Source: Planctomycetota bacterium
Lineage (GTDB): Bacteria > Planctomycetota > Phycisphaerae > Phycisphaerales > UBA1924
Length of the DNA stretch: 64,000 nt
NCBI GenBank assembly: GCA_014584315.1
Contig: JACTNA010000003.1
Location: forward strand, 1 to 64,000
Direction: 5' to 3'
Shown here: positions 1 through 64,000 of the stretch, one piece after another
Position numbering within the stretch: position 1 is the stretch's first letter
How the letters are laid out: each line of letters starts with the position of its first letter
Translations under genes and position numbers: made by a program
The notes under the pieces: generated by a model
What the model saw: only the letters and a program-made list of their open reading frames with translations
Database searches by the model: none
What the model was told of the DNA's origin: nothing

Positions 1-50
1 AGCAGGCGGCACAGCTCGCCGGGTCGCAGGCTGCGCGGGTCAATCGCCAC
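1..50 (-). CDS. Start of a hypothetical element protein, cut by the window edge
   Basis: A GTG at 48-50 opens a frame reading MAIDPRSLRPGELCRLL that runs off the left edge. It overlaps the stop of the upstream gene by a few bases, as usual in tight phage-type operons. I do not recognise the family. The LRPGELCRLL start suggests a small helical DNA-binding protein, but only 16 codons are visible. Being translated from an overlap with a gene that has a strong ribosome binding site is the main support. Confidence 0.4.
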   Translation of the reverse strand, partial: MAIDPRSLRPGELCRL

Positions 51-288
51 GGCTGGCCATCTCCTTCACCAGCCACGCGGCGTAGTGCACGAGGTTGACC
101 GTCCCGTCCGGGTTGGTCGGCGCGCCGGCGTCGATGTCGGCGCGCAGCATCGCTTCCGTCACGCGCTGCCCGCCCGCGCGCGAGAGCAGGCGTGCCGCGT
201 CCGCCACGGGCATCGCCGCCGGATTCAGCCGCCCGGGCGCGCCGGCGGGCAAGGAGTTCCCCTGCGGACTAGGCGCCTGTTCGGACAT
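40..288 (-). CDS. Small hypothetical protein, possible DNA-binding
   Basis: This is an 82-residue protein of unknown function. The start at 288 was chosen because GGAGG lies about seven bases upstream (GGAGGCGGGACC then ATG); the longer open frame behind it has shadow-like composition. An Ala/Pro-rich N-terminus (residues 1-30) is followed by a helical part with ARLLSRAGGQRVTEAML and a Trp-containing C-terminus, VHYAAWLVKEMA. Size, helical make-up and position fit a small DNA-binding or packaging-type protein of an integrated element, but that is inference. It leads a leftward gene pair leaving the window and is divergent from the 431-2479 cluster. Confidence 0.6.
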   Translation of the reverse strand: MSEQAPSPQGNSLPAGAPGRLNPAAMPVADAARLLSRAGGQRVTEAMLRADIDAGAPTNPDGTVNLVHYAAWLVKEMASRGD

Positions 289-430
289 GGTCCCGCCTCC
301 GCGCGCGCAGTTGCCCACATCGCGCCCACTTCGTGCAGATTCTCGCGCACCGGCCTTGCAATCCGGGGACATGCCGGCCCTCATGTGCCCCACGCCAGCG
401 GGAAGGCCGCGGCGGACAAGGAGCCCGAGC

Positions 431-685
431 ATGTTCATCAAGCAGATCGTGATCGAAGGCGTCGAGGGGGATGTCGAGATCCGCCGCACCGAACGGGGCG
501 CGGTCGTGATCGCTAACGACGTCGAGGTCGAGGTCGCCCGTGACGACAGCCGCGATGACCGCTACGCCGTCGCCTGGAACGCCGCGAAGGTCCTCTGCGG
601 CACGACGAAGCGCGGCGAGCCCAACGCCACCAACTCGATGATCCACGACGTGCTGAGCGAGATCGAGCGCGTCGCCGGTTGCTGA
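431..685 (+). CDS. Hypothetical protein, first of a rightward cluster
   Basis: An 84-residue acidic protein starting MFIKQIVIEGVEGDVEI. The ATG at 431 has AAGGAG at 418-423, a clear ribosome binding site; frames further upstream are antisense shadows of the leftward gene. A beta-rich N-terminal half (residues 1-40) is followed by a helical half ending in a short helix, MIHDVLSEIERVAG. I do not recognise a family. It is the first of seven small rightward genes resembling a phage early-gene cluster. Confidence 0.6.
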   Translation: MFIKQIVIEGVEGDVEIRRTERGAVVIANDVEVEVARDDSRDDRYAVAWNAAKVLCGTTKRGEPNATNSMIHDVLSEIERVAGC

Positions 686-745
686 TCCAAGCGCCCGCGG
701 CGTGCGGGCGCGTTCCCGTTCCCACCATGCACAAGGAGAAACCGA

Positions 746-1177
746 ATGGCACCGAAGACCACGAAGAAGACGACGAAGAAGGCCGCCCGCAAGCCCGCTC
801 CGAAGAAGCCGCGCATGTCCAAGAGCGCGGCCCGCGCCGAGGGCGCCCAGCGGACCAAGGCCGCGCTGGCCGCGGCAGCGGAGCCGACCGAAGCCAAGGC
901 CAAGGCAACCAAGCCCCCGAAGGCCCCGAAGGAGCGCAAGCCGAAGCGCGTGAGCGGGCTCGACCTGGCCGCCAAAGTCCTCACAGAGGCGGGCGAGCCG
1001 CTCAACGCCAAGACCATCGCCGAGCGCGCCATCGCCGCGGGGTGGCAGACGAGCGGCAAGACCCCCGAGGCCACGCTCTACGCCGCCATCATCCGCGAGA
1101 TCGCCAAGAAGGGCGCGGACGCCCGCTTCCGCAAGCACGACCGCGGCCTGTTCGCCGCCAACCGGAAGGGGGCCTGA
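746..1177 (+). CDS. Histone-H1-like Lys/Ala-rich tail fused to a HARE-HTH domain
   Basis: A 143-residue very basic protein. Residues 1 to about 68 are a low-complexity Lys/Ala/Pro tail ([20 protein letters not shown] and onward) resembling eukaryotic H1 or bacterial Hc1-like tails. Residues about 70-140 match the HARE-HTH winged-helix fold (HB1, ASXL, restriction endonuclease HTH): [20 protein letters not shown], then a Trp-containing turn, then [10 protein letters not shown] and [18 protein letters not shown] domains are known in chromatin proteins and restriction enzymes and are thought to sense DNA modification. A nucleoid-binding or regulatory role in the element is inferred. Three bases separate it from the next gene. 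Confidence 0.8.
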
Positions 1178-1180
1178 CGC

Positions 1181-1489
1181 ATGTTGACCGTCGCCACACT
1201 CCTCGAAGCCATCGATGGCCTCGACCCCGACGCCCAGGTCGTCGTCGGCATCATCAACGGCCCGACCTTCAACGCGGCCTACGCCGAGCAGGTGATCCAC
1301 ACGACCGCGCAGGTCGATGCGGAGCACAACCTGATGCTGTGCGGCCCGGCTGCGCTGACGCTCTGCATCTGCTGCTACGAGCAGCCGCGCCCGTGGGAGG
1401 GCGTGCAGCCCACGCTGAACGCGGACGGCACCGCGACCCTGCGCTACGACCCCGAGGACGACAACCCCAACCCGGGAACGGAGGACTGA
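1181..1489 (+). CDS. Hypothetical protein
   Basis: A 102-residue acidic protein beginning MLTVATLLEAIDGLDPDAQV. Its first 30 residues resemble the many small phage proteins that start with a helix followed by DPDAxV and a beta strand, but I cannot assign a family. It has four cysteines (CGPAALTLCICCYEQ), possibly metal-binding, and an acidic Pro/Asn-rich tail (DPEDDNPNPGTED). Spacing to both neighbours is three bases, so it is almost surely co-transcribed with the HARE-HTH gene. Confidence 0.6.
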   Translation: MLTVATLLEAIDGLDPDAQVVVGIINGPTFNAAYAEQVIHTTAQVDAEHNLMLCGPAALTLCICCYEQPRPWEGVQPTLNADGTATLRYDPEDDNPNPGTED

Positions 1490-1492
1490 CCC

Positions 1493-1702
1493 ATGAAGAT
1501 CTCCGACATCGAAGTCGGCGGCCGCTACGTCGCCAAGGTCTCCGGCGTGCTCACCATCGTCCGCGTCCTGGCGATCCGTGACACCTGGACCCGCAACGGC
1601 TCGTCCCGCTCGGTGATCGACGTGGTCAACGAGCGCACGGGCCGACGCACCACGTTCCGCTCGGCCGCGCGCCTGCGCCGGCCCGCGGGGAAGGAGGCCT
1701 GA
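1493..1702 (+). CDS. Small basic hypothetical protein
   Basis: A 69-residue protein starting MKISDIEVGGRYVAKVSGVL. The pattern DIEVGGRYVAKV followed by strands ending in an Arg-rich tail suggests a small SH3-like or KOW-like beta barrel, as found in many phage-encoded proteins, but this is a guess from the strand pattern. It lies three bases after the previous stop and three before the next start, within the rightward small-gene cluster. Confidence 0.6.
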   Translation: MKISDIEVGGRYVAKVSGVLTIVRVLAIRDTWTRNGSSRSVIDVVNERTGRRTTFRSAARLRRPAGKEA

Positions 1703-1705
1703 CCC

Positions 1706-1957
1706 ATGAACGCCCGCGAACTCCAGGACCTGCTCCGCGACCTGCTCGAGGAGCTCATCTTCGCCCACGGCGACGGGGACGACCCGCTCGCCGACCTGGC
1801 CGAGCGCACCGCCGGCATCCGCTCGCTTAGCACCTACGACGACGCCGGCATCCTCACGCACGACAAGGGGCTCGTCGTCGAGTGCGACGACGGCGGCGAG
1901 TTCCATCTCACCATCGTCCAGAGCGACTGCGGCGACTGCGAGGAGGACGACGCATGA
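1706..1957 (+). CDS. Acidic hypothetical protein
   Basis: An 83-residue strongly acidic protein (MNARELQDLLRDLLEELIFA at the start). The first 30 residues should form an amphipathic helix. The C-terminus holds strands with a CGDC pair near the end (SDCGDCEEDDA), a possible metal or redox site. No family is recognised. Its stop overlaps the next start in an ATGA junction, indicating translational coupling. Confidence 0.6.
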   Translation: MNARELQDLLRDLLEELIFAHGDGDDPLADLAERTAGIRSLSTYDDAGILTHDKGLVVECDDGGEFHLTIVQSDCGDCEEDDA

Positions 1958-2130
1958 GCACACCCTCCCATGACAACCTCGTCGCGCCGGAGGATGCGTG
2001 CCCGCGCTGCGGCGAGCGCGACGCCGACCGCCTGGTGTGGGTCGAGGACGACCTGGTCCGCTGCTCGGCCTGCGGGGCCGAGTACGACCCGCTCCGCCGC
2101 GCGAAGGGAGGCGGCGATGACGCTCAATGA
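1954..2130 (+). CDS. Small zinc-ribbon protein
   Basis: A 58-residue protein with two CxxC knuckles, CPRCGE (residues about 14-19) and CSACGAEYD (about 37-45), spaced as in a compact zinc ribbon. Such isolated ribbons occur widely in phage and plasmid genomes and may bind nucleic acid or protein partners. The start overlaps the previous stop (ATGA) and its end overlaps the next gene by 14 bases, so it is embedded in one transcript. Confidence 0.65.
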   Translation: MSTPSHDNLVAPEDACPRCGERDADRLVWVEDDLVRCSACGAEYDPLRRAKGGGDDAQ

Positions 2131-2479
2131 GTCCTTCGCCGTCGAGGACGGCTTCCTCGTCCGCCGCGTCGTCCCCAAGCGCGGCGCGCCCTACGAGCAC
2201 CGGTGCCCGCTCGGGGCCTACGAGTCCGTCGCCCACGCCATCGACGAGATGGCCGGCGAGCCCTTCACCGGCGACGACATTCAACGGGCGACGGACCTGC
2301 CGTTCACGCAGGTCTTCACCGCGCTGGGCTTTCTCAAGGAGCGCGGCTGCATCGTCCCCGCGCACGGCCGACGCCACAAGGCCGCGCCGGGCAACGCCGG
2401 CGTCCACCTCGACGCGATGATCGAGGTCCACGCGCTGCGCCAGAAGGGACCCGCCGATCCCCCCTTCGGGTACGAGTAG
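2117..2479 (+). CDS. Hypothetical protein, winged-helix-like
   Basis: A 120-residue protein, last of the rightward cluster. ATG at 2117 follows GGGAGG by five bases. Residues about 38-85 (YESVAHAIDEMAGEPFTGDD, then a Thr-Gln helix and GFLKERGCIVPAHGRR) have the helix-helix-wing order of a winged-helix DNA-binding domain. The C-terminal 30 residues (DAMIEVHALRQKGPADPPF) are a helix and a tail. A regulator role is inferred; no named family is recognised. It converges with the methyltransferase pseudogene nine bases downstream. Confidence 0.6.
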   Translation: MTLNESFAVEDGFLVRRVVPKRGAPYEHRCPLGAYESVAHAIDEMAGEPFTGDDIQRATDLPFTQVFTALGFLKERGCIVPAHGRRHKAAPGNAGVHLDAMIEVHALRQKGPADPPFGYE

Positions 2480-2487
2480 GCCCCGCA

Positions 2488-3887
2488 TCACGCTTCCCCC
2501 TCACCCGCGGCGCTCGTCGCGGGTGTTTCTCCGGCGAGAGCGTTTGCGATGCGCTCCGCCTTCCGCCCCGTGAACTGCTCCCACCGCTGCACGATCACGT
2601 CGCAGTACGCCGGGTCAATCTCCATCAAGAACGCCTTCCGCCCCGTCTGCTCCGCGGCGATCAGCGTCGAGCCGCTGCCGCCGAAGAGGTCGAGGACGTG
2701 CTCGCCCGGGCGCGACGAGTACTGCATCGCGCGCACGGCCAACTCGACCGGCTTCTCCGTCAGGTGGACCATCGCGTTGGGACTCACCTTCTTGACGTGC
2801 CAGAGGTCGGGCACGTTGTTCGGCCCCAGGAAGACGTGCGCCGCCCCTTCCTTCCAGCCGTAGAAGCACCACTCATGCGCGCCCATGAAGTCCTTGCGCG
2901 TCAGCACCGGGTGCTGCTTGTCCCAGATGAGCGCCTGCGAGAAGTACAGCCCGGATGCGCGCAGCGCCGGGGGGTAGTTGGCGCAGTTCGCGTAGCCGCC
3001 CCAGATGTAGAAGCCGCGGCCCGGCTCGAGCGCGCGGGCCATGTTCCCGAACCACGCGAGGAGCAGCCGCTCGAACTCATCGTCGCTGACGAAGTCGTTC
3101 ACGAGCGGGCGGTCCTTCGCCCGCATCTTGCCGGTGGGCTTGGACTTCTCCGGGTGCCGCGCGAGGTCGAACCCCTGGTGATGCGTAGCCGCGGCTTTGC
3201 GCGCCTGCCGTGCGCGTTCCTGCTTGCCGCGCTCGCTCTTGGATCGCTCGCACTGGAGGTCCTCGCGCCGCGAGAACGAGGTGATCCCCGCGGCGATGGC
3301 GTTGTTGCTGCGCGGCTCGACCTTCACGTTGTACGGCGGGTCGGTGTTGACCAGGTGGATGGGCTGCCCGTCGAGCAGGCGGTCCACATCCTCGGCGCTG
3401 GAGCTGTCGCCGCACAGCAGGCGATGGTCACCGAGCAGCCACAAATCGCCCGGCTTCGTCACCGGCTCGTCCGGAGGCTCGGGCACGGCGTCCGGGTCCG
3501 TGAGCCGTTCCTTGACGCCGGGATCGAGCAGCCTCGCCAGCTCGTCCTGGTCGAAGCCGAGGAGCGACCAGTCGATGCCGGCGTCCTGGAGTTCCGCCAG
3601 CTCGATGGGCAGCAGCTCCATGTTCCACTCGGCCAGCTCCGCCGTCGCACCTGCTCGGGCGTCAGGTCGCGCGCGACGTGCACCGGGACCTTCTCCATCT
3701 CGAGCCGCTGCGCCGCCTTCCACCGCGTGTGCCCGCAGACGATCACGCCGTCGCCGTCGACGACGATCGGCTGGCGGAAGCCGAAGCGCCGGATGCTCTC
3801 GGCGACCGCCTCGACCGCGTCGTCGTTGAGCCGCGGGTTCTGCTCGTAGGGCTTGACCTCTCCGGTGGGTCGCATCTCGATCTTCAT
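2488..3887 (-). pseudogene. ParB-like / DNA methyltransferase gene, frameshifted
   Basis: Two frames together make one familiar element protein. 3887 to about 3648 encodes a ParB/Srx-like domain (PYEQNPRLNDDAVEAVAESI, then FGFRQPIVVDGDGVIVCGHTR), with AAGGAGG before its ATG. From about 3646 to 2488 another frame encodes a beta-class DNA methyltransferase, with DPPY (NTDPPYNVKVE) preceding the SAM site DLFGGSGSTLIAAEQTGR. Family members read QVRALRIADNQTAELAEW across the junction; here the stretch between QVR and TAEL is missing, which fits a loss of about 25 bases that also shifts the frame. As read, the gene yields only a truncated ParB domain, unless a downstream start rescues the methylase. 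Sequencing error is less likely than for a one-base homopolymer change but not excluded. Confidence 0.75.
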
Positions 3888-3906
3888 CGCGTCCTCCTTG
3901 ACGAAG

Positions 3907-4005
3907 TAGTCCTCAGACTTCAGTCCTCAGTCGTCAGCGATGGAGCAGCCGCCCGCCTCCGGTTCCTCCCACTGAGGACTGGAGACTGAGGACTGGGGAC
4001 TGCTC
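3907..4005. repeat. Period-7 GACT-type tandem repeat, two opposed blocks
   Basis: A block of CAGTCCT/GACTTCA-type heptads at about 3907-3937 and a second block of GGACTGGAGACTGAGGACTG type at about 3974-4002. They form the tail of the methyltransferase gene and the gap after it. Same family as 9775-9870, 15661-15694 and 36040-36076. Confidence 0.7.
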
Positions 4006-4645
4006 TCAACATGCGGTGCCCGCGCGGATGACCCCACTTGCCGAGGTGCTCGACGCGCCAGCCGGTGGCACGCCCGGCGTCGCCCATCTCCGCGGACGTG
4101 TACTCGAACAGCCGGTGGTCGTGCGGCTCGGGCGGGTTGTCCTTCGGCTCGTCGCACTCGCCGAACGTCGCGTAGAGCACGCCGCCGGAAGCCATGACGG
4201 GCCGCAGCTTGGCCAGGCAGCGCCGGATGTGCTCCATCGGCAGGTGCGTGAAGAGCGAGTGCGCCCAGGCGATGTCGGGCGGCGCCGGCAGCCGGTCGAA
4301 CTCGAAGTCGGCCAGCGCGAGCAGCACCGGGCGCTTCACCGCCATGAGCGTCGCACCCAACTCCTGCTCGGCGCCAACGCGCAGCAGGTCCGGCTCCTTG
4401 TCCACGCCGGTGTACCGCTCCGCGTCGAGGTAGCGGATCATGTGGACGCCGCCGCGCAACGGGCCGCAGCCGACGTCGAGCAGGCGGTGATCGCGGCGCA
4501 GCCCGCGGCCCCGGAGGAACCGCAGTTGGAGCCGGCCGACCTCGTCCCACAGGCCGCCGACGTACTCGCGGTGCCCGGCCTGGCGGACCCCCTCGGGCCC
4601 GTGCAGGTACGTCCGGCGGACCTCGGCGTCGGTGGGGCGCTTCAC
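3920..4645 (-). CDS. Class I SAM-dependent methyltransferase
   Basis: About 241 residues. The SAM-binding motif I is clear (RLLDVGCGPLRGGVHMIRYL), followed by an acidic strand end (YTGVDKE) and the ALADFEFDRLP and FTHLPMEHIRRCLAKL segments typical of small-molecule or sugar methyltransferases. The GTG at 4645 was chosen for the GGAAGGGGG upstream; an in-frame longer version has Arg/Trp-rich shadow-like sequence. The last 25 codons (AVPSPQSPVLSGRNRRRAA) are made of a period-7 GACT repeat, so the natural C-terminus has probably been replaced. Substrate unknown. Confidence 0.7.
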   Translation of the reverse strand: MKRPTDAEVRRTYLHGPEGVRQAGHREYVGGLWDEVGRLQLRFLRGRGLRRDHRLLDVGCGPLRGGVHMIRYLDAERYTGVDKEPDLLRVGAEQELGATLMAVKRPVLLALADFEFDRLPAPPDIAWAHSLFTHLPMEHIRRCLAKLRPVMASGGVLYATFGECDEPKDNPPEPHDHRLFEYTSAEMGDAGRATGWRVEHLGKWGHPRGHRMLRAVPSPQSPVLSGRNRRRAAAPSLTTED

Positions 4646-5050
4646 GGCCGCCCCCTTCCCGCCGCTTCGCCACGTCGCGGCCCAGGGCGGCCCACGTCGC
4701 GTCCTCGTCTCGGGGGCGTAGGACGGGGCCACCGGGCGGCCCGTTCGCCACGTGGGCCAGCGTCGCGGGCGGGGGCGCAACCGGACCGGACAGCCGAAAC
4801 AAACTCTGTCTCCAACCGCGGCTGTTCCCGGCGGCCTCGCCGCGCCGAATCTGTCACCAAGTACCTACGCCGCGCTGACGGATCGTGACGGATTCGTGAC
4901 GGATCTCGGGCGCGCAAAGCCCGGTGTTTACAGGGAATTCGTAGAGAAAGAGAGAGATATGTCAATCTGTCGTCTCCCTCCATCCAACACCCCGCGCGCG
5001 CGCTCTTCATACATACAAAGGCTGTCGGACGAATTGACGTTTTGACGCTT
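4646..5050. promoter_or_regulatory. Intergenic region with three TGACGGAT direct repeats
   Basis: About 400 bases without a gene I can support, AT-richer than its surroundings from about 4920. It holds three copies of TGACGGAT at 4876-4883, 4886-4893 and 4897-4904, roughly one helical turn apart, which looks iteron- or operator-like. It lies directly after the primase-polymerase gene, where a replication origin or regulator site of the element could sit. A short frame on each strand crosses it but neither has convincing composition. Confidence 0.4.
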
Positions 5051-7249
5051 CTACCGCAGCGCATAGACCACCCTCGGCTTCGTCGCCGTCTTCTCGACCA
5101 TCTGCTCGACCTGCCCGGTCTCGATCAGGTTGTCGATGACCTCCTGGCGCTCGCGCTGCGTGAACGACTGCGTGCGGCGCGAGAGCTCCCGCTTGCCGAT
5201 CGCGCCCCCGGCGCGGCGGATGATCCGCAGGACGCGCTTCTGCCGGGCGTCGAAGAGCCCCTCGGCCACCCACTCGTGGCAGACGAACAGCATGCGGCGG
5301 GTCAGGTACTCGCTCAGTCCGCACGCCCATCGTGCCGCGTCCTCGTCGATGACGGGTTTCTCCCGGCACGCCGAGCAGGCGTACACCAGCGCCAGACGGC
5401 AGGCCTTCTCCTCGGCGCGGGCCCACAGCGAGCGCCCCTCGCCGTCCTTGGCCAGCTCCTCGTCCACCGTCGCCGCAAGCGCGTCGAACACCTCGCCGGC
5501 CTCGGGGGTCGCCGCGATGACCAGCGGTTCGGGGTGCTCGGTGCGGAGGTTGCCGCCGGGCTTGAAGTCGCCCCACCAGCGCGCCGCCTCGAGGATCGGC
5601 TCGGGCACGGGCGCGGCCGCTGCGCGCTGTCGCGGCGGCGTGGCGCTCGCCTCGAACACGAGCAGGCGGGCGATGAACCCGTCGCTGAGGCTGTCGGCAG
5701 TGAGCGACTCGAAGAAGTGCTCGGGGACGGTCGTGCCGTAGACGCTCACGCACGGCTGGTCCACGACCTTGTTCTTCTTCTTGTCGGCGTAGGCCTTGCC
5801 GCGGAAGACGGTGTCGGCGCTGCTGTAGAGCTTCATCAGCGCCGTGAGCACGTTGAACAGGTGCGGCGCCTTCTTCGGGTCGCCGATGGTCCGCAGGAAG
5901 CGCCCGAACTCGTCGATCTGGAACAGGACCGCCGGCTCGTTCTCGACGGCGGTGACCAGGCCCGCGTCCGAGGCCAGGTCCTCGTTGCCCTCGTGCATGC
6001 TCAGGCCCGACTGGAACAGGACGTTCTTGTTGACCTTGCGGGCGTGGTCCTTGCCGGCGCCCGAGGGCGCGATGCCCACGCAGTAGAGGTTGGTGCGGTT
6101 GCCGCGCTCGTCGCGCACCCTGCGGGCGGCGAGCACGGCCTGGAGGCAGATGGCCGCCGCGAGGGCGAGCACCGGCTGCGGGCGCGTGGCGGTCGCAAGG
6201 TTGTACTCGACGACCTGCTCGATGAAGCCGGGGACGGCGAGCAGGTAATCGGGGAACGGCCCTGGGTCCGGCGGGCGCATGGACGGCGGGCCGACCGAGC
6301 CCTGCTCATCGTCGGGCGCGCGGCGCCTGGGCGCGAAGCCGGAGAGGTCCACGTCGTCCGCCTCGGCGGTCGCGTCGCGCAGCCAGCCGAAGGGCTTGTC
6401 GTGGGCCTTGCTCGCCGCGTCCTCGACCTTGTGCCGCAGCTCCTTCTCCGACCACGGCGGCTCGCAGCGCGGGTTGTACCGCTCGAACAGCAGGCGCAGC
6501 GCGCTCTCGGCGTCGAGCCCGAACCCGTGCATCATCGCCGTCGCGGCGGCGTAGGTGGCGTTGTGCCCTCCTTGGCCGGAGATCGCCGGCGGCGTGGCGT
6601 CCAGGTACGCCGCGGCACGGCGCTCGAGGTCGCCCGCGGGGAGCGCCCGCTTGCCACACGTTGGCCCACGTTCCGCCGTGGGCGGCCCGGCACGCGCCCT
6701 TTGGCCGTGCCTCGCCCCGACGACGGCTTCGGCCAGGGCGGCCACGCCCGCGGCCAGGAGTGGCCCCGCCACACGCGCGGGCTCGGCCTCGAGGATGTCG
6801 TAGGGTTCGCCCGACGGGTGCATGCTCGGGCCGATGACCGTCTGAGCGCCGGTGGATCGCAGCTCGACGATCATCTCGCGCGTGACCGGGTCACGGTGCT
6901 TGGACGTGGCGACTCCGGAGGCGATGTACCAGCGGTGAGACCTTGGCCGGCTCGGACGGCCGGTGACCGCCGGCGTCGGCGGCAGGTAGTCGTCCGCGAG
7001 CGCCACGGCCTCGTCGCAGTCCAGGTCCACGTTGACCAGCCCGCCGCTGGGCTCGCCGAGGAGCAGGCCGATGTTGCCGCTCGATGGGTCGCAGTTGAAG
7101 TGCGCGGGAAGGTCCGGCTCGTCGAGGCGGAGGTTCTGCCAGGCCTTGATGCGCGGCGCCTTCTGCGCGGGCGGGATGGGCACGACGCGATAGCCCCGCG
7201 CCGTGTACGCGCGTGCGGCATCAAGCAGGCTGGTCGGCTGACCGCCCAT
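5051..7249 (-). CDS. Bifunctional primase-polymerase with C-terminal P-loop domain
   Basis: A 732-residue replication protein. Residues about 1-200 are a Prim-Pol (archaeo-eukaryotic primase-like) domain: LDAARAYTARGYRVVPIPP, catalytic acidic pair in GGLVNVDLDCDEA, then HRWYIASG. A linker with a zinc-free helical part leads to a DUF3987-like ATPase with Walker A GIAPSGAGKDHARKV (about residue 400) and Walker B-like VLFQIDEFGRFL. The last 60 residues are a winged-helix segment (RELSRRTQSFTQRERQEVID). It primes and probably helps unwind element DNA. The ATG at 7249 overlaps the helicase stop (TGATG), showing coupling. It is the last gene of the leftward replication operon. Confidence 0.85.
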   Translation of the reverse strand: MGGQPTSLLDAARAYTARGYRVVPIPPAQKAPRIKAWQNLRLDEPDLPAHFNCDPSSGNIGLLLGEPSGGLVNVDLDCDEAVALADDYLPPTPAVTGRPSRPRSHRWYIASGVATSKHRDPVTREMIVELRSTGAQTVIGPSMHPSGEPYDILEAEPARVAGPLLAAGVAALAEAVVGARHGQRARAGPPTAERGPTCGKRALPAGDLERRAAAYLDATPPAISGQGGHNATYAAATAMMHGFGLDAESALRLLFERYNPRCEPPWSEKELRHKVEDAASKAHDKPFGWLRDATAEADDVDLSGFAPRRRAPDDEQGSVGPPSMRPPDPGPFPDYLLAVPGFIEQVVEYNLATATRPQPVLALAAAICLQAVLAARRVRDERGNRTNLYCVGIAPSGAGKDHARKVNKNVLFQSGLSMHEGNEDLASDAGLVTAVENEPAVLFQIDEFGRFLRTIGDPKKAPHLFNVLTALMKLYSSADTVFRGKAYADKKKNKVVDQPCVSVYGTTVPEHFFESLTADSLSDGFIARLLVFEASATPPRQRAAAAPVPEPILEAARWWGDFKPGGNLRTEHPEPLVIAATPEAGEVFDALAATVDEELAKDGEGRSLWARAEEKACRLALVYACSACREKPVIDEDAARWACGLSEYLTRRMLFVCHEWVAEGLFDARQKRVLRIIRRAGGAIGKRELSRRTQSFTQRERQEVIDNLIETGQVEQMVEKTATKPRVVYALR

Positions 7250-8925
7250 CAGAACGGGATGTCCTCCTCGTTAATTCCCGCGTCCGCGTGCGCGTACTCG
7301 GGCAGGTTGTCGGGGTCGTCCAGCCGCGGCGGCTTGTCGCCGAGGCGGTGGCCGACGACGCGGTCGTACTTCTCGCCCGCCTTGCGCTCGACGGTGATCG
7401 CCAGCGTGGGCGCGAGCGCGCCCGCGTCGGCGAGTTCGACCGCCTCCTCGACCGACGACGGCGCCGGCTCGCGCGAGCGCGCCCGCCACCACTGCTCGGC
7501 CTTGGCCCGGGCGTAGCCGGTGTGCTCGAAGCAGACCCACTCGCGGAACCAGGTGTTGAACCCGCAGCGGTACTCGACCCGCATGGTCGGCGGGGCATCG
7601 GGGTCGTCGCGCTTGTAGTGGACGTGGTACGAGACGTCGCCCACGCGCTCCTCGCTGCGCGAGACTTGGCCCGAGAGGATGCCCTCGCTGCTGGCGGTCG
7701 CCTCGTGCTTCTCGCGCTTCGGGGGAGGGAACTCGTGCCCGCACTCGGGGCACACCGAGTACGCCGCGTGGATCACGGCGTGGCAGTCGGGGCACTCCTT
7801 CGCGGGCGCTTCGCCGTCCCCAGCGCCGGGCTCTTTGATGCGGATCGCGTCCACCGGCCCGTGCCGGAGCACGTTGCCGCCGAAGTCCAGCACGAGGCAG
7901 TCGTCCTTGCCGGGCGCGAGCCGGAACCCCCGCCCGACCATCTGGTAATAGAGCCCCGGCGAGAGCGTCGGGCGCAGCAGCGCCACGCAGTCCACGTTCG
8001 GCGCGTCGAAGCCGGTCGTGAGCACGTTCACGTTGGCGAGGTACTTCAGCTCGCCGCGCTTGAAGCGATCGACGAGTTCGTCTCGCTCTCTCGCGGGCGT
8101 GCCCCCCTCGACGAAGCCGCACTCGACGCCGCGTTCGCGGAGCGTCCGCGCCACATGCTCGCCGTGGCGCACGCCGGCGCAGAAGATCAGCACGCTGCGG
8201 CGCATGACCGTCTGCTCGAGAAGCTCGCCGCACGCCGCCTCGACGAGCGCGTCGGTGTCCATGAGGTCCTCGACCTCGCCGGCGATGTACTCACCGCCGC
8301 GGGCGTGCAGCCCGCTGGTGTCGGCCTTGACCGCGCCCGCCTTGGTGCGCAGCGGGCACAGGAAGCCCTGCACGATCAGCTCGCGGACGCCGACCTCATA
8401 GCAGACCTCGTTGAGAATGGTGTCGGGCGCGCAGATCGTGCCGGTCTTCATCCGGAACGGTGTGGCGGTGAGGCCGACGACGCGCGCGTGCGGGTTGACG
8501 ACCTTCGCATCGGCCAGGAACTGGCGGTACATCCCCTCGCCGTCCGGCGGGATGAGGTGCGCTTCGTCCACGATCACCAGGTCCACAGGCCCCAGGTCGC
8601 AGGCGCGCTGGTAGATCGACTGGATGCCCGCGATGGTGACGGCGTAGTTGAGGTCCTTGCGCTTCAGGCCCGCCGAGTAGATGCCCACGGGCACATCCGG
8701 CGCGATCGCCCGCAGCTTGTCCGCGGCCTGCTCAAGCAGCTCCTTGACGTGCGCCAGGATCACGACGCGCCCGGACCAAAGGTTCACCGCGTCGCGGCAG
8801 ATCGTGGCGATCACCGGCGTCTTGCCCCCGCCGGTCGGGATCACCACGCACGGGTTGTCGTCCCGCTCGCGCAGGAACGAGTACACCGCCTCGACCGCCT
8901 CGCGCTGGTAGCCACGCAGTTCCAT
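7249..8925 (-). CDS. SF2 DEAD/DEAH-type helicase with zinc ribbon
   Basis: A 558-residue helicase of the type found beside phage replication genes. Motif I is VVIPTGGGKTPVIATI (about residues 28-43), motif II VIVDEAHLIPP, motif III GLTATPFRM, motif V VNVLTTGFDAPNVD and motif VI YYQMVGRGFRLAPGKDD. After the helicase core come four Cys in CPDCHAVIHAAYSVCPECGHE (a zinc ribbon) and a C-terminal DUF-like region. Start and stop overlap both neighbours by TGATG junctions. It likely unwinds or remodels DNA for element replication. Confidence 0.88.
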   Translation of the reverse strand: MELRGYQREAVEAVYSFLRERDDNPCVVIPTGGGKTPVIATICRDAVNLWSGRVVILAHVKELLEQAADKLRAIAPDVPVGIYSAGLKRKDLNYAVTIAGIQSIYQRACDLGPVDLVIVDEAHLIPPDGEGMYRQFLADAKVVNPHARVVGLTATPFRMKTGTICAPDTILNEVCYEVGVRELIVQGFLCPLRTKAGAVKADTSGLHARGGEYIAGEVEDLMDTDALVEAACGELLEQTVMRRSVLIFCAGVRHGEHVARTLRERGVECGFVEGGTPARERDELVDRFKRGELKYLANVNVLTTGFDAPNVDCVALLRPTLSPGLYYQMVGRGFRLAPGKDDCLVLDFGGNVLRHGPVDAIRIKEPGAGDGEAPAKECPDCHAVIHAAYSVCPECGHEFPPPKREKHEATASSEGILSGQVSRSEERVGDVSYHVHYKRDDPDAPPTMRVEYRCGFNTWFREWVCFEHTGYARAKAEQWWRARSREPAPSSVEEAVELADAGALAPTLAITVERKAGEKYDRVVGHRLGDKPPRLDDPDNLPEYAHADAGINEEDIPF

Positions 8926-9311
8926 CAGGCGGCCACCTCCACGATCTCCACGACGACGCTGCCGCCCTCGACGACAGGCCCGCGCTGAACCTCGATGCGG
9001 TCGATCTGCCAGTCGTCCTCGTACACGCCCGCGTGCTGGAGCGAGTCGAACACGGCCTTTTGAACGTTGTCGAGATCACGCCGGCGCCGGTCGGGCGGCC
9101 GGACCTCGATCCGCACCGCCAGGCGGCCGCGCAACGGCGCGCCGCCCCCAGCCGCGAGGAGGGCGCACACGTCCGTGCGGTAGCGCCTCCCCTCGCGGCT
9201 GATGAGCGTGCGCGCGCCGACCCGCCGCCAGTAGTGGTTGACCGACGGCGGATACGGCAGCGTGAGCACGCGCGTGGCGCGGCTCGCCGAGCCGCGATCC
9301 TTGCGCTTCAC
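8925..9311 (-). CDS. RusA-family Holliday junction resolvase
   Basis: A 128-residue endonuclease. The N-terminal LPYPPSVNHYWRRVG and the acidic DNA-cleavage motif PDRRRRDLDNVQKAVFDSLQ, followed by GVYEDDWQI, are diagnostic of RusA. The GTG start at 9311 overlaps the DUF669 stop (GTGA). RusA cuts branched DNA and in phages resolves replication and recombination intermediates. It fits with the exonuclease and Sak4-like ATPase in the same operon. Confidence 0.88.
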   Translation of the reverse strand: MKRKDRGSASRATRVLTLPYPPSVNHYWRRVGARTLISREGRRYRTDVCALLAAGGGAPLRGRLAVRIEVRPPDRRRRDLDNVQKAVFDSLQHAGVYEDDWQIDRIEVQRGPVVEGGSVVVEIVEVAA

Positions 9312-9766
9312 CGCTTCCACGGCGGCGTGCTCCCGTTGGCCGTCGCAGCCGGCCGCGCGGGCGCTGCGCTCTCGCGCTTCGCGTACCCCTTGACGGTGTT
9401 CGCCATCTCCTGCGTGTCCTCGCGCTTCTTCAGCCCGACCGACACCACCACCGGCAGGTTGTGCAGCTCGACGCTGTCCCGCGGCGCCATCACGCCCACC
9501 GCCCGGCAGATCGACGAGAGCGCGCCGCGCGCGATCTGCACCGTCTTCTCGTTGGGGTGCTTGAGCGTCAGGCGGTCCCAGAGCTTGCGCCCCTTGTGCG
9601 GGCCGTCGATGACCTCCAGTTCCAGTTCGAGGTACTCGCCGTTGCCGGCCTTCGTGCCCTTCATCTCGCTGGCGGTGATCACGCACAGGTACTTGCCGGC
9701 CGGAAGTGGGTCGAAGGGGACGTTCGGGTCCACGTTGCTCGCGTCGAATCCGTTCAGGTTCGCCAT
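9308..9766 (-). CDS. DUF669-family phage protein
   Basis: A 152-residue protein starting MANLNGFDASNVDPNVPFDP. The PLPAGKYLCVITASEMKGTK strand pair, GEYLELELEVIDGPHKGRKL and LWDRLTLKHPNEKTVQIA are the signature of DUF669, found in phage recombination and replication modules next to RecA-like ATPases, where it probably binds single-stranded DNA. The Ala-rich C-terminus (AAPARPAATANGSTPP) looks like a flexible tail. It is coupled to RusA by a four-base overlap. Confidence 0.85.
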   Translation of the reverse strand: MANLNGFDASNVDPNVPFDPLPAGKYLCVITASEMKGTKAGNGEYLELELEVIDGPHKGRKLWDRLTLKHPNEKTVQIARGALSSICRAVGVMAPRDSVELHNLPVVVSVGLKKREDTQEMANTVKGYAKRESAAPARPAATANGSTPPWKR

Positions 9767-9774
9767 ATGCAGTC

Positions 9775-9870
9775 TCCAGTCTTCAGGTCTCAGTCCTCAG
9801 CACGATGTCCTCATTGCTCCGCTGCGGATTCCGGGTCTGCGGACTCCGGACTCCAGACTCCGGACTCCCC
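9775..9870. repeat. Period-7 repeats between DUF669 and the ATPase gene
   Basis: Heptads of CAGTCTCC/CTCAGTC type (9775-9802) and of CGGACTCCGGACTCCAGACT type (about 9835-9868). The second block encodes the last residues of the ATPase (GVWSPESADPESA). The same repeat families occur in core chromosome far from the element. Confidence 0.7.
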
Positions 9871-10599
9871 CCGCACGAACGCGGCGTACACGCGGTAGTC
9901 GAGGGGGATCTCGTCGGGGAGGTTCAGGCGGTTCTTCGCCACGTGCGCCGGGCGCTCGGTGGTGCGGATGATCCGCTCGCCGGTGCCCACGCCCTGCGTT
10001 CGCTTGCGGTCGAAGCCCTCCTTGGTCGTCTTGGTGAGGACGCGGTAGGTGGCGAACAAGACCTCGTCGCACCACTCCTGGACCAGCGCGGACGCCAGCT
10101 TCTGGAGGCGCGGGCTATAGCGGTCGTAGGTGTCCGTCTCCGGGTTGGCGAACTTCTCGATCTGGGCGTGAGCGATGAGAACGACCTGCATGCCCCGCTC
10201 GTTGCGCAGCGCGTCGAGCCCGGCCAGGACCTCGCGCCACTGCGTGAGGGCGAAGACATACCCCTTCGCGTAGCCGATGTCCTCGATGCTCTCGACGCCG
10301 CGCTTGGCGCAGACCTCGCCCCAGATCAGCCGCTCGAGCCAGTCGAGGCTGTCGATCACGACGGTGCGGTACTCGTGCTCCTGGATGTAGAGCTCGCCCA
10401 GCGCTGCGAGCACGTCGCCGTAGCCTGCCGCCAGCGGGAAGCGGTCGCACTCGATGTTCGCCAGCCCATCCTCGGTCTGGATGAAGATGGGCCGCTCGGC
10501 CATCGCGCCGAACGTGCTCTTGCCGATCCCGTGCGTGCCGTACAGGAGCACGCGGCGCGGTGCGGCCCGGGTCCCTCGTTCGATCTGGTTCAGCTTCAT
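9811..10599 (-). CDS. Sak4-like RecA-fold ATPase of a phage recombination module
   Basis: A 262-residue P-loop protein of the AAA_24/Sak4 type. Walker A is LLYGTHGIGKSTFG (about residues 18-31), Walker B EYRTVVIDSLDWLE, with sensor-like VVLIAHAQIEKF. Such proteins act with DUF669 and single-strand-binding proteins in phage single-strand annealing. The ATG at 10599 is preceded by GGAGGACCGC; an upstream in-frame ATG at 10629 has no such site. The C-terminal 20 residues are written by a period-7 repeat (VWSPESADPESAAEQ) and are probably an added tail. Confidence 0.85.
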   Translation of the reverse strand: MKLNQIERGTRAAPRRVLLYGTHGIGKSTFGAMAERPIFIQTEDGLANIECDRFPLAAGYGDVLAALGELYIQEHEYRTVVIDSLDWLERLIWGEVCAKRGVESIEDIGYAKGYVFALTQWREVLAGLDALRNERGMQVVLIAHAQIEKFANPETDTYDRYSPRLQKLASALVQEWCDEVLFATYRVLTKTTKEGFDRKRTQGVGTGERIIRTTERPAHVAKNRLNLPDEIPLDYRVYAAFVRGESGVWSPESADPESAAEQ

Positions 10600-10625
10600 G
10601 CGGTCCTCCGTGTGGGGTTTGGGGT

Positions 10626-11573
10626 TCACAGACGGTCAAACAGGCGCAGCGACTCGAAGCGCGTGGGCCACACGCCCGTCGCGCGGCAGCGCGCAAGTTC
10701 CTCCATCGCCCGCTCGTTCTCACGCCGGGCCTGCTCCAGCACGCGCTCGGAGAGCTGCCAGACGCCGCAGCGGAACGGCTCGCGCTTCTCCACCGCGATG
10801 ATGTGGACGGGCACCTCCTCGCCCGACGCGACGTAGACGAGCGCGCGGTAGAAGGCGAGTTGGTGGACGTAGCCGAACGCGCCGATGTCCAGCTCGAAGC
10901 AGTCGAGCCGGTCGCACGTCTTCAGGTCCACGATCCCGCGCCCCTCGACCGGGTTGATCCAGTCGATCCGCGCCTGGCAACGGTGCCCGCCGTACTCGCA
11001 CCGCACGACGCCCTCGGCCACGCCATCGGCGAGCAGCTCCCGCGCGAACATGTGCTCGCGCACGCTCGCGGCCATCTGCTCGACGAGCGCCGCCTGGTCG
11101 TCGGCGAGCACCGGCTTGCCGACCTTCGCGGCCCACTCCGCGAACGCCTTTGTGCCCGACCCGAAGGGCTGGCCCGTCCGCGGGTTGACTGGACCGCCGA
11201 CCGCGAACTCCGCCTCGAACCGCCGCCGCCCCTCAAGCACCAGCACGTGCGCCGCGCGACCGACGAGGTACGCCTCCGTGTCCCGCTCGGGGATGAGCCC
11301 GAGCTCCTTCCGCCGGAACAGCAGCGGGCACCGGCGAAAGTCCGCCAGCGCGTGCGACGTAAGGTGCTCGCGTGCCCGGGCGTGGTACACATCGGCCGAC
11401 TCGCGGTGGAGGAAGTGGAGATCGATGCTTGCCGCCGCGGGCATCCGAACCGTCTCAGGGTTGGCAGACAGGTCAGAGGCGTGGATGTCCTGCGTGAAGG
11501 CGCCCTGCCCGAGCCGCACAAGCGGCGCCGAGTCGGCAGGCGGCTGCGGACGTTGGGGCCTGTGGCGCGGCAT
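10626..11573 (-). CDS. PD-(D/E)XK nuclease, exodeoxyribonuclease VIII-like
   Basis: About 315 residues. The nuclease core is visible as YEYGG-type strand CEYGGHRCQARIDWINP followed by GRGIVDLKTCDRL, giving the D...D-x-K acidic/lysine set, and a helix YVHQLAFYRALVYV. This matches the RecE/exonuclease VIII-like family in phages. It would resect DNA ends for annealing by the Sak4/DUF669 proteins encoded next. The ATG at 11573 overlaps the upstream stop (TGATG); a GTG three bases earlier is the alternative. Confidence 0.82.
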   Translation of the reverse strand: MPRHRPQRPQPPADSAPLVRLGQGAFTQDIHASDLSANPETVRMPAAASIDLHFLHRESADVYHARAREHLTSHALADFRRCPLLFRRKELGLIPERDTEAYLVGRAAHVLVLEGRRRFEAEFAVGGPVNPRTGQPFGSGTKAFAEWAAKVGKPVLADDQAALVEQMAASVREHMFARELLADGVAEGVVRCEYGGHRCQARIDWINPVEGRGIVDLKTCDRLDCFELDIGAFGYVHQLAFYRALVYVASGEEVPVHIIAVEKREPFRCGVWQLSERVLEQARRENERAMEELARCRATGVWPTRFESLRLFDRL

Positions 11574-11938
11574 CACAGCCCCTCCGCTTCGAGTTCACGC
11601 TCAGCCTCTTGGTGGAGGCGCCGCGCCTCGCTCAGGCGCACGGCGCGCCGCGGACGCCGCCGGGGCGTCGCGTGCGGTTCATCAGGTTCCTCAACCCGCT
11701 CGAAGTGCTTGGCGTCTGCCTCGGCGAGCGCGAGCCCGAACGCCTCGAGCCAGGCCCGCGTCGTGTAGATGCGCCCGCCGAAGCGCATATGCTTCAGCCG
11801 GACACGTTCGCCGGACTTCGACTTGACGCCTTCCCGGCACCATCGCCACACGCAGTTGGCCGATGGCCGCCCGGGCGCAAGCCGTGCGGCCTGCGACAGG
11901 GTCAGGTGCTCCTCGGTTGCGGTCGTCTGCTCGTTCAC
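11573..11938 (-). CDS. DUF1580 protein, MerR/excisionase-like helix-turn-helix
   Basis: About 121 residues. LTLSQAARLAPGRPSANCVW, then RWCREGVKSKSGERVRLKHM and RFGGRIYTTRAWLEAF is the DUF1580 pattern, a planctomycete-typical domain with the layout of a MerR/Xis-type winged helix (helix-turn-helix then wing, then a residue stretch for a trailing helix). It may be the excisionase or a regulator of the operon it leads. GTG at 11938 has GAGGAG upstream and is preferred to the GTG at 11986. Confidence 0.78.
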   Translation of the reverse strand: MNEQTTATEEHLTLSQAARLAPGRPSANCVWRWCREGVKSKSGERVRLKHMRFGGRIYTTRAWLEAFGLALAEADAKHFERVEEPDEPHATPRRRPRRAVRLSEARRLHQEAERELEAEGL

Positions 11939-12000
11939 CCGTGGCTCCTCGGCCGGTGCGGCCGCTTGCAACGGGCGAACTTTCACGCATGATTCCGCGT

Positions 12001-12115
12001 GGTTACGCGGTTACTGGAGTAACCAGCGGCAGGCGCATAACGAACGCCGCTCCCAGTGTGGGAGCGGCGTCGGCCGGGCGAAGGTTTTTTGGGGGCGGCC
12101 GGGCGCGGTTACTGA
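12001..12115. promoter_or_regulatory. Control region: perfect palindrome, half-site, hairpin and direct repeats
   Basis: Between the replication operon and abiEii. 12009-12024 is a perfect palindrome, GGTTACT-gg-AGTAACC; GCGGTTACTG recurs at about 12106-12115 as a half-site. 12044-12070 is a 12-bp perfect hairpin (ACGCCGCTCCCA, loop GTG, TGGGAGCGGCGT). CGGCCGGGCG is repeated at 12071-12080 and 12096-12105 around a T6 run. The palindrome is operator-like and close to the DUF1580 start. The hairpin may end transcription rightward (T run 14 bases later). Confidence 0.5.
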
Positions 12116-12131
12116 TCGCCGGACCGATGCC

Positions 12132-13022
12132 TCACGACGACCCCGCCAGATTGAGCGGCTTGAGGCGGTTCCAGTAGTCGAGCAGCGCCGCGAACGCTTC
12201 TGCGACCTGCGTGGTCGAGACGCCGGCCTCCCTCGCCATCGCCGGGAACTCGCTTTGCCAACTCTCCGGCGGAAGGGGCAGATCATCGGGGGGCGGGTGC
12301 CGCGCTCGGCGCCGGAACGTCACAACGATCGCGTGGCGAACGGCGTCCGGGTCGAGATCACCCCGTTCGATGAGTAGCAGCAGGTCCACGAGGTCCCGCG
12401 ACCGGGTGTTCTCCCGATCCGTCCACGGGAACGTGTAGGCGTGGACCTTCTCGGCGAACTGCTGGGCCTTGGGGATCGCCCGCGCACACGCCGGCGCGAC
12501 CCCTGCGAAGCCCATGAGGTCATCGCCAATGAGCGTCTCGGCATCGCCAACAACTGCGTCGCCGAACCCGACATCGATGTGGAACCTGGCGAAATCCCGG
12601 CCGGCCATGCGCGCAATCACGGGGAACACGCCGCCTCCGCCCGGCGCTGCCTGGAGCTCGCTCCGCGCGGGCTGAACGATGAACTCGAAGTAGTCGCCCA
12701 GGTCCTTCGCCGCAGCCGTCTGAAGCTCCTCGTGGACTTCGAGCAGGCGCTCGGCGAGAACCACCTGATCGACGGCACTGCCGATCGTCAGGTCAACGTC
12801 CCTCGTGGTTCGCGCCCTTGGTCGGAAGCGGAGTTCCATCGCGTACCCGCCCTTCAGGAGCCACGGCGGGTCGCGGTCGTCAAAGAGCCGCGCAAGTAGT
12901 CGCTCGATCGCGATCTTGAGCCGCAGCCCCTGGATCTGGACGCTACGTTGCTGTGCCGCGTTGCGGAGCCGGGCTTCGAGCGCCTGGCGGAACGCCGCGG
13001 CGTTGGGGTACGCCCTGTTCAT
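12132..13022 (-). CDS. abiEii: AbiEii/AbiGii-type nucleotidyltransferase toxin
   Basis: A 296-residue protein. LLKGGYAMELRF followed by ARTTRDVDLTIG is the AbiEii signature: a GG-x-A-x-x nucleotide site and a metal-binding D-x-D. Later come FHIDVGFGD and AQQFAEKVHAYTF with SRDLVDLLLL, also typical of the family. In the type IV toxin-antitoxin system AbiE the toxin modifies tRNA or another acceptor with nucleotides and aborts phage infection. The ATG at 13022 overlaps the stop of the antitoxin gene (ATGA), giving the usual antitoxin-then-toxin order. Confidence 0.85.
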   Translation of the reverse strand: MNRAYPNAAAFRQALEARLRNAAQQRSVQIQGLRLKIAIERLLARLFDDRDPPWLLKGGYAMELRFRPRARTTRDVDLTIGSAVDQVVLAERLLEVHEELQTAAAKDLGDYFEFIVQPARSELQAAPGGGGVFPVIARMAGRDFARFHIDVGFGDAVVGDAETLIGDDLMGFAGVAPACARAIPKAQQFAEKVHAYTFPWTDRENTRSRDLVDLLLLIERGDLDPDAVRHAIVVTFRRRARHPPPDDLPLPPESWQSEFPAMAREAGVSTTQVAEAFAALLDYWNRLKPLNLAGSS

Positions 13023-13627
13023 GCGCGCCCGCCTTTCAATCCGCTCGCGGGGAACGCCGCCTCCCGCATCTCGAGCAGCGCCTTGGACTGCGATTGCCTG
13101 ATCAGGCCTCGGCTCACCGCTTCCCCAACCGCCCTCTCGAACTGCTCCGTCGGCATGGTCGCGTCGCCCGCCAGGTCGCGCAGCGTCCGCTGCGGCGTCG
13201 TCACCCGCAGCGACGCCATCTCCTGGGTGTCCTCCGGCGTGAGTACCGCTTTGTGCAGTGTGCATCCTCTCGGTGCGCGCTTTCGGAACGACGGCGGTAC
13301 GGTCAGGTGAAAGCGGGTCGGGATGAACTCCGCCAGGTCGTGGAGGGCGAGCGCCGTCTGGTGGGAGACGACGGCCTGCGGCTGGTCGTCGCGGCCGCGG
13401 CTCCAGAACCAGAGCCGCAGCAGGTCGTCGTGCTCCGAATGCGGGAGCGTCGGTATCCGGTACAGACCCCGCCCCGCCCGCTCAAAGTTCCCCGCCGCGA
13501 GGTGGTAGGACAGGTGCGGGTAGGCGTACCCTGCCTCCTCGGCCTGCCGGGCCGTGAAGTACCCCCCCTGGGACGCCGCGATCGCAGTCAGGGAGCGGAG
13601 GGCGGATTTCTGGTCCCGATAACCCAT
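13019..13627 (-). CDS. abiEi: AbiEi-type antitoxin and autorepressor
   Basis: About 202 residues. An N-terminal winged helix (SLTAIAASQGGYFTARQAEE, HLSYHLAAGNFERAG, RGLYRIPTLP) is followed by the AbiEi C-terminal domain (VVSHQTALALHDLAEFIPTR, TVPPSFRK). AbiEi neutralises AbiEii and represses its own operon. The ATG at 13627 has GAAGG upstream; the GTG at 13633 is the alternative. The start sits immediately downstream of a perfect inverted repeat (13634-13654), the probable binding site. Confidence 0.82.
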   Translation of the reverse strand: MGYRDQKSALRSLTAIAASQGGYFTARQAEEAGYAYPHLSYHLAAGNFERAGRGLYRIPTLPHSEHDDLLRLWFWSRGRDDQPQAVVSHQTALALHDLAEFIPTRFHLTVPPSFRKRAPRGCTLHKAVLTPEDTQEMASLRVTTPQRTLRDLAGDATMPTEQFERAVGEAVSRGLIRQSQSKALLEMREAAFPASGLKGGRA

Positions 13628-13633
13628 GCGCAC

Positions 13634-13680
13634 ACCTTCAAATCTTTTGAAGGTTTACGCGCGCCGGGGTCGATGGTCAA
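13634..13680 (-). promoter_or_regulatory. abiE promoter with AbiEi operator palindrome
   Basis: On the minus strand TTGACC (13680-13675), 17 bases, then TAAACC (13657-13652). A perfect 9-bp inverted repeat, ACCTTCAAA-tct-TTTGAAGGT at 13634-13654, covers the -10 and the start region up to the ribosome binding site. Bound AbiEi would block transcription, as known for AbiE operons. Confidence 0.65.
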
Positions 13681-13691
13681 GCGGCGGGTTC

Positions 13692-15026
13692 TCACCCCAC
13701 CATCCGCACTACCTCAATCACCTTCGCCGCGTCCCGCTCGGCGTACACCGCGTCAGTGACCCGGGCGCTTGCGTGGCCCAGCACGAGGGCCGAGGCCTCG
13801 AGGCCGTGGACCCGCCGAAGGGCCGTGGCCGCCGCGTGGCGGAGCTGGTATGGGAACCAGCGGTGCTCGCGCCGCCACGCGTCCAGCCGGGGCTTGAGGC
13901 CCTCGCGCTCGATACGCTCGCGCCACGCCCCCCGCGTCTCGCCCTCGCGCTTGGCCAGCGGCGGCGGGGGCGGGAACGCCTGGTCGCAGGCGTACTGGAT
14001 CGACCGGTAGTAACTCCGCGGCGTGTACCGCTCGCCCGCGGTCTTCTTCGGTGTCTTCCGCCTGTTCGTCCCAGCACGATTGCCGCACGAGAGCGGTGTC
14101 TTGCGCGCCGCGGCCCGCCGTACCCGCTTCTCCTGGTCTGCTTCGGCCGGGCTGAACAGGTACATCTCGGGGTCGCGGTCCATGAACGGCGCGACGATCT
14201 CCTGCGCCTTGGGCCCGAGGTAGATCGAGCGGTCCTTGCCGAGGCGCTGCGTCTTGTGCCTGCGGGGCGTCGCGACCCACACGCCGTTGGCGCCGGCCGT
14301 GTCGATATCGCGCGGGCGCAGGCCGAGCAGCTCGTCCGGCCGCGCGCCGGTCAGCCGCTGGAGTTGCACCAGCGCTCGCACTGGGCTGGACATGAACGGC
14401 AGCGTGGCCTCGACGACCTCGTCGGGCACGGGCCTGACCACGCGCCCGGGCCTGGCATCGCAGCGCCCCAGCCTGAGCGGCTCCACCGTGAGCAGCGCCT
14501 GGTGGACGCTCCCCGGAACGAGTTCTTGCGACGCCGCCCACTTGAACATCCGGCACAGCCGGCGCACCTGCGCGTTCGTGTAGGTGATGGACCACGGTCG
14601 ACGGCTCATCTCGCCCGTCGTATCGCCACGGATCATCTCCTCCCGCAGCCGCTGCAACCGACGCGGACCGAACTGCGTCGCGGGCGTCGAGCCGTAGGAG
14701 CGGCGTAGCAGGCGGATGAGCGCCTTGAAGTGGCTGAACTCCGTCTCGTCGAGTGCGGGCCTGCGGACGCGCTTAAATCGCGCGCACAGCACGCTGATCG
14801 TGATCGCGTCATCATCGCTGCCAGCGGGAGCGTCGAACTCGAGGTCCGGCAGCCGCCTGCCGTTGGCCTCCCACTCCGCGATGACCCGGTGGTAGCGCTC
14901 GCGGCTCTCGGGCGAGCCCGGCTCGCCCAGCCAGTAGTCCCTCCGCCGCTTGGTGACGGCGTCGGTCAGGGTGACGATGGCCTGGTTGCGGTCGTGCCGC
15001 TTCCGGTAGCCGGGGGTCTTGGGCAT
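13692..15026 (-). CDS. int: Tyrosine recombinase (integrase) of the element
   Basis: A 444-residue integrase. A DNA-binding N-terminal and core-binding region (residues about 1-200) precedes the catalytic domain: Arg in LQRLTGARPDELLGLRPRDI, a Lys in ATPRRHKTQRLG, the box YQLRHAAATALRR (family H/Y-x-x-R), LGHASARVTDAVYAERD with the second His and the nucleophilic Tyr. An insertion with basic repeats (AAARKTPLSCGNRAGTNRRK) lies between. It points toward tRNA-Asp, whose 3' end is 118 bases from its start, so tRNA-Asp is the likely attachment site. Confidence 0.92.
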   Translation of the reverse strand: MPKTPGYRKRHDRNQAIVTLTDAVTKRRRDYWLGEPGSPESRERYHRVIAEWEANGRRLPDLEFDAPAGSDDDAITISVLCARFKRVRRPALDETEFSHFKALIRLLRRSYGSTPATQFGPRRLQRLREEMIRGDTTGEMSRRPWSITYTNAQVRRLCRMFKWAASQELVPGSVHQALLTVEPLRLGRCDARPGRVVRPVPDEVVEATLPFMSSPVRALVQLQRLTGARPDELLGLRPRDIDTAGANGVWVATPRRHKTQRLGKDRSIYLGPKAQEIVAPFMDRDPEMYLFSPAEADQEKRVRRAAARKTPLSCGNRAGTNRRKTPKKTAGERYTPRSYYRSIQYACDQAFPPPPPLAKREGETRGAWRERIEREGLKPRLDAWRREHRWFPYQLRHAAATALRRVHGLEASALVLGHASARVTDAVYAERDAAKVIEVVRMVG

Positions 15027-15143
15027 CTGGCGCCTCCCGAGGTCTCCAGCGCGGTGCGCGCACCGCGCTGAATCTGGCTCGAGCTGCGCCGCCGACCGCC
15101 GGCGGGTATCCGTAACTCCGGATTCAGCAAAGGTTTATCGAAG

Positions 15144-15217
<74 letters not shown>

Positions 15218-15267
15218 AATCGTCTGCTTGTCGCCTCCCCGGCCGGGCCGGGACGCGGGGCACCGGA

Positions 15268-15295
15268 AACATACGCCATGCCGGGGGCCGGTCAA
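15268..15295 (-). promoter_or_regulatory. Sigma-70-type promoter of tRNA-Asp
   Basis: Minus strand TTGACC (15295-15290), 16 bases, TATGTT (15273-15268). The tRNA begins about 50 bases downstream. The same -35 and spacing occur before tRNA-Thr (61636-61663). Confidence 0.6.
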
Positions 15296-15324
15296 GTCCG
15301 CCGGGAGCCGCGGGGCCGCGGGCG

Positions 15325-15356
15325 GGGCTTGAGGCTTGGGGCTTGGGGCTTGGGGG
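15325..15356. repeat. Period-7 GGCTTGG tandem repeat
   Basis: Four heptads of GGCTTGA/GGCTTGG between tRNA-Asp's promoter and the next gene. A shorter version occurs at the end of murE (43727-43748). Confidence 0.75.
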
Positions 15357-15434
15357 AATCCGGGGATTGAAGCCGACGGAACGCACTCGGAGCGAACACG
15401 CTCGGCAGCCGAGGCCGCCCGCGCGTGGGGCAGG

Positions 15435-15644
15435 CTACCGCCCCTGCTGCGGCAGCGTGATCCGCCCCGGCTCCTGGATCGAGATCGCGTCCCCCTTCGG
15501 GCTGAGTTTCGACCCCTGCACATACACGAACGCGCACGCCGCCAGCAACGCCAGCGTCGCCAGCACGGCCAGCGCGGTGTAGACGTCCGGGCTTGCCCCG
15601 CGGTGCGCTCGTCCGCCCGGCATCTGCATCCCGAACTGGCTCAT
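15435..15644 (-). CDS. Small single-helix membrane protein
   Basis: A 69-residue protein with one transmembrane segment, VYTALAVLATLALLAACAFV (about residues 21-40), and a short C-terminal domain, QGSKLSPKGDAISIQEPGRI. No family is recognised. It lies downstream of a coiled-coil membrane protein on the same strand, separated by a period-7 repeat, and may be part of the same operon. Confidence 0.6.
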   Translation of the reverse strand: MSQFGMQMPGGRAHRGASPDVYTALAVLATLALLAACAFVYVQGSKLSPKGDAISIQEPGRITLPQQGR

Positions 15645-15660
15645 CGTGAGGCTCCTTGGG

Positions 15661-15694
15661 GGTCCTGAGTCCCGAGTCCTGAGTCTTGAGGCGC
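15661..15694. repeat. Period-7 CTGAGTC tandem repeat
   Basis: CTGAGTC/CCGAGTC heptads (GGTCCTGAGTCCCGAGTCCT and on) in the gap between two membrane-protein genes. Same family as 3907-4005. Confidence 0.7.
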
Positions 15695-15734
15695 CAAGCC
15701 GCGGCCGCGACGACGGCGATCCGCGGGTGCCGGG

Positions 15735-16595
15735 TCAGTACAGCCGGCTCAGCACGAGGTCGCCCTCGCGGACGGCGTCGCCCGCCAGCAGGTCCACCCG
15801 CGCCACGCAGTTGTTCAGGTCCGTCGTCACCACGACGAGGTTCGCCACGAACGTGTCGCGCCCGCGCCCCACGTACAACTTCATGTTCTCCGCCACGCGG
15901 TCGTTCGTCCCCACGTTCAACTCCACGAGCGTCTGCCCGGTCGAAGGGTCCTGGCGAACCTTGGTCACGCGCCCCGTGATCAGCGCACCCGTCGCCTCGT
16001 ACGGCTGATCCGCCCGGCCGCCCGCGGTCAGCGTCCCCTGCTGGGCCGACTGCAGCGCCCGCTGCGTCGCCACGAGTTGCTCCTGCAGCGCCCGTGTCGT
16101 CTGCTCGTAGACCTGCCGCTGGCTCTCGAGGTCGTTGAGCCGGTCCTCGAGGCTCAGCGTCTCGCGGCGCAGGCGCAGTTCGCTCGTGCGCAGCGCGGTC
16201 ACCTCGGCCCGGTACGACTCGATCAGCGATGCCTGCGCCTTGATCGACTCCACGAAGTCCCCGATCTGGTTCTTCGTCGACTGCGCGTCCTCCTCCGCCT
16301 TGCGCTTGTCCGCGAGCAACCGCGAGTTCTCCGTCAGCAGGTCGCGGATCTGCGAACGCAGGTTCGCGTTGTCCGTGCTCAACTGGTCCACCTGCCGCGT
16401 CAGCCGGTTCTGCATCTCCGAGAACTGGCTCGTCGCCGCGTCGCGGGCCGCCGCCGCCTCCGCCGCGCGGGCCAGCGCGTTGCGGTGGTCCGCCTCGACC
16501 CGGTCCGCGTTCACGCTGTACGTCATCGTCAGCGCGGCGAGCACCAGCGCCAGCACGGCGGCGAACACGACGAACACCTTGGTGAGAATGTGCAC
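15735..16595 (-). CDS. Membrane-anchored coiled-coil protein
   Basis: 286 residues. The GTG at 16595 has GAGGAG upstream and is the preferred start. Residues about 5-27 (KVFVVFAAVLALVLAALTMT) form a membrane anchor. Residues about 30-185 are a long heptad coiled coil rich in Glu/Gln/Leu/Ala. The last 75 residues form a compact beta domain (ITGRVTKVRQDPSTGQTLVE, VGTNDRVAENMKLYVGRG, LLAGDAVREGDLVLSRLY). This layout recalls MreC-like periplasmic scaffold proteins, but no motif proves it. Function unknown. Confidence 0.75.
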   Translation of the reverse strand: MHILTKVFVVFAAVLALVLAALTMTYSVNADRVEADHRNALARAAEAAAARDAATSQFSEMQNRLTRQVDQLSTDNANLRSQIRDLLTENSRLLADKRKAEEDAQSTKNQIGDFVESIKAQASLIESYRAEVTALRTSELRLRRETLSLEDRLNDLESQRQVYEQTTRALQEQLVATQRALQSAQQGTLTAGGRADQPYEATGALITGRVTKVRQDPSTGQTLVELNVGTNDRVAENMKLYVGRGRDTFVANLVVVTTDLNNCVARVDLLAGDAVREGDLVLSRLY

Positions 16596-16817
16596 GGTCT
16601 GCTCCTCGGGCGTGTGTGCCCGCCTCTCGTGGCGGCGACCCCGCGTCGCGCCGCTCGGGCGCATGGCGGGAGGTGGGTCCAGGCTCCTCTTCGCGTCCCG
16701 GGCCGCCGCGGCTGCCGATCCGCCGGCAGGGCGACCCCCCACGGGCCGGACGCGCGTCCCGTTTGATACCGGGCCGATCGTAGCCTGTCAATCCTCGTTC
16801 GCCAGAACGCCCGGACC

Positions 16818-16835
16818 GGGGCCTTTCCAGGCCCC
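16818..16835. terminator. Hairpin after the HEAT-repeat gene
   Basis: GGGGCCT-ttcc-AGGCCCC lies just past the stop of the leftward HEAT-repeat gene. On the minus strand the loop is GGAA, a stable GNRA tetraloop. There is no T run, so it may be an RNA-stabilising rather than a terminating hairpin. Confidence 0.35.
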
Positions 16836-16839
16836 CCTC

Positions 16840-17907
16840 CTACCGCCCCGCCGACCGCTCCGCGTACCGCAGAACCCCAGCCGCCGCAGCCACCCGGACC
16901 CGCTCGTCAGGGTCACGGAGCAGCCCTTCCAGCCGGGCGACATTGGTCGGCCCGGCCGTCTCCCCGAAGACCACCGCCGCCTGGGCACGCACCAGCGGGC
17001 TGGCGTGCGACGCATACTCCTCCGCGATGAACGCCCCGTCGGTCTGCCCCAGCCTCGCCAGCGCACCCGCCGCCGCCAGACGAACCTCCGCGGGCATCTG
17101 ATTCCCCTGCTCGTCCCGATACACCGCAAGGTTCCGCAGGTCCGGGATCGACGAGCGGTTCCCCACCTCCCCCAGGATCTGCGCCGCCAGCGCGGCCGTC
17201 TCCAGGTGCTCAGGCCTCGAAACGAACAACGCGGCGTGCAGCGGGTGCAACTGGTCGTCGTCGCCCAGCTTGAGCATCGCCTCGGCCACCTGAAGACGCA
17301 TCAGCCGGACCTCCGCGTCGCCCGCTCGCGGCATGGGCTTCGCCGCCGCCTCGCGCAGCAGCGGCAACGCCGACCGGTCGCCCAACTCCCCCAGCGCCCA
17401 CACCGCGTGCGCCCGCACCGACGGCCTCGGATCGCCCAGCGCGAACGACGCCAGCGGCGACGGGTCCGCCTCAAGCCCCAGCCGCCGCATCGCGTAGATC
17501 GCCGAGGTCTGCACACGCGGCGAGGGGTCCGAGAGCAGCGGCTCGACCGCCGACGCCAGCCGGGTCAGCCTCGCCTTCCCCACCGCCATCGCCGCCACCG
17601 CACGCACACCCTCGTTCGAATCACGCAGACCCGCCGCCGCGATCGGTTCCAGCCGCGCGGGCGCGACCACCAGCGCCTCGAGCACGTTCGCACGCACCTG
17701 CGGATCGATGTCCACCGACAACTCCGTCAGCGTCGCGATCGCACGCTCACGCAACTCCGTGATCCGAACCGGGCCTGCCGGTCGATCGCCACGGGCCGCC
17801 TGGCGCGGTTCCGTCGTCGGCTTCTCAGCCCGCTCCCCCGAAGAGCCGCACCCGCCCGCGACGAGAGCGGCGGCGATGGTCATGCACAGCGTGGGTCGAA
17901 TCTTCAT
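16840..17907 (-). CDS. HEAT-repeat lipoprotein
   Basis: 355 residues. Signal sequence MKIRPTLCMTIAAALVAGGC ends in a lipobox (VAGGC), so it should be lipid-anchored in the periplasm or outer membrane. After a Pro/Gly-rich linker, six to seven HEAT/PBS-lyase-type repeats follow, with units such as DSNEGVRAVAAMAVGKA, DPSPRVQTSAIYAMRRLG, DPRPSVRAHAVWALGELG and DPDERVRVAAAAGVLRYAE. HEAT repeats are protein-binding scaffolds. The partner is unknown. No enzymatic motif is seen. Confidence 0.85.
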   Translation of the reverse strand: MKIRPTLCMTIAAALVAGGCGSSGERAEKPTTEPRQAARGDRPAGPVRITELRERAIATLTELSVDIDPQVRANVLEALVVAPARLEPIAAAGLRDSNEGVRAVAAMAVGKARLTRLASAVEPLLSDPSPRVQTSAIYAMRRLGLEADPSPLASFALGDPRPSVRAHAVWALGELGDRSALPLLREAAAKPMPRAGDAEVRLMRLQVAEAMLKLGDDDQLHPLHAALFVSRPEHLETAALAAQILGEVGNRSSIPDLRNLAVYRDEQGNQMPAEVRLAAAGALARLGQTDGAFIAEEYASHASPLVRAQAAVVFGETAGPTNVARLEGLLRDPDERVRVAAAAGVLRYAERSAGR

Positions 17908-18036
17908 GAGCGACTGTCCCTGTGGGTGCCCGATCGGTGATGTGCCGCTCCCCGACGGCCGCGGCCCGTTCTGCCGTCGCGGGGCATCGTGCCCCGAGTA
18001 CGCCGCCCTGTCCGTCGGCGTTCGTGGTCCGACGGA

Positions 18037-19826
18037 TCATTGGTCGGCCGGGCGTGCCCTCGGACTGGCGAAGTTCCGGCCCCGCCGACCCCGGACCCCG
18101 GTCCACGCCAGCCCGGCGACCATCGCCGCCAACGACCCCCACCCCGCCGCGTCCCCGATCCGGGCGTACACCGTCCTCCCCTCCCCCAGCGCGACCGTCG
18201 CGACGAGCACCCCCTCGGTGTTCGACGGCATCGCCGCCACCACCCGCCCCTCCGCGTCGATCGACGCCGAGATGCCCGTGTTGGCCGCCCGCACCATCGG
18301 CGTCGCCAGTTCGGCGCACCGCCAGCGGGCCAGACGCAGGTGTTCCGCCCGCCCCGAGTCCGCCCCACCGAACCACCCTTCGTTCGTGAGTTGCACCATC
18401 AGGTCCGCCCGCCGCTCCCCACCGCCGTGGACCAGCCGCCGGCACACCCGCGCGACCGTCGCCTCGAAGCAGATCGGCGTCGCGACGCGCACCTCGCCCC
18501 CCCCCGTCCTCGGCACGCGCAGCGCCACCGGCCCCCGCCCCGCCGAAAGATCGAAACTCATCCCCGACGCCCCCACCCCGATCCGCAGCATCGTCCGCTC
18601 CAGCCACGGCCACGCCGAGATGTACGGCATCACCTCGCCGAACGGCGTCAGGTGCAGTTTGTCGTAACGCTGCGGCGTGACCCGCCCCCCGTCCAGCACG
18701 AACGCGCTGTTGTAGTGCCGCTCGTAACTCGGACGCACGCCCCGCTCGTCCGCCTCGATGCGAAGCCCCTCGAACCCGTCCGCGCCCACGAGCATCGGAA
18801 CCCCGACCCTCGCCTGCCACACCAGCAGCGTGTCATACGCCGCCATCGACGGCACCACCAGCCACTCGCCCCCGTCGATCGCCCGCTCGATGAGCGTCGC
18901 CTCCTCATCACCATCGAGTCCGCGCCACACGATCCTCCGCCAATGCGGCACGTCCCGCCGAGGCTCCTCACGCCAGACGATCCTCGCCGCACGCTCCTCC
19001 GCCGCGTCCTCCTCCGCGAGCGTCTCGCCCGGGAACATCGTCTCGGGCCAGACGATCACCTCCGGACCCTCACGCCCCGCCTCCACCGTCATCGCGATGA
19101 ACGAGTCGAGGTCGGTCAGCCGCTGCAGCGGCGGCCACGTCCCCCGCACGCTCTGCGGCACGTTCGTCTGCACCACCGCGACGCGATACGCCCCCCCCCG
19201 ATCCGGCCCGCCCGCAAGCCCGCACGCGCACCACAACGCCGACGCGACCACCACCATCCCCAGGGCGATCGAGCCGCGACCGAACAACGAACCCCGACCG
19301 GAAGAGAGCGATGTTCCACCCCCCCCCCGCGCCCCGGCCGCCCACGCCCCGACCGCGCACCCCACCACCGCCACAAGCAGCGACGCCCCGTACGCCCCCG
19401 CCACCGACGCCACGCGAGGCCCGAACGGCGCATCTAGCAGCGGGTGCCCGACCAGGTACCACGCCCGAACACGCGCGCCCCACGCCCCGCCACCCACACG
19501 AACGCCCACTGCTGGAGCGAGAGGTACGCGATCAACAACGGGAAGCCCGCCACCGCCACACCCGCGATCCACCGCTGCTCGAACGCCCAGAACGCCGACG
19601 ATCCCAGCGCGACCCACAACCCCGCGCGACCCGGCCGGTCCGCACGCAACGCCGCCCACGCCAGCGGCGCGGGCGCGAGCAGCGCGGACGGCCAGAAGTC
19701 CACCGGCGCGAACGCCGCCGCCATCAGCGCGGCGTGCAGCAGCCCCAGCGCGAACGCCGACCGCCGCCGAAGGGGGGGGGTGCCCGGCGGCCCGTCCGTC
19801 CCCTGGCTCGCTCGCGCGCCCGTCAC
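18037..19826 (-). pseudogene. lnt: Apolipoprotein N-acyltransferase, frame broken near 19485
   Basis: Two frames together cover Lnt. From the GTG at 19826 (overlapping the accD stop, GTGA), the first frame gives membrane segments such as LLHAALMAAAFAPVDFWPSA and LLIAYLSLQQWAFVWV. The second frame gives the rest: membrane helices, then the nitrilase domain with catalytic Glu in VIVWPETMFPG, Lys in RYDKLHLTPFGE, and Cys in ATPICFEATV, and NEGWFGGADSG. Adding one C to the C4 run at 19485-19488 restores a natural junction. Lnt is essential in many Gram-negative species, so a sequencing error in a homopolymer is as likely as a true mutation. Confidence 0.85.
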
Positions 19827-20671
19827 TTGCCGGCGTAGTCGATGATGCGGGCGATCTCGCTCCGAAGGTCGTGCCGCGACACCACCCGGTCGATGATCCC
19901 CGACGTGAGCAGGAACTCGCTCCGCTGGAACCCGGGCGGCAACTCCTGACGGATCGTCTGCTGAATCACCCGAGGACCGGCGAAACCGATCAACGCGTGC
20001 GGCTCCGCCAGGATCACGTCGCCCAGCATCGCGAACGACGCCGTCACACCGCCCGTCGTCGGGTCCGTCAGCACGCTGATGAACAGCCCCCCGGCCCGGT
20101 CCAGCCGCGCCAACGCCGCGCTCGTCTTCGCCATCTGCATCAGCGAAAGGCCCGACTCCTGCATCCGAGCACCGCCCGAGCAACTCACGATCACCAGCGG
20201 AAGGTTCCGCTCCGTCGCCGTCTCGATCGATCGCGTCACCACCTCACCCACAACGCTCCCCATCGACCCCATCATGAACGTCAGGTCCAGGCAGCACAGC
20301 ATCGCCTGCCGGCCCTTCACGAACGCCACTCCCGCCAGCGCCGCGTCCGTCTGCCCCGTCCGCAACTGCTCCGACAGCAGACGCTCCGAGTACGCCTTCA
20401 GGTCCCGGAACCCCAGCGGGTCCCCAGGCGCAAGCTCCGTGAACATCGGCTGGAACGAGCCGGGGTCCGCCAACTGCGAGACCCGCTCCGACGCGCTGAT
20501 CCGGAAGTGGTGCGAACACTCCGGGCACACGTGCAGGTTCGCCTCCATCTGCCGCCGATACACCATCTGCGCGCACCCGGGGCAACGCATCCACAGCCCC
20601 TCGGGGATCGCCGATCGCCGCTGCGGCCGGACGTCGCTCCAACTCCGGTTCGCCAGTTGTGTCATCGCCAT
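19823..20671 (-). CDS. accD: Acetyl-CoA carboxylase carboxyltransferase subunit beta
   Basis: 282 residues. The N-terminal zinc finger is intact (CPGCAQMVY ... CPECSHHFR), followed by the crotonase-fold carboxyltransferase core (GRQAMLCCLDLTFMMGSMGS, SCSGGARMQES, DPTTGGVTASFAMLGD, EPHALIGFAGPRVIQQ). It transfers the carboxyl group from biotin to acetyl-CoA for fatty acid synthesis, with AccA. The ATG at 20671 has AAGGA upstream; an in-frame earlier ATG has only basic shadow-like sequence. Overlaps lnt by four bases, linking lipid synthesis and lipoprotein acylation in one transcript. Confidence 0.95.
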   Translation of the reverse strand: MAMTQLANRSWSDVRPQRRSAIPEGLWMRCPGCAQMVYRRQMEANLHVCPECSHHFRISASERVSQLADPGSFQPMFTELAPGDPLGFRDLKAYSERLLSEQLRTGQTDAALAGVAFVKGRQAMLCCLDLTFMMGSMGSVVGEVVTRSIETATERNLPLVIVSCSGGARMQESGLSLMQMAKTSAALARLDRAGGLFISVLTDPTTGGVTASFAMLGDVILAEPHALIGFAGPRVIQQTIRQELPPGFQRSEFLLTSGIIDRVVSRHDLRSEIARIIDYAGK

Positions 20672-20711
20672 GCTTCCTTCCCCACGCGCACGCGGCGCGC
20701 GAGCGGTCGGC

Positions 20712-21326
20712 TCAACGCTCGGCGCGGGCACGCTCACCGCCCGCCTTCAACTCGTCCCGACGAGCCGAGTGCCACTCGACCGCCGGAGACTCCTCCATCA
20801 TCGCCCACACACGAGACGCCGGAACCTTCAGCAGCCTGCCACGCACCAACGCGTGCGCCATCGGGCGAAGCACAACCCCCGTCGCACCCTTCGCCTTCGA
20901 CAACCCACGCGACAACCCGCCGATGATCCGCTCCTCGGCCTCCGCCAGCGACTCGCCCTCCGGCGGCGTCACGCTCGCGGGGTCGTCCTTCCATTGGCGG
21001 TACGCCGTCGGGTATTTCTCCTCTACCTCACTCGCCAGCATCCCCTCCCACAGCCCAAGCCCCACCTCCGCCAGATCGTCAAGTTCTCGGACCTTCGCGC
21101 CGGTCCGCGCCGCCAACCCCCGCGCGGTCTCCACGCTCGCCTCATCCGGCCCGCACAGCACGACCGAGACCTCTTCCGCGTTCACGCCGGCGACCGCCTC
21201 CTTCACCGCTCGCCGACCCTCGCCCGACAGCGGCAGGTCGCACGTCCCACACAAACGCCCCGCCGCCTCCCACGCCGTGGCGCCCGTCCTCACCAGCAAC
21301 AGCCTGATGTCGGTGGATTTGGCCAT
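20712..21326 (-). CDS. Degenerate histidine-phosphatase (phosphoglycerate mutase-like) protein
   Basis: 204 residues with the histidine phosphatase fold: RLLLVRTGATAWEAAGRLCG, DLPLSGEGRRAVKEA, GPDEASVETARGLAAR, LAEVGLGLWEGM, PPEGESLAEAEERI. The catalytic RHG is RTG (residues 13-15), and the second catalytic His, normally in a ...SHGG... context, is replaced by LRPMAHALV. Both His that act in phosphate transfer are therefore gone. It is probably a non-enzymatic member that binds a ligand or partner. It precedes accD on the same strand. Confidence 0.8.
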   Translation of the reverse strand: MAKSTDIRLLLVRTGATAWEAAGRLCGTCDLPLSGEGRRAVKEAVAGVNAEEVSVVLCGPDEASVETARGLAARTGAKVRELDDLAEVGLGLWEGMLASEVEEKYPTAYRQWKDDPASVTPPEGESLAEAEERIIGGLSRGLSKAKGATGVVLRPMAHALVRGRLLKVPASRVWAMMEESPAVEWHSARRDELKAGGERARAER

Positions 21327-21846
21327 AGGCCCGCGTCGTGCCCCGGCGGCGTTTCCCGGCCGCTGCTCCGCCCCCGCCACGCTCCGGCTCGCCCGGGCTA
21401 CGGGGTTCAAGGCCGCTCAGTGTAGCATCGGCCGACCCACGCCGATCGGGCTGAACTTTGCCGGTTCCCAAACATTGCACGAACGAGTCGGCTGCGGTCG
21501 CCAACAGGCCCGCCCGGCATCCCGCACGCCCACGCGTTCGCTTCGTCGCTCAGACGTGCCGGCCACCGATCCGAGTCCAACCAGAGGGCCGCGGCCGCTA
21601 CCTCAAATCGCGGACGCTCGCCAACTCCACGGCCAGAAGATCCGGAGGAACCCCGAGGCCCTTCGCGGCCAGCGATGCAGAGTGGGCGCCAACTGGGAGC
21701 CGATGTACTCGATCTCACTCGTGCGGACAGCCCCGGAACCGATGCGGTTCGCCACAATGCGAAAGAGCGCCCCCAGCGCGAGGGTCTCGACCGGATTCGA
21801 CTCGGGTTGTGTCTTTGCGCCGCGGAAAAGCGCGAGGGAAAGCCCC
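21327..21846. other. Gap between pyrE and the histidine-phosphatase-like gene
   Basis: About 520 bases. The only candidate is a leftward frame 21603-21908 (about 101 residues, MSTAMALAQAARTNLCAATL, then a Trp-rich end) whose 5' end overlaps the end of pyrE by about 60 bases. It lacks a recognisable family and a clear ribosome binding site. No RNA gene or strong hairpin is seen. Confidence 0.3.
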
Positions 21847-22464
21847 TCAAGCGTGGCAGCACACAGATTGGTCCGCGCGGCTTGCGCAAGCGCCATGGCC
21901 GTGCTCATTGCGTAGCCCCAGGTCGGATGCGCGCAGCAGCGGCCGATACGGCACCCCCAAGCGTTCCATAAGCCTGTCGCCGCCGGCGTCACGATCCAGG
22001 ATGCACGTCGCGAGCACGACCGTGTGGCCCCGCTCTCGAACCGCCTCGATCGCCCTCCCGATCGAGCCGCCGGACGTCACCACGTCGTCGATGAGCACGA
22101 CTCGCGAAGGCACGCTCGGAATCGGGCCTTCGATCTGCTTGCGCGTCCCGTGCGACTTGGCTTCCTTCCGCACCACAAACGTCGGGAATGTCCGACCGTG
22201 CCGGCGCGCGTAGTCGCCCAGCACGGACACGATCGGCGTGGCCCCCATGTCCATCCCGCCGACAGCGTCGAACTCCACGTCCGCGAGTTCTGCGAACATC
22301 GCCTCGGCGACCAGGGCAACGCCTTCAGGGTCCAACGTCACCAGCTTCCCATCGCAGTAATAGTTGGCCTTCTCTCCCGACGACAGCGTGAACTCGCCCC
22401 GCCGGATCGCCTTGGCCAACACGAACTGTGCCAGCGCAGCGTGGCGATGGGCTGTGTCGCTCAT
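21847..22464 (-). CDS. pyrE: Orotate phosphoribosyltransferase
   Basis: 205 residues. The PRPP-binding motif is VVLIDDVVTSGGSI; GEFTLSSGEKANYYCDGKLV, GGMDMGATPIVSVLG and VRKEAKSHGTRKQIEG are the other OPRTase blocks. It makes OMP from orotate and PRPP in pyrimidine synthesis. The ATG at 22464 was chosen as family members begin a helix at HAALAQFVLAKAIRRG about ten residues later. The last 25 residues after RASDLGL are beyond the normal end of the family. Confidence 0.9.
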   Translation of the reverse strand: MSDTAHRHAALAQFVLAKAIRRGEFTLSSGEKANYYCDGKLVTLDPEGVALVAEAMFAELADVEFDAVGGMDMGATPIVSVLGDYARRHGRTFPTFVVRKEAKSHGTRKQIEGPIPSVPSRVVLIDDVVTSGGSIGRAIEAVRERGHTVVLATCILDRDAGGDRLMERLGVPYRPLLRASDLGLRNEHGHGACASRADQSVCCHA

Positions 22465-22730
22465 GGAATCTCTCCGTGACTCGGGTCGGGCGCGCTGCCG
22501 CTTGTCGCCGGTCATCCTAGAGGCACCCGGCAATTGCGGTCAAAGCCCGAGTGGGATTATCCACATCATCGCCTCCTCCCCAAGAAGGCGTCAATCGGAG
22601 CCTCGCCAAAGCCTCGAAGACCCCCTGCCGGGCCTGGGAGCACGCTCCTCCGGTCGATCCCTCAACATGGTCGGAGTGCCGACAGGCAACCCATCCCGTC
22701 CGGTCAAGGCTCTCTCCGTCAGGATCTCAA

Positions 22731-23411
22731 TCAGCCCCGAAGACTGTCGATGACCCCACGCCTGCCGGATTCCGGAACGCCGAACACCGCCGACGCCGCC
22801 ACCAGCACGTCGCACCCCGCCGCACGCACCTGCCCCGCGTTGCCCGGCCCGATCCCGCCGTCCATCTCCAGACGCTGGTCCGCGCGGAGCGCCCCGGCGA
22901 TCGCCCGCGTCTTGTCCAGCACCTCGCCCATGAACGCCTGCCCGCTGAAGCCCGGATGCACGCTCATCACCAACACCAGGTCGAACGCCCCCACGTCCGG
23001 CAGCACCGCCTCGCCCGGCGTCGGCGGATTGATCGCCACGCCCGCCGTCGCCCCCATCGACCGCACACGCTCCGCCAGCCGCACGCACGCATCCAGCCCG
23101 ATCGCCTCCACGTGGAACGTCAGGTGGTCCGCCCCCGCCTCCACGAACGGCCCCACGAACCGCTCCGGCTCCTCAACCATCAGGTGAACGTCCAGAAACG
23201 CCCCCGGCAACGCCCGTCGCAGCGACGCGCACAACGCCGGCCCCATCGTCAGGTTCGGCACGAAGTGCCCGTCCATCACGTCCAGATGCAGCAGGTCCGC
23301 GCCCGCCGCCAGCACGCCCCGACACTCCTCCCCCATCCGCGCGAAGTCCGCCGACAGGATCGACGGCGCGATCAGCGGCAGCCGCGGCGGTCGAGTGAAC
23401 AGGTCGCCCAC
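22731..23411 (-). CDS. rpe: Ribulose-phosphate 3-epimerase
   Basis: 226 residues, a TIM barrel. Family blocks: PSILSADFARMGEE, DLLHLDVMDGHFVPNLTMGP (metal ligands His, Asp), FLDVHLMVEEPERF, HLTFHVEA, GVAINPPTP, VLVMSVHPGFSGQAF, LEMDGGIG, GCDVLVAASAVFG. It interconverts ribulose-5-P and xylulose-5-P in the pentose phosphate pathway. About 30 bases separate it from the divergent pyrophosphorylase gene, so the promoters must be very short or overlap. Confidence 0.95.
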   Translation of the reverse strand: MGDLFTRPPRLPLIAPSILSADFARMGEECRGVLAAGADLLHLDVMDGHFVPNLTMGPALCASLRRALPGAFLDVHLMVEEPERFVGPFVEAGADHLTFHVEAIGLDACVRLAERVRSMGATAGVAINPPTPGEAVLPDVGAFDLVLVMSVHPGFSGQAFMGEVLDKTRAIAGALRADQRLEMDGGIGPGNAGQVRAAGCDVLVAASAVFGVPESGRRGVIDSLRG

Positions 23412-23440
23412 GGGCGGACTCTACCCTCTACCCTCCCTGC

Positions 23441-24871
23441 ATGCCCGACCTGCACGCACTCCGCCACCGACTCGAACGAGCAGGCCAGCAGCACCTGCTC
23501 AACTTCCACGACCGCCTCCCCCCCGACCGGCAGCGCGCGCTCCTCGCGCAGATCGAAGCCATCGACCTCGACGCCATCCCCGCGCTCGTGCGCGACTACG
23601 TCCTCGCCAAGCCCACCATCGACCTGCCCGCCGACATCGAGCCGGCGCCGTATTACCCCAACGATCCCGCCTCCCCCGCCCGTTCCTGGGACCGCCCCGC
23701 CTACCGCGCCGCCGGCGAAACCCTCCTCCGCGAAGGCAAGGTCGCCTGCTTCACCGTCGCCGGAGGCCAAGGCTCTCGGCTCGGCTACGACGGCCCCAAG
23801 GGCTGCTACCCCGCCGGAGCCGTCACCGGACGTTCGCTCTTCCAGTTCTTCGCCGAGGCCATCCGCAAGACCGGCGAGAAGTACGGCGTCCCCCCCCCCT
23901 GGTACGTCATGACCAGCCCCCTCAACCACGACGCGACCCTCGCCTTCTTCGAGCAGCACCGCTACTTCGGCCTCCCTCGCGATGGCGTCATGTTCTTCCC
24001 CCAGGGCGCCATGCCCAGTTTCGACCTGCGCACCGGACGCATCCTTCTCGCCGCCCCGGACGAGATCGCCACCAACCCCGACGGCCACGGCGGGTCGCTC
24101 CGCGCCCTCAAGGTCTCCGGCGCGCTCGACGATATGCGCCGCCGAGGCGTCGAGCACATCAGTTACTTCCAGGTCGACAACCCCATCGTCCGCGTCGCCG
24201 ATCCCGTCTTCCTCGCCCTCCACGCCCACGCCCCCGACTCCTCCGCCGAGATGTCCAGCAAGATGCTCGCCAAGGCCTACCCCGAAGAGAAACTCGGCAT
24301 GTTCTGCCTCGCCGACGGCCGGCTGCGCATCATCGAGTACTCCGACCTGCCCGTCGAACGCCAGCGCGAGCGACTCCCCGACGGCCGCCTCCGCTTCCTC
24401 GCCGGAAGCCCCGCCATCCACGCCCTCAGCGTCGAGTTCGTCGAGCGCCTGAACTCCGACCCCGCCTTCGCCCTCCCCTGGCACCGCGCCGAGAAGAAAG
24501 TCCCCTGCATCGACCCCGACACCGGCGAGAACACCGAGCCGCGCGGGCCGAACGCCGTCAAACTCGAGCGCTTCGTCTTCGACGCCCTCCCCCTCGCCCG
24601 CGCATCCATCGTCTTCGAGGCCGACCGCGTCGAGGAGTTCGCCCCCATCAAGAACGCCGAAGGCCCCGACAGCCCCCACACCAGCCGCGACATCCAGACC
24701 CTCCGCGCCGCCCGATGGCTCCAGGCCGCGGGCGTGCAGGTCCCCTGGAAGGACGAGGCCACCCCCGACTGCACGATCGAACTCAGCCCCCTCACCGCCG
24801 TCGAAGGCGAGGACATCCAACTCGCTCCGAAGCCCGCCCCGATCGAGCGCGGCGCCCGCATCGTCCTGTAG
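23441..24871 (+). CDS. UDP-sugar pyrophosphorylase (UDPGP family)
   Basis: 476 residues, family of UDP-N-acetylglucosamine / UTP-glucose-1-phosphate uridylyltransferases. The nucleotide loop is ACFTVAGGQGSRLGYDGPKG, with PPPWYVMTSPLNHDATLAFF, MFFPQGAMPSFDL, DGHGGSLRALKVSGALDDM, ISYFQVDNPIVRVADP and later PNAVKLERFVFDALP. This type is closer to eukaryotic UAP than to GlmU. It probably makes UDP-GlcNAc or UDP-Glc for the cell envelope. The substrate cannot be read from the sequence. Confidence 0.88.
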   Translation: MPDLHALRHRLERAGQQHLLNFHDRLPPDRQRALLAQIEAIDLDAIPALVRDYVLAKPTIDLPADIEPAPYYPNDPASPARSWDRPAYRAAGETLLREGKVACFTVAGGQGSRLGYDGPKGCYPAGAVTGRSLFQFFAEAIRKTGEKYGVPPPWYVMTSPLNHDATLAFFEQHRYFGLPRDGVMFFPQGAMPSFDLRTGRILLAAPDEIATNPDGHGGSLRALKVSGALDDMRRRGVEHISYFQVDNPIVRVADPVFLALHAHAPDSSAEMSSKMLAKAYPEEKLGMFCLADGRLRIIEYSDLPVERQRERLPDGRLRFLAGSPAIHALSVEFVERLNSDPAFALPWHRAEKKVPCIDPDTGENTEPRGPNAVKLERFVFDALPLARASIVFEADRVEEFAPIKNAEGPDSPHTSRDIQTLRAARWLQAAGVQVPWKDEATPDCTIELSPLTAVEGEDIQLAPKPAPIERGARIVL

Positions 24872-24880
24872 CGGCCCTGC

Positions 24881-26209
24881 TCACGGCCCGAACTCGACCG
24901 CTTCTCCCTCCCCCACGCGCCCGTAACTCACCCGCTGCACGACCGCGCCGCTCGCGTCGATCAACTCCACCGTGTCCCCGTCGTTGTTCAGCGACATGCG
25001 CTGCCCCAGGCGCACGACCGTCGCGTGCGCCCCCGGCGCGAGCGTCCCGATCGGATCCAGCGACCACGTCCCGCCGGAGAGGTCGCGCAGCCGCCAGCCG
25101 GTCAGATCGACCGCCGCCGCGCCGAAGTTCCGCAGCGTCGCCGTCTCGTGCTGCCGGTCGTCGCCGGGCGGGTCCGGCAGCAGCTCCACGATCCGCACGC
25201 CGTCCGGCGCGGACGGCGCGGCGTCCGACAGCCGGAACCACACCACAACCGGGTAGTGGTCCGGCCCCGTCATCGGGTCGTGCCGGTGAGGGATGTCCAC
25301 CGTCTCGATCCGCCCCGCCAGCCCAGGCCCGACCAGCACGTGGTCGATGCTCGTCAGTTCCTGCGGAGAGTCCACCCGCCCGTTGTTGTTCTTGTCGTAG
25401 TGCGCCGTGTAGCGCTGGCTCTTGTCCAGCAGGCTCGCGGCGTTGATCAGGTCGTCGTCCGGATCGCCGGGGCGCATCGCCCGGATGTTCAGGAGCACGT
25501 CCGAGATCGGCTCGCTGTCGATGTGGTCCTTGCCGTCCTCCGACCCGTCGTAGTCGTTGAAATCGCCGACGATGATCACCTCGTACCCCGCGTCCGACTC
25601 CTCGATCGCCATCCCCACGATCGCGTCCGCCTGCGCCTGACGCTCCAGCCGGCGGTCCTCGCGCGTCGGAAACGCCACGAAGTGCAGCCCGATCAGCGAG
25701 AACCGCAGGTCCGGCTCCGCCTCGAACCGCGCGATCAGGTGCTTCGACACGCCCTTCCGCTCGCTCCCGCTCACGCCCTGCCGTTCGTCGCGCGACACGC
25801 TCACCGGGTCGATCCGCGTCAGCAGCCCGACGTCCTGCCCCGTGTACGTGTCCTTGCCCTTCACCAGGTACGGCTCGTACCCGCGCCCCGCGAGGAACGA
25901 GTCCCGGAACAGCGTCAACGCGTCCAGGTTCTCCACCTCCACCAGATGCACGATGTCGGGATCGCTGTAGATGATCACGTCCGCGACGCGCTGCATGTGC
26001 TCGGCCGCGGCGTCGGGGTCGCCCTTCCACGCGAACGAGACCTGCCCCTCTTCGGGCGCAAGCCCGTCCCACAGGAACTCCGCGTTGAACGTCATGATCG
26101 AAAGGCGCGACGTGTCCGTACGACGGTCATCCGCAGGCGACGACGAAGCCCCCAGCGACAGCGCAATCGCGCACGCCACCCCGCGACCCACCAGCCTCAG
26201 GCTCCACAT
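24881..26209 (-). CDS. Secreted EEP-family hydrolase with lamin-tail domain
   Basis: 442 residues. Signal peptide LRLVGRGVACAIALSLGASS (start at 26209 has GGGGGAC upstream). Residues about 35-320 are an endonuclease/exonuclease/phosphatase domain: SIMTFNAEFLWDG, DIVHLVEVEN, VIIVGDFNDYDG, SIDHVLVGPG, GPDHYPVVVWF. The last 100 residues form a lamin-tail-type beta domain (VRIVELLPDPPGDD, ATLRNFGAAAVDLTGW, AHATVVRLGQ, GDTVELIDASGAVVQRVSYG). It is likely an extracellular DNase or phosphoesterase. The repeated Asp/His network fits Mg-dependent cleavage. Confidence 0.82.
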   Translation of the reverse strand: MWSLRLVGRGVACAIALSLGASSSPADDRRTDTSRLSIMTFNAEFLWDGLAPEEGQVSFAWKGDPDAAAEHMQRVADVIIYSDPDIVHLVEVENLDALTLFRDSFLAGRGYEPYLVKGKDTYTGQDVGLLTRIDPVSVSRDERQGVSGSERKGVSKHLIARFEAEPDLRFSLIGLHFVAFPTREDRRLERQAQADAIVGMAIEESDAGYEVIIVGDFNDYDGSEDGKDHIDSEPISDVLLNIRAMRPGDPDDDLINAASLLDKSQRYTAHYDKNNNGRVDSPQELTSIDHVLVGPGLAGRIETVDIPHRHDPMTGPDHYPVVVWFRLSDAAPSAPDGVRIVELLPDPPGDDRQHETATLRNFGAAAVDLTGWRLRDLSGGTWSLDPIGTLAPGAHATVVRLGQRMSLNNDGDTVELIDASGAVVQRVSYGRVGEGEAVEFGP

Positions 26210-26563
26210 GTGTCCCCCGTTCCGAGGCCCGAACGCAGACCCCATCGGCACGACGCCCAGCCTACCACGGGCGTTGTCGAGCCACACATACCCGCGCACA
26301 ACCCGAATGTAACCGTAAGTCTATTGAGGACAAATACTTAGAACACACGCATCCCACGCTCCTCGTCACCGCGCGCCTCCGAGGCGACGCTTCACCGGTG
26401 CGACACGTCCTCGAATTGCGGCCCTCACGGGCGTCTGCGGGAGGAATTTCGGGGTCGGGCAGCCAATAGTTGCCCGCGTCAGGTCGCGGCCTGGGGAGAG
26501 ACGTTCCGAACACAGGCTCGCGCAAGTACCCTTCTCGTTCGGCCTCTTTTCGGAGTTCAATCC
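26210..26563. other. Divergent intergenic region
   Basis: About 354 bases between the leftward EEP gene and the rightward DUF11 gene, with an AT-richer patch at 26300-26345 (ATGTAACCGTAAGTCTATTG and on) that probably carries both promoters. No gene, hairpin or repeat is convincing. I cannot place the -35 and -10 boxes with confidence. Confidence 0.35.
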
Positions 26564-28225
26564 ATGAGCAAACAGAGCATCTCTCGGTGGGTTTGCGCCG
26601 CGGCGGCCTCCGTCGCCATCGTCGGCGCGCTCGGTATCGTCGGCTGCGAGCAGTCCGGCTCCTCCGGCGCACACAAGGACTCGGAAGTCTGGGCACGCGC
26701 CCAGAAGACCGGCGCGGCCCCGCACGCCGCCGGATTCTCCACCGGCTACGGCCGCAACGTCGCGGGACAGGACGCCCCGAGACCCGCCCCCGAGCCGCGC
26801 GCCGAGGAGCCCCGCCCCGCGCCCGCCCCTCGCACAGGCTCGGTCATCGCGGCCTACCCCACGGGCCACACCCGCACACCGCAACTCCTCGTCGAGAAGT
26901 TCGCCCCCGCGCAGGTCTCGCTGGGCGAGGAGTTCACCTACGAGTACCGCCTCACCAACAACACCGACTCCACCATCGAGGACATCGTGCTCACCGAGCA
27001 GATGTCCCCCAACTTCAAGTTCGCCTCCTCCGACCCCGCCCCCACGGGCCAGGGTGAGTGGACCATCCCCAGCCTCGCCCCCGGCGAGTCACGCACCATC
27101 CGCATCCGCGGCAGCGCGAGCAACGCCCAGACCATCGCCGCCTGCGCCGACGTCCGCTACAAGGTCCCGCTCTGCAGCGAGACCCAGGTCGTCCAGCCCG
27201 CGCTGCAACTGGCCCTCGTCGGCCCCGCCACCGTGCTGCTCTGCGACGCCTTCAACCTCGAGGTCACCGTCCGCAACACCGGCACCGGCGTCGCCCAGAA
27301 CGTCACCGTCGACGTCGCCCTGCCGCGCGGCGTGACCACCCTCGACGGCCGCTCCTCCGTCACCCTCTCCGCCGGCGACCTCGCCGCCGGACAGGCCAAG
27401 TCGCAGACCATCCAGGTCAAGGCCGCCTCCACCGGCACCTACTCCTCCTCCGCCAAGGCCAAGGGCGGCGCCCTGACCGCCGACGCGGCCCCCGTCGAGA
27501 CCAAGATCGTCGCACCCAAACTGACCATCGCCTGCGAGTCGCCCGAACGCCGTTTCGTCGGCCGACCGGTCGACTTCGCCGTCACCGTCAGCAACACCGG
27601 CGACGCCCCCGCCACCAACACCGTCGTCACCCAGACCATCCCCGCCGGCGTCACCATCGGCTCCATCTCCGACGGCGGCGCGGTCCGCGACGGCCGCGTG
27701 GTCTGGAACCTCGGCACCCTCGCGCCCAACGCCTCGCGCAAACTCACCGTCAACACCACCGCGGCCTCCATCGGCTCCGTGACCGCAAACGCGAGCGCGG
27801 TCGCCGACTGCGCCGATCCCGTCTCCTGCCCCACGACCACCGCGGTCGAGGGCATCCCCGCCCTGCTGCTCGAAGGCAACGACAACCCCGACCCCGTCGA
27901 GATCGGCAACACCACCACCTACACGCTCGTCGTGACCAACCAGGGGTCCGCCGCGCTCACCGGCGTCAAGCTCGTCTGCACCATGGACGAGGGCGACACC
28001 ATGGAGTTCGTGAGCGCGTCCGGCGAGGGCGGCGCCACCGGCTCCGCACAGGGCCGCAACATCACCTTCCCCGCGATCGCCCGCCTCGAGGCCGGACGGT
28101 CCGCCACCTACCGCGTCGTGATCCGCGCCAAGAACCCCGGACAGGTCTCCTTCCGGGCCGAGGCGACCAGCAACGAGATCACACGCCCGCTCCTCAAGGT
28201 CGAGACCACCAACTTCTACCGCTGA
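26564..28225 (+). CDS. DUF11 (OmcB-like) repeat lipoprotein
   Basis: 553 residues. The signal VCAAAASVAIVGALGIVGC ends in a lipobox. A Pro-rich linker (residues about 40-95) leads to four immunoglobulin-like DUF11/CARDB domains with the repeated pattern LTNNTDSTIEDIVLTEQMSP, VTVRNTGTGVAQNVTVDVAL, VTVSNTGDAPATNTVVTQTI and LVVTNQGSAALTGVKLVC. Each domain has scattered paired cysteines (CADVRYKVPLCSE, CADPVSCPTT), as in the cysteine-rich OmcB of chlamydiae. It is likely a cell-envelope structural protein exposed on the surface. Confidence 0.88.
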   Translation: MSKQSISRWVCAAAASVAIVGALGIVGCEQSGSSGAHKDSEVWARAQKTGAAPHAAGFSTGYGRNVAGQDAPRPAPEPRAEEPRPAPAPRTGSVIAAYPTGHTRTPQLLVEKFAPAQVSLGEEFTYEYRLTNNTDSTIEDIVLTEQMSPNFKFASSDPAPTGQGEWTIPSLAPGESRTIRIRGSASNAQTIAACADVRYKVPLCSETQVVQPALQLALVGPATVLLCDAFNLEVTVRNTGTGVAQNVTVDVALPRGVTTLDGRSSVTLSAGDLAAGQAKSQTIQVKAASTGTYSSSAKAKGGALTADAAPVETKIVAPKLTIACESPERRFVGRPVDFAVTVSNTGDAPATNTVVTQTIPAGVTIGSISDGGAVRDGRVVWNLGTLAPNASRKLTVNTTAASIGSVTANASAVADCADPVSCPTTTAVEGIPALLLEGNDNPDPVEIGNTTTYTLVVTNQGSAALTGVKLVCTMDEGDTMEFVSASGEGGATGSAQGRNITFPAIARLEAGRSATYRVVIRAKNPGQVSFRAEATSNEITRPLLKVETTNFYR

Positions 28226-28258
28226 GCCTCGACCGACAACCCTGACCGCAACACACGC

Positions 28259-28290
28259 GGGGCGCACCCACTCGGGTGCGCCCCGTTTCA
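28259..28290 (+). terminator. Rho-independent terminator after the DUF11 gene
   Basis: GGGGCGCACCC (28259-28269), loop ACTC, GGGTGCGCCCC (28274-28284), then GTTTCATT. An 11-bp perfect GC stem directly after the stop, 34 bases downstream. Confidence 0.75.
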
Positions 28291-28312
28291 TTCCACACCC
28301 ATGCCCTCCGGC

Positions 28313-28335
28313 GGCACCGCCGTCCCGCCCGTGCC
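28313..28335. repeat. Palindromic repeat, GGCxCxGGCG-TCC-CGCCxGTGCC family
   Basis: GGCACCGCCG, loop TCC, CGCCCGTGCC. Same consensus as 36384-36406 and 49421-49443; the loop is identical in all three. Confidence 0.65.
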
Positions 28336-28340
28336 GACGC

Positions 28341-28931
28341 TCAACGACGCCGACCGCCGAAGCACACAGCCCCAGCGAAAAACACGCCCGCCGTCCCAGG
28401 CCCCGGAACGACCACGAACGAGAACCCCTCGACCTGACCGCCAAGGTCCTTCGTCGATCCGAACTCGTCCGTGTACACCGTGTGGTTCAGGTGCGCCGTC
28501 CCCCCCGACACGACGCGAGCCGCGTACCCCTCGGGGTTCCATCGCAGCGTGAACAGCCACACCGGATCGCTCGCATCGAACCCCGCGTTGAAATGCGGCG
28601 GTTGCTGGAACGCGTCGATCGCCAGGATGTCGTTGTTCGCCTGCGGCGTCAGGTCGCCCAGCGAGAGCAGCGCGCCATTCCACCCCTCGACGCTCAGCCC
28701 ACCCGTCGCCCACAGCGACTCGCCGAGCACGTCGAAGACCGACCCCGCGAAGCCGACCGCATCCTCCCCGCCCCATCGGGCGTGCAACGAAAGGAGCGCG
28801 CTCTCGCCCGGCGTGACGACGCCGTCGCCATCCCCCGTATCGCCGACCGTCCACCCCCACCGCATGGTGTGCTGGGCCGCCGCGCACCCCGCGGAGCAGG
28901 CCAGCGCGAGCGCAGTGGCTCTCACGTGCAT
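28341..28931 (-). CDS. Secreted protein with CTERM-like sorting tail, paralog 1
   Basis: 196 residues. ATG at 28931 has GGAGGAA upstream. Signal peptide MHVRATALALACSAGCAAA, a beta-rich body (TMRWGWTVGDTGDGDGVVTP, ANNDILAIDAFQQPPHFNAG, LNHTVYTDEFGST), and a C-terminal tail VVPGPGTAGVFFAGAVCFGG-RRR: Pro-Gly motif, hydrophobic helix, Arg cluster, as in PEP-CTERM/exosortase substrates. It is homologous to the next two genes and probably secreted and anchored or processed by a sortase-like enzyme. The function is unknown. Confidence 0.8.
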   Translation of the reverse strand: MHVRATALALACSAGCAAAQHTMRWGWTVGDTGDGDGVVTPGESALLSLHARWGGEDAVGFAGSVFDVLGESLWATGGLSVEGWNGALLSLGDLTPQANNDILAIDAFQQPPHFNAGFDASDPVWLFTLRWNPEGYAARVVSGGTAHLNHTVYTDEFGSTKDLGGQVEGFSFVVVPGPGTAGVFFAGAVCFGGRRR

Positions 28932-28967
28932 CGCGGTTCCTCCAACCAACGCCGGCGACCTCCGGCG

Positions 28968-29573
28968 TCAACGCCGTCGGCGCCGGAGCGCAAGCGCACC
29001 CAGCGCCGCCGCCGGCACGAGCGTCCCGGGCGTGGGCACCACCTCGAACGAGAACCCCTCGATCGTCGGCGTCGCCTCCACCGACGACCCGAAGTCATCG
29101 ATGTACAGCGTGTGACTCAGGTGATTCGCCGACGTGCCCGAGACCGTGCGCGGCGAGTATCCGTCCGGCGCCCACTCGATCCAGTAGATGGCGGTCGGAT
29201 TCCCCTCCCAGAACTGCGGGTTGAAGAACCTCGGCAACTGGAACGTGTCGATCGCCAGGATGTCGTTGTTCGCCTGCGGCACGCCGTCCTCGTTCGTCAT
29301 CTGGCCGAGCGTGTCATTGCCGTCCGCAACCACCAGCGTCCCCCCGCTCCAGCCGGCAGTGCCGATGATCTCGAAGGCCGAAGCGCAGTAGTACACCGGC
29401 GGCGGGCCATCCGTCCGAGCCAACAGAACGAGCAACGCGTGCTCGCCCGGCTCCACGATCCCGTCCCCGTTCCCCGTGTCGCTCACCTCCCAATACCAGT
29501 CCAGCGTGTACTGCGCGTGCGCCAGCCCCCCACAGCACGCCAGCGCAGCCGTCGCCCCGATCGACCTCTTCAT
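28968..29573 (-). CDS. Secreted protein with CTERM-like sorting tail, paralog 2
   Basis: 201 residues; ATG at 29573 with GGGAGGTGGACG upstream. Signal MKRSIGATAALACCGGLAHA, then YTLDWYWEVSDTGNGDGIVE, ANNDILAIDTFQLPRFFNPQ, HTLYIDDFGSS, and tail VPTPGTLVPAAALGALAL-RRRRR. Shares the DWYW, ANNDILAID, DDFG and C-terminal motifs with its two neighbours. Confidence 0.82.
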   Translation of the reverse strand: MKRSIGATAALACCGGLAHAQYTLDWYWEVSDTGNGDGIVEPGEHALLVLLARTDGPPPVYYCASAFEIIGTAGWSGGTLVVADGNDTLGQMTNEDGVPQANNDILAIDTFQLPRFFNPQFWEGNPTAIYWIEWAPDGYSPRTVSGTSANHLSHTLYIDDFGSSVEATPTIEGFSFEVVPTPGTLVPAAALGALALRRRRR

Positions 29574-29771
29574 CGTCCACCTCCCGCGGGCAGGAGTGCG
29601 TGCAGGCCCCGTGCTTCCCATCCTACCAATGATGCCCACGGAACGGCACAGTGCAAGCCCTTTCGGCCGAGAAGCCAGTCCCCCCGGGCGACGCGCACCA
29701 ACTTCCGAGCCGCGGGCTTCAGCCCGCGTTCAGGGGCAACCCCGACACCCGCGCCGATCACGACACGAAAT

Positions 29772-29814
29772 GATCCAAAAACAAACCCCGCCCGGGGATA
29801 TCCCGAGCGGGGTT
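29772..29814 (-). terminator. Terminator of the third paralog
   Basis: Minus strand AACCCCGCTCGGG, short loop, then CCCGGGCGGGGTT with one mismatch, followed by TGTTTTTGG. It lies about 40 bases after the stop at 29853, so it ends transcription leftward before the second paralog. Confidence 0.7.
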
Positions 29815-29852
29815 CGAGAAGCTTGGAGCTTCGCGCTCAGTCGAGACCGCGA

Positions 29853-30437
29853 TCAGCGGCGACGACGGGCGGCGACCAGGCCGCCGAGCCCGATCAGCCC
29901 GAGGCTGGCCGGAGTCGGAACGCAGGTGATCCGAAGGCCGTCGATCGTCGGGGCGGCCTCCTTGGAGGTGCCGAAGTCATCGACGTAGACGCTGTGGTTC
30001 AGGTGGTTCAGGGTCGTCAGCGTGAAGGTGCTGCCGTTGAACGCCGTCGCCGTGATGTCCAGCGAGTACACCCAGATCGGGTTGCTGGCGTCGTACCCGG
30101 CGTTGAAGAAGGGCGGGAGCTGGAAGGCATCGACCGTGATGATGTCCTCCGGCCCGATCTGGATGCCGTCGTTGTTCGACAGCGCGCCCAGGGTCGGGTT
30201 GCCCATCCCGTTCGAGATGAACCCGTCGCAATCCTCGCACCCGGCGTTGATGTCGAAGATCGAGCCGGCGAAGCCGACGAGGGGCGAGCCGCCCATCGAG
30301 GCCCACAGCGTGTAGGTGCCGGTGGGGTTCGACGGATCCAGGGTGGCAGGTCCGGTCCAGTACCAGTGCATGGTGTACTGGGCCGACGCGATGGCCGCAG
30401 TGCCCGCGAGCGCGAGCAGCGCACAGACGTTCCGCAT
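29853..30437 (-). CDS. Secreted protein with CTERM-like sorting tail, paralog 3
   Basis: 194 residues. Signal MRNVCALLALAGTAAIASA, then YTMHWYWTGPATLDPSNPTG, AFQLPPFFNAGYDASNPIWV, LNHLNHSVYVDDFGTSK and the tail VPTPASLGLIGLGGLVAARR. A pair CEDCDG is unique to this copy. It is the promoter-proximal gene of the three, but the terminator behind it suggests separate transcripts. Confidence 0.85.
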   Translation of the reverse strand: MRNVCALLALAGTAAIASAQYTMHWYWTGPATLDPSNPTGTYTLWASMGGSPLVGFAGSIFDINAGCEDCDGFISNGMGNPTLGALSNNDGIQIGPEDIITVDAFQLPPFFNAGYDASNPIWVYSLDITATAFNGSTFTLTTLNHLNHSVYVDDFGTSKEAAPTIDGLRITCVPTPASLGLIGLGGLVAARRRR

Positions 30438-30773
30438 TGCTTGTTACTCCTCTCTTCTCACACATTCGACCGCCGCCACGTTGCAGCGGGTTCGGCCCCA
30501 TCATACCAGACTCCCCACCCGCCGCAAAAGGGGTCTGTCGCAATTTTCTGCAAGAACTTCACCCCCAAAGACCGTTCAAACACCGTACAAATGGCCCGCA
30601 ACCCCCGCCACGCCCTCCACCGACCCCGATTCACCACGATTCTCGACCCTCCGACACCCCGATTCCTTGCGATCGCCCGACGGCGTGGCATGTTTTCGTG
30701 GCCGAGCGCCCCGCCGGGGGTGCCGCGGGCCGTCGTGACGTGAGTGGACATCCGTGGGGTGGGAGGAAGAACC
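30438..30773. other. Divergent intergenic region
   Basis: About 335 bases between two divergent secreted-protein genes. It holds AT-richer sequence at 30535-30600 (CAATTTTCTGCAAGAACTTC and on) but no frame with gene-like composition, no hairpin and no repeat that I can support. It presumably carries both promoters. Confidence 0.4.
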
Positions 30774-31439
30774 GTGAACCGTTCAATCGCACCGTTCGCC
30801 GCCGGGCTGGCCGCCGCCGCGGCTTCCGTCGCCCACGCGGGCATCGTCTCCAGCACCTTCGACGCCAACACCGAGGGCTGGGTCGTCAGCGACTCCATGC
30901 TGCCCCCGAGCGAGATCTCCACCGCCGGAGCGCTCCACGTCCTCGGCTTCGGAAACCCAGGCGGCTTCATCGCCGTCCCCGATACCTTCGACCCGGGCGA
31001 GGCCGCGTTCGTCGCTCCCGCCAAGTTCCTCGGCAACAAGACCGGCGCGATCGGCGGCACCCTGCTCACCCTCGACCGCAGAGTCTGGGACCCGCCCCAC
31101 AACAACAACCCGCAGCAGGTCGACTACGCCTACGACATCACCATCTCCGGCAACGGCGTCATTCTCGGCTACGACCTCCCCACCACCACGCTCCGCTGGT
31201 CCAGTTACTCCGTCGACATCGGCGTCGGCATGGGATGGACCAACCTCGACACCAACCAGCCCGCCACGCTCGACGACATCACCGCCGCCCTCTCCGCGCT
31301 CGACGACCTGCGCATCCGCGCCAATCTCAACGACATCGGCGTCGGCTCAGGCCTCGACAACGTCGTCCTCATCCCCGCCCCCGGCTCCATCGGGCTTCTC
31401 GCCCTCGCCGGCGCGGTCTGTCGCCGACGCCGACGCTGA
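30774..31439 (+). CDS. Secreted laminin-B-like protein with CTERM-like tail
   Basis: 221 residues. GTG at 30774 has GGGAGGAAGAACC upstream. After the signal (FAAGLAAAAASVAHA) comes a laminin-B-like beta domain: STFDANTEGWVVSD, LGNPGGFIAVPD-type, AFVAPAKFLGNKTGAIGGTL, TISGNGVILGYDLP and VGMGWTNLD. The C-terminus IPAPGSIGLLALAGAVC-RRRRR is the same sorting motif as in 28341-30437. Such domains occur in planctomycete surface proteins; the ligand is unknown. Confidence 0.8.
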   Translation: MNRSIAPFAAGLAAAAASVAHAGIVSSTFDANTEGWVVSDSMLPPSEISTAGALHVLGFGNPGGFIAVPDTFDPGEAAFVAPAKFLGNKTGAIGGTLLTLDRRVWDPPHNNNPQQVDYAYDITISGNGVILGYDLPTTTLRWSSYSVDIGVGMGWTNLDTNQPATLDDITAALSALDDLRIRANLNDIGVGSGLDNVVLIPAPGSIGLLALAGAVCRRRRR

Positions 31440-31622
31440 CCCCGAATCTCCGCCCACACACGACGACATCGGACCCATCCGCCCACGCCCCGCCGAGGGG
31501 AGAGCGGAGCCGTCCCCCGGGACGTGCGGGGCCTCGCGCCCCGGGCGGCGCGGCGGTTCCTGCAACCTCGCGCCGCTGCTCCGTGCGCCGGCCGCACCCA
31601 GGCCGACGCGTACCATCGCGCC

Positions 31623-31889
31623 ATGCCCTACCGCGTCCTCGCCTTCGAGTCCACGCCGAACCCCAACGCCCTCAAGTGCCTCGTCGAGCCGCGACCCGCC
31701 GAACGCCCGCGCTCCTACCGCTCCTCCCGAGAGGCCGGCGACGACGCGCTCGCCGGCGCGCTCTTCGCCGTGCCGGGCGTGACCGCGCTGCTCATCCACA
31801 CCGGCTTCATCACCGTCACCAAGTCCCCCGACGCGCGATGGCCCGCCATCCGCGCCGGCGTCGAACGCGCCCTCCATGCCGCCGACTGA
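31623..31889 (+). CDS. Nfu/NifU N-terminal-domain protein (stand-alone)
   Basis: 88 residues. ESTPNPNALKCLVEPRP and GALFAVPGVTALLIHTGFIT with VTKSPDARWPAIR match the N-terminal domain of Nfu scaffold proteins. The C-terminal CxxC iron-sulfur domain is absent, so it is a single-domain form. It overlaps mutY by 14 bases. As MutY carries a 4Fe-4S cluster, a role in cluster supply is possible but unproven. Confidence 0.78.
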   Translation: MPYRVLAFESTPNPNALKCLVEPRPAERPRSYRSSREAGDDALAGALFAVPGVTALLIHTGFITVTKSPDARWPAIRAGVERALHAAD

Positions 31890-32967
31890 ACGCGAACAGG
31901 TCCGCGCGCTCCTCGCCTGGTTCCGGCGCGCCGCTCGCCCGCTCCCCTGGCGACCCCGAACCCTCGACGCCCCGCGCGATCCGTACCTTGTGCTCGTGAG
32001 CGAGGTCATGCTCCAGCAGACGCAGGCCGCCCGCGTCGCCGAGCGACTGCCCGCCTTCCTCGCCCGCTTCCCCGATCTGGCCTCGCTCGCCGCCGCGACC
32101 GAGCACGACGCCCTCGCGCTCTGGTCCGGCCTCGGCTACTACCGTCGCGCCCGCAACCTCCACGCCGCCGCACGCGAGATCGCCTCGCGCCACCGCGCGA
32201 CCATCCCCCCCGACCCGGCGACCCTCGCCACGCTCCCCGGCATCGGCGACTACACCGCCGCGGCCGTCGCCTCGCTCGCCCACCGCGTCCCCGCGCCCGC
32301 CGTCGACGGCAACGTCGCCCGCGTCGTCATCCGCCTCAACGGCCTCGACCTGGCCGCGGCCTCTCCGCTCGCCCGCGCCGCCGCACGCGAGCGCATCGCC
32401 GGATGGATGGCCGCCCTGCCGCGCACCGCCCACCCCGGCCTCGTCAACGAAGCCCTCATCGAACTCGGCGCGACCGTCTGCACGCCCCGCGCCCCGCGCT
32501 GCCACGCCTGCCCACTCAGAACCTCATGCACCGCAGCCCGCACAGCGACGCAGCACGACCTCCCCCGCCCCGCCGCGCCCGCCGCTCGCACACCCCTCTA
32601 CTGCGACGCGCTGCTCGCACTCGACCGCCGCGGCCGCCTGCTCGTCGAACCCCGACCCGCCCGCGGCCTCTGGGCCGCACTCTGGCAGGCCCCCACCCGC
32701 GAGCACAACGCCCGCCGCGCCACCGCCCGCTCGCTCCGCGCCTGGCTCGCGCTCGACCTGCCCCTCACCCGCGCCGACCGCTTCACCCACGCCACCACGC
32801 ACCGAGCCGCCGAGTTCACGGTCTGGAACGCGGGCACGCTCGGCGCGCCAGAAGCCCGCGCCCTCGCCAACGCCCGCCCCGGCTCGCAGTGGCTCACCCG
32901 CACCGCCGCCGCCCGTCTCCCCCTGTCAACCCCGCAGCGCCGAATCCTGCTCGAGTCTCGCTCGTGA
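31876..32967 (+). CDS. mutY: A/G-specific adenine glycosylase
   Basis: 363 residues. HhH-GPD fold with VSEVMLQQTQAARVAERLPA (catalytic Glu), TLPGIGDYTAAAVASLAHR, DGNVARVVIRL (catalytic Asp), and the 4Fe-4S loop CTPRAPRCHACPLRTSC (C-x6-C-x2-C-x5-C). A NUDIX-like C-terminal domain follows (LLVEPRPARGLWAALWQAP). It removes A opposite 8-oxoG in DNA repair. Overlap with the Nfu-like gene implies one operon. Confidence 0.94.
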   Translation: MPPTEREQVRALLAWFRRAARPLPWRPRTLDAPRDPYLVLVSEVMLQQTQAARVAERLPAFLARFPDLASLAAATEHDALALWSGLGYYRRARNLHAAAREIASRHRATIPPDPATLATLPGIGDYTAAAVASLAHRVPAPAVDGNVARVVIRLNGLDLAAASPLARAAARERIAGWMAALPRTAHPGLVNEALIELGATVCTPRAPRCHACPLRTSCTAARTATQHDLPRPAAPAARTPLYCDALLALDRRGRLLVEPRPARGLWAALWQAPTREHNARRATARSLRAWLALDLPLTRADRFTHATTHRAAEFTVWNAGTLGAPEARALANARPGSQWLTRTAAARLPLSTPQRRILLESRS

Positions 32968-32979
32968 CAGCAGGAGCGA

Positions 32980-33186
32980 TCAGGCCGACCGCCGCTCCGA
33001 CCCCGAACGATCCGTCACGTGCCGCACGAGTCGGTCAGCGTGCTGCCGTTCGATGCTCCGGAGTTTCTCAGCGACGTTCGCGATGCTCTCACCGCTCTCT
33101 CTCCAGAGTCGCTCACGGATCGCACGGATATCGTCGATCAGCGGGTCCACCCGCGGCTCGCACGGCTCTCTGTTCTGGCGCGTCAT
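32980..33186 (-). CDS. Antitoxin-like partner of the PIN toxin
   Basis: 68 residues. The ATG at 33186 overlaps the toxin stop (ATGA), so the two are translationally coupled; a longer upstream frame is antisense shadow. The N-terminal EPRVDPLIDDIRAIRERLWR and SIANVAEKLRSIERQ helices resemble small antitoxins that follow PIN genes. The order toxin-then-antitoxin is the reverse of classic vapBC, but known for this PIN subgroup. The basic, unstructured C-terminus fits a toxin-wrapping tail. Confidence 0.65.
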   Translation of the reverse strand: MTRQNREPCEPRVDPLIDDIRAIRERLWRESGESIANVAEKLRSIERQHADRLVRHVTDRSGSERRSA

Positions 33187-33659
33187 GGCGACGTATCCCA
33201 AAGAAGGTCCGGTGTGATGATCTGAGGCGGAACGAGGCCCGCCCTGAGGCAAACCCGTCGAAGATGAACCAGCTTGTTCGGATTGGCGAGGTGCCTCACG
33301 TTCCAACTGAGAAGGTAATCGAGTCGATGTGCCGTCGATACCGCGACGTGCATCGCGTCGCCACCTTCGCCAGGCCCGGGCATCACCCGCTCAGCAACCA
33401 GGAGCGTGGCGAGACCGAGCACCTCGTCGTTGATGGCCAGAGTCGGCACGCTCTCGACAAACCTCATCGCGGCCTCGCTCTGGCGAAATCCCGGCGCCGT
33501 CAACTCGCGCAAGACTTCGGCGGAGACGAACACAGAGTGCCGATCGCGCTGCGTCGCCCACCAGTCGAGGCTGGTCTCGCGACGATACAGGCTTGCTGTG
33601 TCGGCGCGATCGGTGACGCACGCGCTGATGAAGCTTGTCTCAAGGTAAACGCTCGCCAC
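33183..33659 (-). CDS. PIN-domain toxin (VapC-like)
   Basis: 158 residues. VYLETSFISACVTDRADTAS opens a PIN domain with first acidic residue Glu in YLETS; FVSAEVLRELTAPG holds the second, GEGGDAMHVAVSTAHRLDYLLSWN the third and fourth (D, then SWN). PIN toxins are Mg-dependent RNases. GC is lower than in neighbouring genes, suggesting transfer. It precedes its antitoxin-like partner. Confidence 0.78.
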   Translation of the reverse strand: MASVYLETSFISACVTDRADTASLYRRETSLDWWATQRDRHSVFVSAEVLRELTAPGFRQSEAAMRFVESVPTLAINDEVLGLATLLVAERVMPGPGEGGDAMHVAVSTAHRLDYLLSWNVRHLANPNKLVHLRRVCLRAGLVPPQIITPDLLWDTSP

Positions 33660-33663
33660 GGCG

Positions 33664-35046
33664 TCAGGAGTCTAGGAGCGAACCCGCGACCGAACCTCGC
33701 TCCGCGACCGGACCACTCGAATAACACTCCTCCAGCACGCTCCGCCAGTCCTCCAGGCCGCACACGCCCACGAATCTCCGGCGCACCTCCTCGGCTCTCG
33801 GGTGATGCTCCGCGAAACGGATGCCGAACTTCCGCATCGTCTTGCCCGTGTACGCCTCCGGCCGGCGCGCCCCCGCGTTCACCGCCAGCGCGAGCGTGAA
33901 GTGCTCCTCCAGCACGGCCCGCTGCTCCTGCACGCTCGGCGCGGCCGGCGCCTCGCCCGCCATGATCCGCCGCGCCTGCCGGAAGACCCACGGGTTCCCG
34001 ATGCACCCCCGCGCCACCGCCGCCGCGTTCACGCCCGTGTAGCCGATCATGCGGAACACGTCCTCCGCGCTCCACACGTCCCCCGAGCCGAAGACCACCC
34101 GCTCCGGGTCGCGCCGCCTCGCCTCCCGCACGACCTGCCGCAGCACGTCCCACCGGCTCGGCCCGACGTATTTCTGCTCCACCGTCCGCGCGTGCACCGT
34201 CGCCCACGCGTACCCCATCTCGTACGCCGCGTCGAGGATGCGCCGGAACGCCTCCGCCATCTCCGGCGTGTCGTCGAACGACCGCCGCAACTTCACCGTC
34301 GTCGGCACGCTCGCCGGCAGCGCCTCGCGCACCGCCTCCAGCATCCGGATCGCCCCCTCCGGCTCCGCCAGCCAGTGCCCCCCCCGCGCCTTGCTCGCGA
34401 TCTTCTTCACCGGGCACGCCAGGTTCACGTCGATCGCCGCGAACGACAGGTCGGCACGCGAATGATCGTCGCCTCCGCTCCCATTTGGCCCTTTGGCCAT
34501 TTGGCCCTTTGGCCATCTGCCCCTCCCGATCTGCTCCCCACCCGGCAGCCGCAGGTGCCCCTCCGCCCCCGGCGCGAGCGCGCCGTTGTACGCCAGCCGA
34601 CGGTACTCCCGATCCGCACGCTTCCCCTGCTCCACCAACTTCAACGCGGCCGCCGCCATCTCACGCGGCTCGCTCCCCATCAACTGCCCCGCCAGCGGAT
34701 GGTCCTCCTCCCCGCCCGGCACGTTGTCGTGCAACTCCCCCAGGTCCGCCTTCGCGAACCCCCGACCCCCCGCCAGCAGCGTCCGGTCCAGCAGCGCCTC
34801 CGTCACGCAGTACGGGCACCCGTGCCGACGCGCGATGATCCGCATCGCCGCGTCCGAGTACCCCGCAAGCCCCGCCTGGAAGAACGGCCCGTCGAACCCC
34901 GGAACCACCTCACGAACGCGCGGATGCACCCCGCTCTCGCCGTACTCCCGCACCAGCCGCTCCGCGACCCGACGCGCATCCAACGCCTCCGCGCCGGGAG
35001 CGATCGCCGGCGAGGGCGCGGTCGCGTTGGAGCCTGAGCATCCCAT
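33664..35046 (-). CDS. dus: tRNA-dihydrouridine synthase family protein with repeat insertion
   Basis: 460 residues, longer than the usual 320-350. FMN-barrel blocks: PFFQAGLAGYSDAAMRII, CVTEALLDRTLLAG, VNLACPVKKIASKARGG (catalytic Cys), TVKLRRSFDD, WATVHARTVEQKYVGPSRWD, VFGSGDVWSAEDVFRM, CIGNPWVFRQ. It reduces uridine in tRNA. Between about residues 170 and 192 lies a repeat-derived stretch (GRGRWPKGQMAKGPNGSGGD) just before the strand leading to the catalytic Cys. An N-terminal extension of about 50 residues precedes the barrel. The repeat may sit in a surface loop. Confidence 0.85.
   Translation of the reverse strand: MGCSGSNATAPSPAIAPGAEALDARRVAERLVREYGESGVHPRVREVVPGFDGPFFQAGLAGYSDAAMRIIARRHGCPYCVTEALLDRTLLAGGRGFAKADLGELHDNVPGGEEDHPLAGQLMGSEPREMAAAALKLVEQGKRADREYRRLAYNGALAPGAEGHLRLPGGEQIGRGRWPKGQMAKGPNGSGGDDHSRADLSFAAIDVNLACPVKKIASKARGGHWLAEPEGAIRMLEAVREALPASVPTTVKLRRSFDDTPEMAEAFRRILDAAYEMGYAWATVHARTVEQKYVGPSRWDVLRQVVREARRRDPERVVFGSGDVWSAEDVFRMIGYTGVNAAAVARGCIGNPWVFRQARRIMAGEAPAAPSVQEQRAVLEEHFTLALAVNAGARRPEAYTGKTMRKFGIRFAEHHPRAEEVRRRFVGVCGLEDWRSVLEECYSSGPVAERGSVAGSLLDS
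34480..34516. repeat. Period-8 GGCCAAAT repeat inside dus
   Basis: CCATTTGGCCCTTTGGCCAT units, the reverse complement of the queA/murE repeat. In frame it encodes WPKGQMAKGPNG. Confidence 0.8.
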
Positions 35047-35095
35047 ACCCTACAAGGATAGGGTGAGCGCCCAGCGCCACCGAGGAGCCGAGACC

Positions 35096-35560
35096 ATGCC
35101 CGAGCGAACGTCGATGCACGCCGCACGCACCGTCATCGCCCTCCTCGCCGCCGCCGCGCTCTGCCAAGCCTGCTCGCGCGTGCCCACCGCCCTCGTCGGC
35201 GGCCCCGTCGGCCCCTACGACCGCCCATACCCCGCCACCATCCAGCCCGCCGAGCAACTCGACGTCCAGGTCGCGCGCGACGGACCCGTCATCACACTCA
35301 CCAACACCACCGCACACTCCTTCGGCCCCTCCACCCTCTGGATCAACCGACGCTACAGCCGCCCGCTCGGCGGCCTCGACATCGGCCAGACCGTCACCCT
35401 CCCCCTCAAGCAGTTCCGCGACGAGTACGGCGACCCCTTCCGCGGCGGCGGGTTCTTCGCCACCGAGCAACCCGACCGTGTCGTCATGGCAGAACTCGAA
35501 ACCGTCGCCGACAGCCAGACCGTCATCTACGGCCTCGTCGTCGTCGGCGGGCAGAACTGA
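35096..35560 (+). CDS. Small lipoprotein of unknown function
   Basis: 154 residues. ATG at 35096 (GAGGAG upstream) or the second Met at 35114. Signal ARTVIALLAAAALCQAC ends in a lipobox. The body (LDVQVARDGPVITLTNTTAH, STLWINRRYSRPLGGLDIGQ, VTLPLKQFRDEYGDPFRGGG, VVMAELETVADSQTVIYGLV) is a beta sandwich-like domain of unknown family. It is divergent from dus with a small palindrome (ACCCTA/TAGGGT) between the starts. Confidence 0.72.
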   Translation: MPERTSMHAARTVIALLAAAALCQACSRVPTALVGGPVGPYDRPYPATIQPAEQLDVQVARDGPVITLTNTTAHSFGPSTLWINRRYSRPLGGLDIGQTVTLPLKQFRDEYGDPFRGGGFFATEQPDRVVMAELETVADSQTVIYGLVVVGGQN

Positions 35561-35584
35561 CCCCCCCCTCCCGGGAGCCTCGCC

Positions 35585-36367
35585 GTGGCCAACGTCCTCG
35601 TCGTCGCCCCCCACCCCGACGACGCCGAACTCGGCATGGGCGCAACCATCGCACGACTCGCCGCGCAGGGCCACGACGTCCTCATCCTCGACGCCACCAA
35701 CGGCGAGCCGACCCCGCACGGCGATCCCGACACCCGCGCCCGCGAAGCCGCGGAGGCCGTCCGGCTTCTCTCGCCCGATCCCGCAACGCACCCGCGGGGC
35801 CGCCCGGTCCGGCGAGTCTGCCTCGCCCTGCCCAACCGCTTCGTCACGCACACACTCGAAGCCCGGCACGCCGTCGCCGGCGTCATCCGCGCCCACCAGG
35901 CGCAGGTCATGTTCGTCCCCTTCCCCGAGGACGCCCACCCCGACCACCGCGCCGTCACGCGCATCGCCGAGGACGCCCGCTTCGACGCCAAACTCACCGG
36001 CATCACCATGCCCGAGCCACCAGCCCTCGCGGCGCCAGCCTCAGGACGCAAGACTCAGGACTCAGGACTCAGGACCCCTCCCCCCCCCCTCTACCCCCGC
36101 TGGCTCTTCTACTACTACTGCACCCACCTCCGCATCGTCCCCGAGCCGTCCTTCATCCTCGACGCCACCGGATTCGAGGACGCCAAGCGCGAGTCGATCC
36201 TCGCCTACCGCTCGCAGTTCGTCGTCAACGAGCGCAACCGCGCCGTGCCCGAGTGGGTCATGGACGCGACCCGCTTCTACGGTTCGCGCATCGGCACCCC
36301 GGCCGGCGAACCCTTCTTCGCCCGCGAACCCCTCGGCCTCACCTCCCTCGACTCCCTCCCGCTCTGA
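35585..36367 (+). CDS. PIG-L/LmbE-family deacetylase (BshB1-like) with repeat insertion
   Basis: 260 residues, GTG start. APHPDDAELGMGATIARLAA (metal motif HPDD) and AHPDHRAVTRIAEDARF (HPDH) identify the zinc deacetylase family that includes BshB1 of bacillithiol synthesis and MshB. RSQFVVNERNR near the end supports the BshB1 branch. Residues about 152-166, GRKTQDSGLRTPPPP, are written by a period-7 GACTCAG repeat inserted between helix ALAAPAS and YPRWLFYYYC. The gene is 24 bases after the lipoprotein. Confidence 0.85.
   Translation: MANVLVVAPHPDDAELGMGATIARLAAQGHDVLILDATNGEPTPHGDPDTRAREAAEAVRLLSPDPATHPRGRPVRRVCLALPNRFVTHTLEARHAVAGVIRAHQAQVMFVPFPEDAHPDHRAVTRIAEDARFDAKLTGITMPEPPALAAPASGRKTQDSGLRTPPPPLYPRWLFYYYCTHLRIVPEPSFILDATGFEDAKRESILAYRSQFVVNERNRAVPEWVMDATRFYGSRIGTPAGEPFFAREPLGLTSLDSLPL
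36040..36076. repeat. Period-7 GACTCAG repeat inside the deacetylase gene
   Basis: GACTCAGGACTCAGGACTCA, inside an open frame. Encodes KTQDSGLRTP. Same family as 3907-4005, 9775-9870 and 15661-15694. Confidence 0.85.
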
Positions 36368-36383
36368 TCCCTCTCCACACAGT

Positions 36384-36407
36384 GGCCCAGGCGTCCCGCC
36401 CGTGCCC
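36384..36407. repeat. Palindromic repeat, TCC-loop family
   Basis: GGCCCAGGCG-TCC-CGCCCGTGCC. Two mismatches relative to a perfect palindrome. Confidence 0.6.
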
Positions 36408-36472
36408 CATAACGACCCCACCTCCACTCCCGACTCAAACACGCCCCCCATCGCGCCGATGCATCCGCCCGG

Positions 36473-37957
36473 ATGCCGCACCACACCGAAGACCAGCCGC
36501 CGCGCCAGCCCCAGACGCCGGTCTGGGCCATCATCCTCACCTCCTGCGCCGTCATCGCCACCGCGCACCTGCTCGGCGTCCCCAACCTCACCGAACTCTC
36601 CCTCGGCCTGCCCGTCGGCCTCTGGATCGCCCTCGCCCTCGCCGCCGCCTGGACCGCCTCCACACTCGCTGCCTCCTCTCCTTCTCCTTCCTCCTCCTAT
36701 CCCGGTGGGGCGGGCGTCTCGCCCGCCTCTGTTTCAGGTGGCACGGGCGTCTCGCCCGCCTCTGCCTCAGGTGGGGCGGGCGTCTCGCCCGCCTCTGCCT
36801 CTCTGCACCACCCTCTGCTCATCCCGCGCCTCTCGCTCCCCGCCGAACTGCTCACCCGCGCCGCCGCCCTCATCGGCGAGGCGCTCTCGCTCGCCCTCCG
36901 CGCCGCGCTCGCCGGCGCACCCGCCCTTCGCCCCGCCGACCCCGAGTCCCTCCTCTGCGCCCTGCACGACCGCGCCCGCTGGCCCACGCGCCCCCTCCGC
37001 ATCGGCCTCGACCTCTCCGACGCCGACGCGGCAGCGATCGCACGCGATCCCCCCCCCTGCGCCGTCCGCTGGTTCCGACTGACCGACACCCCGGACCTCA
37101 TGGCCGCCTGCCGTCGCCACCGCCTCGACGCCGTCGTCTCGCGCCACGGCGGCGGCCCGGTGCGCATCGTGACCAACGAGCGCGCAGGACGCCACGCCGC
37201 ACGCCTGGACTGGGCCGCCCCCGACACGCCCTCGCTCGCGGCCGCCTTCCCCCACCGCATCGACACCCAGGGCGTCACCATCGACGCGCCCGCCCCGCTC
37301 GCAGACCCCGACGCCCACGCCGTGCGCGACCTCGCCCTCGCCGCAGCCGCACTCGCCCGCCACCCGGCCCGCCTCGCCCTGCCCGACCGCCTCTTCGGAC
37401 GCCGACCCATCGCCGACCACGCCCCCTTCATGCGCCGGCTCGCCGACCGCCTCGACGCGCCCGGCCCGGCCGAACGCACCATCGCCCGCGTCGTCTCGGC
37501 CTGGGCCGTCAACCGCGACCCCCCCCTCGTCGAGCGCTGCGCCGCGCACGCCCGCACGGACCCGACCGTGCAACTCCGCCTCGCCGCCGCCCGGTTCGCC
37601 GCCGGCGACGACCGCCGCGCCCTCGACGCCCTCACGCACGCCGACCGCCTCCTCCGCTCCGGCGACCCGCCCGCTCGCTTCGACCACGCCGCATTCGTCG
37701 AGGCCGAACTCCGCTGCGGCGACGACGCCCCGCTGACACTCGGGCGCGTCGCCGTCGGCGTCTGCCTCCTCTGCGCCGCCACGCCCGTCGATCGCCTCCG
37801 CTTCATCCGCGACGACATCGACGAGGAAATGCGCTTCGCCCCCTGGCTCGTCGGCCGCGACCAGGACCGGCGCCTGCTGCTCGAAGTCTTCCGCGAACTC
37901 GAACGCTGCCGACGAGCCGACGAACTCGGCCTCCCCGAAGCCGCACAAGCCGCCTGA
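36473..37957 (+). CDS. Unknown membrane protein with 11-residue repeats
   Basis: 494 residues. Two hydrophobic helices near the N-terminus (WAIILTSCAVIATAHLLGVP, GLWIALALAAAWTASTLAAS), then three in-frame 11-residue repeats, GGAGVSPASVS GGTGVSPASA and on (residues about 77-109), then a large soluble Ala/Arg/Asp-rich region (LPAELLTRAAALIGEALSLA, IGLDLSDADAAAIARD, DGVTIDAPA-type, RLLRSGDPPARFDHAAF, RFIRDDIDEEMRFAPWLVGR). No family is recognised. The repeat region is a natural linker between membrane and soluble parts. Confidence 0.7.
   Translation: MPHHTEDQPPRQPQTPVWAIILTSCAVIATAHLLGVPNLTELSLGLPVGLWIALALAAAWTASTLAASSPSPSSSYPGGAGVSPASVSGGTGVSPASASGGAGVSPASASLHHPLLIPRLSLPAELLTRAAALIGEALSLALRAALAGAPALRPADPESLLCALHDRARWPTRPLRIGLDLSDADAAAIARDPPPCAVRWFRLTDTPDLMAACRRHRLDAVVSRHGGGPVRIVTNERAGRHAARLDWAAPDTPSLAAAFPHRIDTQGVTIDAPAPLADPDAHAVRDLALAAAALARHPARLALPDRLFGRRPIADHAPFMRRLADRLDAPGPAERTIARVVSAWAVNRDPPLVERCAAHARTDPTVQLRLAAARFAAGDDRRALDALTHADRLLRSGDPPARFDHAAFVEAELRCGDDAPLTLGRVAVGVCLLCAATPVDRLRFIRDDIDEEMRFAPWLVGRDQDRRLLLEVFRELERCRRADELGLPEAAQAA
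36704..36797. repeat. Three 33-bp in-frame tandem repeats
   Basis: Unit GGTGGGGCGGGCGTCTCGCC plus CGCCTCTG and a short spacer, period 33 starting at 36704, 36737 and 36770. The core GGGCG-TCT-CGCCC is palindromic and resembles the TCC-loop family. Encodes GVSPAS. Confidence 0.85.
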
Positions 37958-38500
37958 CCACCCCCCGACCACCGCCACCCACGCACCAACCGCCAGCGAG
38001 CCGGACATGCCCCGCCCAAAGGGCGCACGCCCGTTGCCAGGGGCGCAGCAAGGCCCCGCGAGCAAGCCCCTGGCAGCAGCGTCATCCGCTTCACTCCGGG
38101 GCGGCGCCTTTCCAGGCCCCGCTTACCGCGCCTCCTCCATCCTCACGGCAACTCCATCTCCTTCACCAATGCGCAGCGACCTATCCAAGTCCGTAGAACA
38201 GCCTTGCGGGAATCCGCCCCGGCCAATAGACTCCCGGGCATGGTGGGGCACGGCCCGGAATCCGGAAGCACCGCCTTCACAGTGCGGAAGACGGTGGCAC
38301 GAATAGTCCATGCCACGCCGCCGACCTTCGAATACATCGAAGTGTTCTACAACTGCCAGCGAATCCACAGCAGCATCGGCTACGTCAGCCCCGAACAGTT
38401 CGAGACGGGCCGACGCTGGTATACTCGGAGTGTCCACTGGAGGTGGGCAAGTTCACCTCTTGCCATACAACCTGTTGAGCAGAAGAGATCCAATTAGATT
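37958..38500. other. Region with a long-loop inverted repeat and a transposase remnant
   Basis: Without an intact gene. TGCCAGGGGC (38035-38044) and GCCCCTGGCA (38066-38075) form a perfect 10-bp inverted repeat with a 21-base loop, perhaps a terminator of the upstream gene or a mobile palindrome. From 38300 the sequence is AT-richer; the IS3 remnant lies there. Confidence 0.5.
38327..38407 (+). pseudogene. Remnant of an IS3-family transposase (OrfB C-terminus)
   Basis: A 27-residue stretch, EYIEVFYNCQRIHSSIGYVS followed by PEQFE, matches the end of IS3-type DDE transposases, where the family reads YIEGFYNRKRRHSALGYLSP. The surrounding frame is not transposase. The rest of the element is gone, so it is a scar of an old insertion. 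Confidence 0.75.
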
Positions 38501-39463
38501 ATGGCCAGAACTCACTCAACGTGGATAGCCGTCATCGGAATTGCGGTTGCGGCGGTAGGCATCATCGCCCCGATCGCGTGGAGTTTGTGGGCCTCGCGGA
38601 TTGCGATGGAAATCGTAGTGCTTTCGCAGGATCAGATCGTTTCCGAATCGGACTTGGGAGAACTGTTCGTACTGCACTACAGAGCACCGGGTTCCAGCAC
38701 ACTAGAATCCATCACCGACCTGTCAACCGCTCGCTTGGTCGTGCGAAACAGTGGGCGCCGTCCAATCCGCCCCGATGATATTATTTCTCCAATCGTCATA
38801 CAAGTGATGCCTCCTAGCAGGTTGTTGGCTGCGGATATAATTCGCCGCAATCCACCGGACTTACCAATAGATATCGACATCCCCGATTCGAGAGATCGAG
38901 TCGTCCTCGATCGTTCGCTCTTCAATCCCGGCGACTCGTTCGAAGTGCTTCTTTTCTTTACGGGCACGTCGAAGGCACCCCCGAGTGCCAGCGCCCGCAT
39001 CGCAGGGCTCCACGCCGTATCCGTCGTTGATCGAACGCAAGACATCCCCGCGGCGCAAAGGAGATTCGGGATTCTCGGCTGGATCGTTGCCGGATCTACC
39101 CTGTTTACGATTGTTCTTATCTTTGGGGGAATGTTGGTATTCGTGGAAGAACGGAGATTTCTGCGCGAACTAGAGTCGAAGAAAGACTCCTTGCTCCAGG
39201 CAACGTCAACCGAGGATCTTGGCGCGGTTATTCTCGCCGCCGTCGACCGTCTCCCAGAGCCCGACAGGGCCAAGGTGTCCAACATCCTCGAACGATCCCA
39301 GATCGAAAAGGCCGGAGATGCGGATCGGATTTACGACCAACTAAGGTCGGTCATGCTCAAGGAACTGGGCGGTGCTCGTACTATCATCGGATTCTCGGCG
39401 TTCCTTGCCTTGCTCGGAATAACCGTGATGGCATGGCTATTGCGGCTGTTTCCATGGATGTAA
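38501..39463 (+). CDS. Unknown three-helix membrane protein in AT-rich patch
   Basis: 320 residues. Helix WIAVIGIAVAAVGIIAPIAW (about 8-27), then a soluble beta-rich domain (ELFVLHYRAPGSSTLESITD, VVRNSGRRPIRPDDI, RDRVVLDRSLFNPGDSFEVL), helix ILGWIVAGSTLFTIVLIFGG, a helical middle (ESKKDSLLQATSTEDLGAVI), and a last helix FSAFLALLGITVMAWLLRLF. Codon use is AT-richer than its neighbours and it follows an IS3 scar, so it was probably acquired. No family is recognised. Confidence 0.72.
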   Translation: MARTHSTWIAVIGIAVAAVGIIAPIAWSLWASRIAMEIVVLSQDQIVSESDLGELFVLHYRAPGSSTLESITDLSTARLVVRNSGRRPIRPDDIISPIVIQVMPPSRLLAADIIRRNPPDLPIDIDIPDSRDRVVLDRSLFNPGDSFEVLLFFTGTSKAPPSASARIAGLHAVSVVDRTQDIPAAQRRFGILGWIVAGSTLFTIVLIFGGMLVFVEERRFLRELESKKDSLLQATSTEDLGAVILAAVDRLPEPDRAKVSNILERSQIEKAGDADRIYDQLRSVMLKELGGARTIIGFSAFLALLGITVMAWLLRLFPWM

Positions 39464-39751
39464 TGGATCCTCGGGGATATGGCCTTGGGAGCCTTGATCC
39501 ACGCGGCAACTCCCGTAACTCAATGGAACTGGCGATCGCAAGCACGGCGGTGTGGCACCGATGTTGTCCGTCGTGGACGTGCCTCGCCACCGCGATGACC
39601 CCCTCGGTGTCTGAAGAAGGGGATCGGCGGCGTGATCCTGGGGTTTCGCTCGTCGCGTAACGGATTGGGCGACCCGGACTTGCTCGCCTGTGGCTGTAGC
39701 GGTACGGGGGGAGCCACGAAGCCTCGATGCCGCCCAGCCAGCCGCCCCCGC

Positions 39752-40252
39752 TCACTCCGACGGCAGGTTCAGTTGCCACGACACCCCGTAGCGATCCTGG
39801 ATGAACGCGAACCGCTCGGAGAACCCGTAGTTGTCGAGCGGCATCATCACGAAGCCGCCGTCGGAGAGCGCGGCGAACACGCGCTCCAGTTCCTCGGCCG
39901 ACTCGAAATCGACGAACAGCGAGACGGCCGGCGTGAAGTCGAACGGGTGCTTGATGGGGCTTTCGGTCACGCCGATGCGCTGGCCGTACACCTCGAAGAC
40001 GGCGTGCTGGATCGATCCCTCCGGCGCGCCCACGGGGTTCTCGCCGTAGCGCTGCATGGAGACCACGCGGGCATCGCCGAAGACCTCGAGGTACCGGTTG
40101 ATCGCCTCCTCGGCGCGGCCGTCCTGGAACATCAGGAACGGCGTGACCCGTTTCGTCATGGCGTGCTCCTGCACCGTCTCGGCTTGCTCGGGCCGGCAGC
40201 CCGCCGCCGCCACCACGACCCCCGTCGCCGCGAGCATCGCGAGCATTCTCAT
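39752..40252 (-). CDS. VOC/PhnB-like protein, possible lipoprotein form
   Basis: 166 residues from the ATG at 40252, 135 from the ATG at 40159. VTPFLMFQDGRAEEAINRYL, VVSMQRYGENPVGAPEGSIQ, GQRIGVTESPIKHPFDFTPA, VFAALSDGGFVMMPLDNYGF and WQLNLPSE are PhnB-like VOC domain blocks. The upstream extension MRMLAMLAATGVVVAAAGC looks like a lipoprotein signal with lipobox, and yet AGGAG precedes the internal ATG by seven bases, so cytosolic and membrane forms may both be made. The function is unknown. Confidence 0.78.
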   Translation of the reverse strand: MRMLAMLAATGVVVAAAGCRPEQAETVQEHAMTKRVTPFLMFQDGRAEEAINRYLEVFGDARVVSMQRYGENPVGAPEGSIQHAVFEVYGQRIGVTESPIKHPFDFTPAVSLFVDFESAEELERVFAALSDGGFVMMPLDNYGFSERFAFIQDRYGVSWQLNLPSE

Positions 40253-40323
40253 GCGCCGAGTCTACGGGATCGCGGGAGCGCGCACAACCGCCGTCGGCCC
40301 GGCGTCGCGGTGCCGGGCCGGCG

Positions 40324-40668
40324 TCAGACCGTGAAGTCGATCATGCTGCCGCGCGGCATGAAGCGGCGCAGGCGGTAGGTCGTCTCGATGCGCTCGACCT
40401 TCGGCCGCACCGGGACAGCCGCGACCTCGGCGAGGCGGGGCGCATCCGGCCCCATCGGAACCAGTCGTGCCGAATCCGGCCGCGGCGTGGGGGCTGCGCG
40501 CGGGGCGTCGTCGGCGCGCGCCCCGCGCACGCACGCCCCGCGCGCGATCGGCGGGCACGGCGTCACCCGCCGGGCGGACTGGGTGGCGCACTCGCGTGCC
40601 GCGCGGTTCTCGTGGGCCAGGTGCAGGTCGAAGGGGATCGGGGCCTCGGCGTCGCAGCGGATCTCCAT
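40324..40668 (-). CDS. Hypothetical basic protein
   Basis: 114 residues. MEIRCDAEAPIPFDLHLAHE is plausible protein sequence and KVERIETTYRLRRFMPRGSM near the end is also gene-like, but the middle is Pro/Ala/Arg-rich and could be shadow of the divergent queA region. No family is recognised. It lies between the VOC gene and queA. Confidence 0.4.
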   Translation of the reverse strand: MEIRCDAEAPIPFDLHLAHENRAARECATQSARRVTPCPPIARGACVRGARADDAPRAAPTPRPDSARLVPMGPDAPRLAEVAAVPVRPKVERIETTYRLRRFMPRGSMIDFTV

Positions 40669-40796
40669 GCGGCACACGCTGTGAACGCCGCGCCGCGCCC
40701 CCGGCGGCCGATAAGATCGCGGGCCGCGGGCGGGGGGCGTGTCGGCCTGTGCCGCACGTCGCGTGCGGGCGACGCCGGGCGTGGCGTGGAGGCAGC

Positions 40797-42092
40797 GTGC
40801 TGCGGACGGCCGATCTCGACTACCACCTGCCGCAGGACCGCGTGGCGGTGCGCCCGGCCGAGCCGCGCGACTCGGCCCGCCTGCTCGTGCTCAGCGGGAG
40901 CGACGCGGATCGGCTCGAACACCTCGCCGTGCGCGACCTGCCGGGCCTGCTCGCGCCGGGCGACCTGCTCGTCGTGAACCGCTCGCGCGTGCTGCCCGCC
41001 CGCTTCGTCGGCGTGCGCGAGGACACCGGCGGCCGCGTCGACGGCCTGTACCTCCACGACGGAGCGGAGCCGGGGACGTGGGTGTGCCTGCTGCGGGCGA
41101 GACGGTTCCGCGAGGGGGCGCGGGTGCTGGTGGGGCAAGGAGCAAATGAGCAAAGAGCAAATAAGCAAATAGGAGAGGGCCAAAGGGCCAAAGAGGGGGA
41201 GGGGGAGGGGGGGGGGAGTGCGAGCGTTGTGCTGACGCTTGTTGAGCGGGCAAGCGAGCCTACCGGTGCGTGGGTGGTGCGGGTGGAGGAAATAGCAAAT
41301 GAGCAAATGGCAAATGAGCAAATAGCAAAGGGGGATAGCGGCGACGAGGGTGAGAACCGGGCGGGATTGACCGCGCCGGAGGTTTTGGAGCGGGTCGGCG
41401 TCGCGCCGTTGCCGCCGTACATTCTGGCCGCTCGGCGCGCGGCGGGGATGGAGACCGACGCGCCGGAGGATCGGGAGTGGTACCAGACGGTGTACGCTGA
41501 GGGGCAGCCAATAGCCAAATGGCCAAAGGGCCAAAGGGCCAAAGAAAAACCACACACTGCCGCGGGTTCGGTGGCCGCGCCGACGGCCGGGCTGCACTTC
41601 ACGGAGGGGCTGTTGCGTGCGGTGGAGGCGCGGGGCGTACGGGTCGCGGGCGTGACGCTCCACGTCGGCGCGGGCACCTTCCGCCCCGTCGAGACCGAGT
41701 TCGTCGAGCAACACCCCATGCACGCCGAATGGTGCTCCATGACGCCGGAGACCGTCGCCCTCGTGGAGCGCACGCGGCGCGAGGGCGGGCGCGTGATCGC
41801 CGTCGGCACCACCGCCGGCCGAACCCTGGAGACGTACGCCCCCGAGGTCGAGCGCACCGGCCGAGTGCCGAACGCGATCGAGACGCGGCTGCTCATCACG
41901 CCCGGCCACCCGTGGCGGTGGGTGGACGCCCTGATGACCAACTTCCACCTGCCCCGCTCGACGCTCATGGCGATGGTGGCGGCGCGACTCGGCGAAAACG
42001 GCGTCGATCGACTCAGGCGGGCGTATGTAGAGGCGGTCGAACGCGGGTACCGATTTTACAGTTACGGCGACGCCATGATCGTGCTGCCGTAG
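40797..42092 (+). CDS. queA: tRNA ribosyltransferase-isomerase with three repeat insertions
   Basis: 431 residues, against about 340-350 usual. QueA makes epoxyqueuosine in tRNA from preQ1 and SAM. Family blocks: TADLDYHLPQDRVAVRPAEP, LVVNRSRVLPARFVG, PTAGLHFTEGLLRAVEARGV, TLHVGAGTFRPVE, GTTAGRTLETYA, RWVDALMTNFHLPRSTLMAM, YRFYSYGDAMIVL. GTG at 40797 has GGAGG four bases upstream. Three inserts are repeat-encoded: ANEQRANKQIGEGQRAKEGE (about residues 117-140), ANEQMANEQIAKGDSG (about 165-185) and IAKWPKGQRAKEKP (about 237-252). They lie between conserved blocks, hence probably in loops. Confidence 0.9.
   Translation: MLRTADLDYHLPQDRVAVRPAEPRDSARLLVLSGSDADRLEHLAVRDLPGLLAPGDLLVVNRSRVLPARFVGVREDTGGRVDGLYLHDGAEPGTWVCLLRARRFREGARVLVGQGANEQRANKQIGEGQRAKEGEGEGGGSASVVLTLVERASEPTGAWVVRVEEIANEQMANEQIAKGDSGDEGENRAGLTAPEVLERVGVAPLPPYILAARRAAGMETDAPEDREWYQTVYAEGQPIAKWPKGQRAKEKPHTAAGSVAAPTAGLHFTEGLLRAVEARGVRVAGVTLHVGAGTFRPVETEFVEQHPMHAEWCSMTPETVALVERTRREGGRVIAVGTTAGRTLETYAPEVERTGRVPNAIETRLLITPGHPWRWVDALMTNFHLPRSTLMAMVAARLGENGVDRLRRAYVEAVERGYRFYSYGDAMIVLP
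41138..41192. repeat. AGCAAAT / GGCCAAA repeats, queA insert 1
   Basis: AGCAAATGAGCAAAGAGCAA and GGGCCAAAGGGCCAAAG, mean period 7-8, ending in a purine run. Confidence 0.85.
41288..41332. repeat. AGCAAAT repeats, queA insert 2
   Basis: AGCAAATGAGCAAATGGCAA and on; alternating 8 and 7 base units. Confidence 0.85.
41507..41551. repeat. GCCAAAT/GGCCAAAG repeats, queA insert 3
   Basis: AGCCAAATGGCCAAAGGGCC and on, period 8, ending in GAAAAAC. Confidence 0.85.
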
Positions 42093-42151
42093 GGCAAAGG
42101 GCCAAAGGGTCAAATGGCCAAAGGGCCAAATGGCCAAAGGGCCAAATGGGA
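42092..42151. repeat. GGCCAAAT repeats between queA and murE
   Basis: Starts in the queA stop codon and runs about 60 bases as AAAGGGCCAAATGGCCAAAG-type octads, up to 36 bases before the murE start. It may affect transcript pairing or coupling. Confidence 0.85.
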
Positions 42152-42187
42152 GTCGAGACCGGCGCGACGGGGAGTGGGTGCGCGGCG

Positions 42188-43747
42188 ATGGAGTTGGGCA
42201 GGCTCATCGAGGGAACGGGGGTTCGCGTTGCGGGCGCAGCCGACGGCGTCGTCGTTCGCGGCGTCGCGGAAGACTCGCGCCGCGTCACCCCGGGCGACCT
42301 CTTCATCGCCCGCCCCGGCACGCGCGCCGACGGCCGGGCCTTCATCGCCGACGCCGTCGCGCGCGGGGCCGCCGCCGTCCTCACCGACCCCAGCGTCGAA
42401 GTCGCCGGCGCGCCCGCAGGCGCGGCGCTGCTCGTCGCCGACGATGTCCCCCTCGCCGCCGCCCGCATCGCCGAGCGATTCCACGGCGACCCGTCCTCGC
42501 GCCTCACGCTCATCGGCATCACCGGCACCAACGGCAAGACGACCACCGCCCACCTCGTCCAGCAACTCCTCATCGGCGCGGGACTCCCCTGCGGCCTGAT
42601 CGGCACCGTCTTCACCGACGACGGCTCCGGCCCGCGCGAGTCCTCCCTCACCACGCCCGCCGCCGTCGAGATCAGCGCGACCCTCGCCCGCATGGTGGCC
42701 AACGGCTGCCGCGCCGCCGTCATGGAAGTCTCCAGCCACGCCCTCGACCAGCGCCGAGCCGCCGGACTTCGTTTCGCCGCCGGCGTCTTCACCAACCTCA
42801 CCGGCGACCACCAGGACTACCACGGCTCGATGGACGACTACGCCGCCGCCAAGGCCCGACTCTTCGACGCGCTGCCGCCGAACGCCGACGCCATCGTCAA
42901 CGCCGACGATCCCTGGCACGAACGCATGATCCGATCCTGCCCCGCCCGCGTGGTGCGGTGCCGGGAGTGGGACATGGCCAAAGAGCCAAAGGGCCAAAGG
43001 GACAAAGAGGAGAAGGGCGACGCGGCGGAGGTCATCGTGCTGGCGGAGTCGGCTTCGGGGATGCGCCTTCGAGTCAGCGGCGCATGGGGGGGGATCGAGA
43101 GCCTTGTCCCCCTCGTCGGCAGGCACAACGCCATGAATGTCCTCCAGGCCGTCGCCGCCGCCCACGCGGCCTGCGGCACGCCGGGCGAGTCGATCGCGCG
43201 CGCCCTCCCAACGCTCCGACCGCCCCCCGGCCGACTTGAGCCGGCCCACCGCACAGGCGACGCCGTCCGCGTGCTCGTCGATTACGCCCACACCGACGAC
43301 GCCCTGCGCAACGCCCTGCGCGCCGTGCGCCCGCTCGTCGACGCCGAACGCGGCGAACGCCTCTGGGTCGTCTTCGGCTGCGGGGGCGACCGCGACCGCA
43401 CCAAGCGACCCCGCATGGGCGCAGCCGCCGCCGAACTCGCCGACGCCCTCGTCGTCACCAGCGACAATCCCCGCCGCGAGCAACCCGACGCCATCATCGC
43501 CGAGATCATGGCCGGCATCGAGGGGGGCGCGTCCGACCGCGTCCTCGTGGAGCCGGACCGCCGACGCGCCATCGCCCTCGCCGTCGAGCGCGCCGCGGCC
43601 GGCGACTGGATCGTCATCGCCGGCAAGGGCCACGAGACCTACCAGTTGCTGCCGGACGGCGCGGGCGGCGTGCGACGCATCGACTTCGACGATCGCACCG
43701 TGGCGAGGGAAGCGTTGCGCACGAGGGGCTTGAGGCCCGGGGCTTGA
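42188..43747 (+). CDS. murE: UDP-MurNAc-tripeptide synthetase (meso-DAP type)
   Basis: 519 residues. P-loop LIGITGTNGKTTTAHLVQQL, ATP-site LTGDHQDYHGSMDDYAAAKA, LVPLVGRHNAMNVLQAVAAA and VDYAHTDDALRNAL. The motif DNPR (VVTSDNPRREQPDAI) marks the meso-diaminopimelate-adding type. It adds DAP to UDP-MurNAc-L-Ala-D-Glu. Residues about 262-278, DMAKEPKGQRDKEEKGD, are repeat-encoded, between the central domain strand (RVVRCREW) and the C-terminal strand (AAEVIVLAESASGMRLRVSG). The last residues (RGLRPGA) derive from a GGCTTGA repeat. Confidence 0.93.
   Translation: MELGRLIEGTGVRVAGAADGVVVRGVAEDSRRVTPGDLFIARPGTRADGRAFIADAVARGAAAVLTDPSVEVAGAPAGAALLVADDVPLAAARIAERFHGDPSSRLTLIGITGTNGKTTTAHLVQQLLIGAGLPCGLIGTVFTDDGSGPRESSLTTPAAVEISATLARMVANGCRAAVMEVSSHALDQRRAAGLRFAAGVFTNLTGDHQDYHGSMDDYAAAKARLFDALPPNADAIVNADDPWHERMIRSCPARVVRCREWDMAKEPKGQRDKEEKGDAAEVIVLAESASGMRLRVSGAWGGIESLVPLVGRHNAMNVLQAVAAAHAACGTPGESIARALPTLRPPPGRLEPAHRTGDAVRVLVDYAHTDDALRNALRAVRPLVDAERGERLWVVFGCGGDRDRTKRPRMGAAAAELADALVVTSDNPRREQPDAIIAEIMAGIEGGASDRVLVEPDRRRAIALAVERAAAGDWIVIAGKGHETYQLLPDGAGGVRRIDFDDRTVAREALRTRGLRPGA
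42971..43010. repeat. GGCCAAA repeats inside murE
   Basis: GGCCAAAGAGCCAAAGGGCC and on, 8-base period, in frame with murE. Confidence 0.85.
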
Positions 43748-43748
43748 G
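43727..43748. repeat. GGCTTGA repeat over the murE stop
   Basis: GGGGCTTGAGGCCCGGGGCT then TGAG. The second TGA is the murE stop. Same family as 15325-15356. Confidence 0.65.
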
Positions 43749-43780
43749 GCGTGCGGGCGGGCGCACGAAGGGAGGCCGGC

Positions 43781-45253
43781 GTGGGCGTCGATGGGTTCTG
43801 GTCGTTCGAGCGTGTGCGCGAGGCCGCGGGCGGCGAATGGGCGGTTACGCCCGATAGACCCGCCGCGCCCGGGCGGGACGCGCACGCCCCCCGCGTGCTC
43901 GGTGCCTCGATCGACACGCGCACCCTCCGACCCGGCGAGGTCTTCTTCGCCCTGCGCGGCGAGCGCACCGACGGGCACCGCTTCGTCGGCGCGGCCGCTG
44001 CCGCCGGCGCGTCCATGGCCGTCGTCGAAGACCCTTCCTGCGCCCACGACCTCCCCGAAGGATTCGGCGTCCTGCTGGTGGCCGACGCCCCCGCCGCGCT
44101 GCTGCGGCTCGGCGCGGCCTACCGCCGGACCTTCCGCGCGACCCGGGTCGTGGCGGTCACTGGCTCGAACGGAAAGACCACCACCACCCAACTCATCCGA
44201 GCCGTGCTCGAAGGGGGGGGGCTGCGCGGCTCGGCGTCGATCAAGTCCTACAACAACGCCCTCGGCGTGCCGCTCACGCTCCTCGGCGTGCGCGAGGGCG
44301 ACCGCTTCGTCGTCTGCGAGGCCGGGACGAACTCGCCCGGCGAGATCGGCGTCCTGGCGGACGCGCTCCGCCCCGACATCGCCGTGATCACCAGCATCGG
44401 ACGCGCGCACATCGAAGCGTTCGGCAGCGTCGAGCGCATCGCCGAGGAGAAGTTCGACCTCGCCCGCGCCATCGCCCCCGCCGGCACGCTCGTCTGGAAC
44501 GCCGACGCGCCGTGCCTGCCGCGGCTGGTCGCGACGCTGCGCGGGGTGCGCACCGTCGGCGTGGGGTTCGGCGCGGGCGCCGACCTCACAATCGTCGATG
44601 TTGTCGAAGGCGGCGGCGGCGTCGAGTTCGGCCTTCGGCAACAGGATGAGACGGGGCACGGAACGGCCACGCCGGTCCACGAACGCGGGTTCCGCGTCCC
44701 GCTCCTCGGCCGCCACAACGCAACCAACGCCGCCTGCGCGATCGCCGTCGCCCGCGCGTTCGGCGTGCCGGACGAGCCGGTGCGCACCGCCCTGACGGGC
44801 TTCGCCCCACCCGGCATGCGTCTCGAGCGGCGCCGCATCGCCGGCATCACGGTGCTGAACGACGCCTACAACGCGAACCCGGACTCCGTGCTGGCCGGCC
44901 TGGCCGCGTTCGCCGGAGCCTCCGCCGACGCGACCCGCCGCGTCGTCGTGCTCGGCGAGATGCTGGAGCTCGGCGCGGCCGCGGACGACGCCCACCGCGA
45001 GGTCGCCCGCGCCGCCGCCCGCGTCGCCGACGCCGCCGTCTTCGTCGGCTCGCGCGCCGCCGACATGGCCGACGCCTGGCGCGAGAGCGGAGGGGGGGGA
45101 TCGCCCGCGCAGGTCGCGACGCTCGACGCGGGCGGGGCCGGCGCGGTAGCCTCGCTCCTGCGTCCGGGCGACGCCGTGTTCCTGAAGGCCTCGCGCCGCC
45201 TCGGACTCGAGCGCGTCGTCGAGGCCCTCGACGCCGCACACCCCGACGACTGA
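43781..45253 (+). CDS. murF: UDP-MurNAc-tripeptide--D-Ala-D-Ala ligase
   Basis: 490 residues from GTG 43781 (GGGAGG upstream; an earlier GTG at 43751 is the alternative). P-loop VVAVTGSNGKTTTTQLIRAV, then SIKSYNNALGVPLTLLGV, VCEAGTNSPGEIGVLADALR, ITSIGRAHIEAFGSVERIA, VPLLGRHNATNAACAIAVAR and ITVLNDAYNANPDSV are MurF blocks. It adds D-Ala-D-Ala, completing the pentapeptide. It follows murE and precedes mraY by 18 bases. Confidence 0.94.
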   Translation: MGVDGFWSFERVREAAGGEWAVTPDRPAAPGRDAHAPRVLGASIDTRTLRPGEVFFALRGERTDGHRFVGAAAAAGASMAVVEDPSCAHDLPEGFGVLLVADAPAALLRLGAAYRRTFRATRVVAVTGSNGKTTTTQLIRAVLEGGGLRGSASIKSYNNALGVPLTLLGVREGDRFVVCEAGTNSPGEIGVLADALRPDIAVITSIGRAHIEAFGSVERIAEEKFDLARAIAPAGTLVWNADAPCLPRLVATLRGVRTVGVGFGAGADLTIVDVVEGGGGVEFGLRQQDETGHGTATPVHERGFRVPLLGRHNATNAACAIAVARAFGVPDEPVRTALTGFAPPGMRLERRRIAGITVLNDAYNANPDSVLAGLAAFAGASADATRRVVVLGEMLELGAAADDAHREVARAAARVADAAVFVGSRAADMADAWRESGGGGSPAQVATLDAGGAGAVASLLRPGDAVFLKASRRLGLERVVEALDAAHPDD

Positions 45254-45271
45254 ACGCCAGGAAGCCCCGGG

Positions 45272-46462
45272 ATGCTCTACCTCATCTTCGACGCGCTCCG
45301 AAGCCGGCTCGACGCCATCGGCCTCTACGGCGTCTTCGCCCTCCTCGACCAGGTCCAGTTCCGCGCGCTCGCCGGCGCGGGGATCGCCTTCGCCATCGTC
45401 CTGCTGCTCGGCAGGCGCGTCATCGCCGCACTCCTCCGCCTGAAGATCGGCGACCCGGGCATGACCGACGCCGACGCCCTGCGCACCGTCACCGCGGGCA
45501 AGGCCAACACCCCGACCATGGGCGGCCTGCTCATCGTCGGCGCGGCCCTCGTCGTCACCCTCATGCTCGCCGACGTCTCCGCCCGGTGGGTCCAACTCGC
45601 CCTCGTCGTCATGCTCTGGATGGCCGCCCTCGGCGGCGTCGACGACTGGCTCAAACTCACCGCCTCGCGACGGGGCGTCAAGAGCCGACAGGGCCTCTAC
45701 GCCTGGGAGAAACTCGTCTTCCAACTCGGCTGCGGCCTCGTCGTCGGCTACTTCGCCTACGCCGCCGGAATCACCGGCGCGCCCGTCGAGGCCGCGCACA
45801 CGCTCAACCTCCCCTTCCAGAAAACCTACGACACCGGCACGCCCACGCGCGAACTCTCCGACTCGCTCGTCGTGCTCACCATGCCCGCCTACATCCTCGT
45901 CGCCACACTCATGGTCGCAGGCATGAGCAACGCCGTGAACATCACCGACGGCATGGACGGCCTCGCCGCGGGCATCAGCGGCGTCGTCGCCCTCGGCGCC
46001 CTCGCACTCGCCCTCATCGCCGGCACCCAGAGTTGGGCGCAGACCCTCCTCGTCCCCTACGTCCCCGGCACCGCGGAACTCGCCGTCGTCGCCGGCGCGC
46101 TCGGCGGAGCCTGCCTCGGCTTCCTCTGGTTCAACTGCTCGCCCGCCCAGGTCTTCATGGGCGACACCGGCGCGCTCTGCCTCGGCGCCATGATCGGATT
46201 CCTCGCCGTCGCCACCCGCCAGGAGTTCGTCGTCCTCCTCATGTGCGGCGTCTGCCTCGCCGAGATCGCCTCCGTCGTCATCCAGGTCGGGTGCTTCAAA
46301 CTCACCGGCGGGCACCCCAACGGGCGGCGCGTCTTCCGGGTCGCCCCCTACCACCACCACCTCCACCTCGGCGGATGGACCGAGCAGCAGGTCGTCGTCC
46401 GCTTCTGGATCGTCACCGCCGTGCTCACGGTGATCGCCCTCGCATCCATCAAGGTGCGATGA
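45272..46462 (+). CDS. mraY: Phospho-MurNAc-pentapeptide transferase
   Basis: 396 residues, about ten membrane helices. TPTMGGLLIVGAALVVTLML, ALGGVDDWLKLTASRRGVKS (Asp-Asp catalytic pair), ITDGMDGLAAGISGVVALGA, NCSPAQVFMGDTGALCLGAM and VAPYHHHLHLGGWTEQQVVV with the His cluster identify MraY. It transfers phospho-MurNAc-pentapeptide to undecaprenyl phosphate, making lipid I. There is no murD, murG or ftsW in the following 1.5 kb, so the dcw cluster is split here. Confidence 0.96.
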   Translation: MLYLIFDALRSRLDAIGLYGVFALLDQVQFRALAGAGIAFAIVLLLGRRVIAALLRLKIGDPGMTDADALRTVTAGKANTPTMGGLLIVGAALVVTLMLADVSARWVQLALVVMLWMAALGGVDDWLKLTASRRGVKSRQGLYAWEKLVFQLGCGLVVGYFAYAAGITGAPVEAAHTLNLPFQKTYDTGTPTRELSDSLVVLTMPAYILVATLMVAGMSNAVNITDGMDGLAAGISGVVALGALALALIAGTQSWAQTLLVPYVPGTAELAVVAGALGGACLGFLWFNCSPAQVFMGDTGALCLGAMIGFLAVATRQEFVVLLMCGVCLAEIASVVIQVGCFKLTGGHPNGRRVFRVAPYHHHLHLGGWTEQQVVVRFWIVTAVLTVIALASIKVR

Positions 46463-46504
46463 CGCCCGCCGCACGCCCGCGACGCACGAGGCCAGACGCC
46501 CGAG

Positions 46505-46696
46505 TCAGACCCCCAACCCGCGCGTCAGCAGCATCGCCAACCACGTCACCACGAACGCGATCACGCCCAGCACGGCGATGCCCGTCAGCACCGTCAGGCA
46601 ACCCCGAGCGTTGGAGGGTGTGCGCGCGCGCGGCGCACCGGCGCTCGACGCCCCGCCGGAAGGCGCCGAAGGAACCGACCCGAGTTGTGAGGACAT
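46505..46696 (-). CDS. Small membrane protein
   Basis: 63 residues. A Ser/Ala/Gly-rich N-terminus and one hydrophobic segment, VLTGIAVLGVIAFVVTWLAM, followed by LLTRGLGV. The family is not known. It lies convergent to mraY and divergent from ribBA. Confidence 0.5.
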   Translation of the reverse strand: MSSQLGSVPSAPSGGASSAGAPRARTPSNARGCLTVLTGIAVLGVIAFVVTWLAMLLTRGLGV

Positions 46697-46835
46697 GGGA
46701 TGATCGGCCCGGGCTGTGCCTCGCCGCGCGACTCGCTGCGGCGTGCCTCGGCCTGTGCGACGCCGCTCGCCCTCGGGCGAACCGCGTACGCCGTCATCGT
46801 AGGTCGCTCAAACGGGCCCCGACCTACCATCCCCC

Positions 46836-48071
46836 GTGTTCACCCCCATCCCCGAAATCCTCGACGAACTCCGCGCCGGACGCATGATCGTCCTTACCGA
46901 CGACGAGGACCGCGAGAACGAAGGCGACCTCGTCCTCCCGGCCCAGGCCGTCACCCCCGAGGCCATCACCTTCATGCTCCGCGAGGCCAAGGGCTACCTC
47001 TGCCTCTCCCTCACCGAGCACGACTGCGATCGGCTCGAACTCACCCCACAGTCCGCCGTCAACACCGCCGTCCGAGGCACCCCCTTCACCGTCTCCATCG
47101 ACGGCCACCCCAAGCACGGCTTCACCACCGGCGTCTCCGCACGCGAACGCGCCCGCACCATCCGCCTCGCCATCGACCCCGACTCGCGACCCGACGACTT
47201 CGTCCGACCGGGACACATCAACCCGCTCCGCTCGCGCACCGGCGGCGTGCTCGTCCGCACCGGACAGACCGAGGGCAGCATCGACCTCTGCCGGCTCGCG
47301 GGCCTCCACCCCTCCGCCGTCATCATCGAGATCATGCGCGACGACGGCGAGATGGCACGCCTCCCCGACCTCGAAACCTTCTGCGCCCGCCACGCCCTCA
47401 AGATGTGCTCCGTCGCGCAGATCATCGAGCACCGCCTCGCGCGCGAGTCCCTCGTGCGCCGCATCGAGCCGCGCGCGGGCACGCCGATCCGCACCAGCGA
47501 GGGCGAGTTCACGCTTTTCGCCTACGAGAGCCTCGTCGACGCCGTCCCCCACGTCGTCCTCGCCGTCGGCGGCGTCGGCACGCTCGACGCCGCCGGCAGG
47601 CCCATCCCCGTCGCCGAGCCGACCCTCGTCCGGGTCCACCGCCGACACCTCCTCGGCGACGTCTTCGGCGACCCGACCTCCTCCCCCGAAGGCCCCACCG
47701 CCGACACCCTCCGCGGAGCCATGCGCCTCATCCAGCGCGAGGGACGCGGCGCCGTCGTTTACCTCCGACCCGAGGGCGTCGGCGACGGCCTCGTCCAGCG
47801 GCTCCAGTCCATCCGCCGACCGGCAGGCCCCGAAGCAACGCCGGACCTCACTCGCCCGGGCGTCGAGGCCGTCCCGCTCCACGCCCGCGAAATCGGCACC
47901 GGCAGCCAGATCCTCCGCGATCTCGGCCTCACCAGGCTCCGCCTCATCACCAACCATGGCACCGACTGGCCCGGCCTCGAAGCCTTCGGACTGGAGGTCG
48001 TCGAACGCGTTCCCGTCCGTTCCGGCCCGCCAGTCCCCGCCGACCGGAAAGCCGACCACCGCCCGGCTTGA
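46836..48071 (+). CDS. ribBA: RibBA-type riboflavin protein with degraded GTP cyclohydrolase half
   Basis: 411 residues, GTG start. Residues 1 to about 205 are 3,4-dihydroxy-2-butanone-4-phosphate synthase (VLTDDEDRENEGDLVLPAQA, GYLCLSLTEHDCDRL, FVRPGHINPLRSR, EIMRDDGEMARLPD); the usual HTE is QTE (RTGQTEGS). The C-terminal part is GTP cyclohydrolase II-like (TLVRVHRRHLLGDVFGDPTS, GRGAVVYLRPEG, GTGSQILRDLGLTRLRLITN), but the zinc cysteines, normally around SECLTGD and RCDCG, are absent: RRHLLGD and TSSPEG. The second activity is probably lost. Confidence 0.88.
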   Translation: MFTPIPEILDELRAGRMIVLTDDEDRENEGDLVLPAQAVTPEAITFMLREAKGYLCLSLTEHDCDRLELTPQSAVNTAVRGTPFTVSIDGHPKHGFTTGVSARERARTIRLAIDPDSRPDDFVRPGHINPLRSRTGGVLVRTGQTEGSIDLCRLAGLHPSAVIIEIMRDDGEMARLPDLETFCARHALKMCSVAQIIEHRLARESLVRRIEPRAGTPIRTSEGEFTLFAYESLVDAVPHVVLAVGGVGTLDAAGRPIPVAEPTLVRVHRRHLLGDVFGDPTSSPEGPTADTLRGAMRLIQREGRGAVVYLRPEGVGDGLVQRLQSIRRPAGPEATPDLTRPGVEAVPLHAREIGTGSQILRDLGLTRLRLITNHGTDWPGLEAFGLEVVERVPVRSGPPVPADRKADHRPA

Positions 48072-48178
48072 CTGCGCGACCGATCCCGTCTACAACCCGA
48101 ACAGTCAAGGCCCGAAGCCACCGCGCGACCCGGGGTCGGTGCGGGCGCGGGCGCGAATCCCACACAAGGAGATCGACG

Positions 48179-48826
48179 ATGGGCTGCTGCTTCGGACGGA
48201 CCGGCATCGTGGCGCTCTGCGCCGCGGGCATCGCGGGCGCGGTCGGGCTGGGCGTCGGCCTCGCGGGCAAGCCCCCCGCCGAGGCCGCGACCGTGCGCAC
48301 AGTCGCGCAACCGGAAGAGATGGACATGGCCCGGATGATGGAGGAGATCAAGAAACTCGCCACGCCGGGCAAGCCCCACGAGCAACTCGCCCAGCTCGCC
48401 GGCACGTGGAAGGCCGAGGCCAAGTTCTGGATGGGCCCCGAGCCGACCATCGAGTACGGCCGGTGCGTGTACGAGGTCGTGCTCGGCGGCCGCTTCCTCC
48501 GATCCCACTACACCATGTCCTTCATGGGCGAGCCGTTCGAGGGCATCGGCTTCATGGGATACGACAACTTCAAGCGCGAGTACGTCTCGGTGTGGTTCGA
48601 CACCATGAGAAGCGGGGCGTGGATCCAGACGGGCCACGCCGACGACGCCGGCACGACCATCACCATCGAGGGCGTCGCCGAGTCCCCCATGGGCAAGTCC
48701 CAGATGCGCAATGTCTGGAAGATCGAGAGCAAGGACCGCCACGTCCTCGAGTTCCACGAGCCGGACCCGGCCAACCCGGGCGAGTGGCACATGACCGGCG
48801 TCATCACGTACACGAGAGAGAGGTGA
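48179..48826 (+). CDS. DUF1579-family protein, membrane-anchored or secreted
   Basis: 215 residues. ATG at 48179 has AAGGAG upstream. A hydrophobic N-terminus (GIVALCAAGIAGAVGLGVGL) is a signal or anchor. The DUF1579 body: HEQLAQLAGTWKAEAKFWMG, GRCVYEVVLGGRFLRSHYTM, GEPFEGIGFMGYDNFKREYV, SVWFDTMRSGAWIQTGHADD and MRNVWKIESKDRHVLEFHEP. The family is a lipocalin-like beta barrel of unknown function. The homologous next gene starts three bases downstream. Confidence 0.83.
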   Translation: MGCCFGRTGIVALCAAGIAGAVGLGVGLAGKPPAEAATVRTVAQPEEMDMARMMEEIKKLATPGKPHEQLAQLAGTWKAEAKFWMGPEPTIEYGRCVYEVVLGGRFLRSHYTMSFMGEPFEGIGFMGYDNFKREYVSVWFDTMRSGAWIQTGHADDAGTTITIEGVAESPMGKSQMRNVWKIESKDRHVLEFHEPDPANPGEWHMTGVITYTRER

Positions 48827-48829
48827 CCG

Positions 48830-49348
48830 ATGGCGCAGGAGCCGAACCACGACCAATGCGCCGCCATGGGCGCGCTCTGCGAGCACCACGAGTCCTTCAA
48901 GCCCTTCGTCGGGACCTTCCGCGCCGAGGTCAGGATGTGGATGGGTCCGGGCGATCCGATGGTCAGCACGGGCACCATGACCAACACGCTCTCGCTCGGC
49001 GGGAAGTTCCTCGCCCAGGACTACGTCGGCGACCCGTCGCCCGGCCCCTTCGGCGACTTCGCCGGCAAGGGCTTCTGGGGATACAACACCGTCGACAACC
49101 GCTACGAGGGCGTCTGGATCGACACCGCCTGCACCTTCATGATGACCGAGCAGGGCCAACGCGAACCCGACGGCAAGACCTGGACCATGCTCGGCTCCAT
49201 GACCAACCCCGAGACCGGCCGACCCATGCGCAAAAAGTCCGTTGTCCGCCTGCGCGACGCGGACCGCCATTCGATGGAGATGTTCTTCGAGACCCCCGAC
49301 GGCCAGTGGGCGAGGAGCATGCACATCGAGTACGTGCGGAAGACGTGA
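48830..49348 (+). CDS. DUF1579-family protein, soluble paralog
   Basis: 172 residues without a signal peptide. HESFKPFVGTFRAEVRMWMG, TNTLSLGGKFLAQDYVGDPS, GKGFWGYNTVDNRYEGVWID, TMLGSMTNPETGRPMRKKSV and HSMEMFFETPDGQWARSMHI are DUF1579 blocks. The two paralogs may act together, one exported and one cytosolic. Confidence 0.85.
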   Translation: MAQEPNHDQCAAMGALCEHHESFKPFVGTFRAEVRMWMGPGDPMVSTGTMTNTLSLGGKFLAQDYVGDPSPGPFGDFAGKGFWGYNTVDNRYEGVWIDTACTFMMTEQGQREPDGKTWTMLGSMTNPETGRPMRKKSVVRLRDADRHSMEMFFETPDGQWARSMHIEYVRKT

Positions 49349-49420
49349 GGCGGAGGTCTCACGCGGAGGCGCGGAGTGCGCCGAGAGGAACAGACACCGG
49401 GATCACACGGACGACACGGT

Positions 49421-49452
49421 GGCACAGGCGTCCCGCCTGTGCCCCTTTCTTT
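49421..49452 (+). terminator. Palindromic TCC-loop repeat with T-rich tail
   Basis: GGCACAGGCG (49421-49430), TCC, CGCCTGTGCC (49434-49443), a perfect 10-bp palindrome, followed by CCTTTCTTTC. It may act as terminator for the DUF1579 pair and is also a member of the dispersed palindrome family. Confidence 0.6.
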
Positions 49453-49486
49453 CTCCGCGCACGCCGCGCCTCCGCGTGAGATCGCC

Positions 49487-52400
49487 CTACCGCAGCCCGC
49501 TCCCGATGTTCTCGAACAACTTGTCCGGGCGGCCGATGTTGTTAATCAACTGGCTCCCGATCAGGTCCACCGCGACGTCCGTCTTCGGATCCGCGATCGG
49601 CCCGCGCGTCCGGAACGGCACGTTCGTCAGCGTGTTCAGCCCGGGCAGCACCCGCCCCGGAAGGTTCAGAATCCCCGTGCTCAGCACGTCCAGCGTCTCC
49701 AGCGCGACCGCCCCCGCGGGCACGACCGTCAGCACCTCCATGTGCCCCGGCTCCAGGAAGTTCTTCGCGTCACGGTCCGAGCCGGACCGGATCTTCACCC
49801 GTCGGCTGCTGAGGTTGATCACCCCCTCCGTGTGCACCGTGAACTCGCCCAGCGGCAGCGGGTAGCGGTCGAACGTCACCACGCCGTCGCGCATGTGGAA
49901 CTTGATCGCCGGCATGCGCTTGCCGACCTGCCCCGCGTCGCGCTGCTGCACCACGCGCAGCACCTTCGAGAACATGTCGCTCGTCGCGAAACTCGCCGTC
50001 CCGAGGTCCAGCGTCAGGTCCCCGTTCAACGCATCGAACGTCCCGTCGATCGGCACAACCACCGGCGAGTCCATCGTCACGCGCAGCGCCTCGTCGCGCT
50101 CGTTCTTCTCGAAGCGCGCGACGATCGGGATCGCCGCCCGGAACCGGTCCGTCAGGTCCGTCGTCACCCGCGAGACCGTCGCGCTGCTCGACTGATCGAC
50201 CACGAACACCCCGTTCGCCATGCGCCCCTGCACCGTCGCGTTCGCGTTCGGCGAGACGGCCGTCGCCCGCAGCGTCCCCGCGCTCATCGACAGGTTCTGC
50301 GCCGACGCCGAGAAGTTCACACGCTCGCCCAGCGCGTCCACCAGCAGCCCGCCCTGGTTCGCCAGCCCGTCCAGCAGTTCCGTCGGGATCGGCTCGATCC
50401 CCGCCTCAACGTTCACCACCGCCGTCGCGAACGACGGGTTCCCGGCATCGTCCGCGAACCGCGCGATCGTCCCCGCGATCCGGCTCTTCGTCGGCCGAAC
50501 CTCGGGGCGATCGCCCAGCGTCCACCGCGGCACGTCTATCGTGAACGCCAACTCACGCGGGTTCGAGCCGCGCCGAACATCCACCGCGACGCCGCCCACC
50601 TTCAACGCAACGCCCTCGTCCGTCACCAGCGACGTGTCCGGCAGCGATGCGCTCGCCTGCACCACGAACGTCGGCGCACGCAGCGGGCCAACTCCCTCCC
50701 CCAGCGGCACCGCCAGCCGCTCGATGCGAACCGTCGCCGCCGACGGCGCGGCGAACGCCAGCGAGTGCGCCCTGCCGTCGGGCGAGGGCGCGAACACCCA
50801 CCGGTTCCCCCACTCGGGGTGCACCACCGCCCGAACCTCCGCCGGCGCGGTCAGTTCCATCCGGTCCGCGTGCAGCGCGATCGAGATCGGCCCCGCCGTG
50901 TTCACACGCTCCGAAGCCACCCCGAGCGTGAGTACGTCCGGCTGCGCAGCCCCGCCAGTCGACGGCGCGCCCGCAAGCGAGCGCAGCGTGGCGGAGCCTT
51001 CAATCCGCGCGGTCGGCCCCAGCGCGCCGGACACCAGCCCCGGCCGGTCGAGCACCTTGTCCACCCACGCCGACTTCACCTGGTCCAGCGTGAACGACGC
51101 CGACGCCGGCCCGGCGAGCGCCCGATCCTTCACCGGCGCGGTCCCCTTGCCCGCCAGCGTGAACAGCACGCCCTCGGCCGTCAGGAACCCGCGCAACGCG
51201 ACGTTCGCCTCCGCGACCCCCCCCCGCGTTCCCAGCGCGCCCGCCGGCAGGTCCAGCGTGATCCGCATGTTGTCCAACCGGAGATGGTCCACGCGAAGGG
51301 GGGGGCTTCCCTCGCCCATCGGCACGCTCACCCCCCGCATCGGCACCAGCCCGCGAACCTCCACCGACGCCTTCCCCTGCGTCCGCTCCCAGTCCGGCGA
51401 GCCGTCGGGCGCGAGTGCCACCGTCAGCCCCCCCACGCTCAGGTTCACGTCCGCCACGTTCGACAGCCGCGGCAGCGACGCGGGATCCGGCGCGAACGCC
51501 TCGACCAGCAACTCCGCCGCGCGAGGCCTGATTTTCGCCGCCACCACCGCACGCTCCAGCGCGACCGACGACGCCCCGTACCGACCCGCCAGCGTCGCGC
51601 TCCCCTCCGCGTACGTCACGCGAACGTCCACCCCGGTCGCGTCGCCGACGCCCTTCACCTCCGCGCGCACGTCGATCGTCTCGCCCAGCGCCTCGCGCGC
51701 GATCGTCAGCACGTCCGCCTGCCGATCGCCCACGCGCCGCAGCCCCGGCGGCAGCACCTCCACAAGCCCCACCGGCACGCCGACCAGCGCGATCGTCCCC
51801 GCCGGGCGCACGCCCGCCGCGTCGATCGAGTCCATCACCGACCCGCCGGCCCCGGGATCGCGGATCAATCCGCCCAGCGTCGCTCGCGCCTGCGCCGTGA
51901 ACCCCCTCTCTCGGTGCGTCAGCGTCGCATCCGCCTCGACGCGCGGCGCGACGCCCGGCTCGAGCTTCGCCACGGCGCGGAACTCGCTCAGCGCCAGCGG
52001 AACAGGCTGCACGCGCGGCGTCACGCCCGGCGGCAGCGGGTCGTACGTCGCGGCCAACTCGCCCGCCGTGATCGTCGCCTCCGCTCGGGCACGATGCACC
52101 GCCGGCGTCATGCTCGCCGGGTCGAACGGCACCCGCAGATCGCTCACCACCGCCCGCGCCCACCCCGTCGTCCCGAACCGAACGCGGGTCTCCGCCGGCA
52201 CCGTCCGCCGCAGGATCGGCCCCGGACGCCGCATCGCGACCACCACGCTCTCCTCGCGGTTCGACAGTTCGTTGTTCGCCCACCGCAGCGGCGCGGTCAC
52301 GTCCGCGTGCCGCGAGCGCACCGTCAGGTCCACGTCCGCCGTCGCCGCGCCCGAACCGTCAACCGCCGTCGACGCGACCGCCAGCACCGAGACGGTCGGC

Positions 52401-54484
52401 CCGAGATCGTCCGGCAGGTTCAGGCCCGCCGCCGCCAGGGCGTCCGCCAGGAACGACTGCACGAGCGACGAGGACAGGTCCGTCACGCTCACGCGCCCGT
52501 CCACGGTGCGGGGCAGACCCGGACGACCCGATCCGTCGAGCAGCCCCCCCCCTCGCACCGCGACCTCCACCACGCCCGCCGACTGCCCGTCCACCGTCGC
52601 CGACGCGCGCAGGTCAACCGTCGGCGCATCCGCGTTCGCCGCGCCCACCCGCAACGCGAGCGGCGCGATCTCCACCCGCCGCGGCGGCTCGCTCGGCGCG
52701 GGCTGCCACGTCGCCCGCGTTTCCCCCGCGTCCACCTCGAGCATCGCGGACACCCCACGAAGGTCCGGGCCGCCCGACGCCAGCAGCGACTCCACCCGCG
52801 CCGACGCCGTCGGCACCCGAACCTCCACCCGCGCGCCATCCGCCACCGACACCCCGTGCCCCGACAGCAGCCGGTCCAGCACCGGCGCGGCCGACCGCAC
52901 CAGCACCCGCACCCCGTCCCCGCGCGTCGAGACCGTCTCCCCGTCATACCCCAGCGCGGCGTCCACCTCCACGTTCGCCGACCGCACCGCCGCCGTCACC
53001 GCGCCCGCCGACGCCGACGCCTCCGACCCCGGCGCAGCCTCCGCGCGAACCGACACGTCCACCGTCGGCCCGAGGTCCGTGCCCAGGTCGATCGACGCGC
53101 CACCCGGCAGCGACGCCTCCACCATCTCCGCGAACGGCTGCAGGATCGGCGTCGCGAAACCCGTCAGGTCGATCGAGCCTTCGAGCCTCGAAGGCAGCCC
53201 CGCCCGCGGCGCGCCCGACCCGTCCAGCAGCCCCGACGCGAACAGCGCGATGCGCAGATCGCCCGCAGGCTCGCCGCCGATCGTCGCCTTCGTTCCCCCC
53301 CCTACTCGCACCCCCGACGCCGGGTCCGTCGCGTCGACCCGGACCTCCATCGGCTCCACCGCGAACGCCCGGCGCGGCGAGGCCGGCAGCAACGCCGTCC
53401 CCTCCACGGCCCCCGTCGCCAGCAGCAGCGACGCCGACGCGCCCCGCAGGTCCAGCGCGCCACCACCCGCGGGCACCGGCAGCGCGCCGACCTCCGCCTC
53501 CACCCGAACCGTCGGCAGCCGCGTGAAACTCACCGACTCGTCCGCCTCGAACGCCGCCGCCAGCACGGGGAACATCGCCCCCAGCGCGCCAACATCCGCG
53601 CTCAGCGTCACGGGCCTGACCGTCCGCGCCACCCCCCCCTCCAGCGCGATCTCGCCACCCGTCTCCACCCCCGGCAGCGTCGCCTCCCACGCCAGCGACC
53701 CCGTTGCCCCCGCCACGTCCACCTTCCCCCCCGCGTCCGTCAGCCCGTCGATCCGCGCCGTGACCTTCAGGCTCCCGCCGTCCGTCAGCGCGGCCGCGCT
53801 CGCCCCGGTCTGCGTCCGCGCCGCCAACTCCAGCGTCCACGGCCTGCCCACCTCGACGCTCGCGCTCCCGCGCAGGTCGGCGATCGACACCGCCGCGATC
53901 GTCCCGCCCGTCCGCCCCGGCAATGACTCATCCACCACCGTCACCGTCACGCCGTCCACAACCAGCGCGGCCCGCAGCCCCGCCGGCAACGCCACCGGCT
54001 CCGCGCCGGGCGGCGAGGGGGGGGCGGGCTTTGTCGCCGCCGTCGCACGCTCTACGTTCGTCGTCCCGTCCGCGTGCCGGACCACCGTCGCGCGCCCGGC
54101 CACCACCACCCGCCCCACATCGCGCCAGTTCGTCGCCAGCCCCAGCAGCCCGCGCTCGACCCGCGCGTCCACAAGCGCGACCTCACCCCCGTCCGGGTCC
54201 AGCAGCCGCACACGCTCGACCCGCTGCGAGCCGAACCACGACAGCGACACACGCCCAACCTCCACACGCCCCGCGATGGCCTCCGACGCCGCCCGCTCCA
54301 CCCGCGGCCGCGCGATCGGCCCCGCGATCATCGGCCCCACCGCAACAAGCACGATCAGCAGCACGACGACCACGCCCAGCACACGCACCACGCGACGCCC
54401 CCGCCGCGGCCGCCCCCGCGCAGCACCGCCGCCGCTCACGCCCCCGGCTCCGCCCGCTCCACCACCCGCCCGTGCCTTCGCCAT
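49487..54484 (-). CDS. Giant AsmA-family envelope protein
   Basis: 1,665 residues. After a Gly/Arg-rich start comes a membrane helix (VVRVLGVVVVLLIVLVAVGP, about residues 32-51). The rest is repeating beta-strand modules rich in Val/Ala/Asp (VVDGVTVTVVDESLPGRTGG, LRGSASVEVGRPWTLELAAR, GGLLDGSGRPGLPRTVDGRV). The C-terminus (VTFDRYPLPLGEFTVHTEG, VINLSSRRVKIRSGSDRDAK, LNLPGRVLPGLNTLTNVPFR, GPIADPKTDVAVDLIG) resembles AsmA/TamB/YhdP-type proteins, which form hydrophobic grooves between the two membranes for phospholipid transport. The exact subfamily cannot be fixed. Confidence 0.8.
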   Translation of the reverse strand: MAKARAGGGAGGAGGVSGGGAARGRPRRGRRVVRVLGVVVVLLIVLVAVGPMIAGPIARPRVERAASEAIAGRVEVGRVSLSWFGSQRVERVRLLDPDGGEVALVDARVERGLLGLATNWRDVGRVVVAGRATVVRHADGTTNVERATAATKPAPPSPPGAEPVALPAGLRAALVVDGVTVTVVDESLPGRTGGTIAAVSIADLRGSASVEVGRPWTLELAARTQTGASAAALTDGGSLKVTARIDGLTDAGGKVDVAGATGSLAWEATLPGVETGGEIALEGGVARTVRPVTLSADVGALGAMFPVLAAAFEADESVSFTRLPTVRVEAEVGALPVPAGGGALDLRGASASLLLATGAVEGTALLPASPRRAFAVEPMEVRVDATDPASGVRVGGGTKATIGGEPAGDLRIALFASGLLDGSGAPRAGLPSRLEGSIDLTGFATPILQPFAEMVEASLPGGASIDLGTDLGPTVDVSVRAEAAPGSEASASAGAVTAAVRSANVEVDAALGYDGETVSTRGDGVRVLVRSAAPVLDRLLSGHGVSVADGARVEVRVPTASARVESLLASGGPDLRGVSAMLEVDAGETRATWQPAPSEPPRRVEIAPLALRVGAANADAPTVDLRASATVDGQSAGVVEVAVRGGGLLDGSGRPGLPRTVDGRVSVTDLSSSLVQSFLADALAAAGLNLPDDLGPTVSVLAVASTAVDGSGAATADVDLTVRSRHADVTAPLRWANNELSNREESVVVAMRRPGPILRRTVPAETRVRFGTTGWARAVVSDLRVPFDPASMTPAVHRARAEATITAGELAATYDPLPPGVTPRVQPVPLALSEFRAVAKLEPGVAPRVEADATLTHRERGFTAQARATLGGLIRDPGAGGSVMDSIDAAGVRPAGTIALVGVPVGLVEVLPPGLRRVGDRQADVLTIAREALGETIDVRAEVKGVGDATGVDVRVTYAEGSATLAGRYGASSVALERAVVAAKIRPRAAELLVEAFAPDPASLPRLSNVADVNLSVGGLTVALAPDGSPDWERTQGKASVEVRGLVPMRGVSVPMGEGSPPLRVDHLRLDNMRITLDLPAGALGTRGGVAEANVALRGFLTAEGVLFTLAGKGTAPVKDRALAGPASASFTLDQVKSAWVDKVLDRPGLVSGALGPTARIEGSATLRSLAGAPSTGGAAQPDVLTLGVASERVNTAGPISIALHADRMELTAPAEVRAVVHPEWGNRWVFAPSPDGRAHSLAFAAPSAATVRIERLAVPLGEGVGPLRAPTFVVQASASLPDTSLVTDEGVALKVGGVAVDVRRGSNPRELAFTIDVPRWTLGDRPEVRPTKSRIAGTIARFADDAGNPSFATAVVNVEAGIEPIPTELLDGLANQGGLLVDALGERVNFSASAQNLSMSAGTLRATAVSPNANATVQGRMANGVFVVDQSSSATVSRVTTDLTDRFRAAIPIVARFEKNERDEALRVTMDSPVVVPIDGTFDALNGDLTLDLGTASFATSDMFSKVLRVVQQRDAGQVGKRMPAIKFHMRDGVVTFDRYPLPLGEFTVHTEGVINLSSRRVKIRSGSDRDAKNFLEPGHMEVLTVVPAGAVALETLDVLSTGILNLPGRVLPGLNTLTNVPFRTRGPIADPKTDVAVDLIGSQLINNIGRPDKLFENIGSGLR

Positions 54485-54595
54485 GGCCCCTCACCCTCCG
54501 CTCAGACCCCACGAAGGGTACCGGCCCGACCCGCGGCGGGCTGCCGGCGACGACCCGAGGCGTCCGGGTGTTGTACGCTAACGCCCGGAGAACGC

Positions 54596-57500
54596 ATGGC
54601 GAAGCGGACCAAGCGAGCCAAGGACGGCCCCCTCCTGTACGAGCACCACGCGCGCGCACACCAGCGCCGCATCCGCCGACAGCGTGCGCTCTTCATCCCA
54701 CGCTTCCTGAGCGACGCCGCGTCCGACCAGCGCCTCTCGGGCGCACCGCGCGACCACGCCCACGAGATCGCCGTCCGCTGGGCCGACCTCGAAACCTCCG
54801 GTGCCCTCCCAGAGCACGCCGAGACCACCATCGACAGCCAGTTCCTCAACCAGTTCTTCTGCGAGGGCCTTGGATACTCCGTCAAGACGGTCAGCCCCGC
54901 CGGGTGGGACCTGGAGCAGCAGTTCCCCGTCCCCGGCGTCGGCACGGCCGACGGCGCGATCGGCGACTTCCCGACCGTCTCCATCCCCACCGCCGTCGTC
55001 GAACTCAAGGGCGCAGCGGTCGATCTCGACCGCGATCGCTCCAACGGCCGAACGGCCGTCCAGCAGTTGTGGGACTACCTCGTCGCCCTCCCGGGGTGCC
55101 CGTGGGGCATCCTCTCGAACTTCTCGACGATCCGGCTCTACCACCGCGACAAGGGACCGCTGGCATACGAGGAGTTCACGCTCCAGGAACTGCGCGCGCC
55201 CGAGCGCTTCAGGGAGTTCTACTGCCTCTTCGAGCGGGGCGGCCTGCTCCCCTCGAAACTCCGCCAGCAACCACGCGCTGTCGCCCTGCTTCTTCTCACG
55301 GAACGCCGACAGAAGGAAGTCGGCGACGATCTCTACAGGTCGTACCAACTCCAGCGCCTGCGCCTGATCGACCACCTCACCCGCGAGCACGACAAGCCCC
55401 TCGACACCGCGATCCGAATCGCCCAGAAACTCCTCGATCGCATCATCTTCATCGCCTTCTGCGAGGACCGCGACCTGCTCCCCGAGAACAGCATCGCCTC
55501 GGCCCACGCCCACGTCCCGCCCTTCAGCCGCGCAACCAACCCGCGCTGGCGGAACTTCCTCGAACTCTTCGCCGCCGTCGACAAGGGCGTGCCCGGCGCG
55601 CCGGGAAAACGAGAGATCACCGCCTTCAACGGCGGCCTCTTCGCCCACGACGACGACGTGGACACCCTCGACCTCGAAGACGACCCGTGGACCAACGCCT
55701 TCAAGGGCTTCGGCGAGTACGACTTCTCCGAGGAAGTCAACGTCGAAGTCCTCGGACACCTCTTCGAGCGCTCCATCACCGAACTCGAAAAACTCCGCAT
55801 CGGAGGACGGGGCGCGCTCCTCGCCGGCCTCGAGGGCGAGAACGGCAAGGCGAACGGCGCTCCGCTCTCGACGATGCCCAAGAGCGCGCAGCGCAAACGC
55901 TTCGGCATCTACTACACGCCGCCCGCCTTCACCGGCCTCATCGTCGAACGCACCGTCGATGCCGCCGTCGCCGAACGCTTCGCCGCACTCCGCGAACGGC
56001 ACGCCGTCAACCCCGAGTCCCCACGCGAGCAGGACCCGACCCGCCTCCGCGCCTACTGGCTCGGCTGCCTCGAAGCCCTCAAGGGCGTCACCGTCTGCGA
56101 CCCCGCCTGCGGCAGCGGCGCGTTCCTCATCCGAGCCTACGACGCGCTCGACGCCCACTACAAGGCCGTCCTCCACGGCCTGGCCGGGGCTGGCGCGGAC
56201 GACACCGAACTCGCTCGCCTCGAAGACGCCGTCCCCGACCTCATCCTCACCCACAACCTCTTCGGCGTCGACCTCTCGCAGGAGGCCGTCGAGATCACCC
56301 AACTCGCCCTCTGGATCCGCTCCGCACGCCGCGGACGATCCCTCGCCGACCTGTCCGGGAACATCCTCCACGGCAACAGCCTCGTCGACGACCCCGCCGT
56401 CGATCCGCACGCGCTGGACTGGCGGCGCGCCTTTCCCGCGGTGTTCGCATCCGCGGGCGGCTTCACGTGCGTCGTCGGGAACCCGCCGTGGGAGCGCATC
56501 AAGGTGCAGGAGCGCGAGTTTTTCTCGCTCACCGACCCGGAGACGGCGCAGGCGGTGAGCGCGGCGGACCGCCGCAAGCGGATCGCGGCGCTACCGCAGC
56601 GCAACCCCGAGTTGCACGCCGCCTACCTCGACGCGCAGGCGAGGGCGCAACGCACCCTGGACTACGCCCGCGGCTCGGGGAAGTACCCCCTCACCGGGCG
56701 CGGCGACGTCAACCTCTACATGCTCTTCGCGGAACTGGCGTCCAGGATCGTCGCGCCCGACGGCCTGACGGGGCTGCTCGTCCCCTCCGGCATCGCCACC
56801 GACGACACCACCAAGGGGTTCTTCAACGACCTCATGGACCGCCAAGCGCTGATCTCACTCTACGACTTCGAGAACCGCGACAAGGTCTTCCCCGACGTGG
56901 ACGGCCGTTTCAAGTTCTCCGCGCTGGTCTTCAGCGGCACGGGACGCCGCACGGAGCAAGCCGACTTCGTCTTCTACGCCCGGTCCGTGGAAGAGGCGGC
57001 GGAGTCCAGCCGGCAGCGGCACATCCCGCTGACCGCGGCGGACATGGCGCTGCTCAACCCCAACACGAAGACCTGCCCCATCTTCCGCACACGCCGCGAC
57101 GCCGAACTGACCAAGGGCGTCTACCGGCGCGTCCCCATCCTCATCGACAAAGGACGGCAGCGGGGCGGCAACCCGTGGGGAATCAGGTTCTTCACCATGT
57201 TCCACCAGACAAACGACGCCGAGCACTTCCGCCCGGCGTCGCACTGGAAGAAGAAAGGGTACGAACTCTCGGGGAACGTCTTCGCGCGGAAGAAAGCCCG
57301 AGCGCTGCCGCTGTACGAGGCGAAGATGGTGCAGGCCTTCGACCACCGGGCCGCGAGCGTGCTCGTGGAGAAGGAGAACTGGGTGCGCCAAGGCCAGAAG
57401 GCCGAGACCACGCCGGTCCAGCACCAGAACCCGGAGTTCGCGGTCCTGCCGCGGTGGTGGGTCGCCGAGGACACCGTGAACGAGCGGCTGGCTGGCGACG

Positions 57501-58126
57501 TGAGGCCGGCGTACCTGTGCTACAAGGATGTGACCAGCCCGACGAACGAGCGCACGATGATCGCGTCGTTCATCCCAAAGGTGGGGGTCGTGAACTCCGC
57601 CCCGCTGGTGCTCACGGACCCGACCATCGAGCCGCGCAGAGTCTGTTGTCTGCTGGCGAACTTGAACGCATTCGTCTACGACTTCATCGCACGGCAAAAG
57701 GTCGGCGGCGTTCACCTCAACTTCTTCATCGTCGAGCAGTTGCCGACGCTGCCACCCGACGCCTACGCCGAGCAGTGCCCGTGGTCGAAACGCGAGACGC
57801 TGGAACACTGGATCAGCGAGCGCGTCCTGCGCCTCACCTGCACCGCCGACGACATGATCCCCCTCGCCCGGGCGTGCGGCTTCGCCGGCTCGGAGGGCAA
57901 CGGCGTCCACACGTGGAAGGACGCCGAACGCGCCCGCCTCCGCGCCGAACTCGACGCTGCCTACCTCCACCTCTACGGCCTGTCGCGCGACGACGCGGAG
58001 TACATCCTGACGACCTTCACGGGCACCGGCCACAACCCGCAGGCCGCGCCCGGTGAGCCGGTGTGGCACGCGAACAGAGCGGGGGCGGCGACGCTGGAGG
58101 CGTACGACGTGCTGAGCGGAGCATGA
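54596..58126 (+). CDS. Type IIG restriction-modification enzyme (Eco57I-like)
   Basis: 1,176 residues. An N-terminal PD-(D/E)XK-type nuclease pattern is D119 (GTADGAIGD) and E136-L-K138 (VVELKGAAVD). A helical linker is followed by an N6-adenine methylase: motif I DPACGSGAFLIRAYDAL (from residue 502), then GVDLSQEAVEITQLALWIRS, and motif IV NPPW (629-632). The C-terminal third is target recognition (VHLNFFIVEQLPTLPPDAYA). One chain would both modify and cut. No partner gene is next to it. It sits convergent to nusG, where ribosomal protein genes would be expected. Confidence 0.85.
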   Translation: MAKRTKRAKDGPLLYEHHARAHQRRIRRQRALFIPRFLSDAASDQRLSGAPRDHAHEIAVRWADLETSGALPEHAETTIDSQFLNQFFCEGLGYSVKTVSPAGWDLEQQFPVPGVGTADGAIGDFPTVSIPTAVVELKGAAVDLDRDRSNGRTAVQQLWDYLVALPGCPWGILSNFSTIRLYHRDKGPLAYEEFTLQELRAPERFREFYCLFERGGLLPSKLRQQPRAVALLLLTERRQKEVGDDLYRSYQLQRLRLIDHLTREHDKPLDTAIRIAQKLLDRIIFIAFCEDRDLLPENSIASAHAHVPPFSRATNPRWRNFLELFAAVDKGVPGAPGKREITAFNGGLFAHDDDVDTLDLEDDPWTNAFKGFGEYDFSEEVNVEVLGHLFERSITELEKLRIGGRGALLAGLEGENGKANGAPLSTMPKSAQRKRFGIYYTPPAFTGLIVERTVDAAVAERFAALRERHAVNPESPREQDPTRLRAYWLGCLEALKGVTVCDPACGSGAFLIRAYDALDAHYKAVLHGLAGAGADDTELARLEDAVPDLILTHNLFGVDLSQEAVEITQLALWIRSARRGRSLADLSGNILHGNSLVDDPAVDPHALDWRRAFPAVFASAGGFTCVVGNPPWERIKVQEREFFSLTDPETAQAVSAADRRKRIAALPQRNPELHAAYLDAQARAQRTLDYARGSGKYPLTGRGDVNLYMLFAELASRIVAPDGLTGLLVPSGIATDDTTKGFFNDLMDRQALISLYDFENRDKVFPDVDGRFKFSALVFSGTGRRTEQADFVFYARSVEEAAESSRQRHIPLTAADMALLNPNTKTCPIFRTRRDAELTKGVYRRVPILIDKGRQRGGNPWGIRFFTMFHQTNDAEHFRPASHWKKKGYELSGNVFARKKARALPLYEAKMVQAFDHRAASVLVEKENWVRQGQKAETTPVQHQNPEFAVLPRWWVAEDTVNERLAGDVRPAYLCYKDVTSPTNERTMIASFIPKVGVVNSAPLVLTDPTIEPRRVCCLLANLNAFVYDFIARQKVGGVHLNFFIVEQLPTLPPDAYAEQCPWSKRETLEHWISERVLRLTCTADDMIPLARACGFAGSEGNGVHTWKDAERARLRAELDAAYLHLYGLSRDDAEYILTTFTGTGHNPQAAPGEPVWHANRAGAATLEAYDVLSGA

Positions 58127-58196
58127 GCGCACAGGGCGACAGCGCCACGGGACTCATGGGACCGATAGGACCCCTGCCAACCGGCTGCCGCCCGCG

Positions 58197-58862
58197 TTAC
58201 CTGTCGTCCGCCTTGGCGATCTGCCACTCTTCGAGGTCGATCGGCGCCTGCCGCCCGAAGATCGTCACCAGCACGCGCACCATCCCCTTGTCCGGGAACA
58301 ACTCGTCGATCGTCCCCTCGTAGGACTGGAACGGCCCTTCCTTGATGAGGACGTGCTCGCCCTTCTCGAACGTCAACTTGACCGTCGGCTCCTCGTCGGG
58401 CTTGCGCGAGTCGCGGAGCATCTTCTCGATCTCGTGCTCCTTCATCGGCGTCGGCCGCCCGGCCGTGCCCACGAAGTCCCCCACCCCCGTCGTCTCCTTG
58501 ATCAGGAAGAACACGTCCTGCGGGATGCGCCCGTCCGGCTCCAGACGCATCTCCACGAACACGTACCCCGGGTACAACTTCGTCTCGGTGATCTTCTGCT
58601 TCCCGCCCTTGATCGTCTTCGTCTTCTCCGTCGGGACGAGAATCCGCTTCACCAGGTTCGTCATCCCCTCGATCTGCACCTTGCGCAGCAGCGTCTCGCG
58701 GACCGAGTTCTCCTTGTTCGACGCCACGCGCAGCACGAACCAGTCCATCCCCTCGTGCCGCACAGGCTCCTCTTCGGGGATCAGGTCCGCCTTCTCGTTC
58801 GGGCGCCCGTCGAAGGCGCCGGCGTTCGGCTGCGCGGCGGTCGTCTGCTCGTGCTCGGACAT
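58197..58862 (-). CDS. nusG: Transcription termination/antitermination factor NusG
   Basis: 221 residues. An acidic N-terminal extension (about 38 residues) precedes the NGN domain: WFVLRVASNKENSVRETLLR, LVKRILVPTEKTKTIKGGKQ, KLYPGYVFVEMRLEPDGRIP. The KOW domain is LTFEKGEHVLIKEGPFQSYE, GTIDELFPDKGMVRVLVTIF. It binds RNA polymerase and couples it to ribosome or Rho. It follows secE by 54 bases. Confidence 0.96.
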   Translation of the reverse strand: MSEHEQTTAAQPNAGAFDGRPNEKADLIPEEEPVRHEGMDWFVLRVASNKENSVRETLLRKVQIEGMTNLVKRILVPTEKTKTIKGGKQKITETKLYPGYVFVEMRLEPDGRIPQDVFFLIKETTGVGDFVGTAGRPTPMKEHEIEKMLRDSRKPDEEPTVKLTFEKGEHVLIKEGPFQSYEGTIDELFPDKGMVRVLVTIFGRQAPIDLEEWQIAKADDR

Positions 58863-58916
58863 GGTGCGGTCTCCCGGCCGCGGGCGCGGCGGTGGAGGGT
58901 TGAAGCGAAGCCCCGG

Positions 58917-59591
58917 TCAGCGTTCGAGCACGCCGACCGCGTCGAAAAACGCGGCGAAGGCCTGGTCCACCACGTACAGGAACCCGGCGATCAGCACGCA
59001 CGCCACGATCACCACCCACGTCGAGCCGATCACCTCGCGCCGCGTCGACCAGTTCACCTTCTTCATCTCCCCGTCCGTCGCGATCAGGAACTCGACCGCA
59101 CGCGGGCTGCGCGCCGTGAGCCGGTAAATCAGCCACATCCCAACGAGCAGCACCACCGCCACCATCCCGGCCTGGAGGTACAACTGCTCGAACATCGGCA
59201 CCGCCGACACGCTCGCGATCGACGCCTCGAACCCCCCGTCCCCGCGGAACGCGACCACCGACGCGGGGCTGGTCCCGTCGCGAAGCACGGGCGGCTCGAC
59301 GATCAGCGTCCCGCCGGCCTCCGCCCGGTCGAGCGAACGAACGACCGCCTGCCCGAACGATGCGCGCTGCGCCGTCACCGGGTCGATCGCCAGCGCGTCC
59401 AGCGTCGCCCCCGCGGCCGTCGCCCCCTGCGTCGGCCCCAGCGTGTACCGCCACGCCCCAGCCGGAATCTTGATCAACGCGCCCTGGCTCCACACCCACG
59501 CCGCGCACGCCAGCAGCAGCACGCCCGCGCCGACCGCCGTCAGCACCCGCACCCAGTACCCCTGACCCGGCTTGTAGATCCCGATCGCCAT
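58917..59591 (-). CDS. secE: Preprotein translocase subunit SecE, long form
   Basis: 224 residues, much longer than the 60-130 of typical SecE. The C-terminal part (FLIATDGEMKKVNWSTRREV, IGSTWVVIVACVLIAGFLYV) is the SecE signature. Two earlier helices (WVRVLTAVGAGVLLLACAAW and LQAGMVAVVLLVGMWLIYRL) with a periplasmic loop of about 100 residues precede it. ATG at 59591 starts the body; the frame extends into tRNA-Trp upstream without meaning. It forms SecYEG with SecY and SecG. Confidence 0.92.
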   Translation of the reverse strand: MAIGIYKPGQGYWVRVLTAVGAGVLLLACAAWVWSQGALIKIPAGAWRYTLGPTQGATAAGATLDALAIDPVTAQRASFGQAVVRSLDRAEAGGTLIVEPPVLRDGTSPASVVAFRGDGGFEASIASVSAVPMFEQLYLQAGMVAVVLLVGMWLIYRLTARSPRAVEFLIATDGEMKKVNWSTRREVIGSTWVVIVACVLIAGFLYVVDQAFAAFFDAVGVLER

Positions 59592-59644
59592 GCTCGGCCC
59601 CACCGGCAGGCCCACGCCCGCCGTTCCGTCGTTTCGATCCCAAG

Positions 59645-59717
<73 letters not shown>

Positions 59718-59800
59718 ACGAACTCCATCACGCCCCAGACATCAGGCACCGGCGAGCGCAACGCGAAGAACCAAACCGGCGCCCCGCGCCCGAGGCCCAC

Positions 59801-59983
59801 TCACTTCCGCTTGATCTTGTGCACCGTGTGCTTGCGCAGACGCGGGCTGTACTTCCGCAGGCCCTCCTTCAACTTCTCGGGCAGGCCGCCCTTCGTGTTG
59901 ACGCTCGTGCGGTAGTTCAGGTCACCGCACTCGGTGCACTGCAGCCAGACGTACTCGCGTGCCACCGCTTTCTTCTTGGCCAT
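59801..59983 (-). CDS. rpmG: Ribosomal protein bL33, half of the zinc site lost
   Basis: 60 residues. [20 protein letters not shown], then [20 protein letters not shown] and [18 protein letters not shown]. bL33 with a zinc ribbon has CxxC twice; here the first pair (CTEC) is kept, and the second is SPRL instead of CPRC. Zinc binding by one pair alone is unlikely unless dimeric. The protein sits on the large subunit near the E site. Confidence 0.93.
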
Positions 59984-60029
59984 GGTCCAGCGGTCCTTTC
60001 CCGTCGGGGCGCGTGCCCCGGTCGTCAAA

Positions 60030-60060
60030 GCGGCCCGCCGGGGGTCTCCCGACGGGCCGC
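60030..60060 (-). terminator. Hairpin between tuf and rpmG
   Basis: Outer arms GCGGCCCG / CGGGCCGC, inner arms CGGG / CCCG. On the minus strand followed by TTTGACG. A weak terminator or attenuator; another GC hairpin (CCCCGCC/GGCGGGG, 60115-60141) directly follows the tuf stop. Confidence 0.5.
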
Positions 60061-60141
60061 GCCGATTCTAGGCCAGCCCCCCGGCTCCGCGCCGGCCCGA
60101 GGGCGTCATCCCCACCCCGCCCCACGCGGGGACAGGCGGGG

Positions 60142-61359
<1,218 letters not shown>

Positions 61360-61527
61360 GTCCGACTACCTCCACAGGTTCCGGTTGTCTCCCGGCGACG
61401 ATCCCGCCCGCCGGCTGGGCATTCGCCCAGGGGTTGTACGCTCGATCCTCCGCGGGAATACAGGCCCGCCCGTCCCGGCCGCTCCACCTCGCGGCCCCTA
61501 CCACACTACGCCCGGTTCAGCAGGACA

Positions 61528-61599
61528 AGCCGCTGATGGGATTTGAACCCATGACCTCACCCTTACCAAGGGTGCGCTCTACCACTGAGCTACAGCGGC
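61528..61599 (-). tRNA. tRNA-Thr (GGT)
   Basis: 72 bases. Acceptor GCCGCTG/CAGCGGC perfect; anticodon loop TTGGTAA (anticodon GGT); T loop TTCAAAT. Discriminator T. CCA not encoded. First gene of the tRNA-tuf-rpmG-tRNA-secE-nusG set. Confidence 0.96.
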
Positions 61600-61635
61600 A
61601 CGATCGCCGCCCAGCAGGCCACCGAGCGAGCACCG

Positions 61636-61663
61636 ATGATACCCCAAGCCCAAAGACGGTCAA
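61636..61663 (-). promoter_or_regulatory. Sigma-70-type promoter of tRNA-Thr/tuf
   Basis: Minus strand TTGACC (61663-61658), 16 bases, TATCAT (61641-61636). About 37 bases before the tRNA. Same -35 as tRNA-Asp and abiE. Confidence 0.65.
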
Positions 61664-61713
61664 CCGACCACGCCGAGGCCCCGGGACCGGCCCCGAGCCG
61701 CCCGCCCCAGCCC

Positions 61714-62475
61714 TCATTCCCCGTCCGAAAGGTCCGGCCTCGGCATCAACTCGTACCGGTCGCTCGCGCCCGGACCGAACACCACGAAACGGATCGAACC
61801 GTCGAACGCCGCCATGTTCCCACCCGACGCCTCCGAATGCCACGACGCGTCCAGCACGCCCTCCTTCGCCCCGCCCGACCCCGACGCGATGTGCCAGATC
61901 GGATCCGCAACCAGCAGCAGCCGGCTCGGCTGGGCCGTCACCTCCGCCACCTTCAGCGGCCTCGCCAGGTCGTCGATCCCCGCCCGCGTCGAATCGAGCA
62001 GGAACGTGTTCGCGCGGTACGAGGTCCCGAACGCCTCGAAGCACGTCCGACCGTTCAGCACCGACTGCTTCGGCGCGTTCCGAGGCCCCTTCAGATAGAT
62101 CCCCGCGTCCGCGGGGCACGCGAACACCCGCGCCGCACGCCCGCTCTCCGCCCCGTCGTCGCCGGCCACGTACGGGTTGATCGGACGCTCCGCGTCCAGC
62201 ACCGCCAGTTCCCCCCCCCCGAGGAACCGCACCCCGCCGTACTGCCAGTCCGGCTCGTCCGTGTGCCGCGGGAACTGTTCGTGCTCCTGGAAGTACGCGT
62301 GCCACCCAAGCCCGATCTGGCGGAGGTTGTTCGCGCACACCGCCTCGTGCGCGATGCTCCGCGCGTGCCCCAGCAGCGGCAGCAGCAGGCCCACCAGGAT
62401 CGCCACGATCGCCAGGCTGATGATCAGCTCGACCACGGAAAACCCGCGCTGCGATCCGCGACGAACCTGCACCAC
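61714..62475 (-). CDS. Pseudopilin (type II secretion-like) with DG motif
   Basis: 253 residues, GTG start. The prepilin cleavage site and helix is GFSVVELIISLAIVAILVGL, with Glu at +5. The body has CANNLRQIGLGWHAYFQEHE, AARVFACPADAGIYLKGP and the late NMAAFDGSIRFVVF, the DG motif common in planctomycete DUF1559-type pseudopilins. It is likely exported and assembled by a type II secretion or pilus machine. Two cysteines may form a disulfide. Confidence 0.88.
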   Translation of the reverse strand: MVQVRRGSQRGFSVVELIISLAIVAILVGLLLPLLGHARSIAHEAVCANNLRQIGLGWHAYFQEHEQFPRHTDEPDWQYGGVRFLGGGELAVLDAERPINPYVAGDDGAESGRAARVFACPADAGIYLKGPRNAPKQSVLNGRTCFEAFGTSYRANTFLLDSTRAGIDDLARPLKVAEVTAQPSRLLLVADPIWHIASGSGGAKEGVLDASWHSEASGGNMAAFDGSIRFVVFGPGASDRYELMPRPDLSDGE

Positions 62476-62569
62476 GCCGCTTCCTCCAGTCCCCTCATCC
62501 TAGCGAGTCGTGCGCCGCGGCTACAGCCCCGCGACCCGAGGGAACCTCCGCGATTTGCGCCACGCCGCC

Positions 62570-63709
62570 TCACGTCCGGATCGTCGACAGCGACGCGACC
62601 GCCACCAGGCCCAGCACCACCGTCGGCACGAACACCCCCACCGCCGCCGGCAGCCCCGGCACCGGCGCGGTAGCCCCCAGTATTCCCCCGAGCAACGCCA
62701 CGATCGCCACCGGCGCGCACCGCAGCGTCCGAACCACCGTGTTACCGGGCGTCCTCGCCAGAAAGAACGGCAGCGCGATCAGCATCGCCAGCACGTTCGA
62801 CGCCATGATCGACACCCGGCCCCACCGCTCGCGCTGAATCTGCTCACGCCTCGCCCGAACCTCCGGCGCGTCGCGGTCCAGCCGGTCCAGCACCCGCAAC
62901 GTCTGCCCCAGCTGCCGCCAGCTCAGCGCGTGCCGATAGGCGTCGTGCCGGCGCACGCGCAGCTCCGTCGGGTCGATGTTCGTCTCGATCCGCTCCACAC
63001 GGACCGCCGGCTCCGCCCTGTTCGTCCTCGACTCCGCGATCCCGCCCTCCAGGTCCCACCCGCCGGCCCGCCACCGCGCCCGTTCCGCGTGGACCCGCCG
63101 GATCGCCGTCCCCTGCGCATCACGCTCCCACACGTACACGCCCTCCAGCGTCCCCGTGTCCGCGTCGAACGCCCGCGCGTACCACACCCGACCCAGCGTG
63201 TCCGCGACCAGCGGCACCCGCGACGCCCCCAGCGCGTGCTGGCCCGCCTGCCCCGTGTCCCGCGCCAGCAACGGCGCGATCCGCGGCAACGCAAACTCCT
63301 GGTTCAACGCCTGCACCCCCGTCAGCAACACCGCCACCCCCACGATCGGCGCCGCCGCGCGCCGCAGGCTCTGCCCGCTCGCCAGCATCGCCACCAGCTC
63401 CCGGTGCCGGACCAGCTGCGACAGCGTGAACCCCATCGCCGCCACCATCACCAGCCCAAGCATGAAGTTGAACAGCTGCAGCAGCCGCGGCCACCACAGG
63501 TCCGCCACCAGGAACGCCGTCACCACCACCACCCGCGCCCCCGACGGCTCGCCCTCGCTCCCCGCCTGCGCCAGCCGCGTCGCGTGCTGGATGAAGCGGT
63601 GAACGTTCAGCGAAACGTCGATCGCAACCACGAAACTGAACAGCAGCACGAACAGCACGACCACGTTCACGAGGAACTGCCGCGCGATGTACCGGTCCAG
63701 CAGCCTCAT
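62570..63709 (-). CDS. LptF/LptG-family permease
   Basis: 379 residues. MRLLDRYIARQFLVNVVVLF starts the first of six helices: LFNFMLGLVMVAAMGFTLSQ with VRHRELVAMLASGQSLRRAA (coupling helix), AAPIVGVAVLLTGVQALNQE, then a periplasmic beta-jellyroll (VWYARAFDADTGTLEGVYVW) and last helices (VAIVALLGGILGATAPVPGL). LptF/G with LptB extract lipopolysaccharide from the inner membrane. Which of the two it is cannot be told. Overlaps the next gene's stop (ATGA). Confidence 0.88.
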   Translation of the reverse strand: MRLLDRYIARQFLVNVVVLFVLLFSFVVAIDVSLNVHRFIQHATRLAQAGSEGEPSGARVVVVTAFLVADLWWPRLLQLFNFMLGLVMVAAMGFTLSQLVRHRELVAMLASGQSLRRAAAPIVGVAVLLTGVQALNQEFALPRIAPLLARDTGQAGQHALGASRVPLVADTLGRVWYARAFDADTGTLEGVYVWERDAQGTAIRRVHAERARWRAGGWDLEGGIAESRTNRAEPAVRVERIETNIDPTELRVRRHDAYRHALSWRQLGQTLRVLDRLDRDAPEVRARREQIQRERWGRVSIMASNVLAMLIALPFFLARTPGNTVVRTLRCAPVAIVALLGGILGATAPVPGLPAAVGVFVPTVVLGLVAVASLSTIRT

Positions 63710-64000
63710 CCCACCCGCTCCCACCGCGGCAGCGCGGCTCCCCCCCAGCCCCAACGCTCCGACAGCCCCCGCCACCACACCCGCGCCGACGCCCACCCCA
63801 GCGCCGCCCCCCCGTACACGTCCGACGCGAAGTGCGCCCCCGACAGCACCCGCGTCAGCCCGCACCCGCACGCCAGCGCAAGCGCGAACCACCGCAGGGG
63901 GGGGTACGCCGCCCCGAGCGCCAACGCCCCCCCGAACGCCGTCGCCGCGTGCGAGCTCGGGAACCCGAGGTTCGAGCCGTCCGCGAACCCGCCCAGCGGC
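63706..64000 (-). CDS. PAP2-type phosphatase, 5' end outside the window
   Basis: About 97 residues of the C-terminal part. FPSSHAATAFGGALALGAAY holds the PSxH motif and LTRVLSGAHFASDVYGGAAL the SRxxxGxHxxxD-like motif of PAP2 lipid phosphatases; here Thr-Arg then GAHFASD. It would remove phosphate from a polyprenyl or phosphatidic substrate. The stop overlaps the LptF/G start. Confidence 0.85.
   Translation of the reverse strand, partial: PLGGFADGSNLGFPSSHAATAFGGALALGAAYPPLRWFALALACGCGLTRVLSGAHFASDVYGGAALGWASARVWWRGLSERWGWGGAALPRWERVG

Follow-up and report, generated by a model that had tools for sequence, protein, structure and literature searches.

Short tandem repeats in frame within QueA and other core enzymes of a planctomycete lineage: probably tolerated loops filtered for readability

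Why does a small and ancient tRNA enzyme carry three loops made of short DNA repeats, and were these loops selected or simply tolerated? The question is raised by queA (40797-42092, + strand) in the window, a stretch of 64,000 nucleotides (contig JACTNA010000003.1, positions 1-64,000, of assembly GCA_014584315.1) from an uncultured Planctomycetota bacterium. The gene has a GTG start and an uninterrupted reading frame of 431 amino acids. By curated cut-offs the predicted protein is a bona fide member of the QueA family. PF02547 (Pfam) matches residues 5-429 (E 9.7e-100, 334.3 bits against a cut-off of 25), the NCBIfam equivalog NF001140 gives 339.5 against a cut-off of 324, and a second NCBIfam comparison was passed with 287.2 against 267.45. 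Sequence matches in the PDB were solely QueA of Thermotoga, Bacillus and Thermus, and the significant Foldseek matches of the AlphaFold2 model were QueA structures only (top 1yy3 from Bacillus, 1wdi and 1vky). The fold is present together with all the invariant motifs (YQTVYA, AAPTAGLHF, TNFHLPRSTL and YRFYSYGDAM). Ordinary QueA (PDB 1VKY, 1YY3 and 1WDI) has the same fold and the same conserved blocks, but here three loops lie about 22, 22 and 17 residues above the family medians. A tRNA-guanine transglycosylase (Tgt), which supplies the QueA substrate, scores above cut-off in all three congeners studied; QueH was looked for in the queuosine pathway of the host and was not found. Judging from its sequence, QueA would still be a working S-adenosylmethionine:tRNA ribosyltransferase-isomerase.

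The inserts were located by tandem repeat calls and alignment, with Tandem Repeats Finder arrays at 41135-41170, 41286-41329 and 41514-41544. Insert 1 (41133-41222, +; residues 113-142, GQGANEQRANKQIGEGQRAKEGEGEGGGSA) is made of RGCAAAK units in alternating 7/8-nt steps, followed by GGCCAAAG units and a G-rich tail. Insert 2 (41286-41366, +; residues 164-190, EEIANEQMANEQIAKGDSGDEGENRAG) has RGCAAAT units in steps of 8, 7, 8 and 7 nt, with a 15-nt period that gives the pentapeptide ANEQM/ANEQI. Insert 3 (41502-41564, +; residues 236-256, GQPIAKWPKGQRAKEKPHTAA) consists of GGCCAAAK octamers and is flanked by YQTVYA and GSVAAPTAGLHF. Peptides read from the inserts include ANEQMANEQIAK and WPKGQR. 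An earlier note on this DNA had described three repeat-derived stretches at separate loops, with the conserved blocks intact, and profiles, loop lengths and arrays confirm this description; its interval of 41138-41551 correctly runs from the first insert to the third, with conserved stretches separating the inserts. The note had also put the excess at about 80 residues. This figure holds against the model QueAs of ~346 amino acids only, while within its own family the enzyme has a repeat-related excess of ~61 residues over the medians of 17 relatives (family and order): loops 1, 2 and 3 have 31, 30 and 22 amino acids against medians of 9, 8 and 5. Relatives without repeats also differ in length at these places (3-19, 4-16 and 3-19 amino acids for loops 1, 2 and 3), which suggests that the three loops are naturally permissive. 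Structure prediction with the inserts in place, a check that the note had named, agrees with this picture, since the confidence of the AlphaFold2 model collapses at all three inserts. Values of pLDDT below 50 are found at residues 121-140, 171-173, 179-188 and 236-256, which are the insert sites, plus one three-residue stretch.

Three species were compared, namely this genome (G000) and its congeners G001 and G002, to which QueA is 82% and 80% identical. In the alignment of the queA-murE region, repeat-derived sequence occupies three QueA loops and one MurE loop in all three species, always in frame, so that the claim of frame-keeping insert lengths is true of both congeners as well. The MurE insert (42971-43033, +) is octamer-derived and encodes DMAKEPKGQRDKEEKGDAAEV. 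Unit sequence and number vary by species in the QueA and MurE inserts, and some copies are degenerate. The same conservation of sites was found in the gene of the tRNA-dihydrouridine synthase Dus (33664-35049, - strand), also within the window, where an octamer array (34483-34522, -) lies in frame, and in the genes of MnmG and of a glycosyltransferase of this genus. Since the same sites are filled in all three species, the insertions must be older than the species split. No DNA-close relative without inserts was found, so that empty sites could not be read. In a scan of the genome collection, the sole other named genome with repeat-derived QueA loops was isolate TGS_PLA3 (JAHCJE010000051.1), which is probably the same genome as G002. 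The other nine QueA matches are 38-61% identical, and arrays are absent from the eight of these that were aligned.

The units belong to a dispersed family of 7/8-nt repeats, GGCCAAAK (8 nt) and RGCAAAT (7-8 nt). The exact 16-mer GGCCAAAKGGCCAAAK, a double unit, occurs in 22 copies in the 3.33-Mb genome, against 0 matches for the reversed pattern, and in 19 and 13 copies in the two congeners, far more than chance would give. Beyond the genus its distribution is patchy: five more genera of the family have it, and it is absent from the remaining genera sampled. When two mismatches were allowed, ~20 clusters were detected in G000, to which the RGCAAAT type adds a few; these numbers come from pattern searches and from retrieved stretches of the genome. 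Arrays are mostly outside genes. By codon scores and alignments about 7 of ~29 elements in G000 are genic, an approximate count, as our home-made codon-score classifier missed inserts that alignments show. The depletion in coding sequence is strong (p ~ 4e-13, assuming 85% of the genome to be coding). With tandem 7/8-nt units at several dispersed loci per genome, the family falls among the long simple sequence repeats (units of 5-11 nt), of which the cyanobacterial STRR are further examples. A 37-nt minisatellite of ~7 copies, made of RGCAAAT-like units, is also present in G000 (L069:5254-5527).

One octamer array of seven units fills the gap between queA and murE (42092-42147, +), starting at the queA stop codon. 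Two other intergenic arrays, L102:4020-4163 in G001 and L072:4065-4096 in G000, have near-identical 20-nt upstream flanks and ~18 and 4 units, respectively; the former lies directly beside a predicted tRNA-Leu. Such great variation in intergenic copy number, up to 18 units in L102, and a unit length that is not a multiple of three would suit a phase-variation switch, in which gain or loss of 8-nt units turns QueA or MurE off and on. However, the genic arrays are in frame in three of three species, their units are imperfect and hence slower to slip, and MurE is expected to be essential for growth, which makes the switch very improbable.

Arrays in other genes show that the repeats are not peculiar to QueA. 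In MnmG of this genome (C16:128435-130438; L063/L119), forward and reverse arrays form an inverted pair. Another genus (G010) has an inverted array pair with different unit variants at the same MnmG loop (L159:2371-2438), and the MnmG of G020 is without an array insert. The loop shared by two genera reflects either an old insertion or the repeated use of one permissive site, where insertion was possibly recurrent. In-frame arrays were also found in CysRS and a DEXH helicase of G019, in a PabB-like enzyme of G030 and in a short-chain fatty acid (SCFA) transporter of G010. At one site of this transporter (L158:2900-3000) different short repeat types follow one another, as if the site attracted or tolerated several repeat families. 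Enzymes of tRNA modification account for three of the five array-bearing genes of the genus, QueA, Dus and MnmG (L063:2436-4577). This enrichment comes from a small sample and is left as a lead, because it was noticed post hoc and other genera add MnmG, CysRS, PabB, a helicase and a transporter.

It is unlikely that a mobile element with defined ends, of the RPE or MITE type, brought the repeats into genes. No conserved termini were detected, the information in the flanks of 95 arrays being below 0.85 bit per position, with a purine bias only; copy number and unit type are variable, and most arrays are non-palindromic. In favour of such an element are the dispersed nature of the family, its in-frame insertion in conserved genes, the occasional inverted pairs and the fact that another genus reuses the MnmG loop.

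Selection on the loops was assessed from codon changes. Between G001 and G002, the closest pair, the QueA inserts have a dN of 0.226 and a dS of 0.337, and the rest of QueA has a dN of 0.048 and a dS of 0.371. Nonsynonymous change in the inserts is indistinguishable from neutral (p = 0.28 for this pair; the other pairs give 0.10 and 0.06), with dN/dS below 1 throughout (0.5-0.7). In the QueA body, by contrast, constraint is strong (p ~ 4e-26). Near-neutral insert codons and pLDDT below 50 suggest that the loops are flexible passengers, almost free of constraint. The expansion had been called both tolerated and selected in the earlier note. Tolerance is supported, with intact motifs, low-confidence model loops, three inserts in frame in three species and Tgt present, but selection for the loops is not borne out by codons that evolve in this way (p = 0.06-0.28) beside a constrained body. 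We therefore regard it as improbable that charged flexible loops were expanded because they help QueA in tRNA binding, partner binding or stability, even though all three inserts are kept in three species, their dN/dS is slightly below 1, and QueA, MnmG and Dus are among the five genes affected in the genus. Besides the near-neutral codons, the sequence and even the unit type varies between species, and repeats also occur in proteins as different as MurE, PabB, a helicase and a fatty-acid transporter, with no function common to them. A mild benefit of the loops may be compatible with the near-neutral data. The constraint on the QueA body, and the filling of the same sites in three separate assemblies that are ~18% apart in DNA, leave almost no room for a pseudogene in decay or for an artefact of assembly or gene calling, although the draft genomes are in many contigs and tandem repeats are prone to misassembly.

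The selection that can be detected is purifying: it keeps the frame and the orientation and guards against stop codons. Ten single-arm arrays were counted in genes (three in QueA and one each in MurE, Dus, the glycosyltransferase, the helicase, CysRS, the transporter and PabB), and all of them are in the forward orientation (p = 0.002, where the three QueA inserts are perhaps not independent). Forward units code for hydrophilic peptides, such as MAKEPKGQRAKE, and the reverse strand for hydrophobic ones (LWPFGPLA); one hairpin insert, that of MnmG, includes the hydrophobic orientation. Two antisense arrays scored as genic (L077 and L097) had weak coding scores and were set aside. A second rule concerns codon phase. 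Arrays built purely of 7-nt AGCAAAT units have a stop in every frame, and so do those of GAGCAAAT octamers alone. In this genus, genic arrays with 7-nt steps show strict 7/8 alternation at six of six loci, against 2 of the 19 intergenic arrays with three or more steps (p = 1.6e-4 at the locus level; 2.6e-6 at the pair level, where orthologues are counted repeatedly). One 7+8 alternation makes 15 nt, or five codons, so that codon phase is restored and TAG and TGA stay out of frame. Since GGCCAAAK has no stop in any frame, pure octamer arrays are free of the phase rule. Stop-free reading in six frames was rejected as a special property, as 75% of random 8-mers of 70% GC share it. The octamer arrays in MnmG of G010 and PabB of G030 have a single 7-nt step each and no alternation, so that we restrict the 7/8 rule to RGCAAAT arrays within this genus.

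Three insertions are present in queA, as had been claimed, but their supposed independence is doubtful, since inserts 1 and 2 have a common edge and changed units jointly. On the INDEPENDENCE question, inserts 1 and 2 of G001 have GTGCGCGTGGAGCAAATGGCCAAAGAGCC in common at the left (5') edge, and those of G002 nearly so. In G000 both carry RGCAAAT units, which insert 3 and the MurE insert are without, and the similarity between inserts 1 and 2 is 77% over 79 nt. The queA-murE region holds five arrays in a span of 1.9 kb, for which the expected number of others is ~0.03. Given the common edge, the joint unit change and the clustering of arrays, two or more of the three QueA inserts are likely to have arisen by local copying, putatively through template switching or conversion.

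Taken as a whole, the data are probably best explained by tolerated repeat loops, filtered for readability and without a new function. Short tandem repeats (GGCCAAAK and RGCAAAT) would have spread, chiefly between genes, in a single lineage of Phycisphaeraceae. Before the three species split, a small number of protein genes would have acquired them, with three insertions in queA and one in murE, its neighbour. The survivors would be those insertions that lay in surface loops, in frame and free of stops, with the hydrophilic strand read. They would be translated as flexible, mostly charged loops, whose residues may drift almost neutrally, and the arrays may have spread within queA-murE by local copying, through slippage or template switching. 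Some observations speak against mere passengers: the three inserts persist in three species with a body dS of ~0.4-0.5, over which a neutral load might be lost; insert dN/dS stays below 1; and the MnmG hairpin has a hydrophobic arm. It is conceivable, though rather doubtful, that the short tandem repeat is actively spreading and again and again enters the same permissive loops in core enzymes, most of all in those of tRNA modification (QueA, Dus, and MnmG in two genera), where it becomes locked in a 15-nt (7+8) or 24-nt (3x8) rhythm that can be translated. Such a coding repeat would be selfish or semi-selfish and, in contrast to RPE, would spread by a route of its own.

As tolerated passengers, the loops have their closest precedent in effect in the Rickettsia palindromic elements (RPE), which occur in frame in 19 protein genes and one of which is borne by an active guanylate kinase (PMC2229807). 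Both are dispersed repeats, intergenic as well as in frame in conserved genes, which here include those of QueA, MurE, Dus, MnmG and the glycosyltransferase and, in other genera, of CysRS, the DEXH helicase, PabB, the SCFA transporter and MnmG; translation, a feature of RPE, is predicted from sequence for the present arrays. However, RPE and the related Wolbachia elements are palindromes (105-146 bp for RPE) with terminal inverted repeats (PMC2229807), whereas here a fixed palindrome of ~100-150 bp was not found: the arrays are short, direct and of 7/8 nt, with unconserved ends, and inverted pairs are limited to some loci (MnmG and several intergenic ones). In structure the closest precedent is the long simple repeats such as TAACTGA of Beggiatoaceae, which are mostly intergenic, with genic sets mostly at protein ends (PMC4679880). 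The GGGAATC/GGGGAYT heptamers of Xanthomonas and Nostoc are likewise under-represented in coding regions (PMC4692102). Tandem units of 7-8 nt, few copies per array, a strong intergenic bias, patchy occurrence across lineages and few genic cases are common to all. Unlike TAACTGA-type repeats, the present arrays lie inside conserved enzymes, three in one, and keep codon phase by strict 7/8 alternation. The present case thus unites both precedents, as simple tandem arrays within core enzymes that are tied to codon rhythm. No earlier report of such coding arrays was found in the open-licence papers searched. Repeats that become protein, best known from Rickettsia and Wolbachia, are in this way extended to high-GC planctomycetes and to simple tandem arrays, with a measurable rule for repeat survival in genes that combines orientation, codon phase and the position of the loop. 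With its three insertions conserved across a genus, QueA provides a natural test of the load of disordered loops that an ancient tRNA enzyme can bear, and repeats of this kind can mislead annotation and loop-based inference.

Two further repeats were detected in the window. An ORF without a Pfam match (36473-37957) contains a 33-nt repeat in three copies (36704-36801), which encodes GGAGVSPAS-type repeats. A BshB1-like deacetylase gene (35561-36367) has in its frame a 7-nt CAGGACT tandem repeat (36040-36075), which codes for TQDSGLRT and is stop-free in its present orientation only.
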